DNA of 64,000 nt, taken from contig NC_092565.1 in NCBI RefSeq assembly GCF_037975245.1, positions 22,649,499 through 22,713,498 on the forward strand. The letters run 5' to 3'. Below, piece after piece: positions 1-64,000 of this stretch. The position numbers and the translations under genes are program-made. Source of the DNA: Apostichopus japonicus (Eukaryota > Echinodermata > Holothuroidea > Aspidochirotida > Stichopodidae). The notes under the pieces were generated by a model. That model was not told the DNA's origin and made no database searches. It saw only the letters and a program-made list of their open reading frames with translations. Numbering within the stretch: the first letter of the stretch is position 1; each line of letters opens with the position of its first letter.

Positions 1-1227
1 ATCAATGATCTCTTTCCTATAACCTGAAGGAAACCGTTGGGTTTGTTTCTCCTATATTATTAGTTTTGACAGCGTTAATTTTCGACTTATTGATCAGGAA
101 TTAATTGACATTGATCGTCGAGTGTCCATCTAATGTAGATGACCTCGGATAAATGTGGGGGAGTTATTCAACACTAAAATTTCTATCAACTATCTAATCA
201 AATATCTAATCAAATCTAATCAAAATTTCTATCAAATTTCTATTACCTAAAGATGATTTTTGAGATTCCCTCACCTTTAAGAACATCTTCAATCTGATTC
301 TATCGACGTCAGTCCTTTAAAGACAGGCTTTTTTTTTTAACTCTAATGGGTGAAAATTGTACTTGTGTTTTTGATATTGGGTGTATACATATATATATTC
401 ATATCAGGTGTACGAATGTACCAAAGAAGACATTTCGTAAAAGCTTTTACGAAATCAAACAAAATGTTCTACCTAAAGGCTTTAGTTGTCAGAAAAGACG
501 TAAGAAGTTTTGCCATCGCTTTTTGCCTTACCTTCTCAAAATTCCTTTCAGTCTATAAGAGACAAAACTCGCCGCTCCAAAACTGTCACATGTAACTTAT
601 CTTCGTCATCCAAGCGTATTCTAGACGCGGTCGTTTCTGGGTTAACTATTACCACAACTAAATACCAATGCAGGCTTTCTCACGGCATGAAATTTTTAAT
701 CAAAATAAGAAGAAGTTTAAGATAATAGTAACCTGTTTATATTGAGGCAAAATTTCACTGTAGGGTAGCAAAGCGTTATACAAAAAAAGAGATTGTAAAG
801 ATGTAACTAATAATTTTAATCAAATGTGTATGGGGTCTATACCCTACCCGATCTCTCTTTTAGTATATATATATATATTTAAATGTAGGCTATACGTATA
901 CTTCATAGGGGTTCCCAGCTTGTTCGATAAAGTCCGAGTGGTTAGAAAGAGCCTTAAATAATAGAATAAAGTAAGACACAGACACTCACTGATGAATTCT
1001 ATGGGGTAATAAACTCTGTAACCACCAAAAGTACTGTCTGGGGTAGACGAACCTTCCAGTGTTTTAAAACGGTTTTTACTTTATATATTCTTCATACATT
1101 TCCATCTATACCATTATAGCTGGAAGACCTGTGCGGGACAATATGTTACTATATGCTATAATATAATATCAAAATAAAATAAAACTGTTAGCAAACTGCT
1201 TATCCACTAGAGAGCCTGTGTAATAGA
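1..1227. other. Intergenic, no gene seen
   Basis: AT-rich sequence with only short chance reading frames. It contains a short (AT) run near 861-880 and poly-T near 331-339. No exon, RNA gene or transposon end was recognised before the Penelope-like element begins. Confidence 0.6.
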
Positions 1228-1771
1228 ATGTGTAAAAGTAAGTTGGCCTGACGTTTCGATCCTAGCAGGATCTTCTTCAGAGGCTAAATGACAAGTTACA
1301 GTAACAGAGGGGACAAAAACACGCACAGAATACAGACAGGTTAAAGAGCACGGTGAACACAATGAGATGGATGAAAGGGGATTATAAGTAGAAAGCAACA
1401 GGAGAAGAGGAGAGGAAGGAGATAAACTGTGGAGGGACAAAGAGAGGATTAAAGGCACAGGGTAAGGAATAAACTGGAGAGGGACAAAGACAGAAAGGTG
1501 TGAAGAAAAATGGAGGGGAAGAGAGCTGTGAGAGGAAGAGTGAAAGGGGGGGGGGGGAGGGAGAAAGGGGAGAAGGAGTAGGGAACAGAGGAAAGTTAGT
1601 CATGTCCTTCCTGAATGTTCAGCCCATGAGGTTGAATGGTACGAAGGCGTTGCATCCAGAGCCTCTCTCTGCTGATACGTACTAGGTCAGGACGGCTACC
1701 TAAGGATTCAATCCCCTGTAGGGACATGTCGTTAATGCATAGGAAGGAGCCATCCTGGTTCCCATGGCTGT
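1228..1771 (-). mobile_element. Inverted, internally deleted arm of a Penelope-like element
   Basis: Read on the minus strand, this segment matches the 3' part of the PLE that lies on the plus strand. A fragment of the RT motif MGTRMAPSYA (about 1771-1736) jumps directly to the last codons of the ORF (NDMSLQGIES onward, about 1734-1605). The pyrimidine-rich 3' untranslated region and a hammerhead ribozyme follow. About 1 kb of coding sequence is therefore missing between the RT and the C-terminus. The arm is head-to-head with the plus-strand copy starting near 1775, so the whole is an inverted repeat with a short central spacer. Inverted and 5'-truncated arrangements are common for Penelope elements. 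The left end is set by the last base shared with the right end, beside the motif ATGTGTAAAAG. Confidence 0.85.
1246..1284 (-). ncRNA. Hammerhead ribozyme of the Penelope-like element (left, inverted copy)
   Basis: On the minus strand the order is: stem I half GCCT, core CTGAAGA, stem II GATCC/GGATC with a short loop, core GAAA, a minimal stem III (C-G), cleavage triplet GTC, and stem I half AGGC. Stem I is perfectly complementary and both conserved core boxes are intact. Hammerheads with very short stem III are a known hallmark of Penelope-like elements and are thought to act best as dimers. This copy is identical in its core to the one at 8435-8473. Self-cleavage is inferred from the fold only. 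Confidence 0.85.
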
Positions 1772-1823
1772 CCCGTGTCTTTGAAGGTAATGGGAACCAG
1801 GATGGCTCCTTCCTATGCATGCC
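1736..1823. repeat. Short inverted repeat at the centre of the PLE inversion
   Basis: About 31 bp at 1736-1767 is the reverse complement of 1793-1823. Both arms encode the RT segment MGTRMAPSYA, in opposite directions, with about 25 bp between them. This marks the point where the inverted arm and the direct arm of the Penelope-like element meet, and could form a hairpin. Confidence 0.85.
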
Positions 1824-2989
1824 TGTTTATGTCTAGCCTTGAAGAACGCATGCTCAGTACGGCTCCCTGCCGTCCCCTTATCTGGTGGCGCTACATTGAT
1901 GACATCTTCTTCATTTGGACCAGTGATGAGGATAGCCTGCTCACCTTCATCAATCACATCAATTCTTTCCACAGCACCATCAAATTCACCTCTGATTACT
2001 CTCACCAACAGGTTAACTTTCTCGATGTGACTGTTCGCAAGGAACACGGTTCTCTCTCTACAGACTTATACACCAAGCCCACAGACACACACCAGTATCT
2101 CCATTCTTCAAGCTGCCATCCCCGTCACTGCAAGTCTGGAATTGCCTACAGTCAAGCACTTCGTCTTCGTCGCATTTGCTCTAACAATTCCTCTTTCATT
2201 CGCCATACAGATGCTTTGGAAAAACACCTTATTGCCAGGGGCCATAGTGCCAGAAGGGTGCGTGAAGCCATTCAGAGAGTCCGCTCCTTTTCCAGATCAT
2301 CTACTTTGGCAGTGAAGGACAAAAAGGGACGAGTTTGCGACAACAAGCTGCCCCTCGTTGTTACTTTCCACCCAAATCTTCCTCCCCTTCAGAAAATCAC
2401 CTCTAACAACCACAACATTCTCCTCACTTCAGATAGACTCCAACGAGCCGTCCCTGAAAAACCCATCATCGCCTACAGACGACCACGCAACCTACGAGAC
2501 CTTCTTGTACGTGCTGCTGTTCCACCTCTAACTTCTAACCCCACACCCATTCAGCATGGTACCTTCAAATGTGATCGTACTTCGAGATGCATCGTCTGCA
2601 GCCACCACATTGTTGAATCCAATTCCATCACCAGCCACAGCATGCAACTCACACACAAGACTAAGGGTCACATCACTTGCACTACCACCAATGTCATCTA
2701 TCTGATCTCTTGTAGAGTTTGCGGCATCCAGTATGTTGGCGAAACCAAAACCACCCTCAAGAAGCGATTCTATGGTCACAGATCCACAGTCAACACCATG
2801 AAGACTGAGACCCCAGTTGGAGAACATTTTAACCTTCCCAACCATACCATTAACGACATGTCCCTACAGGGGATTGAATCCTTAGGTAGCCGTCCTGACC
2901 TAGTACGTATCAGCAGAGAGAGGCTCTGGATGCAACGCCTTCGTACCATTCAACCTCATGGGCTGAACATTCAGGAAGGACATGACTAA
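1775..2989 (+). pseudogene. Penelope-like retroelement RT / GIY-YIG endonuclease, 5'-truncated
   Basis: This open frame encodes the C-terminal half of a Penelope-like element polyprotein. Near the start it has the RT motif MGTRMAPSYA and then the catalytic YIDD box (residues 40-43, within RYIDDIFF). A thumb-like stretch follows, with the motif HSSSCHPRHCK. After a linker comes a Cys-rich motif (CDRTSRCIVC, about residue 269) and a GIY-YIG endonuclease of the Penelope type, with VIYLISC at about 307-313, IQYVGET at about 318-324, the RFYGHR arginine region, and NLPNH downstream. The frame ends at TAA 2987-2989. Full Penelope ORFs are roughly twice this length, so the N-terminal half and the first RT motifs are missing. 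The first few residues belong to the inversion junction. The remaining frame has no stop or frameshift, which suggests a fairly recent insertion. It is a dead copy because RT motifs are absent. Confidence 0.9.
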
Positions 2990-3006
2990 CTTTCCTCTGT
3001 TCCCTA

Positions 3007-3420
3007 CACACTTAAAAATAATTGCTCAACATGGGGTAAAATGGACCACCTCTATGGTGTAAAAAGGGAACATGGTCAACAGATGTGTAAACTTTACACA
3101 TTAATGCTTTGGCAAAGTTTTACCTTACTGTGGGGTAATATTTTACCACACAATGTGTAAATTATTTTACCAACTGAGCATTGTGTAAAATTTGCACAAC
3201 AATGACCATGTTCCCTTTTGTACCCCATTTTGTGTAAATTTTACCCATGTCAAGCAGGGCACTGGTTTTACCCCACAGTTGTGTAGTTTTTTTGCAAAAT
3301 AGTTGTGTAATATTAGCACACCTTTCGGGGTTCCTTTTTTTTTTTACACAACAGTTGTGTAATATAAGCACACCTTTTGGGGTTACTTTTACACACACAC
3401 TTGTGTAAATAATATAATTT
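3007..3420. repeat. Left terminal region of the nested insertion: GTGTAA/TTACAC sub-repeats
   Basis: Dense short inverted and direct copies of TGTGTAAA and TTTACACA run through this stretch. They include two neighbouring copies of a roughly 60-bp unit (about 3297-3345 and 3350-3400) with the shared motif GTTGTGTAATAT and then GCACACCTTT. A matching motif-rich stretch occupies the other end of the element, so these are sub-terminal repeats of the kind transposases bind. Their function is inferred. Confidence 0.65.
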
Positions 3421-4201
3421 TATATATACTGTAAATGTTTCAAAATCGTGTCAAAAACATATACCTTTGAACAATTTGATATAACTTCCATACTTGCATA
3501 TGCTTGCGTGTTAAGTAAGGTTGCAATAATTTTAAGACTTTAGATTATATGAACAAACATGGGAACAAACATTGGCTCTATGGCAAGGAAGCCTATGATC
3601 TCAGTGCAAGAAAATAAAACACTTGTAACATCAAAATGAACTGATAAAATTTATTAAGAATTCTGTAAATAACTTTCAGCTTATCAGGAAAAATGAATTT
3701 TCTCTCTTGCATAAAACAGAACATGAAAATCATAGAAGTGAATACCATTACAGTATTAGCAGCAATGCAGCCACATATATAGGTTAATAATATTGTTCAT
3801 AGTAGGCTAAAATATTTTTGTAGGGGAGCCATTGCATAATGAAATGTACTTTTCTTATTCTTAATTGTTTTTCTAATCAGGTTGGTGTGTGTGGGGGGGG
3901 GCTTTTTTTGACACCACTTGCTATGGGCTTGCATAATATCAACCCAAGTTTAGGTGAAAGACGAGTTAAGCTACATATCAAACAGGTGAAACATACACAT
4001 GACTTTTAAATCCCTGTGATATTTTATTCCTGGGGTATTTCCTGGATATCAATCTCACATAGCAATTATATAGCCAACAAAATCTACATTTTTTTAATTT
4101 GTTTGTGCCTAATGTTGACCTCATCAACGAGTTATTCAGAAAGTTTTCCAACATTCGGGCAGTATTATTTAGAATTAATGTAAAGTGTATCATTACTATG
4201 T

Positions 4202-4690
4202 GTTGGATAACCATGCTAGATGCTTAAAACCCTATGAAACTCAACTTTACTAAGCTGTCATATTTCTCAAAATTCTAACATATTTACATCGACAAATGTT
4301 ACAATGTATCATATAGTTGAGGTACTAAAACAGAACTTTGAAGAAACTTAACCATCCCTTATATGCTTTCACAGTTGTTGAATAAACCATACTGGAGACC
4401 TCAAGTCCTTTAAAATCAACTATAAGCTGTGATATTTCACAAAAAATCTAACATATAATAGAAAGAACTCAAAACAAGTTTGAAAACACCAGAAAAATAT
4501 CTATATGGAATGAAAGTAAAATCATCACTTATCTGTTATCACAGTTGTTCAATAAAACATGCTGGAGAACAAAAGCCCTGCAAAATTACCTATACGCAGT
4601 GATCACGTATAATGGAAAGAACACAACACAACTTTGAAAACAACAGAAAATATCTATATAGGAACAGACTCAAATCATCACTTATATGTT
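4202..4690. repeat. Three divergent tandem units of about 170 bp
   Basis: Related blocks start near 4202, 4376 and 4546, each opening with a version of GTTGAATAAACCATGCTGGA. They continue with a shared CTGTGATATTTCACAAAA-like stretch, a GAAAGAAC/ACAAC stretch and AATATCTATAT. The units differ at many positions. They lie inside the nested insertion, just downstream of the decayed SAM-gene exon, and have no coding potential. Confidence 0.65.
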
Positions 4691-4710
4691 AAAATGTAAA
4701 GTTTTACATA

Positions 4711-4850
4711 CCCTTGCAACCTGAAGTTAATAGCAGCTAGAGGTCTAACATCTGTTTAGCTTTACATAACACAGGCCAATGGATACAAAGAGCGGGCCCA
4801 CTTCCAGTGCCTTCTCCTCAATGATGACGAAGAGCTACTGGAGCGGATTA
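4711..4850 (-). pseudogene. Decayed duplicate of the SAM-gene third exon
   Basis: The minus strand aligns along its length with the exon at 5001-5209. It shares CTCTTCGTCATCATTGAG (LFVIIE), then GAGAAGGCACTGGAAGTGG (EKALEV), then TTAGACCTCT, and a GTATG donor-like end at about 4710. Indels and stops break the frame after the EKALEV segment. It is a tandem exon duplication that has degenerated, and it lies about 150 bp downstream of the intact-looking copy in gene order. Confidence 0.7.
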
Positions 4851-5000
4851 CTTGTTAACAATGACGAAAATAATGCCATGTTGCTGACAGTGGTCTTACA
4901 TAATTGATTTGAAATGATAGTATGCCCTGAATGCCCTGATAGACCCTGGTTCATTCGGTACTTTAATAGCATAAATGAGAGTGTCTAAAGCAGTTCATAC

Positions 5001-5209
5001 CCCCATAGCCTGAGGTGGATAGCAGAGGTCTAAAATCTGGTAAGCCTTGTAGCAGAGGTCAATTGCTGCAATAAGTGTGTCTACCACCATTGCCTTTCGC
5101 TCAATGATGACGAAGAGCTGCTGTGGCTGGCAGTAGTTGCCTCCCAAGATCAAAACGAATGGCTGTGTACGTCCATCAAATTGAGTCAAGTATTGCGCTA
5201 AGTTTACAC
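5001..5209 (-). CDS. SAM-domain gene exon 3 (C-terminal conserved domain), inside the insertion
   Basis: The minus-strand frame reads GVNLAQYLTQFDGRTQPFV, then LILGG, QQLFVIIERKAM, TLIAAIDLCYKAYQILDL and CYPPQAMG. Proteins resembling vertebrate SAMD3 and many uncharacterised invertebrate SAM proteins carry a similar C-terminal pattern (FVVI...LVAAVDVCFKAFYVLDLQYP). This is recalled family knowledge, not a search result. The acceptor is a TTTTCAG tract. The first AG (exon from 5213) shifts the frame relative to exon 2, whereas the AG four bases on (exon from 5209) keeps it, so either that site is used or internal exons are missing. The donor is GGGG|GTATGA at 5001/5000. No following exon was found, so the gene is incomplete. 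Confidence 0.65.
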
Positions 5210-6370
5210 CTTCCTGAAAAGACAAGTTATTATATAAAATTTATATATATTGACCACAATCTGGGAAATATGTATAGGTAACCTTCCAGTTGTGTAGTTT
5301 TAAGCATATCTGACCAATGCTAGAAAAAAAGAAACAGGTTTCTTCAGGGGGAACTTCTACAACACACAGGTCATACTTGTCTCGACACCAAAAGGATTTG
5401 AAATATTATTTAATATCTTCTTTTCCAGTCCTATGAAGATTCCTGGTATAATAAATTATCAAAGTCTAGAGGTACCATGGAAATGATATGTTAGTTCTGG
5501 CCAAATTAAGGGCAACTTATTTTGGTAGTATATTGCAGTAACATAGCCAGGTTCTGACAATGGGCGAGTTATGTGGGGTATAGAGTCAAAGGGGCACTGA
5601 AACAGGAAGTTTCCTTTAAAAGAGGGTATCCCCATGCAACCCTCACTCATGGTTACTACTAGTTCATTTTTGTTATGGTATTTCCTTTTGAGGAAGAGGC
5701 ATATTCCGCACCCACCCCATTTGACAACCATGCAGGTTCTCCAGGGTTAACAGTTTATTTAATTGTATTTAGTGGAACTGATTACTATGAGCATAAATGC
5801 AGTATTTCAGGGCATTTATACTGTAGTACAGTAATACCTTTGATGATTGCCTGTGGCATCAGAACCATTACTTGAGTAATATTGCAACATTTACATATTG
5901 ACCTCAATCTGTGACAACATCAATGCTATGTACACCAAAAACAATTGATTACAAGTTACTACGGGCTATTTACTAGCATGGTAATGATATATCATGCCAT
6001 CTTCTGAAATGAGGCCCACCACTCAGAATTATGTCACAATAACATTGACAAACATGATAACCACAAAGATCATACAAAGTTTGGATATAATGTGACCTTT
6101 GGGTGCAGAATCATTGTTATTGGAATATTTTGACCTCTGACCCAATACTTTAACTGATATTTACGATGAGATCGATGAACACCATACACAATAAGATCTT
6201 TAAGTAACAAAGGGCGATCACCCATTGTTGAGTTATCACGTAACAAAGCCAAGCATCACACACTCACTCACGCATACGCAGTACACGTACATATGCACAT
6301 GGACCTGAACACATATACTATTCCGTGTGCAGCAAGGCATCGAACCTGTGTTGAACAATGATATTATTAC

Positions 6371-6499
6371 CTTCTGAAAGAGAGTTGCACCTTAGGTTGT
6401 AGTGATGTTTAAACTTTAAACGAAGACCGAGTTTGGGGATTATCTGTGTTATGCTCTCGTCATCCAGTAACTCAAATACTTCATCATCAATCCTGTGAG
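6371..6499 (-). CDS. SAM-domain gene exon 2 (second half of the SAM domain)
   Basis: The minus-strand exon is bounded by acceptor TTTCCACAG|CT and donor GAAG|GTAATA. Joined in phase 1 to exon 1 it encodes AHRIDDEVFELLDDESITQ, then IIPKLGLRLKFKHHYNLR. This is the C-terminal half of a sterile alpha motif: the IDDEVFELLDDE helix pair and the IPKLGLRLKF end helix are typical of SAMD3-like proteins. The splice between exon 1 and exon 2 keeps both the reading frame and the SAM fold, which is good evidence that this was a real spliced gene. Exon length is 129 bp, phase 1 to phase 1. Confidence 0.75.
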
Positions 6500-7764
6500 C
6501 TGTGGAAATTAGAGGGAAAATATTTTCCATATAACACTGTTACAAAGCTTAATAACAGTAATGACAAAGGACATGTTGCATATTAGGAAATTGCTTCCGT
6601 AAAATGAACATTCATGGATATTGCAATCATCACATATTATTCTAGACATAAAAAACAACCAGAGAATGTAAACATTTTATTGTGAAATAAAAAAAAATGC
6701 AGAGATATTAATGTGCTTACTGCTTAGCCCACTCATTAACATAACTTATTTTCTTCAGGTAAAAGTCAACTGCGTTCAAAGGTTAAACACTAACATCATT
6801 TTTTTATTAAGCCACCATGGACCAAGGTCTTAGTTGGAATGTAGGCTTCTTGTAGGCCAACTTCATGTGACACACCCACATATCAAATATCAGATCTGTC
6901 CAAGCTTCCCTTCTTGAGATATCAGGTTTAGTAGTTTTCACAATTTAACCTCTGATGACCCCAAATGACCATTGACCTCCCCAAAAATCAGTGCGCTTCT
7001 TGTCCCTAATGTGGTCACGTACACACCAAACATGAGAAGTCCAAAATTCCCTTCTTGAAATACTGTGTTTACAAGCTTGGCAGCACAAACACACACATAC
7101 GCCATTATGATTGCAAAGCGTACTATTTTCATCACAACTAACAAAGCTTGTTTTACCATTTGGCCCTAACATATGAGAGCCAGGGTCTTGGTTGACTACT
7201 GCAGGATCATAGTGAGGCTTATTTTAATGGATATGCTAGTCATAATGGGTCATTGCCTGGCCTTAAACCTAATATTCAACTGGTAATGTTAGCCTAGGCT
7301 GTATCGCTTGCCTATTTGTAGTGTTGGTTAAGGAGACCTATCAGTATATAAATGTAGAATTGGCTTGGGCCTTAAACATAAGCCAAAGCTAGGATGGTTC
7401 AACGTTGGCCAACGTTATACGTAACCTAAGTTACTCTCATACGTGAGTAATATCTTTAGTACGAACAAGATGGTTATGTGCACTACCTAGTCTCTATGGG
7501 CATGAAAAGAGAATCTAGAGAGGAACGAAAGGCTATATATGTATGCTTGGCGCTTACTATTAGAAATAGCTTAACCTAACGTTCGACCTTGCACTAACAT
7601 TTAGTCGTAACGTTAAACAAGAGTGAGGCCTAGGCGACGAGTATATGCCGTTTAAAACAGTTTTCGTTCAGTATTCAACGGTGAAATTGTAGTTCAAGAC
7701 TTATTGAAATATTATTCTTTCCGCATAAAAGGTTAGTACTGATGCCCGAAATACACCATCCTAC

Positions 7765-7846
7765 CTTCTAATTGTGGCTTCAGTTCCGCTAGGCCGATGT
7801 TTTCCAGAAATTGTGAAACGACCATCGAACTTTTAGTGGCTTCCAT
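7765..7846 (-). CDS. SAM-domain gene exon 1 with start codon
   Basis: The minus-strand ATG at 7846-7844 opens MEATKSSMVVSQFLENIGLA, then ELKPQLE, ending in donor GAAG|GTAGGA at 7765/7764. The QFLENIGLAELKPQLE stretch is the N-terminal half of a sterile alpha motif and continues in frame into exon 2 (6499-6371). SAM domains mediate protein-protein or RNA contacts; no catalytic function is implied. Upstream of the ATG, in gene orientation, lie about 290 bp up to the right end of the nested insertion, so the promoter would come from within the element or from the PLE. Codons show no stops or frameshifts. Confidence 0.7.
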
Positions 7847-7904
7847 GTTGTCGTTCTGCAAGCAGCGACGCGGTATGAAAGCGTGTTTACACATCAAAGT
7901 TGTA

Positions 7905-8135
7905 ACATAAATGTATTTTACCCAGTGCAGTGCAACAAATTACACCGGTATTTTGTTTTACCGGTAGAAAGGGGCAAACTGGTCCTTTTTTTTACACAAT
8001 ACGCATTTGTAAATCATTACACCTGTGTCTGTGTCGCATGATATACATGTTTTACTCAGCGTTGTGTAAAAATTGCACAACTCTTTACCCCTCACTTTTA
8101 TACCCCGTTAACTTTTACACATTGTTTTTACTGTG
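7905..8135. repeat. Right terminal region of the nested insertion
   Basis: This stretch contains many TTTTACACA/GTGTAAA motifs like those at 3007-3420, plus an ACCGGTATTTTGTTTTACCGGT inverted pair near 7944-7966. It ends in TTTTTACTGTG next to the TA shared with the left junction. Together with the left end it defines the element boundaries. Confidence 0.6.
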
Positions 8136-8491
8136 TACTCCTTCTCCCCTTTCTCCCTCCCCCCCCCCCCCCCTTTCACTCTTCCTCTCACAGCTCTCTT
8201 CCCCTCCATTTTTCTTCACACCTTTCTGTCTTTGTCCCTCTCCAGTTTATTCCTTACCCTGTGCCTTTAATCCTCTCTTTGTCCCTCCACAGTTTATCTC
8301 CTTCCTCTCCTCTTCTCCTGTTGCTTTCTACTTATAATCCCCTTTCATCCATCTCATTGTGTTCACCGTGCTCTTTAACCTGTCTGTATTCTGTGCGTGT
8401 TTTTGTCCCCTCTGTTACTGTAACTTGTCATTTAGCCTCTGAAGAAGATCCTGCTAGGATCGAAACGTCAGGCCAACTTACTTTTACACAT
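8136..8491 (+). mobile_element. 3' region of the Penelope-like element, displaced by the nested insertion
   Basis: This is a pyrimidine-rich 3' untranslated/LTR-like segment that directly continues the PLE arm ending at 3006. It matches the reverse complement of 1228-1590 nearly base for base, including the poly-C run near 8157-8172, CCTTTCTGTCTTTGTCCC, and the hammerhead. It ends at CTTTTACACAT, after which the two flanks differ. Apparent reading frames here (7930-8337 and 8261-8500) are low-complexity shadows. Confidence 0.85.
8435..8473 (+). ncRNA. Hammerhead ribozyme of the Penelope-like element (right copy)
   Basis: The order is stem I GCCT, core CTGAAGA, stem II GATCC/GGATC, core GAAA, minimal stem III, GTC cleavage triplet (8467-8469), and closing stem I AGGC. 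It matches the hammerhead family found in Penelope-like elements and is identical to the inverted copy at 1246-1284. Cleavage would fall after C8469, 22 bases before the element's 3' boundary. Confidence 0.85.
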
Positions 8492-8705
8492 ATAATATAA
8501 TATGTAGGATTTCATTTTCATTTTATAGCAGTTATGTCTAGCATACTCATATTTTCCCACCAGTAATATTTATGTAATATATTCGTGCAATTTAACGTAC
8601 AAACACACTGAATTATTCCCATTACTCCCAAAATATGCAATTAGCTGATAAGTATTGAACATTTAATGATACTAACACATTTGTTTAGAACATACTACAT
8701 GCATA

Positions 8706-8729
8706 CATATATATATATATATATAAATT

Positions 8730-8816
<87 letters not shown>
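8706..8816. repeat. (AT)n microsatellite
   Basis: An almost uninterrupted AT dinucleotide tract of about 110 bp, directly abutting the interspersed repeat copy that starts at 8821. Confidence 0.95.
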
Positions 8817-8819
<3 letters not shown>

Positions 8820-8820
8820 A

Positions 8821-8990
8821 GTCTTTAATTTCAGTCGTTTATAATTTGATATCTTCCCATAGTCTTACATATAGACCTAGTTACCTTTATAATGATAGTC
8901 TTCATATACTTGTCAATGCAAAGGTCGCTTACAGTTTATATACCTAACAATTCTAACTCATGTGACTATAAGGTTTTTGATGAATGCAGG
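8821..8990 (+). repeat. AT-linked interspersed repeat, copy 1
   Basis: It starts with GTCTTTAATTTCAGTCGT and continues through ACATATAGACCTAGTTAC, AATGATAGTCTTCATATAC, GCAAAGGTCGCTTACAGTTT and TAACTCATGTGA. The same order of blocks recurs in reverse orientation at about 39735-39905, and the first half recurs as the 100-bp tandem units at 11151-11640. No coding capacity. It may be a non-autonomous transposon; the class is unproven. Confidence 0.75.
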
Positions 8991-10254
8991 CATGCATAGT
9001 CGCCCTGTCAAGTAATCTCTATGCGCCACTGCATACCAGTAATTACTTTTGTCATATTATTTCGTCATTAAGCCTCATGTCAATTGTCTTTTAATTATAT
9101 CGAGATCTATAGGTACCTCGATAAGCGAGGCAGAAACTTATTGATTGGTAATCCCATTCACGATCATGTTAATTGTCTATAAAGTTAATTAACATGAATG
9201 GTATATCGCATTCTGTTGTTTCGATTTCCAAGCTTTACGTAAGTAACCTCGATTAAGATGTCAAAGTTAATGCGTACGTCTGATCTTTAATTGTTAGTCT
9301 CGCCGTATCATGTTGTATCATGTATAAATAGAAACAAGACTTTAGTCGTATCAAGACATTAAAAAGCATGTTAAAGGGCTTGTCCGGTCGTAATAAAGAA
9401 AACTGTGGAAGACAAGTTATAATTCCATACTGGAAGAGGTGAAAAGTCCCATTTTGAAAAACTTGCTCTAAATTCTAGCAAAAATTATTCTTTCAAACTG
9501 TGGAGAACCATTTTGTCTAGATATATCGCCAATGCAAACATAGATCTCCCAATTGATCGATTGGGCAAATATGTGGCAAACACTCTTATTGTTGTTTTTG
9601 AAAATCATTTCTGCGGGCGTTGTAAACTTATATCAGGATTCATAATTTTAATCCGAATTTCGAAAGATATGGCAATATTTCTGCTTTATTCGCAAGATAC
9701 AATGTAACAAACAACGTTGCTAAATTAAAACCACTGTACCCCTTCTGCACCCCTTGTACTACTTTAATTAAACAAAAAAAATCATGATAAGTAATTTTCT
9801 TTTTTAGCAAATGAATTAAATCCATTCAGCTGTTCCATCGCACTGTCACTTAAATACTAAATATTCTCCGTTTGAATGTAGTCTCCATTGATCCGTGCAT
9901 TAACGTGTAACGAAATAACTTCAATGGCATATAACACAGCGAAAATACAAATCAAATATTTTACTGTCCAAACCAATTCGATTCTTGGCTTAACAAAAGT
10001 AGTTTCATGCGATTACAAGTCAGTCATCATAACATACGCAAACATATATTTTATAAACATTTTACTTCCATGCATTTCTCAGCATGGAACTGTGTAATTT
10101 TTTTTTTTTTTTTAACTCTGCAACATAGGAAAATTATGGAAAGTCAAGCAGGGAGAAAACCTGCTAATAAAATGCTTAAATATACTCCAAAGGGAAAAAA
10201 GAAGAAGGAAAAGAAAGAATCCGTGGAAAACTTGAGAATAGTATAAGAGGTTGA
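8991..10254. other. No gene seen
   Basis: AT-rich sequence with short chance frames only. A poly-T run lies at 10098-10113. Nothing recognisable. Confidence 0.5.
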
Positions 10255-10295
10255 TTTTTGGCGAATCTAGCAGCATTTTCTTCAGAGGCAGACTA
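10255..10295 (-). mobile_element. Relic of a Penelope-type hammerhead region
   Basis: The minus strand reads GCCTCTGAAGAAAATGCTGC then TAGATTCG, matching the first core and stem II of the intact ribozymes. The second core GAAA and the GTC triplet are lost. Flanking minus-strand sequence is pyrimidine-rich, like the PLE 3' region. Inferred to be an old, inactivated PLE fragment. Confidence 0.5.
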
Positions 10296-11150
10296 GAATT
10301 CGAATTATGGAGGGAATAACATGAACAGACAGAAAAGAAGAGAGTTGTTAAAGAAGGCAAGTACCTAATGTTCTTCGTTAATCTCTATGATATAGAAAAT
10401 TATCATAAACAAACTTTCCCAAACATGTTAAGAAAACTCTTATTTCTATTTGGGTGATATTATAACTTTAATGTTCGTTCAAATGTTCAAATACAAGACT
10501 GGAGACTTGATCAAGTCTAAATATGACGTCATCTAGTCGAATGTGCTTCGATTGTTTATGATTTTTATGTTGTTTATTACAATGTTTCTGTATCGTAATG
10601 GAGATGAGTTTTACAAATGTTGAATCTAAATTGTTGAATCGCTTAATATGACATCATGTTCGAATTGATTTCAATGTGAACACTCTCAACATTATACCTT
10701 GAAAATAGGGGGAAAAAATGAGACAACGAGACCTCATACAGATTTACAAAATTATTTCTCCCTGACAAGAGTTTTACACTCAGGTGTCTCCCAAAATGGA
10801 GCATGGAGCATTCTTAAAGTAAGTTGTTTTATAAGGTGTTCATCACAAGGATCTCGATCATACAAGCAAACATGAATATTTAATTTCTGTCTTCCTGAAC
10901 TGGAAAATTAAATGAATTGAAGTTTAAAAGTAAAGGATATAAAGAAGCTGAAAGAAAGCGGGACAATGGATACTGAGTATAAAGAATGTAAGATAAAAGG
11001 ATTGCAGCTCTGTGTAGAAAGTACAACGATGGATAGTGATATTAATTAAACAAACACAACAATAAGAAGACTAAACTAACAGAAAACGACAATTTCAAAA
11101 TCTCTAAAAATTTTGTTGTCAAATTTTCTTATTTAAGTACATTTTTTGGC

Positions 11151-11640
11151 TTATAATACGGTGGTAACCATCATGATTTTTAGTCTTTTAATTTCAGTCG
11201 TTTTTTGCTGTTGCTATCCACACATACATATAGACCTATTTATAGACCTTATATATAATACGGTGCTATCAATCATGGTATTTAGTCTTTAATTTCAGTC
11301 GTATTTTATGTTGCTATCCACACATACAACAAGACCTAATAATAGACCTTATATATAATACGGTGCTAACAATCATGGTATTTAGTCTTTAATTTCAGTC
11401 GAAGTTTATGTTGCTATGCACACATACATATAGACCTATTTATAGACCTTATACATAATACGGTGCTAACAATCATGGTATTTAGTCTTTAATTTCAGTC
11501 GTATTTTATGTTGCTATCCACACGTACAAAAAGACCTATTTATAGACCTTATATATAATACGGTGCTAACAATCATGGTATTTAGTCTTTGATTTCAGTC
11601 GTATTTTATGGTGCCACCACACATACATGAAGACCTATAG
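11151..11640 (+). repeat. Five-unit tandem array with an exact 100-bp period
   Basis: Units begin with ATATATAATACGGTGCTAAC at 11251, 11351, 11451 and 11551, with a more divergent first unit near 11151. Each carries TTTAGTCTTTAATTTCAGTC, then TTTATGTTGCTATCCACACA, then AGACCTATTTATAGACCTT. The period is exactly 100 bp over four steps. The last unit runs into GTTAAGTTTGTAATGATA, the continuation seen in the single-copy relatives at 8821 and 39735, so the array is an internal amplification of that element. Confidence 0.9.
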
Positions 11641-12068
11641 TTAAGTTTGTAATGATAAACCATTTCCTAAAGTATGTATAAACTATATTACATTGACACA
11701 AATTATGATTGTCCCTCTCATAAAAGGGATTATATTAGAACATATTAATATATTGGTTAACTTATGACTAAAAAGTACCGTGGATAGTTTCAAGCAAGTA
11801 AAGTTAATAACACATGCTTCCATACGTTTTCATATACAAGTGAGTACATTACATAATTGTCATATTTATTATCATATAGTCTTATCCTTATATACAATGA
11901 GGCAACGTATCGCGTTTAAGCATCAGCACGACGTCAATCACAATATGAGGAGAATAATGTGCAGGGTGTTACAGAGATAACGCACGAAGTCATTAGAAAG
12001 CCCTTAAACTTATTAACTGATGTTAAATCTAGATACAGGACACTGCATATACACTGAACCACCAATTA

Positions 12069-12070
<2 letters not shown>
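11641..12070. other. No gene seen
   Basis: AT-rich sequence between the 100-bp array and the next AT tract. Only a short chance frame is present. Confidence 0.5.

Positions 12071-12144
<74 letters not shown>
12071..12144. repeat. (AT)n microsatellite
   Basis: Uninterrupted AT dinucleotide tract of about 74 bp. Confidence 0.95.
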
Positions 12145-12148
<4 letters not shown>

Positions 12149-12929
12149 TACATACATAACAGGAAAGGGGAACAATCTTTAAATATTTCATGATATTTCA
12201 GGGGGAAATATTTGATTATAACCACCCGTAAAAGTCCCTCATGTTGTAGACATGTCCACTCCACACGCGTGATTTTACTCCCGCCTTCATTTCCGGAGGG
12301 ATAAAACATTCCAGTTGCGAGCCAATCAAATCACTTTATGCCATTTACTCTTCGGGCAAAAGAGCACTTTTAATCAAGAATACAGACGACGGTTTAGTTT
12401 AACAGACCCTCCTTCCCTGACGATAACAGAATCTTTCCTTCTCCTCTTCCCTTCGCCCAGGTAAATGTCAAATTAATTGATTCTTGGCTCCGAGATCAAT
12501 CTAGTTGACACTTAACTGCACTTCTTCGACCTTAAGTTCGCCGCCAGGGGGCATCCATTCCTTGTTAGTACATTCCTTGTTAGATCAAAAAGAAAATCAG
12601 CTGAGAGGAATAACTCTTATCAGGAACAAACCAGCACGAATCATAGGTTCTCAAGGGGATGTAAGAAATCTCTTCTAGTACCACATTTCGGATTAAAAAT
12701 AGGATGATATTTGTTCAAACTCAAATCATTACTTAACTTCTTTAATGTTATTTCTCGAATGAGCTAAATATATAACGTCTATATTGCCCCTTCTTGCACG
12801 ATTTTTAAATTCCCAAAAGGAAATTGAGAGCGTAAAATGCGTTTAGGAATTAGGATATATCATTAAGATCACGTAGGAATATGATATAGGTTATTAGCGA
12901 TGCATGTTCCGCGTGTGTCCGTGTGTGTG

Positions 12930-13030
12930 TGGAGCCCGGGTGGCAGTGGGGTCGGGTGGTGTGGGGTCGGGTGGCAGTGGGGTCGGGTGGTGTGGGGTCG
13001 GGTGGCAGTGGGGTCGGGTGGTGTGGGGTA
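12930..13030 (+). repeat. G-rich 31-bp minisatellite
   Basis: About three copies of a 31-bp unit made of GGGTGGCAGTGGGGTC plus GGGTGGTGTGGGGTC. The plus strand has many GGG/GGGG runs spaced by short loops, a pattern that can form G-quadruplexes. Minus-strand frames through it (TRPHCHPTPHHP-like) are repeat shadows. Confidence 0.85.
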
Positions 13031-15440
13031 GTGGGTTAAATCTCTCAAAGAACCATGATCTGGTGATAGCAGTACTGTAATAAAAACAACTTCCATTGAT
13101 CAACAAAGTTTCTAAAGTAATACCGCATCAAATGTTCCCCTTACCTATTAGGCCTGTCAGCCCCGTTGCTTGGATCCCTGGGCCGTGAGAACATTATAAG
13201 GCCCCGGTTTGTACCTGTTCGTGTGTGTCTGAGGTTAACTAAGGTTTGAAAGATATCGCCATTACAACCAAATATAAGCAGTTGTGTTTGTTTTAAGACT
13301 GCTAATAGTATGTTACTATATCGGATGTTCAAATTTGAAGGAAAAAAATAATAAAGGTCAGCGTTTGTAGTGTACGTAAGATTTTGTGATGATTTGGATT
13401 TTTGACAATTAACTTCAACAGTTTGCTTCAATCATATCAATCATCATGATGACGTCACAAACACACTGCTTTTACCAAAAACATTAACCAATGTTCATAA
13501 TTCTTTGAGAGTTAATGCGGTTTTCCCCAACGCCAACCCTCCCCCCGTTCCCTCCTTTTTGGCCCGTCCAACCACCCCTTGTGTTATCTGGGTGTGAGTG
13601 TTATGCCTGATCCACCCGCATTTTTCAGTTGTTTTGGATATATTATTGACTTCCACTGTGCTATATTAGCATGTTCTTATTTAACACTATTCACTACTAA
13701 CCCAGCATTATGATGCGAATTGGAATAGAACAACAGGAAACCTTTAGGCTAACTTGAAATCGACGATGACACTCGCAGAAAACTTAAAAATTCTTTATGA
13801 TTATGTTTTCGAAATTTTTTAATGAATTCATATTTTTAACACTCATGAATTTTCCTGTTGCTAGGTCACATAACGTTTTTTCTTCAGAGACTGGTCAGTC
13901 AGAATCGAAAATATGTATAGAAAAAATCTGAATTTAACCTTAGCGTTTGTTGCATTTTCTGTGACGTCATGTGATGACATAGAGAAGTAAAAATCCTTAA
14001 ACCTTTTGGTTTCCAAAAGAAACAGAAATACTGATGATTTTTGTTTTCCCTGTTTTGGGGTTCTTTTATTCATTATATCTTTCATATAGCTATATTTTGC
14101 TATGTGTTTCAATAACACATTAATTTCGATCCCGTGTTATTGAAGGGATGTGTCACTGTTCAAAAACAGCTCATTCAAAATGGTAGAATTGTTTGCTAAG
14201 ATCAAGAAGTGATCTGGAGATGGGGAATGTATGATAGGACAAAGCAACAGGTAAATTATTTGGGCAAAGTTTAACCCAATTTCGTTAAAAGAAAATCCAA
14301 TAAAAAGTAAGAAAATTATACGGATCTATGACCTAATGAAGAAATGATCAAAAACCATTTTTATATAGCAGAATCATGATACAGTAGTATACCTACCTCT
14401 ATCAAAGAGGTTTGAAGTATTGTGTGTAATGCGGTAAGCGTATATGTGCCTCCTGTATGAGGTTTCACTCAACACGTATATACCACAACATTTCTTTTGA
14501 AGTTTCAGATGTTTCATGACGTAACACGTCCTTTAACACTACTCGGTTGTACCATTAATGTGTACTTTTTAAAGATGCCGGCTAGAAAAGTCGACCTTAA
14601 TTTGTAAAGTTCACCCATTTTTTAATTAGTTGTTCCCAACGGTCAACATATACATTTCTATATAGAATAACATATGCTTCTCTTCAGTTTTCATTTACTC
14701 TCCGTTTTGAAACAAGGATGCACCTTGACTTTTAGAATTACTTCATCAAAAAATCATTGCATTTTGATGGGAGTGACGCGTTTTTTACGGCTATAAACTC
14801 TTCCTTTTTCCTATCATGTATTCCTTTAAATGTTGTCTTGTGTCTCAATGAGCTACAACTGTTGTGCCCCTGCTATATTCGTTGCGGTCTGCACATAAAC
14901 CCAGAGGCTAGGCATACTCATCTCATAGACCTTTAACCAGTCTACAGTTTTTATTCATCGATCAATAATGTTTATCTCAAGATTATATACGGAGCCAGAG
15001 GTGAAACAAAAATGCCTTTTTGTTGTCAAATTAGAAAAAAAAATCGTCGCCATGTTTGAGTATCATGTTCGCTTGTCTTAATATTTCTATAGCATAAAAG
15101 AGAATGATTCTTAGATGCCCCTGAACACTTTGGCAACAAACTACGACCATTTTATTCTCTACGGCTTCATTGCTGAAAATGTCAGGATATATATATGTAT
15201 AAATATAAGGGGTTGAATCTTAAGCTTCTCGACGAGACTTAGAACAACAGGTTTACTGTCTCCATCCTACAATGAAAGAACTGCATGAATAAATGATAAA
15301 AAATCACAGATTGGTACATTAGACATCAAACAAAACATTGAATGACATTTTTTTTTCAAAAAATTCCTTGCATTTTCCTCCTATTAAGCAACAAAAACTC
15401 CGCAAAAATCGGCTAAATTGCCTCGGTTAGGAAAAGTAGA
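13031..15440. other. No gene seen
   Basis: Non-coding sequence with several CRE-like TGACGTCA or TGACGTCAT sites (about 13449 and 13960). Frames at 13141-13431 and 13861-14118 (minus) show no recognisable domain and are treated as chance. Confidence 0.5.
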
Positions 15441-15462
15441 AAACAAATGACGTCATTTGTTT
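15441..15462. promoter_or_regulatory. Perfect 22-bp palindrome centred on a CRE
   Basis: AAACAAATGA is followed by CG and then TCATTTGTTT, a perfect palindrome whose centre is the cAMP-response element TGACGTCA. It lies about 115 bp upstream of the ATG at 15578 and about 190 bp upstream of the in-frame ATG at 15656 of a putative coding exon. A bZIP (CREB/ATF) binding site is the natural reading; promoter use is inference. Confidence 0.6.
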
Positions 15463-15601
15463 ACCAAGTCGAAACTGTATGGTATCGTCGCGGGGAACTG
15501 CTTACTGCTACCACATACAGTTGGTATACACGTGCACTAATACGCACACAGCATAGCTAGCTCACACGTATTGCAAAATGTCGGCGGGGCATTGGCCGTA
15601 A

Positions 15602-15781
15602 AATAAAGATCATAGGCTTTCGGATTCAGATAGCGATAGCGAAGAAGGCCGAGACATGGAGGACATGTTTGACAATCGTAGGGAAGTTTTTCCCTACATG
15701 TTCGAACCGGAGACCAGCGAAGAGGGGGCCGGATCGGACAGCGATGTCGAAATTGCTCATCTTGACGGAACACAATCGTAA
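15602..15781 (+). CDS. Putative small acidic coding exon, possibly P2X7-C-terminal-like family
   Basis: The plus-strand frame reads NKDHRLSDSDSDSEEGRDME, then DMFDNRREVFPYMFEPETSE, EGAGSDSDVEIAHLDGTQS, and stops at 15779-15781. The only internal ATG at the right place is 15656 (MEDMFDNRRE). An upstream ATG at 15578 is in frame but cut by TAA at 15599. The acidic Ser/Asp run followed by PYMFEP resembles the N-terminus of the multi-copy 'P2X purinoceptor 7-like' proteins of cnidarians and marine invertebrates, from memory and unchecked. A possible donor C|GTAACG at about 15778 could make this a first exon; no downstream exon was identified. It could also be a truncated copy. Minus-strand frame 15537-15773 is its shadow. 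Confidence 0.4.
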   Translation, partial: NKDHRLSDSDSDSEEGRDMEDMFDNRREVFPYMFEPETSEEGAGSDSDVEIAHLDGTQS

Positions 15782-16501
15782 CGTTAGGCCTAGCGTACTA
15801 TATAGGCTAGTTGTGTGACTGGTTAGGCCTAGATCGGATATTGTTACCTAAATTTCCCCATGATAAGAATAACTCGGAAATAAATCTTGGTCTTAGGCAG
15901 CTAGGCTAGCTGAGTGCAGTGTTACTGAGCTATCAGTGTTAGACGAACACGAAACTTGAGCAAATCTCTGTACTGTTGTGCACCCATTTTCAGATATTTT
16001 GTTGACTGTCCGTGACGTATTGTTTACGTCTTTGATCTTGGTTACCACATTTTGCCTATGTCGTTTTGGCCACCATGGTAGTTCCCCCATGAATCATCTT
16101 ACGGGATGAGCTTGGTAATTTACTTAACTAAAACAGCAAAGAAACAACCGTGGAACTCCAAATTTTGAGTATAGGGTTTTGATATATAGCGTCTCAATCT
16201 GTGCAAGTTTATAGGGAATCTATTGCGTGTCACTTGACCTTTAAGCATTTTTATTGATTTCCCCTTTTGATACTTGACTCAATTCGCCTCATTTCGAGAG
16301 AGTTTTATTTGTAGTTTGATCACTTCAATGATATTAACCTTTTCCAGTGACGCTGCAACAAAGTATGAGTTTACCGATAATTAAAGGTAAAAGGTCTCTT
16401 GTTTTATATCACGTCATAGGGCAGTGCAGTAGATGATGTAAATGTTAATGGGATACAGGTAGCAATCATTCATCACGCCTATATTCTTGGCAGGCAGTCA
16501 G
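15782..16501. other. No gene seen
   Basis: Possible intron or intergenic DNA downstream of the small acidic exon. No further exon recognised. Confidence 0.4.
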
Positions 16502-16504
16502 ATA

Positions 16505-16584
<80 letters not shown>
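16502..16584. repeat. (AT)n microsatellite
   Basis: AT dinucleotide tract of about 83 bp with one TACAT interruption near 16520. Confidence 0.95.
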
Positions 16585-16587
<3 letters not shown>

Positions 16588-16972
16588 TAATTTCTTCTTA
16601 TAATTCTGAAATATATTTCTAGTGATCTTACCAATGCACGTTTCATACGTCAATATAAAACCATTCAATGTCTATATATGTATGAAATCAAATACATGCC
16701 TACATCTATTCGTATATTCCATTTAATATCCACATATATACTTGATTAAATTCCCATATTATATCAAATTTTGAGGAGATATAGATGACCTTTAAATATG
16801 CAAGGTATATTATTTATTACTTTCAATCAAAGCCATGCAAACCAATAAAATGGAATGATTTAATTTACACGCTTTGGCATTTCAAGTTGGTCATGCTTAT
16901 TAATGGTGTTATTTCAGACAGACATATCACGCACATCACACACACACAAAACATAAAGTGGTGCGTTTCAGC

Positions 16973-16974
<2 letters not shown>

Positions 16975-17044
<70 letters not shown>
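16975..17044. repeat. (AT)n microsatellite
   Basis: AT dinucleotide tract of about 70 bp. The plus-strand frame 16785-17063 reads it as (IY)n and is not a gene. Confidence 0.95.
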
Positions 17045-17047
<3 letters not shown>

Positions 17048-18898
17048 TATAGGAAAACTATAGGAAATACTTTACAGCAAATAACACGTTGATGGGGAAG
17101 GAGGGTATTGGTAAGTAGAGGATGGGGCCCCTCTCACCTCTAACCTCTCACCTCCACCCTGACTCTGTTAACATCTATGACTCAACGGTAGCTAAGCTGA
17201 GATTATGAATCAATCAGTGAAGGCAGAAAGGGTCTACGAATCCACCCCCCCCCCTCCTTAATACTCACCTTAGCAGTATTTTAGTTGCCATGATAAAGAA
17301 AATTACAGAGCCAAGCAGGCCCGCATCCATGAATCTCGAGTTGGGGCCGAGGGGAGGTGAAGGTGGGGCACCTATAACTTCACGAGAGGCACAAACTTGT
17401 GTCTTGTAACTTGTGACGTTTTGGAAAAATGTTGTTGGTACAAATGGGGGTCGCATTAGCCTGTATGAGGGACGGCAACGTTCCTCCTGTGACGTAGTGA
17501 TGATAAATGTTCAGTGCGATTGATCCTATATGACGTCATTCAAATGATATCCAATACAAACCGTGGCTGTATGAATTATGCATTGGGCCTTTGGGGATAT
17601 ATTGGGTGATCCATACATCGCTCTAAGGTAACTTTAAACTATATAAACAAACTAACCGATGTGATCAGGGAGGTCAAGTAGCATGCCTGCCCCACTTCAC
17701 CTACACTACCCTAACCCACATCTTATAACCCGATGCATACGTTTGGATTAACCAGATTTAAGCATTGTGTTTTGAATTAGAAGGCCATTGTTAGAAGTCG
17801 CTTCCCTCTCCCAGTCCCTATACATATAAAAAGTGAGGTTATCTATACTTTCATATAAAAGACAAAAATATTGCTATCGTATAATTCAGCTTATTTGTTT
17901 GTTTTTCTCTCTTTCTCTATTTATCACGTGATCTTTTCGTGACGTAATTTCAAGGTAAGATTCCGTTCGAATTGATCAATAACACTTGCTGCTAATCATT
18001 CAAAGCTCGCTATGTCGCATATTTATCTACACGAACCTAAAAATGGCATTCAACCGAGAAGTTAATTTAACGCATTCAAATATAATTATCTAGACATGTG
18101 CTTGCCCAGCGTGACGTCATTAATTCGCCGGTGGACGTCATTGTGGCTGTATACGCTGATGTATTTACTGGAGTGTGATTGTGTGTGAATGACCGCGGGA
18201 TTTTATTGATACTTCAGTGTAGGAAGACAAATAATGTGTTATAGTTGTTTCAAATTCAGTTTGACGGACGCTAATGTCCATCAATTAATTAGGTTCTTCG
18301 TTTTGTTTATTTATTTATTTATTTATTTGTCCCGCTCGGTCTGCCGAATGGGTAACACATATTCCAGGTGTGACATCCATTTTCTTGCCCCCCCATCCCA
18401 TTATACCTTCCCTGGAGAATCCTCTCACAATGGGAAGTTTCATACATACATCCATAATCCAGACTTTTACATTATTTATGCTCTGGTCATCAACGCACCG
18501 GGGAAATATTTAAATGTTCTTTGGGCGATGAAAAACAAGCTCAACAAGCAAGAAATTAAGCAAAGATTATTCAGTGTGAAAATATTCCTTGTCATTGTAA
18601 TGAATTAATACGATTTTGGCTTCTATACGATTCTCAGCGTATAAAGCAAAAAAACAACAAATTGATCTTAAGGAGTAAATGATATATTAGACTATCTCAG
18701 CTCTACCCTACGACATGAATAAGTAATAAAGAAGGTAATTTATCTTTACACGGTATCTAACTTAATACAGAATGTAAAACATTGAGGATTATACAACAAA
18801 ATTACAAAATCGCCCTCACTTATTTTATTTCGTTTTCCTTCTATTCGAATTCAATTATAATTACTAACCTAAAAAAAACTTCCCATTGAGACTTTTAG

Positions 18899-18899
<1 letters not shown>
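17045..18899. other. No gene seen
   Basis: Non-coding. Holds a (TTTA)n tract at about 18305-18328 and CRE-like sites near 17530 and 18113. The 124-residue frame at 18234-18608 crosses the (TTTA)n tract and shows no domain. Confidence 0.5.

Positions 18900-18954
<55 letters not shown>
18900..18954. repeat. (AT)n microsatellite
   Basis: AT dinucleotide tract of about 55 bp. Confidence 0.95.
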
Positions 18955-18956
<2 letters not shown>

Positions 18957-21900
18957 AAACCCAGTGAGATGAACATATTTGAGCGTGTGCATGCATGCAA
19001 ATCATTCGAACTATTTCTAGAAAGCAAAATACATTTGTTCATCGCAACCCGGAAGAATAAAACCTGATCTTTCGTTTTGTCTCATATTTCCGATAGTTGG
19101 ATGTTGATTGCAGTTCTCGTCAAGGATGGAGATATCTTTATTTTACACGTTTATTAATGAAATTGCATTTCTTGTTCATGCATTACTTTATTCATCTTTA
19201 AACCTTTTCGTACTTTTTTTCTTCTCTCGGTTACAATTTGTCAATATTTGGGAGCTTTTGTTTCGCCTTCCTCCCTAAGGAAGTACAGTATTATCTTTCG
19301 TTCAAGGATGCATATAGCCTGCACTCTTCCAAGTTATGTTTTCCATTTTAAGTCAGTTCAATCTCGAATGTTATTACCATTGAAATGAAACAAAACTGAC
19401 GATCTGCATTTGTCGAGTTATTTGTTTCGACAGCTGTTTTATTTCCTTTACTTTTTACTGCTTCTCTTTTGCCCTCTGAATACTACAAATTGATTGCAAT
19501 ATTTGACTCCGTCTTGCACAAGATTTTTTTTCTTCTGATAAGAAATGGGCCGGGTAGACGCAGATTATTATGCATTCTCTATTAATTTACGTCACAAATA
19601 AAGCCAACGTCCCTTCCAAGTGAAAAACGTTTCGATAGAATCAATGATTGCATAACTATATATTCAATCTTTATTGAATAACCTGCACAGCAGAATTGAC
19701 AAACAGGTGTCAATTCATTTGCAAAAGAAAATCAAACATAAATAAGAAAAAACGTCAAATATATGCCCGTAAACACATATTTAGTTGTTTAATAGAACGT
19801 TCTCGTTATCTTTTGATAATGTGAAAATAAATCTAATAACTATAGGCAGAAACATGATATTAATATTTGAATAGAGAAGATGAGAGATAACGAAACCTGG
19901 AGCAGAGAGCTGTCCTGTTTAAGAAATTTACAAGTTTTCCAAGATATCTGTCATTAAAGTACTTAGCCAGTTCAGGAACAGTTCATCATTACAATATTTC
20001 TCTTTCTTGCAATATATTATTACATGTGATTTGTGTGTTGTGCATGAGATGTTAAAGGATTGGTTCAGGTGTCTGACATGTCTATCTTGTAAAAAGACAG
20101 AATAGTGAAGAAACTACCATGATAGCATTCTCTGTTAAGGAGATATCTCACTTTGAAGATTTCAAAACTTCTTTGCAAATGACTGGTGTAGAAAGACTAA
20201 CTGTGAGGGTGTGATGTCACATCCTCACTTCCTTAACATGTGTCAATATATTTCATTAAAAAATAATTACATTTTTTTCACAAATCTACAAAAATATAAT
20301 CAAACATTCTTCAGATGTTAAATCTCAAATACTTCTTTCTAGGAAATTCGTAAACTAGAGGACCACTACCCTCTCCTCCTCCTTTACTTACCAGGGTGAG
20401 GAGAATGTATGGATGTCCTTGTACACTCATCAATACCTTTTCATACATACTCCGCCTGCATGGCATGAACAATTTTACGATACCGTTTGTATATATTTTC
20501 CAGACCTATTCGTCAGATTTAAAGCGCATAAATGTTTGATAACCAGCACGTGATTCGTATAACCTGAAGCAAGGCTTTCAAGAGGGAAAATGATTGGAAT
20601 AATTGAATAAAATACCGTTGTTATATTAAAGGATGATAATCGGGTTTTACTTGCGGAAACGGTATCCACATTGTCTGCAAGGGTAATAGATATAGAGTAC
20701 ACATGATGTGACGAGAAAAAAAGATGTTTAACTGACACCAATATTGGCAAACAATTACACCATGCAGGTGCTACATTTTCGGAGAAAACTTTAAAAAATC
20801 GATGAAATAAATTTACAGAAGAACGCCTTATGGTTTTCTTCCTGTTAAACCAGAGGCAAATGTTCATAGTTAACGGCATTTTGTCATGTAAACACATTTT
20901 CGGTTTGTAACATGACACCAAAATCGATGTTACAAGTCCTTGAGCAGATCTTTGTGTTTCTTTGAAAAATGCAAGTTTGAAAATTTGCCCTGTCTGATAC
21001 AAGTTATTAACTATAATTACGGTCAGAAAAGAACGTGATTTCCCTGAAAAGCAGTTGTGTCGATATCACGTAATTGGACAAGGTGTCTTCTTTCACCTTC
21101 AATAAAGCTTATGAATGGGAAACAAAGTTTATGACTAGAAAAAGAATAAAGTATAAAAGGACTTTATTATCAAGTTGGCGCAAAGATTTAGATCGGCGAA
21201 AATATTAAACGTGAAAATAACCTAAAAGAACCTTTTAAAAGTATGATCCATCCAGGGTGATTTCTATTTTGTTTATTTGTTGAAGCATTTTTTTTTTCAC
21301 TTTTTTGAATATTTGTGAAAAAGCCGATTTAGTCTTGTGATTTACGTAGGTGTTATCAAGGTTTCATTTAACTAGCCTAATATAAAGAAACACGTTTAAT
21401 TTATGTTATACTCGCTAGGTCTGAGCAAAAGTCTATCAACCACGGAAAACTGTTTTAATTATATGCCTATAGCTGTATAGTGCAAGCGAAACATAATGAG
21501 ATTTTTGTTAAGTATGATAGATTCTCATATGTATATTTCATATTATAAAACCTAACATAAAATGAATATTATAAACAAAATGTATGTCTCAAAGCAAATA
21601 TTTTCGAAATGTATATAAAGCACAAAGCACTTCCCATGCATGTCCATGATAATTTAGAGAAACTCCTTCGCCTATAAATTTATCGATTTTGCTTAAGTGT
21701 TTAAAGCCAATCAAACTAATAACTGACATTTGTTTTAGTGTTGTGTATATTGTTTTGATAGGTACAAGACCCATTCTGCACAATAATTTGACAATATTGT
21801 TGTCAAAACTATGATTTTCAAGGACAAAAGTTTATTCTTCTACACTGTCTGCACAGTTGCATGTAAAAGAAAAGCAACAGTAATGTCAATTTTACGCAAA

Positions 21901-23100
21901 GGTTTCTCTTTGTACTGAAAACCGAGAAAAGAACGATTTACCCCCCCCCCCTCCCGCCCCTCTCCCAATAAAAAGTATAATTTTAGTGGTATTTGTCCGT
22001 AATGAATCGACTGTACTGTCATGAACATTTCACTGAGTTTTTAAAGAATTCTGTCACGGAATGAAGAATATAATCTGTAGTTTATAATCACTGGCATTGT
22101 TTGTTTTGTTTTTCGCTTCTTGGCCTGATTCTCTCGAAGCTGAATACAACCCTATAATTCCTTTAGACTTTAACCTACATTTACAGTTACACCGTGTCTA
22201 ATATAGTTTGTGTTTTTATATCTCTAGTTTAATATCATTTCTCTGAATTTGAAATTCATACACGTTGTATGATAACCTAGTTATCATTCATCAATTTAAT
22301 CATCTTGAGTAAAATCACTGTCAGAGAAAGATTACTTTTATATTTGGCTAAATTATAATTTCATATTTGATAGATGGGGGGGGGGGGGGTTGTCGAAAAA
22401 TGATAATTTTATTACGAATGTAAAGGTTATCCTTTACTAAACTGATTGCCAGATATATAGAAGATTTCCAAAAAAGTATGAATTTTAACGAGACCGCACG
22501 CTTTCAACAGGCTTTTATTCAGAAACGCTTGGGTAAACAGGACACGTTGAAACCGGTATAGTGTAGAATATCCTCCTGAGTTTTCCTATCCGTGGGTGGT
22601 ATTATAATCTAGTGTAATACTCATGGGGATATTCTATACTAGTAGAATTTCCCCAATAGCATAATACATACGACCATAGAAAATACACTAGGGGAGATTT
22701 GTCTATTAGTATCACAATACTTATACAATTTATGAAATGATCAATAACGTTACTTTATACCCTAAATTCACCCATTCTCGACATTTTGACAGTATGGAAA
22801 TAAATTCCTGATGAAAATATTTCTTGTTCGGGCACCACAGAAGCACAATAAAGTTAGCAATAATTTAGTCATATATATAGCGTAAGTTAGTTCGCTATCC
22901 AAAAGGGGGATAATATTCATTCATATATGTACATTCTATCCACGGTGGGTCAACAATATAGTTGAGGACATCCTCTGGATAATATGCCCAAATTCTACAC
23001 GGTCACACCGGCGGTTTTCTCGGATATGAAGCCACTCCGGATAGCGCAATTACGTACATTTGATGGTAGATTGTCTTTCGTATGGGATGTACATACACAT
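18955..23100. other. No gene seen
   Basis: A long AT-rich stretch with poly-C near 21941-21950 and poly-G near 22377-22389. A 175-residue minus-strand frame (20475-21002) has no recognisable domain and ordinary intergenic composition, so it is not called. Confidence 0.45.
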
Positions 23101-23260
23101 TCAACGTGTTACATAATGTGAAAACATACAAATTCCAAAGTGTTACATAATTGTGAAAACACATACATATTTCAACGTGTTACATAATAGTGAAAACACA
23201 TGTATGCATATTACAACGTGTTACATAATGTGAAAACACATATTTCAACGTGTTATAAAT
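23101..23260 (+). repeat. Degenerate 32-41-bp tandem repeat, array A
   Basis: About four and a half units, each with CAACGTGTTACATAAT and then GTGAAAACACAT, starting near 23101, 23137, 23173, 23214 and 23246. Unit length varies through the AT-rich spacer. The same unit forms array B about 470 bp downstream. Confidence 0.8.
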
Positions 23261-23725
23261 TTAACTATTGCACAAACGTCAACCAGCAAACACACATAAG
23301 AAAGCATTTAACTTATTATGCATAAGCACCAACATACCTCTTTTAGCCCTTTAACATCAACAACATCAAAAAACCACTCCAACTGGTCCCTATTACAAAC
23401 AGCAATACTTTCTAACCATTTCACAAGATACAAGTAATTTCAGATGGCTAAATATCTTACATGTAAATTGTAAAAGTAGACGCAACCAACGCCAGTAGTC
23501 CCTTTTTCGTGTGCGCCCATGTGCGCCCAATGGACGCTGAAAAGGACTATTTACGTAACACAAAATCACGAGGGTTCAACAAGCCAATCACGCAAGGACT
23601 TCGTTCAAACGCGGACGAATAAATAAGCAGCTGAAACTGAACAATTTGGAGTATGGCCAAACAAAGTTACACGAAATATTACGTAACAGACAACACTAAG
23701 GAAACTCACAAAATACATTTCACTA

Positions 23726-23880
23726 CACATATTACAACGGTTACATATGTGAAAACACACAAATTACAACGTGTTACATAATTGTGAAAACACATGTATA
23801 CATTTTCAACTTGTTACATATTGGGAAAACACATATATATTACAACGTGGTACATGATGTGAAAGCACAGTATAATGATA
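23726..23880 (+). repeat. Degenerate tandem repeat, array B
   Basis: Four units of the type TTACAACGTGTTACATAAT plus GTGAAAACACA, the same family and orientation as 23101-23260. The two arrays bracket about 465 bp of unrelated sequence, so they may be sub-terminal repeats of one element or one array split by an insertion. Confidence 0.75.
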
Positions 23881-26243
23881 TACAGTTAATCGCGTAGGCC
23901 TAATAGTAAGGGCATTAATGTTCATTTAAAAGATGACAATAATGACGATCTCGCTGCGTTTTTTCTGTGGATAATTAGTTCTCTCCTCCAGCTATGTGAT
24001 TTCATTGATGGTATGACCAAAAGTCCCTGTAAAGGTCATGAATCAAACTGCTCGAAGCAACGAAAAATTTCCCTAACTTCGCGCATGCGTTGAAGTTGAC
24101 TGTAAAATTTCGCTAAAAAGGTGAAATATTCCTCAAAAGTGTCTCAAAATACACAATTGATGTTTTCTTGTTTTAAATGTGGCAAGTTTGGCCGTTTCCT
24201 TTAAGGATTTGTAGATTAAAATTGCGATTGAAAAACCGAGTGGTTACAATTTGACTAACGAACACAGCATCTACAATGTCTTCAGTGCAGCAACATATAT
24301 AATACGCGAATTTAGGGCACATTCGAAGTTACCGTATACCACCGCACTGTAAATGCATATGTCATTGTTAACTGTCGTGAGTGTTTCCGCCATCTTGCAC
24401 TGTAAAGTTATACGTACGGGAATATAAATCAGTCTTTATAATCTTTATCATTAGAATAGTGACGATACCGTATTAGCCAAAAATGAAATATTGATTGTCA
24501 AATCTAGACGATCCATGAAGTACTGTCAATTGATAAGCTTTATAACGTCACACGTCTTGACTATACGTTGACACATATAAGTTATGAATATTGCGTTTAT
24601 CGCTCTCTGCAAACACATATTTATTGAAAACGCTAGAGTGGGTTTTATTTCATTCGCAATATTGACAACGTAACACTATAACACTTTCGAGTTGCTGAAA
24701 GTTAGTCACATTTTCGAAGAAGGAAATTATGAATTTCGATGAAAATCGCGCATACCCATGCCGGTAGGTATAGTCCAGCATGTTTAAAAATATGGACTGA
24801 AATATGTGATTTTAGTTTCCTGTTACAACATTATCATAATTCAAACATAATTATTATGATGCATGTACAGCAATACTTTACCATATTGCGACTAAGTTAT
24901 AACAATATAACATTCCGTGTGCGTGTTAACCTATAAAATGCACTAATCATTCAATCTATCAGAATACACGATAGTCCTTCTGGTCGGAAGCCAAAATTCC
25001 GTTCGAGTCACTGATACAGAAACCCTTACAGATTGACTCTTATCTAGCACAGAATCACATGAGTTTGAGTACACTCTGCCTTTGAACACACAACTTAAAA
25101 TTGGTCATTGTTGACGAAAATTGATAACAGCTACAATTGCTAGATGTGTTAAAAACCTACTTTATTATTTCTCCCTGTCTGTCTCACGCTCGGTGGAGCA
25201 GGGGGGGGGGGAGGTGAGGCATAGGGGTCTTGTATGATCCCATCCATTTGTTTGCCAGACGTTCAGATTTACTTTATGTTAAACAAGTACATGTCTCACT
25301 GTGAGGGAACATTTATTGAAGTGATAGTTAAAATGCTTGTTTAATATTATAGAAACATATCTGTATCATTAGTTGACATTGTAGCATATTTGTTGACAAT
25401 ACTTGACAATATTTGTTGACAATACTTGACAATATTTGTTGACATATTTGTTGACAATAAACGTTAAGTAATGCAACGAAATATACGATTATCATATAGG
25501 CCTATCCCATGTGTGGAGGAAGGTGCACAGTAATGAACTTCCGACGTGTAGGTCCATATACGGGATTTTAGGTCACCTAGAAAGATCAGCTGTAAAGGCC
25601 ACCATAGAGTGCTGTTCACATATTAAGTCGTGATAAATAATTGTTTGAAATCTCCATTACTATTTGCGTTAAAGTTCCACCCATCTAAAGTATTCCGAAA
25701 ATGCACAGGAGGGTGTAAATGTATGGTTAAGTGTCTTTCTTTATGTTGAAGTTAAAAGGGGGAGAACAGCTGCAAACTTTACGCTATCCTGCTGTACGTG
25801 AGAGGGATTATATACCCACTGTATAGCCTGCATATTCAAGCCTGTTGAGAAGGGTGGGAGGTCAGGAGGTTACATCCCGGGGGCTCGGTCAATTATAGAG
25901 GGACCGGGGTATTGTTAGTTAGATCATTACGTATTCTCATTTTGATCACATATTGAAGCGGAAGTGATTCCTTCAAGAAAGGGGTCATGTGACACGAGGC
26001 GCGAGGCTGGCTCATGATTCGACACCAATGTGCATAGTCGCTCGTTACCGGAATAGTAGAAGCCCACTGACATGTAACCTTGCTCTTGAATGGACTAACG
26101 TTTGTAGCAGAACCGCGAAATTATGACAAAAACGTCCCCGATTTACGAACGAATCCAACTTCATATACACTAAAATGTGTGGGATATTTTCTCAACGTTA
26201 ATCATTATATGTGTATTAGGCGGTACCCACATGATTAGCCTAT
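23881..26243. other. No gene seen
   Basis: Non-coding AT-rich sequence, with a poly-G stretch near 25201-25210. Contains the short TTGACAATA repeat listed separately. Confidence 0.45.
25373..25460 (+). repeat. Short TTGTTGACAATA tandem repeat
   Basis: Alternating ATTTGTTGACAATA and CTTGACAAT units, about five copies in roughly 90 bp. Confidence 0.75.
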
Positions 26244-26390
26244 ACGAGTACCCGTATATAGCTACCCTTGCATGCTATGAGAAGCATACAAGTAAAAGGC
26301 TCTAAGGGTGAATACAATTACGAGTACAAATCAATGGGGGACGATTCGAGTACAAGATACTATACCATAATAATGCGAGTACAAGTATCT
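26244..26390 (+). repeat. GAGTAC-rich degenerate repeat, locus 1
   Basis: CGAGTAC recurs at irregular spacing (CGAGTACCCG, CGAGTACAAATC, CGAGTACAAGAT, CGAGTACAAGT). A similar cluster occurs at 34486-34645. The frame at 26268-26459 is read through the repeat and has no domain. Confidence 0.55.
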
Positions 26391-26751
26391 ATAGACTTAC
26401 TATACAAGCCGGTATTAAGACATGCTGGTTTACGGTATATGAGATCGATGATGAGCTAGAAATACACACACGTGTTTTCCAATTCTTAGATGATAGTGTG
26501 ACTGTAATCACTTGCGGCGGCAAGTTCTTGCAATACCTTTACATCAACAAAAAAAGAAAGAAAAACGAAAGTAAGTCTCCCTGGAGAGAAAAGTGGAACG
26601 CTTATCAAATTTGACCCATCTCTTAAGTCATTAGATAACAAACGCTATCAAATCATTTCTGTACGAGCTCTCTGCTCAATTTAAAACTCTTAATCAAATA
26701 GTTGAAATCGCTTTGTCTTAGTCTACAGACATACCTGTAAATTAAACACGA

Positions 26752-26785
26752 CGTCTAGGAAAAGATCAAGTTTCTTCAGAGGTGT
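26752..26785 (-). mobile_element. Relic of a Penelope-type hammerhead region
   Basis: The minus strand reads CCTCTGAAGAAACTTGATC and then TTTTCCTAGACGTC. It keeps the CTGAAGA core and an ACGTC end like the intact ribozyme, but the GAAA core is lost. Pyrimidine-rich minus-strand sequence precedes it, as in the PLE 3' region. An old remnant, by inference. Confidence 0.4.
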
Positions 26786-27780
26786 CCAAGGAATTTGTTT
26801 CGTTATAGAGAGATTAAAAAGAGAAAAAGAAAAATGAAAGTGAACGATCTCTTAGATTCATGCACGGAGAAACGGACATTCCTAGCTCTTGAGAGAAGTC
26901 TCTGACGCAACAACAATACCAGTCTAGCCTATACGTTAGTACACTCAATTTAACGCAGCTCTCTGAGTTAAGCCCGCAAATTTCCTATAAACTCTATACC
27001 AAGTTTTTACTCAAAATAAGATGAAATTTGATCAAACTAAGACGCTCTCGTAGGGTTTGCAGGTTTGTAGGTTCAAGAGTAGGTAATTACAAAAGTTTGA
27101 TTTCAATCCTGACAAAAATGGCCCCCTAACACATGTCATGGTAGCATTAAAGACAGATAAAAGCAGACATGGACATTGCAAAGTGTTGAACTTTTAATTC
27201 ACTATTTGAAATGAAACTTGGTTATTCAAGCTAATGAACTCCCAACAATTGATTAAAACTTACCCAATAATCTGCTCTAACAACTTAGCTAAATTACTAA
27301 TGAAACAAGCCGAGATTGGATTGGCTTAACTTGTCTTTCCATCCGCATCAAATAATAATTTTTGATAATATATAGATTGTTCATCGAATATCGGAAGCTG
27401 CAGGAATATTTCCACCCCCCCTCCTCCCCCACCCCTTCTATTTCTTAGAATAGGGAACTAGTGCAGGGCGCCGCTAGATAATTCAGATGGATTCTTCGAA
27501 AGAACACCAGGCGCGTAGCCATACCTCAGGACCCTTGAACATGTATCTTGAGGAATAAACAAACCTATTGGACAATATACACATTGGATATATAGCCTTA
27601 ACAAAACTGTTTCACAAATGTTATGCTAACCCTTTTAAATCGTCAATTAGGCACCTACATAAAATAATAATTTCTAAAGGAAAGGAAGGGCCACAAACCC
27701 CGTCGTCTTTATGTCTTTATGTTCTGGGCCACTGATGTTTGTCTATTTGTGCAGTTTTCTGGCAAAGCTCAATAACTTCT
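26786..27780. other. No gene seen
   Basis: Non-coding; a C-rich stretch near 27413-27434. Nothing recognisable. Confidence 0.45.
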
Positions 27781-27936
27781 ACCTTTCGTCCAAAAGCTTT
27801 CCAGCTATCCGGTTGTACTTAACAAACAATAACCGAGAACAATAAAGTACAATAAATTGTACCTTTTGTCCAAAAGCTATCCAGCTATCCGCTTGTATAG
27901 TTAACCAACAATAGCCGAGAACAATAAAGTGTTCAG
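27781..27936. repeat. Tandem duplication of about 75 bp
   Basis: Two adjacent copies of TACCTTTTGTCCAAAAGCT, then CCAGCTATCCG, TTAACAAACAATA and CCGAGAACAATAAAGT, beginning near 27781 and 27859. They differ at a few positions. Confidence 0.85.
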
Positions 27937-30891
27937 TCTCACTGGAGCTTCTTAAATACATATTTCATAAAAACAGGGAAATTTCCGAATATCATAAAAG
28001 TATGGTAGGTCGAAAGTGCCATCATTCTTAGTTCGAAAAATCGTATTGTGGCAATACTGCAACGAACTTGAAATAGTTGTTGTTCTATCGTATCGGGTGG
28101 TGAAAAAAAAACTTAAGTTGTTCATACAACCAGCCGCATATATATGACTGAACAATTTGGAAGGCAAATCCGTGCACCTTCTTTATCCCTAAGTTTGGAG
28201 CCTTGTATAATGCGCGGTAATATTGAAAACATATGTGCGACATTTTGGAAATTAATATATATCGATATTTTTGGTCAATCTTTTAGCATAACATTAAAAA
28301 TCTGCTGAAAGAGCATTAAAAGCGACAAAGTTGTGCAGAGAAGAAAATTGCACTATATACTATAGCATGAATATTTGACATCAAACTAACGAAACGTATC
28401 GATATAGTTGCGTTATCATGTAATCAAAACCTTTCTGTAATTCATGAAAACCTTCCTTTCGAATCAATTTGTCGTACAAACGTATACAGGTAATGTGATT
28501 CCTATGTACAAGGCAATGTTAAATCTCATTAAGAACTTCACTACTACATCCTGTGCAGTTCCAATTAAGTCGTCTGGTTAAATGATGTACTCCACGACGC
28601 AAGCCAATATTACAGAATGTTACGTATCGACTTCATAATATATACGTCCTTAACCTGTCAAAGTAAAATTGGGTGAAATATCGATTCAACTATAAATCTA
28701 TTCTGTTAACCTCCTTTAAAAATACGGAAATATCCCACAGATGAAAAAAAATAATAGATGGGTTTATGGTGAATATAAGTTTGGTTCTTGAAAGATATAT
28801 TGAAAGGAATGTGCTTTGAGGACTGTACCTTATGGGTTCATTGGCTCTAAAAGTTATAGTCGGACTGGCAAATGTATTCGTTTCGTTTTGCCTTGATAGA
28901 ATTGATCACCAACATAAACGGGTCTATATATTTGCCTTTATGTATTAGTTCTAGAGACATCAGGCATGTACGTCACATTTCTACTACGTGTTGTGACAGT
29001 AATGAGACTAGCGAACAAGCGAGAGAGAAAGACCATTTCACTATTTCATCACTTCTCCCATCACGCGATCAATTTTTATTGGCCGAGACCAATCGATGTT
29101 AAAAAAATAAAATAAGTTAAATTGAGTACCCTTTTCCATTCACCCCTACAAAACCGACTTGCAGTACGACGATACCAACATTAGTATACGCAGGTTGACT
29201 ATGTCCCCAAATATACTTTCTGGTACTCTCTCCCTGAATGGTCAATCTTGTTTTTGGGTTTGGAAAATAGGTTTTGCCTACCCTTCTGCAGAACCCCACC
29301 ATCACCCCCCACCCCCACCAACCCCCCACCCACCTTTTCAAAAAGGTAGTCTAGCCACGCCTGTGATGAACGGAGGCAGAGATTTATTTGTTGTCATGGT
29401 GATTATTTCAGAGAGGTTTATGATAGGTGAGATACTGGCAACCAACGTCTATACCGTGCACTTTGGTCATATCTTTTCCCTGCATACCCTATTGTCTCTT
29501 CTCATCACATCTTAATTACTTTACTTTGTTTTGTTTATTATAAAGGAACATGATTTACGCCTCGTAAGAAAAATGATTTCTCTCCCGTTCAATTTTTTGT
29601 TTGTTAATATCTTGCTTGAATTGTATCGTATTGACTGGAAAATATTCGTCCTAAAGTTACAAACGTTGCTTCTACTTTTGTAAGTGTGTCATGCTAAGCT
29701 AATGTCTGTCAATCGAAGAGTAAGTTTATAAAAGCTTTTGACTTTATTAGTCCCTTCTTACATTTTTATCAAAGTTTCCATCCAAACACTGCAAACCTTG
29801 TTAATACTCAATTGCTTTCGGGGATGATTGTAAACATCTTAATACATTTTACCTTCAATTCTTTCCGCCTTTTTTTTCCGTGTGTGTGTGCTTTCTTTCT
29901 ATTTCTTTGGTAAGACTGTACTTCTCAAGTTGGAAACACCCGATAGCTGAGAATGCAAAAATCTGTGAAATACGCTATTGATGCACTTAACGCACGACAG
30001 AAACGGTATTAGTAGTCTCGTGCTGGAGTACATCAATTCCATTTAAATGAACAAAAAAAAATAAAAAAAGAGCAAGCCGAAAATAGAGCTTCGATTCGGT
30101 AAACGCCAAAAAAAAGAAAGAAAAAAAAGAAGAAGGGATTGTCTCTAAATGGGTCATGTGACATAAGCATACGAAAGGAAAAATTTGCATTAATTTGGGT
30201 GTCACCTAATTTCTAACAAACTCATCAGGATTACAAAAGGTCCTTAAACTTTTTAATTATCAAAAACCGTATACAGTCGGCTCTTGCAGTCTCTCTTTCG
30301 CTTATACACGATCACATTAACTGAGTTAATATTCACGTTGCATGCATTGCAGCGAAATCGCGTACTTCACTATACATATGGATTTGAACGTACTTACGCG
30401 ACGGCGGCGTCCAGATAATACTCACTTCATGCTATAGCTTCGACCTCCGAAAGCTCGGAATTCTTTCATATAAGAGGTATCGCCACACTGCAGCCAGATC
30501 TAACTCATAGTAGTCGAGAGGATGGAACTTTCGGACTAAACATCGGCCGGCCTTCATCTCTGTTATTTATGAAAGGATTATTTTACGTGGGCAGATACTT
30601 TTTCAGGAAAAGGAAAAAGTAAAAGAAGAGAAAAGGACAACTCGCCCTAGATTTTCCTCTTCTATCTTTTTTTGTTGTTGTCTTCTCTCTCTTTTTTTGG
30701 TAATGTGGATTTATCTGATAATTAAGGAAATGACGAAATTTGTGGATACAGCGATGAAATTTATTATCTATACGTGTAATGGTAATGCCTCGAGATTGAC
30801 TAGTAGCGGCAACAGGAAACACAATTATTGATTTGTTCCCCTTTTTGTATTATATATGATTGGCAAAGTCACACCGCCTCGGGACTGCTAT
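27937..30891. other. No gene seen
   Basis: AT-rich non-coding DNA with A-rich runs near 30050-30135 and C-rich runs near 29287-29335. Frames at 28872-29102, 29159-29515 and 29987-30205 show no domain. Confidence 0.45.
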
Positions 30892-30935
30892 ATTTCTTCT
30901 CCTTCTTCTTCTCCTTCTCCTTCTCCTTCTTCTTT
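30892..30935 (+). repeat. (CTT/CTC)n polypyrimidine tract
   Basis: TTCTTCTCC and CTTCTT units repeat over about 44 bp on the plus strand. Confidence 0.85.
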
Positions 30936-32837
30936 GGTATAAAAACGCAATTTTCATTTCACTTACAAATACATTGATGAAGAAAAGGTAAATATCGAGC
31001 GAGGCGTTCTCGGATTGGAATCAACACCTGCTTTCAGACAGTTAAAATAATTTACGTATATCCCGCCGCATGGATAAAAATATTACGTGGAGACAGAAAA
31101 AAAATATATAAAAAAAAGTTCGACGAACAGTTTTGTTGAGGAACGCCAAATCAAACCATAGTTGAAGACAACACTGAGAGGAACTGGGATCACTTTATTG
31201 TGAAGCGATAAAAGCTGGTACATACCTTCCTAGACAGTGACAAAAAAAAACGTATTTGTGTTTTGAAAGATGGACTTGTTTTGTTGTTGCTTTTCTGTGG
31301 TAATAGAAGAAAAAGAATCCCGTGAGACTTATGTTTAATTAATATCTGCTCTAAATCTGTACTTTTTCTTCAGATTTTTGTTATTGTCTGTCAGCATTGA
31401 TTCTCTGAAGATGTTATTATCATCATTAAATATTCATAAACTCCGTTCCTTCCTTCTGACGGTGCTTACCTACAACCTTTTGTTTTTGTGAGTCAGCGGT
31501 ATATTATCTGAAGCAAAAGCCAACCTCCCCCTCAATAAAAAGAAGAGGAAATTTCTAACGGAAAGTACTTTTTTCTTCTTAAAGTGGAATAAAGAGACTG
31601 TGACGTAAAGGAAATACAAAACGGAGGAAGTAGTAAACAAAACAACAACAAAGAAGCAAACATCTGACTTTGTAGTGTAAAATACCAATGAGTTTTATAT
31701 GGATGACTCTGGTTCTGATTCACTTCACGCTGCAAGGACGATTTCTTTCTTCGCAGTTGTGGCAGTAGCATGTATCTGATACTCTGCAGTGACTGGTAAA
31801 CTGACATTTGCGTTGTTATTATTATTAGTACGTTGGAGGAATACGATACACGCTGTAGAGTTTGTTGGCACCCGTAGCTTTACTTTATCTTTCCGGTTAC
31901 ATGATACGGCCAACGGATCTCCACGGAAAACAAGAGTGATGTGACTTGAGATATGATTATAGGTTTATCTTTTGGCCTCCAATGGCAGCACGATGCCACA
32001 GCTGTGATGTTTAGGTGAACGACAAACAGATAGTCAGTGAAATCGAGAGGATGTTTAACACCAAAATAGATGCCTTCGTGAAATTGCTATAACATCTTCT
32101 TGTTCTTCTTCCTCTGTGGACTTGAAAACCACTTTTGACACCTTTTTTTGTTTTTCGATAATTTTCAGGTCATAACTGTATTTTGGATTCATAGCATAAT
32201 AAGAACTCGTTCAAGCCGGCAGAGGTAATCATTTTTAATGTGTCAAATATCATAACGCGTTCGATCGAAATGAAAACCAGCTGTTTATAAACAAGGATTC
32301 GTCTAATTCAGATGAATTTCTGGGAGTGACGTGTTTACCGACGGATAACAACTTATGATCTTTGTGTTAAATGAAAGTAAAAACACTTAACGCAATCCTT
32401 GACTGTATAGTGCATCGGACTACAGACAAGCATACAAAGGTTATCGTTGTGTCTGCCAGTTGTATAGTATTGATGTGATCTTCAACGAAGGTAAACGTAT
32501 AGCTAACAACGGAGTATTCATCTTATCCGGATGAATCTATGGAATACCGTGCTCGAGAAGAATATAACAAGGAACAAACATTGTGGAATAAACAATTACT
32601 ATGCGCAACTAATTGCTATGATTCTGATCATTGTTTACATAAAACAAAACAAAAACTTGCAGACAATTTAGACCGATGTCAATAAAACAATCATATGTTT
32701 AATAATTAAAGGAATTTGAAGTTCTACTTTTTTATCGCCTTTCACTACAATATGTGTCGATTCACCCATGTGTGATGCAGTTCCTAATGAACATACTTCC
32801 CTGCGGAACATAATTTTAAGCCTCGATCCAGATATTG
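30936..32837. other. Upstream region of the D1-like receptor; no coding exon recognised
   Basis: AT-rich sequence before the receptor ORF. It may contain 5' UTR or an upstream non-coding exon, but neither a core promoter nor a splice donor can be fixed by eye. Confidence 0.4.
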
Positions 32838-34319
32838 ATGAGTTACATTCTAATCATGGAATCTGCCATGGGTTACATATCAGGGAGTAGTACCCCGACA
32901 TACCCACAAGGAAATATGGAAACAACGGAGGTTTTTAAGTTACAACAGACCAATCTCAGCGCATTCGAGACCATCATTATAGCCCTGGCGTTATCAATCG
33001 TTCTATTGACTTCCATTTTTGGGAATATATTAGTCTGTGTTGCTGTAGCCACGGAGGATCGTTTACGGAAAGTTGGAAATTACTTTTTGGTTTCTTTAGC
33101 GATGGCTGATCTTCTGGTCTCGATTCTAGTGATGAGTTTTGCGACCGTTAATGATCTTTTAGGTCATTGGATCTTTAATAGGCATTTTTGTACGATATGG
33201 ATTTCGTTTGATATCATGTTTAGTACTGCATCTATCTTAAATATATGCGCTATTAGTGTCGATCGATATATGCACATTAAACTACCGTTTAAGTATTACA
33301 CGTGGATGAATACTAAAACCGTGGTCGCTATGATAACGTTGGTATGGATTCTCTCTGCACTGATCTCATTTCTGCCAATTAACTTGGGTTGGCATAATGA
33401 TTATTCGATTGAAGTTACTGAAATGCCGACATATCTCGTTCCCCTGGCAACACATTATCCTGGTGACTCTCAAGAGTATGTCGAGGTAGACCGTACGTTA
33501 TCTAAAGATAATACCGCACGGTCCTTATTTATCGCAGCTGTATCGGGTAGCAACGTGCGTAGCCATACCAGTCAGTTCAATGATGGTGTCACGAGGGTCA
33601 TTAGCAACGGGCATGACACTACACCGTCGCCTGTTCCACCGACGGACTCCCCGCCAGGTGAAGTCTTCTTTTGTACAATGAAACTCAACGCAACATACGC
33701 CGTAGTCTCTTCATTAGTTAGTTTCTTCATCCCGTGTGTAATCATGTTAACTATTTATGCGCTGATCTTTTCCGCCGTCCGAACGCGAACAAGAAACGCC
33801 CGACGGGGTCGGCTGACGATAAAGACAGCTTCTGGGGCTAAGAAAACAGCTCCCGTCTCAGAGTCTGCCTACCACATAGCAAACCAACAAGCCTTATCCG
33901 ACCGTAAAGCCGCCATCACTTTAGGTATCATCATGGGGGTTTTCCTAGCCTGTTGGCTTCCTTTCTTCATATATAATATCATCTTACCAATTTTCCCAAG
34001 TTGCCCTTTTATTCCGGCCCTTTATCAAACGTTGACTTGGTTAGGGTATCTTAATAGTTGTCTGAACCCTCTGATATACAGTATTTTCAATCATGACTTC
34101 CGCGAAGCATTTAAGCGAATTCTATTTCGGAGACTGTTATGTCGAAGTCCTCGATCAAGGCCAATTTACAAACATTCAAAATCGATGCAATCTCTTAACG
34201 GACGGACATCACGATACAACACCCTTAATGGACGAAAACATTACTCCGGAGCAAATCTCGTTGAATTTTACAGCAACAGTTCGACGGATACTGTAAAGGA
34301 AAAGGTTACACCTACTTAA
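32838..34319 (+). CDS. Dopamine D1-like class A aminergic GPCR, intronless
   Basis: A complete rhodopsin-family receptor of 493 residues from the ATG at 32838. The ATG at 32856 (MESAMGYISG) has a better Kozak context and may be the true start. Numbered from 32838: N-glycosylation site N39; TM1 with N63; TM2 with D91; C118 for the extracellular disulfide; D125 in TM3 (SFDIMFSTASILN), the amine anchor; DRY 142-144; W170 in TM4; ECL2 with C279; TM5 (TYAVVSSLVSFFIP) keeping serines S291, S292 and S295 that bind catechol hydroxyls in D1 receptors; CWLPFF 372-377 in TM6; NPLIY 410-414 in TM7; a likely palmitoylated C435. FDIMFSTASILN and ISFLPINLGWH are D1-like, and the short third intracellular loop (about 45 residues) also fits D1 and Gs coupling. 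The second extracellular loop is unusually long, about 90 residues before C279. A beta-octopamine-type or related amine receptor is the main alternative. Confidence 0.85.
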   Translation: MSYILIMESAMGYISGSSTPTYPQGNMETTEVFKLQQTNLSAFETIIIALALSIVLLTSIFGNILVCVAVATEDRLRKVGNYFLVSLAMADLLVSILVMSFATVNDLLGHWIFNRHFCTIWISFDIMFSTASILNICAISVDRYMHIKLPFKYYTWMNTKTVVAMITLVWILSALISFLPINLGWHNDYSIEVTEMPTYLVPLATHYPGDSQEYVEVDRTLSKDNTARSLFIAAVSGSNVRSHTSQFNDGVTRVISNGHDTTPSPVPPTDSPPGEVFFCTMKLNATYAVVSSLVSFFIPCVIMLTIYALIFSAVRTRTRNARRGRLTIKTASGAKKTAPVSESAYHIANQQALSDRKAAITLGIIMGVFLACWLPFFIYNIILPIFPSCPFIPALYQTLTWLGYLNSCLNPLIYSIFNHDFREAFKRILFRRLLCRSPRSRPIYKHSKSMQSLNGRTSRYNTLNGRKHYSGANLVEFYSNSSTDTVKEKVTPT

Positions 34320-36392
34320 AAAAAAATGATTATCGATTAACTATTACTTCCCCCCTCCACTTAACAGAAATATTTTGCTAGATATTTGTTTTTAATAACA
34401 TCGCGATTGGTTTACTTAATCTTAATATTAAAAAATATAACATTATATATGTATAGTGCTGAGCACAACAGAATTGCAATACGAGTATAGAACAGCATGA
34501 TTATGAGTACAGGTAGAATGAGTACCAGTTTTGAGTACCAGTGCGCAATCTCGCATTAGTATCGTAATAGTTTAAAACATACAGCCGAGTACGAAAACGA
34601 GTACAAATCTGTGAGGGCGAGTACAATTTTAAGTACACAGAACTATATCCTAGAGTAACAATACCAATGAGGACTCACTGACATGTTTGGAATACGGTGT
34701 AATTCGCAACGATGAGTTAAAAATAGGTCGAACTTGTTGTGAATTTAATTGAATTACATTTTAAAATAATGGGTCATATTTCTTGGAAACTTTACCCCAA
34801 AATCTTAACAAAGGCACACGCAACATTTAAATTCATAGACACAGATATCTGGTTTTCAAATGTAAAAACTTGTTTCAAGTTGTGCAACAAGCTGTAGAAG
34901 GCTGTACTCACACATGTGCCGGAATTGCTCTAGGTTACGTTCAGTACAATGTTTTGTGTTTGATCAAACAATTTTACCAGAAAAAAAGAAGCCATTTTGT
35001 TTTTTACATATAACGAACAGTAAAAATATTAACTCAACTAAAGTGACGTATTTTTATTTACTATTGATTTTTTATTAATTTATTAATTGATTGCTTTTGC
35101 TTTTAACTTGCCAATTGAGATATAACTTTTATATATCCTTATGGACATTGTGTGTAGCAAATGTCGAAATATAGATATATATTTTTAAGTCATTTTCAGT
35201 TAAAATAGAGCATTTGTTCTGATTGACGTAAATGCACAGATATCGACGATAGTCCAAATTTATGTCTTCCCCCTTGTCAAAATATTAATCTTGATTTAAT
35301 TTTATAGTTTAATATTTAGTCAAAACAATTTAAAGTCAGAGAATAATGAGTTAAAGGGATATTTCCGTGGAAGACAATATAACAATTATCTTTATGAGAA
35401 AATATGTTCCACACTGTTAGTTGAAAACCACATCTCCATGTTTTTTTTTTTTTTACCTAACTCGAGATGGGGTTTATGGAATGTGATTTTATTGCTCCCG
35501 GAAGCAGATCACTGTGGTTGGTCTGTGATGTCGCCATTGCATATGTTCTCAAAAGTTCCACTTACCTAAGATAATATTCTTCTTGATTTACTCTTGAGGT
35601 GTGAGACTTTTGGAATATTTTATTTAGATGTCAATGTTCTCTGAATTTAGAATTCTGACAAAATGCAACATTTTTGTGGAAATTATTATTTCCTCTGTCA
35701 AAGATTGAGTCAGATACTATTATTAAAAAACAAATTCAGCTGAACTGCTGTGATGACATTTACGTTGGTTTTGCCAGATGCACGGTCACAGAATATCACA
35801 AAATTTGACCCCCTCCCCCCAAAAAAGAGTTGTAAATCGTTAAACAAAATGACACGTGGATGTGGTGTTATCCTTAATTTGCACATGAATATCCCGTTAA
35901 TAGATATATTGGTTAAAAATGTAAACATTGAAACATGAAAAAGTCTTTTTAACTTCTGAAATTTGCATATTCAAATGTCAGCCATTTCTCTATCGTTCAT
36001 AATGAATCACTACAGAATTGTATGACTATGTGTTTATGCTATTACTATTTTAAATATAGTCATAGCCGCGAAACATAAGAAAACCATTGTCTTAAACTAG
36101 TTTATTGGGCTTCAATCAAACGCTTCAAAATTAGACGAGGAATTTCACATGAAGGAAGATAGAACATTATCTACACATCTTCTGCAAAATTGAAGAGCAT
36201 ACATCTCACTTCAGTCAAGACTAACGTAAAGTCTTGTATAATTTTGTTTTATTTCAATCACATTTTCATCAATATCTGAGATATATGAAGACTCCACTAT
36301 GTTCTGGAAATTGCTCATAAAATATTCATCCAGTTAACCTGTTTGTAAGATAGTACAACATGTAACACGAGAGCAATCAGCTACAATATCTT
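34320..36392. other. Receptor 3' flank, no further gene seen
   Basis: AT-rich DNA after the receptor stop codon, presumably including its 3' UTR; no AATAAA close to the stop was identified. The GAGTAC cluster lies within it. Frames at 35710-35938 on both strands have no domain. Confidence 0.45.
34486..34645 (+). repeat. GAGTAC-rich degenerate repeat, locus 2
   Basis: At least six GAGTAC and several near matches (CGAGTATAG, TGAGTACAGG, TGAGTACCAG, CGAGTACGAA, CGAGTACAAAT, CGAGTACAAT) at irregular spacing, about 170 bp after the receptor stop codon. Same motif as at 26244-26390. Confidence 0.6.
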
Positions 36393-37000
36393 ATGCATAT
36401 GCATGTATATAATAGTAGTATCTGTATCTCTAATACTACTATAATTTATGCATATGCATGTGTATAATAGAGGTATCTGTATCTCTAATACTACTATAAT
36501 CTTATGCATATGCATGTGTATAATTGAAGTAGCTGTATCTCTAATACTATACTATAATCTTATGCATATGCATGTGTATAATAGAGGTATCTGTATCTCT
36601 AATACTACTATAATCTTATGCATATGCATGTGCATAATTGAGGTATCTGTATCTCTAATACTATACTATAATCTTATGCATATGCATGTGTATAATAGAG
36701 GTATCTGTATCTCTAATACTACTATAATCTTATGCATATGCATGTGTATAATTGAGGTAGCTGTATCTCTAATACTATACTATAATCTTATGCATATGCA
36801 TGTGTATAATAGAGGTATCTGTATCTCTAATACTACTATATTTTTATGAATATGCATGTGTATAATTGAGGTAGCTGTATCTCTAATACTATACTATAAT
36901 CTTATGCATATGCATGTGTATAATAGAGGTATCTGTATCTCTAATACTACTATATTTTTATGAATATGCATGTATAAAATAGAGGTATCTGTATCTCTAA
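36393..37000 (+). repeat. Eleven-unit minisatellite carrying the palindrome ATGCATATGCAT
   Basis: Each unit contains ATGCATATGCAT (nine perfect copies, starting at 36393, 36448, 36504, 36562, 36618, 36676, 36732, 36790 and 36904) or ATGAATATGCAT (36846, 36960). It continues GTGTATAATAGAGGTATCTG and then TATCTCTAATACTACTATA. From the second unit on, spacing alternates 56/58 bp, because TAATAGAGGTATCTG units (one ACTACTATA) alternate with TAATTGAGGTAGCTG units (ACTATACTATA). This makes a higher-order dimer of about 114 bp. The palindrome is the known MORE dimer site of POU/Oct proteins. The 133-residue frame at 36448-36849 is a repeat shadow. Confidence 0.95.
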
Positions 37001-39231
37001 ACAACAAGAAGAACTTGATATAAATTATGCTTGATGCTATAAATAATCTTCATTCAAAAAATTAGAAACATATTTTTTAGAGTTTCATTTAATTCTTGCG
37101 TCTCAAATCAGCTCTGGTTTTGTTTTTCATTACATTATTTCTCTAACTAAGATTTCAATATATCACACTAGGTCACCGTCCTAGATTTGTAAATTTTTTA
37201 CATGAAATAAAAGTCGATGATGAAGTAAAGTGTACAGTTCGATTCTATTCTCAACATTTTTTGTGACCTGGAAATTGGTTTCATATCAGGCTTTAGCATC
37301 AAATGTGGAATGAAAATCAGTTGAAAAATGAATGTTTGCATTTTACAAAATTCTTACAAAAAAAGGCTGAGAGGTCTGTACGACTTGGTCAAGTAAAATT
37401 GTTACTAACATGTGGTGAACACACAACAAGTCTAGATGCTTTATAAAGAATACTAACGCATTCTGCACGTCTAATTTAATAAATAATCTCATCTCACTAT
37501 CTTGTTTTTAACTCTCAGTTATCAGTATTTTTTCAAGTTAACTTCTCGATCACTTTAGAATATGCATTCGACTTATATTGAAGCGTAGGCCTATATCAAA
37601 CGTATTTAAAGATGACATGAAATGCGACCTGATTAAAATGATACTTTAGAAATTTACCGTATTAAATATTTGGTTCCACATGCGTCATCGTTAACTAGTA
37701 TGTCCAATAAAAGTTACAGCGTACATATATATATATCTATGAATAAACCATATTAGGTTTGCATTTATGAGTGTATATTAGTTCACTTTCTATGTACAAT
37801 TAAATGTCCTCAGTTACATAAGTCAATAATAACACTTATGAAATTACAGTAAGTCGTCGAAAGACAACGATCGTCTTGAAACACTCAACAATTAAGATCA
37901 AAATGTTCCATGGAATATCACATTTTTTAATTGTTAAAATGAAATGTGACACAATATTTGATTCCAAAACACGTCATAGTTATATTGTATGTCATTAGAC
38001 GTTACAAAACGTGTAATGACTCACTCGTTTAAGTGCAGCAGATATCTTAAACTCGCCTTTTATTATGTACATGTAATAAATGCCCCTTTACTTGAGGGAT
38101 TTAAAACCTACTTTTAAGAAATTATCCGAATGACTTTATCGAATTCTCATTTCATATGTTTTAAGTAGCATCGAATATACGATATTGCCCTAAAGCAATT
38201 GAAAATTGAGAACCCTAAAGATACCACAAACATGTGCAAACATTTCTCTCAATTTTTTTTATGAAATGACAGGATTGCATAGCTTGGCAGCTTGTTAGTG
38301 TCAATACATGCGTGAGTGAATCTTAAAATAGTACACACGCAATCACGTATTACAATTGTGAAATTAAGAAACAAACCAAGGGTAAATTTTCAGTGCATAA
38401 ATATGTCTTTTCGCTCTTTCTTTCCTTGCATTTTGTTTTGTGGGCCTAATGCATGGAAGAATAAACTTCAAAGTAAAGTGTTCAGCAGATGCTGATATGG
38501 ACAATCTATACAATATGCCTTCATATCGAACTTCATATGAACACATGAATACTACACAGATTCTTAAATCAAATGACAAAAATAATAAGAAGAAGAATAA
38601 GAAACTTTCCGCAAGGGAATTATAATCTTATAATCTCAAATCACATGTTTTTACGATGTAGTAAAACTTTTTTTTAAGTACAGCTGGTGGTTTATTGATT
38701 GATTGATTTTTTTGATACTCTTTGGTTAAAAGGAATGTCATGAAAGAACAATGTTAGTGAACTTATTCAACTCGCAATATTCATTTCGAATTGTCATTGC
38801 GTAAGGCTTATTATATAGTTAGGCCTACATATATTTGTTGCAACCTTGTCACAAACCTTCAAGGTAAATTTGTTTAATGTTGATTTTGAAACATGCTGAT
38901 TTTTTTTTTAAGGTTTTAAGCATCGGAATTAATGTAAACTGTAAGATTATCCAATATTCATATTATGTTCGCGAGAGGACACGTGACGAGATTGATTACA
39001 ATGGAAACACAACCAATTGCAAGCTGTTAATCACCATTAGGTCTAAAGTTTTGAAATATTCCACTCTATTAACGTTTGAATTTTAATCTGTTTATTTTAT
39101 CACTGATTGACAAAAATCCAGTCAAATTTTGTTTGCATCCAATGTAACAATCATTCATTACTCGCTAAAATAAAGGAGGTGTCTTGGTATTTAACTAAGG
39201 TTGACGTGCGGTCAAAATACTAAAGATGTGG

Positions 39232-39235
<4 letters not shown>
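37001..39235. other. No gene seen
   Basis: AT-rich intergenic DNA with short chance frames only; a (GATT)n-like run near 38695-38707. Confidence 0.5.

Positions 39236-39283
<48 letters not shown>
39236..39283. repeat. (AT)n microsatellite
   Basis: AT dinucleotide tract of about 48 bp. Frames through it read (IY)n and are not genes. Confidence 0.95.
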
Positions 39284-39285
<2 letters not shown>

Positions 39286-39734
39286 ACCAAAGTCAATCAA
39301 ATCAGTTTACAGGCCACGTGTTTCCTAGCAAACACGAAATTAATGAATGGGTGCCGCCGAGACCATATCAAAGCCAAAATTTCGATTCGACATTTTTGTT
39401 GGCATAGCAACAATAGCGTGTTGCTAGGTAAAAGCATAATCTGACAGCATTTAAATTAGTGTTGGGAATAAAAGGCGTTGCATTAATCGAAGGAGGTCGC
39501 CGATAAGAAGTCAAGCCCTGTTTGGTAGGACTTAAGTCAGTATAATTGACAAGAACGGAAATACAGGTTAAGTCTTTTTTATTGATATAGGGTGTGGTAG
39601 TCTACGACGCCTGACCTACATATCGTTGTATGGAGCTGTCGTTAAATCGTTGAACAGACGTACCGGTAAGGTGTATACGGGTATTTTAGTTGAGGGTAGA
39701 GTGTTAGAGTCTGGGTTAGCTATAGTTTATATGC

Positions 39735-39912
39735 ATTCATCCATCAGAAACCTTACTCACATGAGTTAGCATTGTAATGTATATGAACTGTAAGCGACCT
39801 TTGCTTTGACGAGTATATGGTGAATATCATTACAAACGTTACTAGGTCTATATGTAGGACTATGTGTGGATAGCAAACTAAACACGACTGAAATTAAAGA
39901 CTAAATAAGACT
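39735..39912 (-). repeat. AT-linked interspersed repeat, copy 2 (reverse orientation)
   Basis: On the minus strand it reads TTAGTCTTTAATTTCAGTCG, TTTGCTATCCACACATAGTC, ACATATAGACCTAGTAAC, TTTGTAATGATATTC, GCAAAGGTCGCTTACAGTT and CTAACTCATGTGA. This is the same block order as copy 1 at 8821-8990. A short (AT)8 tract (39913-39928) abuts its 5' end, as the long AT tract abuts copy 1. Confidence 0.8.
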
Positions 39913-39928
39913 ATATATATATATATAT

Positions 39929-41604
39929 GTCATGTTGATAAGGTGCCCTAAAGAAAGACATGCAGCGATATAAAATTGTTCCTAATATAAATTATGTACA
40001 AATTTATACCAAGTATCATTTTTTATAGCTATATATTGTAAGATAATAAAACAGTAATTACAATAACGCATAAATTGGCTTTGTCTTTTACTCATTGCAG
40101 CTGAGTCTTTGTCTCTTCAATCTAAAATGACGAAATGTGTCCCTCATTATCTTTCTTTTTCAGATCCAGGGGTGTATGGTTGTCTATACCTCCTAACAAT
40201 CCAAAGTACTTATTCTCATAACTTTGCGATTTAATTATAGTACTAACTTATAGTTTAAATATGCAGCATAGTGCACCATTTGACCTCTCAACTTAAATAT
40301 GAAAAAAGTCATAAGTCGTCTTCAACGACCCAGAGCGGGCTCCTTGAATTATAACATCTTGGATCCACCTCTAGCCCTTCCATAAGGTTCATATCCCTAC
40401 CAAACTCAGTTGGTGGAACATAGAATTGTGCTACCATCACATCCCCTTCCCCTCCCCCATTTTCGCAATGATGTGCACGCCACTGTTAAAGTACTTTGTG
40501 TATGCCTCAAGTCATAATTTCAAAGACAAATAGCCTACCACATCCCACCTTCATACGCTTCGATGAAACACAGATTGCTTCAATGAAGTCGTTAGCTCAT
40601 TTCCTTGAGTTTGAGATTTCAACTCTCAAGAATAGACCGAGTCCTGAGGTCATTGTCTTAAAGAAACAGTGTTTCACTGAGTTTTTGCTTTTCTTTTCTT
40701 TTGTATTCTTTTTTTGCTCTGTCAAATTGATTAATGAAAACCGAAGTTAACAAACAAAAGAAAATCTTTAAAATAAGTAAATTTCGACATTGATTTTTCA
40801 AGTCATTACGGTTGACTAATTTCATGACAATTAAATGATTGTTTATTTATTGTCTACATGTAAGAGGTTCATGACAAATTTATTTAATTATTTCTACTTA
40901 TTAGATGTTTATAGTTTATCATTAATTAGTTGTTGTACTTTCAGAATCCACTTCAACTAAAAACTCTTTACTTCAGTCTCAGTGGTTTTACCGTTCGGAT
41001 TGATAAATTGATTTATAGGTCGCTGAAACTATATCAAAACTTGTTACAGTGTCAACATTGGTAAGAGCAAAGAAAGAGATACAAAATATGTTTTCAAACG
41101 GCTCATTTTCTGCAGGTCTTCCTGCAAGAAATAAAAGACATGTGTATAGGTAAATAAGTTGAATAGAACAATAGATCTTTGTTACATCCCTTCTGTGCAG
41201 TTTATCTTCCTCGGCCATTTAATCACTTTAGCTCTTTCGTGTCCCCTTTTTTCCCCTTTCATCTCAATTCACTTTGTTTTGTCCAAGTTTATATACTATC
41301 CATTATATTCAGTGGTTCAAGTTAGGCCTCCCACCCAGGTGGGAGAATTTTTTGGATACTGTACTGTCATGTCCCGCCTCAGAGCACTCGTACTGTAAGT
41401 ATGAGCAGTATGAATATCATGTTTCTATCAGATAAAGTTTAAGAACTGTTTGTACTGTCAGTTCGAGAGCTTTGAAGCATGATATGGGAGAACAGTTTAG
41501 AGAGGTATTAGCATTAGAAAACTGTCCTATCTGGCTTTTGTTTTTTTGCATCTGCCTTTAATAATCTTCCAATTGTGTCCCTTAATCTGTTTTCGTTTCA
41601 GTTC
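39929..41604. other. No gene seen
   Basis: Non-coding sequence between the interspersed repeat and a degenerate ribozyme-like site. Frames at 40496-40750 and 40988-41398 have no domain. Confidence 0.45.
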
Positions 41605-41655
41605 CCCCCTTTGGAAGGAGATCCCGGTAGGATCGAAACGTCACGCCCTCTAATC
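41605..41655 (+). mobile_element. Divergent Penelope-type hammerhead relic
   Basis: Reads CCCTTTGGAAGGAGATCCC, then GGTAGGATCGAAACGTCACG. Stem II, the GAAA core and the GTC triplet match the intact ribozymes. The first core is altered (TTGGAAGGA for CTGAAGA) and stem I no longer pairs cleanly. This is the 3' end of another PLE family member, probably inactive. Confidence 0.55.
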
Positions 41656-42382
41656 CTTCTTTGTTTTTGTAATGTCAAAATACGTAAAGGTTCTATTCTC
41701 TGCAGGTCCTTTTCAGGTTTTCCAAGAGTAGCATATAATTTGTAACGATGTTCTGACGTTAACTATCCATTAATATGACAACTGCAATTTAGACTTCAAT
41801 CCACCAAGTAATAAATAAACGTAGGTTGACTGTTCGGACTTTGTAAATTAACTAAAAGCGCCAAGCGAAACCACTGCCCACGTCAGTACTTTAACTCATC
41901 CACATCGAGACCTCTAGTACGGTGAGGGTATACCCTTTCATTTCTTAGCATTCTATTTTTGGCACACCTATAGGCATAGAACTATAGCAGAGACCCGAAA
42001 CACTGATGGACGTTATATATATTCCAGGATACTGAAAACATGCATTGATTCATGAGGGTATTGCAGCTATTTATAGCGATGATTATAATGCCGTATAAAC
42101 ATGCTATAAAGTGAGCGGCCTACAGTTTATAGAACATATAATATAGGTATTGGGATGGTTATTATAGATATAATAGATGGATTATATTCAAGCCCTGTGT
42201 CGGTGTAAAACAAACATATATATTTGTTAGAAATCGTTCACATACAATATATTTAGTGTTAGCTAATACTGAGCTATACTCCGTGGCAACATCACGTGAC
42301 GTTTACCCAACTGTATAGAGTATAGATTTTGCTTTAAATCTCAAAATGTCAACTTCTATTTAACAATCGTTTGTTATTTTTA
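41656..42382. other. No gene seen
   Basis: Non-coding, AT-rich; nothing recognised. Confidence 0.45.
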
Positions 42383-42622
42383 GGGAGTGTTTGCTCAGTG
42401 GTTAACGCCGGTGCCTTTCAATCATATAAGGTCCGAGTTCGAGTCACTCCAAGATTAATGTATGTCGTTCAGTTACAGAGTTGTTGACAATTGACAATTC
42501 ATAATCATGGACGTTAAATATGAATGTAAGAGACTGACTTCGGTCAGCTTGCGGCTTTGATAAGCCAATGATGGCTTCTTCGCGAGTTCCTGCTTGCAGG
42601 AGGATCTAAAATACATACATGA
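42383..42622 (+). mobile_element. tRNA-derived SINE, full length
   Basis: The head is tRNA-like: an A box (TGCTCAGTGGTTAACGCCGG) and a B box (GAGTTCGAGTCAC), with acceptor-like ends GGAGTG and CACTCC. These make an internal RNA polymerase III promoter. The body holds TTCGGTCAGCTTGCGGCTTTG and AAGCCAATGATGGCTTC, then the tail TTCGCGAGTTCCTGCTTGC followed by an ATAC-type 3' end. The same tail recurs at 46705-46762, which confirms an interspersed family. It is not a genuine tRNA because the anticodon arm is not canonical. Target duplications were not clear by eye. Confidence 0.8.
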
Positions 42623-43907
42623 AAAATACATAATTTCTGTTTGTTCAGAAGTATCACACTCTATACATACACTGTCTACTATTCACGGCAGTCGTGCCAG
42701 CCATGTATTTCTTCCTAATTTTCCTTGCAATTAGTCAACACATATATGCCTATAACAGTTAGGACATCGATGTATCAGCTGTTTTATCTGAAACCAGAAT
42801 CATTCTAACAGGAAAGGTAATACAAACATACACACACACACACATACACACAAAGCAAAGGATGAAACCAAGTATAATCATCCGACTCTAAACATGTACG
42901 CCAACCCCCTCCCCCTCCTGCCCATCCCCCCCCCACCTCCCACTCCGAGTCCTCGAACCACATAATAAGAACGGCAGGTCTTTGAGATCTTTAGTACCTT
43001 TTCTCGAAAATTAAAAAGAAAAATTGTGACACAATTGCGATAAATTATAATGAACATTTTGTATTTATGTAAATGATATGTGACGGGAGACGTATATTTC
43101 ATTGTGCAAGCATCTGTTGCAACTGTGTTAATTATGGTCACATGACACCATTTAATCCAATCAGGACCGTCATGTCAATAAAGTCCAAAAGTTTGGATGC
43201 AGCACTTACCTCATCATTATGTAGTGTCATTTTGATGTAAGATTTCGTTCGACGAGGATGACATAGCCAAGAATTCATACATTTGACGGTATATTGTGGT
43301 GCTCAAATATCTTATTACACATATTATATAAAGCTGTACATACTAAAATTTACAAAACGCAGCGTAGACGTCTCATAAATAATGACATCCCTTATAGCGA
43401 TATCTCATGTTAATCAAGTCCACAAATTTTTTCTCAAAAACCTGTGGATGTTGTCTTCAACATAAATCAAACTCTACTTTCCCTCCTATACGCAAAGTGA
43501 ATGCACATTTGAACAAGTAATTTTACGCGGACTTGTGACATATAAGCAGGTTTTAGTGAACTATATCTCTCCGGGTTTCGAGGGTCGGGGAGAGGCGGGA
43601 GTTTGGTCGGTTACGCTTTCTTTCACTACTTATACCTGTCATATTTTGAGTGCGATATAGCGACCTTTTTCTTAATCTTTATCAGGCAGTGATTTTTTAC
43701 GACTCTTATAACTACCACGAATGTGGGAGAAGCCTGCAAGGACTTATGGATTAAAACTTTCACGTCGGGTATAGCTTACAATCCAACATCTTAACTGTGG
43801 AACTTGGCTGCTCGTGTGTTTGTGTGTTTGCATGTGCATAAGCATGTAGTCTATTGATATGTTTAAACGTTCAGTCCAGAGATATGTAAACAATACAGCT
43901 CCTTGTG
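42623..43907. other. No gene seen
   Basis: Non-coding; (CA)n near 42828-42850 and a C-rich stretch near 42901-42945. The minus frame 42878-43141 reads the C-rich run as glycines. Confidence 0.5.
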
Positions 43908-44050
43908 TGCAGTTACGACGTACCTTATACCTGCTTTGCATAAACAAAAAAGTCGTAACACCGAAAAAAAAAATTACAGTTCGGCTTCACTTTCAGTAAG
44001 AAGTGAAGACATTATCTAACACCTCCGTCGCTGTTAATCATCTCTAGTGT
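43908..44050 (+). repeat. Interspersed repeat of unknown class, copy 1
   Basis: Shares ordered blocks with 55311-55447: GCAGTTACGACGTACCTTAT, TTTGCATAAA, GGCTTCACTTTCAGTAAGAA, then ACCTCCGTCGCTGTT and ATCTCT. Divergent but collinear over about 140 bp. No coding capacity. Confidence 0.65.
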
Positions 44051-44997
44051 TCTGGTAATAAAGAAATCATGCGAATGTCGACGCGCGCTTGATGTACATG
44101 CCATTAAATATTTGCGCATAGGAAGTATATTGAAGTCTTGAATCTAGCGCTGTACAAAATATTTTGCAGTAAGCACGTTATGTTCACTGCAGTTGAAGGT
44201 TAAAACTGCATTTTGCATTGAAACTTGTCACAAATTTGTGATACCCTTATCGACCATTAAAGTAAAGCTAATTACTGAATATAGAATCTGTGGCACAAGT
44301 CCACGAAAATCGTACCTGGAGCAATGCATGGAATTACTAGTAATCTACAAAGGTTTCATAAATACCCCCCCCCCCCCTTCCAATCACAAAAAAAAACAAG
44401 AACAATATATTTCAAACATTTGAAGGACAAAGTTTCCTGCATTCTTCTTATATATAGCTTCATAATCATAATCTCGAACGCCAGTATGAATGCTATAAGC
44501 AGATAAATCTTTGATTTGAGCTAGGAAAAAAAGCCGCCGATTATGTATAAATCTTATATACGTCATGGATATTGGAAATGTAGAAAACAACTTAGTCGAT
44601 GGCTTCATGACTATAGACGTCCTTGGCAGATATTCTGTAACTTTGTTTATATATACGATATGATTAGCTCCGGCGACAAGCAAGTCAAAACTTGAAGCAT
44701 ATCCACGACAAAACATTCTTCCCGCCTACCAGCATATAACATGCAAGAAGTCGATTGATCGAGACGAAGTGCGTGGCCTATGTTAGTAACAAATAGAGAA
44801 AGACCTCATTGTGTTGTTTCTTCATATTTTTTGGAAATAAAATATTTCAAGGTCATTTATTGGAACAATGGCTAAAGCAAAGAGATTATTGCAGGTAGTT
44901 TGGAATAGTTCGTGTAGTTACAGACCTTTCAGGAATATAATCAAAGAAACGAATACCCGCGTTTGCATTATATTAGTACATGCATACAGTAAACATG
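44051..44997. other. No gene seen
   Basis: AT-rich, with a poly-C run near 44366-44378. No domain in the short frames. Confidence 0.5.
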
Positions 44998-45135
44998 CAA
45001 CACTTTCAATATGGGGGGGGGGGTGTCCCCTGTTCCCTAAGCCTATGGGGAAGGTTGCATAAGGACTTGGTGATGGGGGGAGGTGTCCCCTGTTCCCTAT
45101 GCCTATGGGGAAGGTTGCATAAGTACTTGGTGATG
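44998..45135 (+). repeat. Tandem duplication of about 62 bp
   Basis: Two adjacent copies of a G-run followed by GTGTCCCCTGTTCCCTA, GCCTATGGGGAAGGTTGCAT and AAGGACTTGGTGATGG, beginning near 45011 and 45075. Confidence 0.9.
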
Positions 45136-45461
45136 GTATATGTGGTAGTTAATTTTCCTAACAGCGAAAAAATACTTTTGTATCTTTTTATATCCCATCA
45201 ATGATTAAATGTTAACTCGCAATGTGTAATCGTTACAATGTGTCACGGAAATTGATAATTATAGAAATGTTACTTTATCATTATAATTTTATAGATCATT
45301 GTAATTTCCCTTGAAAAAATAGAATATATACTTTAAAGCTAAAAGTAGGTTATTAATCTTGCACGAAGTCAAACTCCAATGATACATTTCAGTTATATTA
45401 ATATTATACAAATATCATTTTTACCATTTAAAGTCACAAATTAGATAGACTACCCCACTCC

Positions 45462-46020
45462 TTCTCCATGCCACACCATCCTCCCTACTCCATGCCACAC
45501 CATCCTCCCCTACTCCATGCCACACCATCCTCCCCTACTCAATGCCACACCATCCTCCCCTTACTCAATGCCACACCATCCTCCCCTACTCAATGCCACA
45601 CCATCCTCCCCTACTCAATGCCACACCATCCTCCCCTATACTCAATGCCACACCATCCTCCCCTACTCAATGCCACACCATCCTCCCCTTACTCAATGCC
45701 ACACCATCCTCCCCTACTCAATGCCACACCATCCTTCCCCATCTCCATGCCACACCATCCTCCCCTACTCAATGCCACACCATCCTCCCCTACTCAATGC
45801 CACACCATTCTCCCCTTACTCAATGCCACACCATCCTCCCCTACTCAATGCCACACCATCCTCCCCTACTCAATGCCACACCATCCTCCCCTATACTCAA
45901 TGCCACACCCTCCTCCCCTACTCCATGCCACACCATCCTTCCCTTATCCATGCCACACTACCACACCCCTTCTCCATGCCACACCATCCTTCCCCATCTC
46001 CATGCCACACCATCCTCTCC
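45462..46020 (+). repeat. 25-26-bp minisatellite
   Basis: About 22 copies of CTACTCAATGCCACACCATC plus CTCCC, with length variants (extra T or TA) and CTCCATG variants at both edges. Three overlapping frames give proline/histidine-rich shadow proteins because the unit is not a multiple of three. Confidence 0.95.
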
Positions 46021-46704
46021 TCGTCTGATGCGAGAAGTCAATCTGTAGACAATGCACTCTATACTCATACGTTGCCATGAAATTTATTATGAGTCAGCCC
46101 CAAAAAAAAAGACAAATAACTAGGATGGAAATGAATTTCTTATGACCCCAGAAATTACTATAATTTATCAAAATTGCAACAACAAAATTACAGCTCATCT
46201 CATTCATCTGCGATCTATATATATTTATATACTTGCAGATGTTGATGTGGGAATGACGTACTGTACATATCTGTATGTAGATCTATACATATATAACTAA
46301 CTTGCGTCGGTGTTCAAGGCCAGCCTTTTCGCAATTGGCTCTTTGTTCACCTTTCTCATAGGCGTGACACAAAAATATCATCATTGTTTGAAGCGAAAAT
46401 ATGTATCAAACACATCTCTGCTTCAAGCCTGCCTCATGCATTAAACTTTGACCTATATTGTACACATGAAACGATTTAACGAGACAAAGGAATAAACGAA
46501 GATCAGGAATAGATTTTATATTTACAAACACATTTTATTACAACGCTTTCTTGCAGCTCAATAACCTCCTATATATTAAGCCTTCTTCTTCACAATTATA
46601 ATATTTATTCTTTCTTTTATTTACTATGAACTATTTTCCTATAGAGTAAGTTTACTGGTAAGGTCGTTCTATGCCTTGCGAAAATGACATGAAATGTAAA
46701 CAAT
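46021..46704. other. No gene seen
   Basis: Non-coding, AT-rich. Confidence 0.5.
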
Positions 46705-46762
46705 ATCTTCGCGAGTTCCTGCTTGCAGGAGGATAAGATATACATACATACATACATACAAT
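46705..46762 (+). mobile_element. SINE 3' tail fragment
   Basis: Reads TCTTCGCGAGTTCCTGCTTG then CAGGAGGATAAGATA and (CATA)n. Identical in the tail motif to the full-length SINE at 42383-42622, but lacking the tRNA-like head: a 5'-truncated copy. Confidence 0.8.
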
Positions 46763-47654
46763 ACTACTAAAAACAATTACTAAGTAACCACAAAAACAAT
46801 TATTACAGAAGCCTTTGTGATTGGTTCTTGTTCTGTGAAATTCCCACCGAGTAATTCTCAAACTTAGAAATCACTAATACTATCACCTCCCCCCACCTCC
46901 CCCTCCCCTCTATTAAAAAATACAAGAAATGAACATAAATAGCAAATAATAAATGATATCTTTCGATTTTAAATGAATTCCGTCGTCCGGGAACTTTCTC
47001 AAATCACTTTTAATCTTGTTTATAGGCAATTCGGAAGTTCTCCACATTCATGCCGGTTTTTCGAAAATTTGAAAACAAACGGATAGAAGAAACTATGGGG
47101 TTATCGTATCGAAACTTTGTCTAAAAAACAACTCCCGAAAAGATGTCAAGCATTATAATGAGAACTTGATTAACTGCTTAATCTATTTATAATCTGAAAT
47201 TGGCAGATGGTTTACGATATAGACTCCAGAGAAAGATTGTCTAGTTTCATTAGTCAAATGTATAAACACGTGACGCGTGAACTCTCCGTCATATTCACCT
47301 GGTTAATTACTAATGACATTGTGTGTTTGTCACAGGCTATTAATTACTTCTTTCATCTCTCGTAAAAGTATAATTAGCAGACAATTAACCGTCTCATTGA
47401 TTGCCAGTCAAATCTTTTTTGGCGAATCTTATTTTGGCCATTCTTTGACTCTATAAGAGCCGTTAGTTACTTCATGGACAATCATAGAGTATGTACATGG
47501 AGTCACAGCATGGGGGAAAAAAAATAATTTTGATTGTAGGATTCGTGCATTTTGTTTTATTTCCCAAATGAACGAATCTATATTTATATCTTATTTATTC
47601 ACATTAATATATATTGATATATATATGAATCTTTTCTTGGCTTTCTTTTCTCGG
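46763..47654. other. No gene seen
   Basis: Non-coding, AT-rich. Confidence 0.5.
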
Positions 47655-47662
47655 GCTTTAAG

Positions 47663-48031
47663 CAGTGGCGTAGGGAGGTACTTTTGAGGTGGGGGGGGGC
47701 TGAAGGCTGATGGCCGGCGTGGGGGAGGGGTCTAAGGGGAGGGGGTGTCCCCCTCCCCTTTGGAATTTTTTTTGCATTTCCAGGTGGCCTCAGATGCAAT
47801 TTGGTGCAATATAGCACACTTCAACCCACCCACTCCAGTTTGTATATAATTTTGCATTTTCACCTGGCCTTAGATGCAATTTGGTGCTCCAAATGAGATT
47901 TTTTTCTCATTTGGAAATGAAAAAGGGGTTTTCTGACTTGCGAAGCGAGGGGCGGAATGATACTTCCGCCCCTCCATATTTTTCACTGGGGGGGCTGGCG
48001 CCCCCCAGCACCCCCGGTTCCTACGCCCTTG
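47663..48031. mobile_element. hAT-type MITE with 8-bp target duplication
   Basis: The left end is CAGTGGCGTAGG and the right end, read in reverse, is CAAGGGCGTAGG: terminal inverted repeats matching at 10 of 12 bases. The classic hAT CAGTGGCG terminus is present on the left. An 8-bp duplication GCTTTAAG lies outside each end (47655-47662 and 48032-48039). Inside are G/C-rich blocks, two copies of CTTAGATGCAATTTGGTG-like sequence (about 47787 and 47868), and CTGGCGCCCCCC near the right end. It is 369 bp with no coding capacity, so it would move using a transposase from elsewhere. Elements of this general look are widespread in marine invertebrate genomes. Confidence 0.85.
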
Positions 48032-48039
48032 GCTTTAAG

Positions 48040-48954
48040 AATCCTTGAGCTTCCTGAACAAAGCCTTTTAATGAGTGACTTCCTTTTGAAATGTCGTTGA
48101 TATTTTCTTAATAACAATCTTAAATATAGTATTATAGTAATAAACATATACAGACTGTCTGCAGTTCGAGAGTGAAGAAATAAATAAGTGGAATAAACTG
48201 ATTTTTTTATATGAGTTATCTACCAATAAACATCCCTAGGTTCGTGTCCTTATAGAGACAAAACACAGAATGTCTATAAGAGTGGATCAATGTTAACCAT
48301 GTTTTGAAGAAACCTTGATTTGTCTGTACAAAATACTGCCCAAAAAAAAATCAATTATTTGTAAGTGAAGTGGGAGGGAAACAAGTCATACGACCTTTCT
48401 TCGCTTCAAGAACTTGTTTTGATCTCTGTCTATGAAACATTTCATATTTATATCAGTCAGACATAGTCGATCTATCGTGGCAAATGAAAGTTATAAGTCT
48501 TACATAGGCCTATACTGTAAATATGACACGCGACTTGATGTGTTAACCTTCGTTTCAGTTTACCAGCAACGATAACAAAATTCATCCATAATGAACATAA
48601 CTTTTACATAATTTGATTTGACATAGCCACGGGACGAACAGATATATCAAATAAAATGACGGAAAATAGATACATATTTTTTGTTTGTTATTTTCGACGA
48701 TAGGTTGCCTGTCTCATACCCAAAGGCTAATCTTGGCTTGAGAGGCCAACAAGACGCATAGCTGTGCGGGAAATATTAGAAGGTTCGGGAAAGGTTTTTT
48801 AAACGAAATGAGTGCATAAATATGCACTGGAGCTCCGCTATATAATTGTACCATGGAGCTTTACAGCAAAGGCAACATGTAGTTATCAGCTGCAATGTAA
48901 TTTGAACTTTGAACAATTTGTAATGTCTTGTTTATATTGTGGCTTCTGTGGGCA
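48040..48954. other. No gene seen
   Basis: Non-coding, AT-rich. Confidence 0.5.
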
Positions 48955-49245
48955 TGAACACTTTTGTTGAAATAAACGTCGTCATGCACACTTTTGTTGA
49001 AACAAATGTCGTCATGAACACTTTTGTTGAAACAAATGTCGATATCCACACTTTTGTTGAAATAAATGTCGTTATCCATACTTTGTTGAAACAAATGTCG
49101 TCATGAACACTTTTGTTGAAATAAATGTCGTCATGAACACTTTTGTGGAAATAAATGTCGTCATGAACACTTTTGTTGAAATAAATGTCGTCATTAACAC
49201 TTTTGTTGAAACAAATGTCGTCATGAACACTTTTGTTTAAACAAA
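48955..49245. repeat. 30-bp minisatellite, ten copies
   Basis: Ten units of ACACTTTTGTTGAAA(C/T)AAAT followed by GTCGTCATGA, one with a single-base deletion near 49080. Because 30 is a multiple of three, the minus strand stays open as a decapeptide repeat (FNKSVHDDIC-like) until the deletion shifts the frame. Confidence 0.95.
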
Positions 49246-49650
49246 ACATTTTTGTTCTTGTATTGTTAATGTTGATGTTGTTTTTTCTTTCAACGCTGTC
49301 ACTGTCACTGTTGTTGTCACTGTTGTTGATTTTACTGTTGATCTTGCCGTAGCCTTTGTTGTCGTAGTTGTGTTTGTTTCCGCTGATGTTGCTGTTGTTA
49401 TTGTTATTGTCACTGTCATTATGTTGTTGTTGTTGATTTTGTTGTTGATCGGTTGTAGTCGTCGTCATTGATATTGTTCTTGGTTTTGTTGTCGTATACG
49501 TTCAGGCTGTTTTTGTCGATGTCGCTGTCACTGTTTTTTGTATCTTGCAGTTGTTGTTGTTCTGTCGTGTTTTTTGTTCTTGTTCTGGATGGCGTTTATA
49601 ATTGCTGTCGATGTATTTTGTACTTGATGTCGTTGAATTTGTTGTTGCTG
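49246..49650. repeat. GTT-rich cryptic trinucleotide region
   Basis: About 400 bp dominated by GTTGTT, GTCACTGTT and GATGTTG triplets. On the minus strand it reads as poly-Asn/Gln/Thr low-complexity sequence. No unique domain, so it is not called as a gene. Confidence 0.75.
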
Positions 49651-50725
49651 ATGGTGTTGCCGTAGAAACGTAGTGTTTTAGTCGGTAGGTCTCTGATAAT
49701 ATACAAGAACGTGGACGTCATGAAACTAAGTTTTGGTGTAACAAAATGTATAACTTGTTTACCTCCGATATCAATCCTGGCATGCATTAGAGAGAGGTAA
49801 ATGTAGACCGCTTCTTTCTATTTGCGAGCTTCCAATAGAAATGAGTCCAAATGTTTACTGGTATGTTCTGCTTGTCATTTGACATTGTTTATCTCTCACT
49901 GTATGTCAAATCAAATGTATATATGTATATGTATATATATATATAAATATATGATATATGATAAAGATGAAGTGTTCTATAAGCAACATGCTCGTGACAG
50001 TGTAATTCGGGTTTGTCTTCTTGTTATACATAGAAGCTATGTCAAACGCAGGTGCAAGGTACGGGCTGTTTTCAATTTCATATCACATTCTATATCGGCT
50101 GTCATGCCATGCAGGTAGATTGAAATAAATAAAGCCTCAGTGAATCAAGATTATTATTTGCTGGTGGTCTGAATTTAATGATAACACATGTTCATAGTTT
50201 ATATGTCTTTCTTGTTTATGTCGCTTTACTGTTTTTGGTGATATATATGTGAGTTAACGATGGCAAGCAGACGATACAGTGTTGTATATGTAAACGAAAT
50301 CGCACATTCAACAGATTCATTAGTGTTGATCTCCAACTATTATTCCAAAGATACTTAACTCTGGCAGAACTATATTTCTGAGTATAGTAGTGCTAATTAT
50401 TCACAGAGATTGCGGAATGCTATATAAAACAATGTGATGCCTCAGAGAGATCGATTGCTTTGGGATTAGAGGTTAAGTGCTACATAAGACGTGAACGTTA
50501 ATGAGTATTATACAACACCTAATTGTATTCTGGTCATTCGATTGGTCAATTGCTCGTTGATTGCATGCAAAATCCGTTCTATTCCACTCTATGAAATAGA
50601 ACCATGGGTTATACTTTTTTGGTAGCACTTTTTTTTCAATGGTAAGAGAGCAGAGAAACCTGTCTGTTCAAACAATCTGTTGCATGAGTGCATTTTACCC
50701 ATCTTAATATAATATGTTGTATAAA
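49651..50725. other. No gene seen
   Basis: AT-rich non-coding DNA. Confidence 0.5.
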
Positions 50726-50889
50726 ACAAATAATGAATGGTTTCCATTCGTGCAATAGTGCAAATTTTTCATTCGTTGAAAGATGTAATTTGTTCCATTC
50801 AACTCGGCTGCGCCTCGTTGAATGGAACATTCCATCTTTCAACTCATGAAATATTTGCACTATTGCACTCATAATCATTCATTATTTGT
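50726..50889. repeat. Long imperfect inverted repeat (hairpin, MITE-like)
   Basis: Arms of about 75 bp face each other around the loop TCGGCTGCGCCTC (50803-50815). Matching pairs include ACAAATAATGAAT/ATTCATTATTTGT at the outer ends, GTGCAATAGTGCAAAT/ATTTGCACTATTGCAC in the middle and TGTTCCATTCAAC/GTTGAATGGAACA at the base of the loop. The whole would form a long stem. A foldback MITE is the likely origin. No clear target duplication was seen. Confidence 0.8.
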
Positions 50890-53800
50890 ATACTATTCCA
50901 CTTCCTAGCATATATGCATCATTAAAACTAGACACATACTGTTAGTTGTAACTGGTATCGGTGTGACATACACGTGTAACCATGGTCACTTTAACACAAC
51001 GTCTGTTTTAACTGGTACAACTTGTTCACTCCTCGTGAATCCAGTGACAACATTGGTCATTTACGGGGTGGCTAAACGAAAACGAATTTAGAGGAGTTAT
51101 ATGTGGATCACGTGCCGTTCTGGTCGCGAATGTCGTTCATTTTACCAAATACAGTTACAGAGTGTAATTATAACTAAAAGAACAAAACTTCATTATTCTT
51201 AAACTAATTTAGCAAATGATTCGAGAATGAGGGTTCTCCTATGGATTGATAACACTATTTCTGTTTCAACTTTCACCGGAGAATTCCTGTAACTTGAATT
51301 AAATACCTATTATCCAAATATAAGTTCTTGTAAACCTTATACATAAAGCGACAAATCGCTACACGTATGTGTTTTTTTTATATTTTTCATCAGTCCTTCT
51401 TTGAAGTTCTTCCTTTTCTTTTATCGGTGTCTACATGAAACATTTGCCAGAATAATTCTATTCATTTGTGACCTTTCTCACAGAAAAACAAAAGATGAAA
51501 TAAAAAATAACCGGAAGATTAATGCGCACGAGACCATGTTTTTTGCTTGCATTATTCTCATCTATTTATTTTAACCTCGACATGTCAATAATACACCCAT
51601 TAGTAGCGGAAATTTTACGGTTAAGAAGCTCTAACCGTGTTGCTTGTATAGTCGGCCAATATTTCTAGATTCTAAGGAAAAATCACGCAATTGAAGAAAC
51701 TCATGAGACAAGTTAAGCAAATTTATAGAACAGCTTCCAAAATGTTTATCTTTCGAGAATTCCAGTAAAGGTCAAGAGGTATTCTTGTTTGCTAGCCATG
51801 TTTTGTTTCGCCCGGAAGACGTATCTGAAATGTACTTTGATGTCTGCTCTTTCGATGTTAATCAATTATTTCTTAATCATTTGAAACAGAAAAAAAAATA
51901 TCTCGCTAAACTGGTACTCGAAATATAAGTGAACTCATGAAGATTTTCAGGGTTGTTATGCAAATGTTCTACCTATCAGCCTCTACTGATTTCATATAAG
52001 GATGGAATGAATTATTTAAGGCTGTCTTTTATTGGTAAAGAAAAGCCTCCGAAAAAACTCTTATTTTTGGGGGAAAACGGACGAAATTCATTCCTCTAAA
52101 TAAATTGGGGAAAATCCTTTATTTTAAATAATATTTTTCAAAATATACATAGAAAAAAAAAAACATTTGTGGCGAATATAATATATAAAAAAAAAAAAAA
52201 ATCTGCAAACTATGAAAGAGTTTCATTTTTGACGGTTGCCCTTACCCCTTTATATTCTGAAGAATGACTGGACAATAACACTGTCTCCCGGAATATGGAT
52301 TACAGATTACTGCAGGGAGAATATATAGTTCGCTATGCGGTAATCCTCTTAAAACATCTTGCTATTAGTCCCAGCTGCATTTTATGCCACTTTTACTTTT
52401 TTTAAATGGAGGTAAACCCACCACTTTCCCCCACCAATCCCCCCACCCTCCCCCAACCACCCTCATTCAACATATACGGCCCATCTGTTTAAGAGTCAAG
52501 TGTTTAGACCACTAAGCCTATAGCACAGAGAACAGGCCAGTTCCTCAGATGAAACACTGCAGCACTCATAAAGGAAATCATGAAACCTTTATTGCTTCAA
52601 ACAGCATGTTTACATCGTATTGAAAGCAATGAATTGACAGTGACATGTATGTAGCTTTGATGTAACTAAGAGCATGTTAAAAGAAGACACTTTAGTTGAG
52701 TTGTTAAAATGCATAAACAAAATTGATTAACATTAACGTGTTAGCTTGGTTTACGTTACCAACGTCGTTGTTAAGTACGTATATAGCCTTAGAGGAGCAT
52801 TCTAAGATTTATCATCTTTTAAAGGTGGATATATTGTTAACCGGAATATAATAGAAACAGTACTTTAACTTTTTCTCTTGAGCTATTAAATATGATATGA
52901 ATTCTGCATAAACACATCATTTAAGATACCTTATATCTGTTTGGCAGGATGTATATGAATATTTATAATACGGCTAGATGTTCATCTTTGAACTATGGTT
53001 AAGTCTTTGGAATGCTATTTGAGGGTTACGTTGGCTCCTCACAGCAGGCCTATAAATGTTTACGTTAGTCCATTGTTTTATCAATACGGGTACCATAAAT
53101 TAAGAAAATTTTGGTTGGTTTTAATTACCGTCCCAAAAAGTCATAAAACGTATACAAGGTATGAAAGTATACAACGCTAAAGTTGTATTACAGATCTGCA
53201 TAGAATATTGACGCTGATACGCGTGCGCATGAGCATGGGCAGATACACGCGTTCAACGTACCGATGTCGGATAGCAACGTATATATATCTAGGCTATCGT
53301 GTTCGCTATCCCTGTACCTTCAATGATCCAAGTGCTGCTGACATCTTCGAGCAGGTCAATACTTAAAAAGTTGATGCATCGTTTGATCTTAACCTTGAAT
53401 TGTCTACGGTAGATGTACACATTAATCACTAAACGGCGCATGTGGCCTCGTATATCCGAGAGGCCATCGAATGGTCACATCAGTACATTTTAACAGTATA
53501 ATCCTCTGTGATGCTGTTATTGATGTATATTTTCGTTCTGTATTAAATGTGATAAAAGGGGATTACATTTTTGACATGGCGATGCACAGGAATCACTTAA
53601 AAAGTCAAATAGTTGACGAAGTTGACGAGAGAGAGAGAGAGAGAGGGGGAGAAAGAGTTTGCTATGTTCCATATCTATAGTTTGATGAGCATATTCTTAC
53701 TATAAAGCCACGATTCCTCTTGTGAAAATATGAGAAAAGAATAAGTCTCCACCTCACAGGCACAAGGCTTTGGCTGGCCTCATCCTCATCGCCTAGAGCG

Positions 53801-55310
53801 AAACCATACCATGTGGATTATTAGAATTATCTTCTAACACTTCTGTAGAATTTATTTACATGTAATAGTTAATATAGCTATTAATAAATATGATACTACG
53901 ATAAAAGTGTCAACTTTCAATTCCCCTGTCTATTTCCAGTGACACTCAAATTGTCAAGAAATTTAAAGGTGTTAAGAAATACATAGATTTAAACATTACT
54001 TGCAGAGAAATGAAAAATCTCCCAAACAACAAATGGTTAAGCAAATTCTGAAGACTTTTGATGTAATGGTAAAAAGAAGAAGAAGAAGATTAACATTTCC
54101 TTAAATCCAGTCAAATCGTAACTTCAAGGTTCATTGAATAAGTGGAAGCAGTCAACCTCGCCATATACACGCTTCGATTCTTGATTCTGAGGATGTCATG
54201 CTCTTAAACCGAAGGGCATTCTTCAACAAATGTATATTCTGATGAAACTTTTTATTATGGTCTGTCTTCATCCATTGAAGTGAAGCCATGGACAGCTGCA
54301 TTTGGGGGAAAAAATTCATCTTTTCTGTTATTCTTTGCACGCGCACTTTCTCTCTCCACCCTTCTCCTTCCCTCTTCCGCTGTACAATATTGGCATGACA
54401 AAGAAAATGTCCAAGATAATGTTTCCACATCCCTTAAGGCACGTTACTTGAAAGGCAGATAAAATCCATGTTTTCTTATTTAAATAATAAATGGTTGTAT
54501 CTTAAAAACGAAAATTAGCTTTCGTTATGGCTACGTACGTGTTATTTCCTTCATTTATAAATACATTGCTTGCACCCTCGAGGCGATAAAAGCTATTCGC
54601 GTTATTGATATAAACGCCAACGACAAAAAAAACAGATGTATTAATCCAGTCCGCGTTGAGTTCAAATAATTCAATATAGAAAGTGTAATCGCTTCCGAAT
54701 GGTTTCAATAGCTTCAATAAGAGGAGGGTCAATGATCTCGTAAGATGGGAAAATCTTCAAAATCAATTCAATACTTTGTTTGTATTTCAGCAAATGTTGA
54801 AATTGACAGACAAAAGCAAAACAAAAAGAGACGTCAACTTATGAAACAAGTTTGAACTATACATTTCATCTTCTACACGTATACAGCAAACATAGGTCAA
54901 TAAATATAATTTCGTACAATGTATATCAAAGAATTTAAAATGGAAACTGATAATAGATTTAAGCTATACATATAGCAATAAGATAATGCCGCCATGCCAT
55001 CTTAAAAGAGGGTGCTGTCATAACGGTCCTATTCAGTTCCGCGAAACTTTAGAAGGTGTACAGTCTAGTATAGACTACATATCTATAACGGTACCATGTG
55101 TTGATTGCTATACCGTTGTAGTACATTTGGCTGCATTCGTAATTATTACAGGTACGTTATCGACGATATGATTTCTTAGTGGGCTCACATATATTTATTA
55201 ATGAAGCCAACTTGCGCATTTACCTGCGGGTGGGTATTGATATATATTATGAATCAATGATTTATCTGTCATAATGATTTTCATTATATTGGTTGATACT
55301 CCGATCTGTT
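50890..55310. other. No gene seen
   Basis: Long AT-rich intergenic stretch with poly-A near 52183-52200, C-rich DNA near 52429-52462, (GA)n at 53628-53646 and (AGA)n near 54073-54090. Frames at 54152-54462 on both strands have no recognisable domain. Confidence 0.45.
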
Positions 55311-55447
55311 TGCAGTTATGGTGTACCTTATCTGTTGTGCATAAAACATATTTTCTCTAACTACGGCAACAGAATTACTCAGCTTCAATTTCAGTAAGAA
55401 GTTAAGAAACTAGCACCTTCGGCGTTGTAACGTATCTCTGAAACTAG
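55311..55447 (+). repeat. Interspersed repeat of unknown class, copy 2
   Basis: Collinear with 43908-44050: GCAGTTATGGTGTACCTTAT, TGTGCATAAAA, AGCTTCAATTTCAGTAAGAA, then ACCTTCGGCGTTGT and ATCTCTG. Same orientation, about 11 kb apart. Confidence 0.65.
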
Positions 55448-55859
55448 TCAATAACCCAGATCGTCAACATGTAAGTTCATTAGGCGTTTTCGGAACGTTT
55501 TGTGAGCGTTTTGACGTGATCGTATCAGTTTGTTAGCAAATGGGGGGGGGGGGCATGTCAATGTAAGATGATTGCATCTGGGGAAGAGGTACCAACTTCG
55601 AGTAACAGTGGGCCGTATGACTCTTCATTTTGAGGTGACACACCGCAAAATGTCATAAAAACTTCCCGAACAAAATTAACCCTCGGTGCATTTTGGTATC
55701 GAAAATCGATCGAAGACATATTGCAATCTTCCCGAAGTGAAAGGGAGAAGAAGAAAAACGCTCACTAAAAAAAACAATATATGAGGATTGAACTGAGAAT
55801 TGAATTCATAATAACTGCTATGTTTTAACTTAATATGCCAAAATTTTAAAACATGTTAT

Positions 55860-55987
55860 TTAATTCTCCATTCTCCTCCTCCTGACGAGTATCCACAAAG
55901 TCATAGCCAGGAATCCATCAAACAGACTTATAATTCCAAACAGATAAAATGCGAAGGTAAAGCTTCCATTTATGTCAAGAAATATAC
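55860..55987 (-). CDS. SLC16/monocarboxylate-transporter-like gene, last coding exon
   Basis: The minus-strand exon follows acceptor CTCCTTTCAG|GT at 55987 and ends at TAA 55862-55860. Joined in phase 1 to the exon ending at 59469 it encodes GIFLDINGSFTFAFYLFGII, then SLFDGFLAMTLWILVRRRRM and EN. The pattern 'G-I-x-D-x-x-G-S-F-x-x-x-F' followed by a final membrane span and a basic tail is the usual TM11-TM12 region of MCT-family proteins. The preceding exon ends in GVVPG, the usual lead into this segment. Confidence 0.85.
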
Positions 55988-57437
55988 CTGAAAGGAGAAA
56001 CGAGAAAATAAGTTGATTTTGAATGGTGTAAGCTCTTCCCGTGTAGTTTCCTCTTGTGTTTTATTTTTATTTCATTCTCGATTTTTCAATCTCTATATTT
56101 ACATTTCTATTTTTAAATGTATATAGGATACTTTACCGGACATATATTTGTCTCTTTTGCAATCACAACCACTGCATTCCAACATCTTAAGAACTTTGTG
56201 TCAAAATGTGTTTGGTAATATCCCAGTATTATTTTACACTTTTTTCAAATTGTTGTCATAATACGCAACTATATCGTTGATTACTGGTTTGTCAGTATTG
56301 TCTATGGGCGTAACATACACATACACCGGCTAGGTCTGAACATTCTCTCCATGCCATAATCTGATCACAGTGCAAGCTGATTGGTGTTAGATATCGGGAT
56401 AGCTTCCCGGTATAGTTCAAGGCAGGATACGGTTGGTAGAGCGTAATCAGTAGGTACATTATATGTTAGGATAGGACGCCTACACCGTTGCTTACATCTT
56501 CTAGACTTGAAGTTGATTCGATGTTGAGTTTTTCAATTATTCAGCCGGGAGTTCAATATCAATCAGAAACGTATTATATTTAATTAGAAGTAGTATAAAG
56601 TAAAATACCCCAGTGTTTTTACTTTCTCATTCTTGTAGGTAGCTAACAACTGAAACCTGACTAGAAAATTGTAAAATAAAACAAACAAAAAAAAACAATT
56701 AGTTGAAAAGAACAATGAATTTTTGGACTAGAACGAAATTCGAATCAGTGACGTCATGATTTTCCATTGTTCATTTGTACCTATCATGGAGCTAACTATA
56801 ACATACAATGTCGAATGTTGGTAGAAATCACATCCCTGAAATGAAGTTATCTTGTGATCCCTTTTTACACGGTATACAATGCATGTACATGGCCTCTGAC
56901 TGTCACCACCACTAGCTAAGAAATGGCTATATAGGTATTGTCACCAACAATAGAACTGGATGAGCTCAGATGGTGAAGCGCAGGATTTGCTAACTTTGAT
57001 AAATAAAACAGAAATCTGCCGTGCCAATGTCTGATTTAAAGTTGCACGATACAATTGCATCCCAGTTACTGGTACGTTTCCCGACCTTCCGCTCTTCTTA
57101 TACATAGGAGTATGGTCTACTTTGCAATTTCCTTGTCCTTTCCTTGTGAAGATGATTAAACTCTTCATTTGCTTTGCTCCGTTATAACTTTTTCATTACA
57201 ACTATATATGCTTCACCGGTGAATTTGAAATCGAGTCATTACTTCTCCGTGTTGGTTATTAGCTTTGCCTTACTTATCAAAGCATACTATGTACGTATAA
57301 CCTAAATTCAAAAGCCCTTGAACTAAAAATAAATACGAGGAGCGAGTTGATTAAAACCTAAGGACACGGAATAAACGGACAAATATTTGTCTATTTGATC
57401 ATGGTAAATGATCCGTTGACCTTACTCTTAATTTCAC

Positions 57438-57440
<3 letters not shown>

Positions 57441-57521
<81 letters not shown>
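57441..57521. repeat. (AT)n microsatellite
   Basis: AT dinucleotide tract of about 80 bp within the last intron of the transporter gene. Confidence 0.95.
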
Positions 57522-57524
<3 letters not shown>

Positions 57525-58369
57525 TATATCAGCACTAATGAGAGCAGAAAAGTATCATCTTATTGGTCACACAAGTCACACTGGACACTTGGTTTGCAGG
57601 TACAATTAATTATCTTACTCTGATTTAAACCTCACAACGAGACAGTTTGGTGTAAAAGTAAATAAATCATTCCAAACTTTGATTCTGTTCAGTTTAAACT
57701 GGAAGATAATATTTCATACGTTGCTCAAAACCTGATACCAGGCTGTACATGTATGTTAACTATTTTCAAACGGACGGCTGCTAGCAACACTAAACAGATA
57801 TTATGTGGGTTTTTTTTTTGGTGGCATTTCGGCGTCCCATCGGTATCATTGATGAACAGCAGCAGAGAGGTTGATTGGGCAATCTTATGCATCTACAAGT
57901 GTAACGTCTCTGTTTTTTCTTGGTGCCGGAGAGGGACAGTGGATATAGGGTTTAATCATAAATCATAATTTATCATTCCTCATGATACATGTTTAACGGT
58001 ACCCGTTCCCCTGTTCACACATGTCACGGCCACACACACTATCTTGTTTTCTATTAGCTACAACCGATGACATTTCCCTTTGTTCTAACCCTTTGTCTGG
58101 AGAACCGATGACTATTGTTCTCTATTGTTCGACAACTGTTGTCAGGAATTCCTTTTGTCCCATGTCACCAGTTGTGAGGCCTAGACATGCGCACACATCA
58201 CACACGTTCACGCACACGTATATACCCTAACAATTACAGAACTTCTCATGTGAATTAATACTTCGTGTACACACGTAATAGTAAAACTGCAAAGGGTTGA
58301 TTTGTACATTATAATAATTTACAATCAGAATGAATTGCATTGGGTAATGTGTGTGCTGGATATGAGGGG

Positions 58370-59400
58370 ATCACATTTACATCGCAACATAACACAAAAC
58401 ATCACAATAGTACATCACATAACAATATGCCACAAAATAACATAACACTTAACACCGGAACACATCACACTACAGCACATAAGATGGTTTCATATTCAAT
58501 CAACTTAACATAACAAGGCATCACAAAATAACATACCACAACGCTTAGCACCACAACACTTTAGATGTAACACATGTAACACAAGTTGTTTCATTTCATT
58601 TCACATTACATCAAACGCAATACAACACAGTAGAACACAACACAGTACAACACAGTGCAACACAGTGCAACACAGTACAACACAGTACAATACAGGACAA
58701 GACAGGACAAGACAGTACAACACAATACAACACAGTACAACACAGTGCAACACAGTGCAACACAGTGCAACACAGTGCAACACAGTGCAACACAGTACAA
58801 CACAGTACAACACAGGACAAGACAGGACAACACAGTCAACACAGTACAACACAGTGCAACACAATTAACACAGTGCAACACAGTACGACACAGTACAACA
58901 CTGTACAACACAGTAAAATACAATATTACACAATACAACACAATACAACAAAATGCAACACAATACAATACAACACAGTACAACACAGTACAACACAATA
59001 CAACAATACAACACAATACAACAATACAATACAACACAACACAATACAATACAATACAACACAATACAACACAACACATTACAACAATACAACACAACAC
59101 AATACAACACAATACAACACAATACAACACAATGTAACACAATACAACACATTACAACACAGCACAATACAACACAATGTAACACAATACAACACATTAC
59201 AACACAATACAACACAATACAACACAACACAATACAATACAATACAACACAATGTAACACAATACAACAATACAACACAATACAACACAATACAATACAA
59301 CAATACAACAATACAACACATTACAACACAATACAACACAATACAACACAATACAACACAACACAATGTAACACAATACAACACAATACAACACAACCAA
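58370..59400. repeat. ACAAC/ACAAT pentanucleotide satellite
   Basis: About 1 kb of CAACA-based five-base repeats. A degenerate flank (58370-58610, ATCACA/AACAT) leads into regular CAACACAGTA and CAACACAGTG units (about 58615-58920), with two blocks of CAGGACAAGA. CAACACAATA units follow to the end, with CAATGTAACA variants. Long frames on both strands (QYNT- and CVVLY-type) arise because all units are stop-free, and are not genes. It ends about 60 bp before the splice donor of the large transporter exon. Confidence 0.95.
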
Positions 59401-59468
59401 AAGTGTTACTCGACAGAATACATAACATCCCATTGATTGATTTTAATTTAAGGATTAGAACTACTCAC

Positions 59469-60368
59469 CTGGCACAACTCCTGCAACCAGCGTCAACACG
59501 CCATTTCCAAAGTCGAGAAGTCCGTAGGCCGTCTTGTAGTAACGTGATTCGATGATAAATACTAATATTCCAGGTGTCATTCCAGACTGTATAGACAAAA
59601 GGCAACCATTGATTGCGCTACCGAAGAACTGGGGAACATACTCTTGAGCCAACCATGGTACTCCCTGCATCAATATAAAGGTGATGCCATTTACAAAATA
59701 GTAAACACTGTATAAAAATATCGGTGAAAGCCTGACTTTGAAACTGTAGAAGGCAATGACCCTACCAAGTATACCTGTGAAGCCTCCTATACTAGCTACC
59801 GTTGCCGCTTGAACTGAAAAGAATCCTTGTTCGATGACGTTCGGTATGAGAAACAACGTCCAACCATCTGCCGGAATCTTTCTTAAATTGCCAAGAACGA
59901 AAAATATACAAAACCAAACGTTAGTAAACAAAAGCACATATTCTTTGAGATTTAAATAAGCACTTTGAACAAAGCTATTCGTAGTTGTTCCACTATGATG
60001 GGAAAGGTTCTCCCCCTCTTCCCTCTGTTCCACTTCCTCATACCCCTCTTCCTCATACCCCTCCGTGAGCTCATCATCAATGTCGTCATGTGACTCATCC
60101 ACCATTTTCAATTCTTGGTCCTCTCTTGATGATACGGGCGAGCAAAGGAGAAGACCACAGGGAATAAGGTTCCAGCATAGAGCACCATATATGATATAGG
60201 TCCCGCTATCACCATATGCAATTCTGCATAGATCCATGATGGGCGGTAGGATAGTTATGCCAACATACGAACCCATCATAGAGAGCGGCATTATTGCGGG
60301 GTAATTATCTTTAAAATGCTCCTTTAAACATAATGAAGCTGGAAGCAAGAGACATGCAAACCCAAGAC
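59469..60368 (-). CDS. SLC16/monocarboxylate-transporter-like gene, large central exon
   Basis: A 900-bp exon between acceptor TTCCAG|GT (60368) and donor CCAG|GTGAGT (59469). It begins LGFACLLLPASLCLKEHFKD and covers roughly TM4 to TM10 of a 12-span MFS transporter. TM5/TM6 are PLSMMGSYVGITILPPIMD and YIIYGALCWNLIPCGLLL. A cytosolic loop of about 75 residues follows, very acidic (EEEGYEEVEQREEGE). The second half includes LLFTNVWFCIFFVLGN, TVASIGGFTGILGRV, LYSVYYFVNGITFILMQG, and QFFGSAINGCLLSIQSGMTP with YGLLDFGNGVLTLVAGVVPG. Loop position and the G-L-L-x-F-x-x-G block match MCT-like proteins (SLC16), which carry monocarboxylates or related organic anions with protons. Substrate cannot be read from the sequence. 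Confidence 0.85.
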
Positions 60369-61616
60369 CTGGAACAAAGAAAGAAAGAATGAAATCAATA
60401 ACTTACACATTTTTTTGATTGAACTTCACAGAGAGGACAACATAAAGAGCGTGCAAAATTTTGATAGAGGTCACTTTTGGTGAGGGAGGAGGCGGTGGGG
60501 AGGGCATTTCCATTATTTTGCCAGTTTCCTCCCAAAAATCCTGACTTTATTATGTTACATTATGAGCTTTGAAGTTGTGAGTAAATGAAAACTATTTTTC
60601 ATTTACTAGTGTTTTTTCTATCCAACTGCATTACTGCTTTGAACATATTTATGTTTTCGGAGGGCTTTCTTTTGTAGTCACTCTCTCAATCTGGGCAAAG
60701 CATAATAAATGTAATACTTTAATATTCGTAATGTTTATATCAACGTATGTAAAAGACATAATAATATGACCCTATGATTGCAAGCAATGTTTGCAAAAAT
60801 TATTATAAAACTATCCAATTCAAATGATAATTTAATGGGTGGATCACTTCGAGGCAATTCACGAATAACTTCAAAAGCGATTGAATTCCTTCAATCCGTG
60901 TACTGGTGTGACTTCGACACCGAGATTGACGTTACATGTAATCCTCGGTTAAAAGATTCAGTTTATAACCGCATAGTGAGTTAATCGTATTAATTTATAT
61001 AAATGAAAACAAATATCGCTTTGGTAAAAGTGGTTGCGCTTTTTCATTCTAAAAAATTGTTTCCTCAACTACATCCACTTACCGACGTTTCAGAAACACA
61101 CTTTACATGGCCGATTGTTTTTAATAAAATATTGAAAAAACTGTAACAGTCTTGTGTGTAATCATGGTTAGGCCTGAATAACAGTGTTATGGGTCTCACA
61201 TTAGGCTAGACATACATCAGACACAGATGTTGTGCTAAAGCCTTTTTGTGAGGTAGGGTACGCAACACATTTATGTAGTACTGTCAACGGCTTGAAATTC
61301 ACGTGACAAAAAGGGAAACATTGCGTAGTCGAGCACGTAATCTTTACCCACGAACTTTTAAACACAAAATGTGTCATTATTATATGCAAATATCATACAA
61401 AATTAACATGACAATGCGAAACTAAAATTCATCAAAAACTTGGCTAAATTTTCACTGGTTTATATATTGTATTATTGAATTTATAGTCACTTCCTACCTT
61501 AAATTGGATTTAAAACTTACTGACGTCAGGATCGCCAATTGATCCGAACTCAGTTGGCGTTATGATATAAATTATGAAATTTTAGAAAGTTTTCATTTAT
61601 TTTTTTAACTGAATAC
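60369..61616 (-). other. Intron of the SLC16-like gene
   Basis: A 1.25-kb GT-AG intron between the two upstream-most exons found. No other coding sequence was recognised in it. Confidence 0.7.
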
Positions 61617-61760
61617 CTGCAATTATGGAGAACATTATGTGAAGTATTGGTGAGCTAGCCACCAACCCAATCAAGACGTATCCGAGCCCAACTAGGACGC
61701 CACCAATAGTCCCGATTAGACGGAAGCTGCAGAACGTTAGCAGGACACTCGTGATTGGAC
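61617..61760 (-). CDS. SLC16/monocarboxylate-transporter-like gene, upstream exon (TM2-TM3)
   Basis: The minus-strand exon is bounded by TTTTCTTAG|GT (61760) and GCAG|GTATTC (61617). It encodes PITSVLLTFCSFRLIGTIGG, then VLVGLGYVLIGLVASSPILH and IMFSIIAG. It joins in phase 1 to LGFACLLLP of the next exon, a standard MCT junction (TM2, the basic R after the loop, TM3). The N-terminal exon with TM1 and the DGGWGW-type signature was not found in 61761-64000, so the gene probably starts beyond the window or in an exon too divergent to see. Confidence 0.8.
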
Positions 61761-63439
61761 CTAAGAAAAGAAGATCAATACCATTAGGTGTAGCCGGGAT
61801 GGCGAGAGCCAAATTGGGCCCGGAGTCATCGTGACCCCTATTTTGAAGTCTAATCATGAAATGAGAATACATTATATTTATTCCCCGACTCAAATTGACC
61901 CGCATGTACCCCCCCCCCCCACATACACACATACACACACATCCCTACCCATGACCTCTGACCCCCTATCTCGCCAAGCCTGGTAATGTGTTTCGGTCAT
62001 TGAATTAATCCAATCATGTTTCAAATACACACGCGCGTCCCGGGTGAATCTAAGTTAGGTCACGGGATACAGAAGCAAACTATAAGAGATTTATACTGGG
62101 GTGCCATGCCGAGTGTTTCAAACAGTCCAATGCCACTATGTATGTGACGGTGGATGTATCAGTCGTAGGTCGGTCGCACTCTGCCTGATTGAAAGAGACC
62201 GGCTCAACCCAACTGTCGTGACCTAGGTTCGATGGTCGTTAAGACCTTTATTCGTAAATTGACTCCCACACACTGAACGACCGATAACCGCATATTGAAC
62301 AACTGTTTTCTGCTATCGACCTCTGCTCGTGTGGTTCTCATGCGAAATTATTTGCCCGCGATTGGTCTGTTGGTTAGATTTTTTTGCAACTGGGGGAGTT
62401 GCAGTCGTGAACCGCACACCGCACACCGCACACAGCACACCGCACATCGCACACCGCACACGACACACGGCACACGCGCACACCGCCGACATGATGAGAC
62501 CCTTACAACCGCCGTGACTTAGAACTGGCAAACTCTTGCTCAGTCCCGCGAAGTCGTTAATCACGACTATCCGAAATATCGAGCTGACGATGGTCGAGTG
62601 AAGTCGGGCGGTGTCGGGCTGTGTCCGGTCGGCTTTCAAGCAGTTCTTTGCCGTTAGTCGCTAAATATCGATAGTGTTTAATACATCCATACCGGGTATT
62701 ATACAATGTTAAAAATACGTCTAATAAAACATAAAAACTCGCTACATTGTTTGCATAAAATGAGGTTTTCTTTAACGAGTTGTTTCTGGTACATGCGATT
62801 CGCCAAGACATTCTGCGTATAATTATAGCAACATGACAAGCAACTCGGAAGCCATGTCTACATTATTTTAATCAAACTTGTGATTAATTAATTAATATAT
62901 ACGTTCATATTTAGTTAAATAAATCTAAACGAGTCCAAAACGTCCTTCTATATTAAGCAAACGTTGTCCCAACGTATACATAACGTTACGTTCAACGTCG
63001 ATGTAAGCTTTAGGGGTCTTGGTGTCACTGACTGAATATAGGTACACGGAAGGATGGCTGGGTATGTCCTTCTGTAATAACTTAAAAACAGTTTGTTACT
63101 GTACAGGGAAGTGGAGGGAAATAAAAGTCCACAAAGGTGTACAGAGAAGGTATAGGCATACAGTTCCCGTATAGGATTTGCAAGAGAACAGGCGTTGTTC
63201 TCGGAAAGCGATATCGATTCGTAAATATTTCATGGAAAAGTTCCTTGTAAAACTACAATTACCTCGATTATTTGCTACATGTGTATGAAAGGGGAAGGCT
63301 CTTTAACCCTCCCATCTGGTCCAGCACTCCCTCTATTAGTAACTCACTCGATGAGTCCAAACGACACAATGTAATGTACCGAACATGAGTTAGCATACAT
63401 CACATGCAGGAAGAAAATTTAACGTAATGTTTAGTTTAG
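61761..63439. other. No exon recognised; possible 5' intron of the transporter gene
   Basis: Contains a poly-C run near 61909-61919, the CACACCG microsatellite (62409-62490) and AT-rich DNA. No TM1 exon of the transporter was identified. Confidence 0.45.
62409..62490 (+). repeat. CACACCG-type microsatellite
   Basis: Imperfect GCACACC/GCACATC/GACACAC heptamers over about 80 bp. Frames on both strands (RTPHTAHR-like) are shadows. Confidence 0.85.
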
Positions 63440-64000
63440 TAGAAAAAAAGGATCAGGAGGGACACTCAAGTCCCTATCAAGGACCCTATAATTATATAGG
63501 AGAGGGGAAAAACTGAAGACACAAACACTCAGACCCGATTACAATGCTTAAAGTGCTTGTCCAAAGCAGTCATAAACCCATTCACACTACTTGCAAGTAC
63601 AACTTTCTCAGGCAAACCGTTCCACGCATTCACAACCCTATTAGAAAAAAAAGGTTTGCCGAATATTAATCCTATACTGCAGTGTGACTTTGGAGTGTAA
63701 GACAATGACCTCTGGTACAACTACTATTGGCAAATATGAAAAAGTCAGTGAAGGATAAATTGTCAAAACCATCCACAATCTTGAAAACCTGAATCAAGTC
63801 ACCACGTAACCTCCTAAGCTCCAGTGTGGTGAGATTCAACAGTTGTAACCGCCTATAATAAGCAACACTCTTTAAGGAACTAATCATCCTAGTAGCCCTC
63901 CTCTGGACCTATTCGAGTACTTCCTTATTTGTTAGCCAAAAATGGGTTCCAAGCCTGCACAGCATACTCCAGATGAGGCCTAACCAACTGCTGATAAAGC
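63440..64000 (-). pseudogene. CR1/L2-like LINE, 3' end of the reverse transcriptase ORF and 3' UTR
   Basis: The minus strand enters at 64000 with YQQLVRPHLEYAVQAWNPF. It has a frameshift and stops near 63920-63935, then reads VQRRATRMISSLK, LTTLELRRLRGDLIQVFKIV, CTRGHCLTL, a second frameshift near 63675-63720, and FFSNRVVNAWNGLPEKVV and LDKHF up to the stop at 63529. The RRATR, LRRLRGDLI, TRGH and FSNRVVNAWN motifs are the standard C-terminal tail of CR1/L2/Jockey-group reverse transcriptases. The 3' UTR has a GGACACTCAAGTCCCT hairpin-like block near 63458-63473. The copy is 5'-cut by the window edge and dead. Confidence 0.85.

Follow-up and report, generated by a model that had tools for sequence, protein, structure and literature searches.

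A SAM-domain gene as the probable second gene of EnSpm-like transposons in the sea cucumber Apostichopus japonicus

Transposons that carry multi-exon genes raise the question of where such genes come from. In the genome of Apostichopus japonicus, an insertion of about 5.1 kb inside a Penelope-like element (PLE) has the outline of a DNA transposon and contains the exons of a spliced SAM-domain gene. The question is whether this gene was captured from the host or belongs to the transposon itself. The insertion was analysed in a window of 64,000 nucleotides (contig NC_092565.1, positions 22,649,499 to 22,713,498), and all coordinates below refer to this window. The best explanation as a whole, with a probability of roughly 0.86, is that the insertion is a deleted copy of an EnSpm-like transposon and that the SAM gene is the second, putatively TnpA-like gene of this transposon. 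The features of the locus are as follows.

1228..8491, no strand: host Penelope-like element with inverted arms and a GIY-YIG domain, split by the transposon
3005..3006, no strand: TA, left copy of the 2-bp target duplication; single TA at the empty site 1579-1580
3007..8135, coding strand minus: non-autonomous transposon copy of 5,129 bp, each end matching 26 places
3007..3022, plus: left terminal inverted repeat CACACTTAAAAATAAT, unchanged across the 17 both-ended copies
3057..3409, no strand: left subterminal zone with nine GTGTAAA/TTTACAC motifs (shuffle comparison)
4992..5213, minus: C-terminal exon, stopped early by a TGA at 4992-4994
6371..6379, minus: deletion scar, exon 2 fused, with a 2-base overlap, to the final bases of a later exon (comparison with long copies)
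6378..6499, minus: SAM gene exon 2 with the remaining SAM domain, ending where long copies show a GTGAGT donor
7765..7846, minus: SAM gene exon 1 with the start codon and the first part of the SAM domain; donor GTAGGA from 7764
7886..8120, no strand: right subterminal zone with four GTGTAAA/TTTACAC motifs (shuffle comparison)
8121..8135, minus: right terminal inverted repeat CACAGTAAAAACAAT, with a one-base difference in 2 of the 17 copies (L011 and L012)
8136..8137, no strand: TA, right copy of the 2-bp target duplication

The first-pass annotation placed the insertion in a Penelope element and held that its boundaries can be read from an empty site. Both claims are borne out. The host element has inverted arms and a GIY-YIG domain (23.2 bits in a profile search, cut-off 22.6), together with the sequence YIDDIFF, which we take to be a reverse transcriptase motif. 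Direct reading of the inverted arm shows the empty site with one TA; alignment of this arm with the joined flanks gives 278 or 283 matches of 510, a count that is spoiled by a C-run of different length. The imperfect terminal inverted repeats of about 15-17 bp are likewise as described. In the proposed genome search with both termini, the 300-bp ends of the window copy matched 26 places each, and an exact 2-bp duplication flanks each of the 17 examined copies in which both ends are intact; all of these have CACA...TGTG termini. The duplicated dinucleotide is TA in 12 copies, CA in three and TG in two, so that the suggested TA duplication holds for the window copy but not for the family. The duplication is absent from L021, which has lost its left end, and from the older relatives L031-L033, which have a different left end. 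Since the ends recur with exact duplications in 17/17 copies, and an empty site lies nearby, an assembly join is ruled out. The probability that two unrelated pieces were joined artificially is negligible, as near-identical copies are found elsewhere, each with its own 2-bp duplication, and no point in support of an artefact was found.

Close to both ends, the motif GTGTAAA/TTTACAC is clustered, with nine occurrences in the left 420 bases (shuffle mean 0.1), four in the right 260 bases (shuffle mean 0.06) and one in the 4,449-base middle; the motif and the zone limits were picked by eye. Splice sites in the SAM gene were also all assigned by eye. The joined peptide of exons 1 and 2 (68 aa) passes the Pfam cut-offs for SAM_2 (23.9 bits, cut-off 20.5) and SAM_1 (23.4 bits, cut-off 23.0), which supports the earlier proposal that splicing 7765|6499 restores an in-frame SAM domain. 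A PDB sequence search with this peptide gave two weak matches only (E 0.27 and 0.81). The second proposed join, 6371|5209, is doubtful, because position 6371 is already past the deletion scar (6378/6379) and the exon start is 5213 with the acceptor that suits the long copies. Of the description as a spliced gene followed by a C-terminal exon, the spliced SAM exons stand, but the C-terminal exon in the window is cut by a stop codon. The C-terminal domain presumably resembles a region of annotated SAM-domain proteins in fish and invertebrates.

A search for relatives with a transposase, also proposed by the first-pass annotation, yielded three copies of about 15.1 kb with both ends and a mutual identity of 99.65-99.74%. 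These long copies contain an 858-codon frame (841 aa from the first ATG) that resembles tnp2 (EnSpm/CACTA) transposases and has an N-terminal C2H2-like finger. This frame sits, on the same strand, in the interval that separates SAM exon 2 from the later exons. The statement that the cargo is not a transposase is thus correct for the window copy, which is without a transposase frame, but the long relatives carry one in the same gene. Ten further both-ended copies of the window form (L009-L018) show 97.6-98.7% identity, and L015 has an extra ~0.7 kb. At the scar, the long copies hold about 8.9 kb more, including the transposase ORF. The deleted form is present at 14 places, and because the junction is common to 14 of the 15 short copies, the window copy appears, judging from the sequence comparison, to be an internally deleted descendant of the long form that lacks the transposase and the middle exons. 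Between the long copies LA and LD, 840 transposase codons differ by 6.5 synonymous and 19.5 non-synonymous changes and the SAM-gene pieces by 1-5 differences each, with piece x4 left out because of a wrong reading frame; at that short distance dN is close to dS in both the transposase and the SAM-gene exons, with no sign of purifying selection.

The transposase of the window's own family aligns end to end with those of the L045 (42% identical) and L061 (33% identical) families. The motifs LLLY.D, GDN, CR.C, H...H and R.E.KH are kept in all three, giving C(2)C and H(3)H between the second D and the last E of a DDE transposase; the catalytic residues were assigned by eye. With the Transposase_21 profile (PF02992, cut-off 28.6), the own-family ORF scores 14.0 bits (E 0.028) and L061 24.5 bits (E 1.8e-5), both below the cut-off, and L045 gives no match; other loci in the genome exceed it. 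The ends are CACAC and CACAG instead of the CACTA/CACTG of canonical plant elements, and the duplication is 2 bp, not 3 bp, in 17/17 copies. The 5'-CA..TG-3' termini of all 17 copies and the duplication within the range of 2-5 bp agree with the EnSpm-like or CMCT type. In the excerpted account of this clade (PMC12730594), CA..TG ends, 2-5 bp duplications and C(2)C and H(3-4)H motifs are also described. The window element is, on its sequence features, an EnSpm-like (CMCT-type) cut-and-paste transposon and not a canonical CACTA element; the same excerpt (PMC12730594) mentions no SAM-domain partner. TA-specific superfamilies (Tc1/mariner, ISL2EU) were considered and dropped, as CA and TG are duplicated too and the transposase is tnp2-like. 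RAG/Transib, suggested by the CACAGT end, was dropped as well, because the target duplication of Transib is 5 bp and not 2 bp.

The SAM gene and the transposase are also found together elsewhere in the genome. Among the best 53 of 430 transposase loci, which are 29-100% identical, a C-terminal domain lies within 20 kb at 41, with about 0.9 expected, and is on the transposase strand in 41/41; none of the 53 has one on the opposite strand within that distance, and at 12 it was not found. In one subfamily of four loci, this domain is located upstream of the transposase instead. SAM exon 2 lies at most 1.5 kb upstream at 22 of the same best 53 of 430 loci, was not found just upstream at the other 31, and is at none of the 53 present on the opposite strand within 5 kb. 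Of these 22, four depend on matches with E 0.93 and three on matches with E 0.026, though two of the groups concerned were verified in the sequence itself. In these locus counts, members of the same family are not independent observations. At least 22 pairs of SAM and C-terminal matches are 7.0-10.4 kb apart, 21 of them with a listed transposase (best 53 of 430) between them, and at least 34 are 1.0-4.0 kb apart, none with a transposase among the best 53 of 430. All counts are lower bounds, with the best 150 of 601 and the best 150 of 342 matches of the two C-terminal queries scored. The first co-location count used 150 places of one query and 25 near-transposase places of the other, the exon 2 count used 109 hand-picked places, and in one C-terminal listing five second pieces of already listed loci were dropped (145/150). 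A recount with 150 + 150 rows (251 distinct places) left 41/53 unchanged and raised the pairs from 55 to 56. In addition, an exon 2 HMM matched 5 of 14 regions upstream of other transposases (22.8-50.3 bits; best of 200 control stretches 4.3). In the other nine regions no exon 2 was seen, perhaps owing to longer introns or a different arrangement. Reading by sequence placed the transposase ORF within an accessory-gene intron, on the same strand, in LA and in L045/L046, and in the latter the order of SAM exon 2, transposase, linker and five additional exon blocks is the same. In L045, no convincing SAM exon 1 was found upstream of exon 2.

From this arrangement, the SAM gene seems to belong to the transposon as its second gene, built around the transposase, and not to be a captured host gene. 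The first-pass annotation had concluded that the gene was captured and perhaps hitch-hiking. A multi-copy transposon with spliced SAM exons moving at the DNA level remains from that proposal, but captured cargo is not supported, since the long relatives hold the transposase inside the SAM gene and its parts co-occur with divergent transposases. A recent capture, in which the transposon acquired a host SAM gene, introns included, as its present cargo, would fit the window copy taken alone, which has no transposase frame and whose SAM exons are spliced and in frame. It is nevertheless very unlikely: in the 42%-identical family, the order of SAM exon 2, linker, middle exons and C-terminal domain around the transposase is unchanged, and a recently captured gene should be absent from other transposon families, whereas the association with the C-terminal domain extends to 41 of the 53 loci (best 53 of 430). 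A capture in the ancestor of the lineage, after which the host SAM gene became an obligatory or useful second gene, is given somewhat less than even odds. SAM is a common animal domain, the peptide passes the Pfam cut-offs and the co-location data fit; nothing was seen against this origin, which concerns origin only and is compatible with the deleted EnSpm-like copy as the best explanation.

Known systems offer a similar layout. In the excerpted accounts of maize En/Spm, the transposase ORF lies within intron 1 of tnpA, comparable to its position here inside an accessory gene of several exons (PMC2613891), the clustered subterminal repeats are bound by TNPA, where the clustered repeats found here are known from sequence, and internal-deletion derivatives also occur, which in maize are moved in trans (PMC2613891, PMC1636069). 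In contrast to En/Spm, the present element has CACAC/CACAG ends instead of CACTA, a 2-bp duplication, a SAM accessory protein and weak transposase similarity. The soybean CACTA relative Tgmt* has a 3-bp duplication (PMC2613891). According to the excerpted report on SmTRC1, a member of the animal TRC group of the CACTA superfamily, 2-bp duplications occur there as well (7/14 copies), one large Transposase_21 ORF is accompanied by shorter alternatively spliced products, and relatives are reported in Strongylocentrotus and Danio, but the ends begin with CCC, where those described here begin with CAC (PMC1636069). The same excerpt states that the second proteins PrA and PrB have no similarity to other animal or fungal elements, and that a TnpA-like partner was predicted with nothing conserved in other animals (PMC1636069). 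The second gene described here is, in contrast to PrA/PrB, conserved across families of one genome. The main text of a Holothuria glaberrima genome preprint does not contain 'SAM', 'sterile alpha' or 'CACTA'.

By analogy with maize, the transposase and the SAM gene would form one alternatively spliced transcription unit. One founding deletion took ~8.9 kb out of the ~15.1-kb form to give the short form, and the transposase of long copies may move short copies in trans by recognising their CAC ends. The SAM protein could then be TnpA-like and bind or bridge the GTGTAAA repeats near both ends via SAM-SAM contacts, and it may regulate the element. The extended version, with a conserved SAM-domain counterpart of TnpA made from the nested unit, polymers that bridge the ends and transposase-less copies that regulate full-length relatives, is regarded as somewhat unlikely. 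The second gene has been a missing piece in the picture of animal CACTA/EnSpm elements, and several divergent families here share a candidate. If the SAM protein is an end-binding or synapsis factor, plants and animals would share a layout with unrelated-looking accessory proteins, and TnpA-style regulation would become testable in an animal model. The results also suggest that transposons account for some of the multi-exon 'SAM-domain genes' of such genomes.

It could further be argued that short copies make a truncated SAM protein, that this protein represses the full transposon, as truncated products repress some other transposons, and that the short form owes its spread to this effect. Both SAM exons are open in 10 of 15 short copies (exon 2 was read in all but L015), and the join 6371|5209 would bring the frame back. 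This is unlikely, as exon 1 has a stop in three of the 15 and exon 2 is broken in L020, the C-terminal exon is prematurely stopped or frameshifted in all 13 short copies where it was read, and with the acceptor that suits the long copies the join is out of frame. Several families appear to have given rise to copies that retain the SAM gene without the transposase, which would be in line with repression; because the gene has exons on either side of the transposase, random internal deletions would keep its outer exons anyway. Among the matches listed, 19 of the 34 SAM/C-terminal pairs that are too close to leave room for a transposase lie outside the window's family, and the one other family that was read, one close pair partly, has different deletion breakpoints.

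Judged from its sequence, the insertion at window 3007-8135 derives by internal deletion from an EnSpm-like transposon that has two genes. The first-pass annotation had observed a transposon carrying a spliced SAM-domain gene; that observation is confirmed, but its interpretation has changed. The element is marked out by its conserved SAM second gene together with the nested layout. The relevant features in the window are:

1228-8491: host Penelope-like element
3007-8135, minus strand: the transposon insertion, 5,129 bp (short copy)
7765-7846, minus strand: SAM gene exon 1
6378-6499, minus strand: SAM gene exon 2
6378/6379: point at which long copies carry additional sequence
4992-5213, minus strand: SAM gene C-terminal exon
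11209-11708: direct repeat of four copies, period 100 bp

The terminal sequences are CACACTTAAAAATAAT at one end and CACAGTAAAAACAAT on the opposite strand at the other. In the 671,581,487 bases searched (35 contigs), each 300-base end matches 26 genomic places (the higher figure of 49 matches listed in one search arises from the subterminal repeats, which match in reverse as well). Another ten copies that have both ends, L009-L018, share 97.6-98.7% identity with the window copy. The host is a Penelope-like element, whose GIY-YIG domain scores slightly above the cut-off and whose inverted arm, as read from the sequence, retains the empty site with one TA. Every one of the 17 copies in which both ends are intact has the same 2 bp on its two sides. 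The proposal of a real insertion is thus borne out by the shared ends, the empty site and the duplications. The proposed TA duplication holds for the window copy, but the 17 comprise 12 with TA, three with CA and two with TG; the target is therefore not restricted to TA but is a TA or CA/TG step. Among 21 rows checked, four are without the duplication, namely L021, in which the left end is missing, and three older relatives (L031-L033), in which the left end is different and no matching 2 bp are present.

The inverted arms of the host element (333 and 160 bases) are 100% complementary, which suggests that this element is itself young. L021 and L022 (G000:C11:21127550-21138968) are related copies arranged head to tail, where one copy with both ends and a TA duplication adjoins a second starting at element position 794; this suggests insertion into, or beside, a truncated copy. 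L031-L033 (G000:C16:22.06-22.52 Mb) are shorter derivatives of about 0.8, 3.2 and 2.5 kb. Their 18 shown flanking bases are very similar; a single insertion may thus have been copied by segmental duplication, with internal deletions that differ among the three.

Long copies of about 15.1 kb with the same ends are present at three places (LA, L025+L026; LB, L027+L028; LC, L029+L030) and share 99.65-99.74% identity over 15 kb. A fourth, LD (L043+L024), matches across most of its length, and its right end was not found among the end matches. The chief excess over the window copy is about 8.9 kb at the single point 6378/6379. This stretch contains, on the gene strand, a transposase-like frame of 858 codons, or 841 aa when counted from its first ATG. 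The frame has a C2H2-like finger at the N terminus (15.4 bits, cut-off 25.2) and matches Transposase_21 weakly (14.0 bits, cut-off 28.6). Its first ATG lies about 20 bases beyond the GTGAGT donor of SAM exon 2, and it is followed 3' by a linker, three exon-like blocks, a block ending ...CFIDFQK and the C-terminal exon. Since the frame starts past this donor and later exon blocks lie downstream, the transposase is nested within the SAM gene.

After SAM exon 2, the coding strand reads CTCTCTT followed by GTGAGT in the long copies versus CTCTCTT followed by TCAGAAGGTAAT in the short copies; in the long copies, TCAGAAGGTAAT closes a late exon. The same junction is present in 14 of 15 short copies (L020 is without the region); this suggests that a single deletion founded the short form, which then spread. 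The window copy is a derivative of the long form and not its precursor, because distant families have the long layout. SAM exons 1 and 2 are both open in 10 of the 15 short copies; exon 1 has a stop in three (L013, L016, L018), exon 2 is broken in L020, and exon 2 of L015 was not matched by the search pattern used. In all 13 short copies in which it was read, the C-terminal exon terminates prematurely or is frameshifted. The previously suggested 6371/5209 join does keep the frame, but the AG it would use lies four bases 3' of the acceptor suited to the long copies.

The SAM gene had been regarded as captured cargo, either helping the element or hitch-hiking. In addition to the nesting, the layout argues against this. 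In L045+L046, a 42%-identical family, the SAM-gene parts and the transposase occur in the same order and on the same strand.

SAM-gene parts in L045+L046 (E-values for a single 20-kb subject, without composition correction)
SAM exon 2: 2e-7
Linker: 0.002
Three middle blocks: 5e-9, 1e-8, 2e-8
Next block: 0.002
C-terminal exon: 8e-16

A genome search with the transposase gave 430 candidates, of which the best 53 were scored (identity 29-100%); many have open frames of 800-890 aa. Two C-terminal queries, run genome-wide, gave 300 scored rows, the best 150 for each query (251 distinct places). Among these places, the C-terminal domain lies within 20 kb of at least 41 of the 53 loci, many of which are copies of one another and not independent, against about 0.9 expected with 300 random places. 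It is on the same strand in all 41 (37 downstream, four just upstream), and none was found on the opposite strand within 20 kb of the 53, nor on either strand at the other 12. The 41 include transposases of only 30% identity, which argues against recent capture of a host gene. A search for SAM exon 2 with an L045-family peptide (95 hits at E up to 1) placed it no more than 1.5 kb upstream of 22 of the 53, seven of these being weak hits (E 0.026-0.93); within 5 kb, none was found on the opposite strand. Of 14 regions lying upstream of other transposases, five were matched by an HMM built from three exon 2 peptides (22.8-50.3 bits; top score among 200 control stretches, 4.3). Because these parts accompany divergent transposases, we conclude that the SAM gene is most probably an old, integral part of the transposon lineage. 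Its C-terminal region presumably resembles that of annotated fish and invertebrate SAM proteins. In one transposase subfamily (L058, G000:C12:19953660-19956337, and three similar loci), the C-terminal domain is just upstream, not downstream. In L039 (G000:C16:7103001-7110287), an old relative whose matching pieces are about 65-78% identical, the C-terminal exon region is repeated several times in tandem.

Copies lacking the transposase appear to have arisen in several families. A same-strand C-terminal domain is found within 20 kb downstream of 56 of the 95 exon 2 hits. The 34 close pairs (1.0-4.0 kb), 15 of them from the window's own family, enclose none of the 53 listed transposases, and 21 of the 22 far pairs (7.0-10.4 kb) enclose one. 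L062, a close pair of the L045 family (2.25 kb read), has a 4.6-kb deletion with breakpoints different from the window family, which took most of the transposase, the linker and one exon. Such recurrence is by itself no proof of selection: with the gene extending to either side of the transposase, ordinary internal deletions would spare its outer exons. Between LA and LD, neither gene shows signs of recent purifying selection.

By analogy, the element may work like En/Spm. The long-copy transposase would cut at the CAC termini, whether of a long or a short copy. SAM domains frequently self-associate. The motif GTGTAAA/TTTACAC, chosen by eye before counting, occurs 9 and 4 times at the two ends of the window copy versus once within the central 4,449 bases (shuffle means of 0.1 and 0.06 for the ends); the counts in LA are 8, 4 and 4. 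Maize TNPA binds subterminal repeats of this kind, and the region of tnpA intron 1 contains the maize transposase ORF (PMC2613891). By analogy with TNPA, the SAM protein is a putative end-binding or bridging factor at the repeats.

A three-family transposase alignment contains a conserved D (LLLY.D), GDN, C(2)C, H(3)H and R.E.KH, with residues assigned by eye. These fit the signature of C(2)C and H(3-4)H reported for EnSpm, Mirage, Chapaev and Transib (PMC12730594). Ends, duplications and transposase motifs together would place the element with the EnSpm-like members of this CMCT group. It differs from a canonical CACTA element in that its TIRs start CACAC/CACAG and its duplications are 2 bp; against Pfam tnp2 (cut-off 28.6 bits), the family's own frame scores 14.0, another family (L061) 24.5, and L045 has no match. 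No SAM-domain partner of such transposons was found among the open-access papers listed by the literature searches. The known animal relative SmTRC1 has second proteins for which its authors found no conservation in other animals (PMC1636069). It is reported to have CCC ends, unlike the CACAC/CACAG ends of the window element, alternatively spliced products and, as here, 2-bp duplications.
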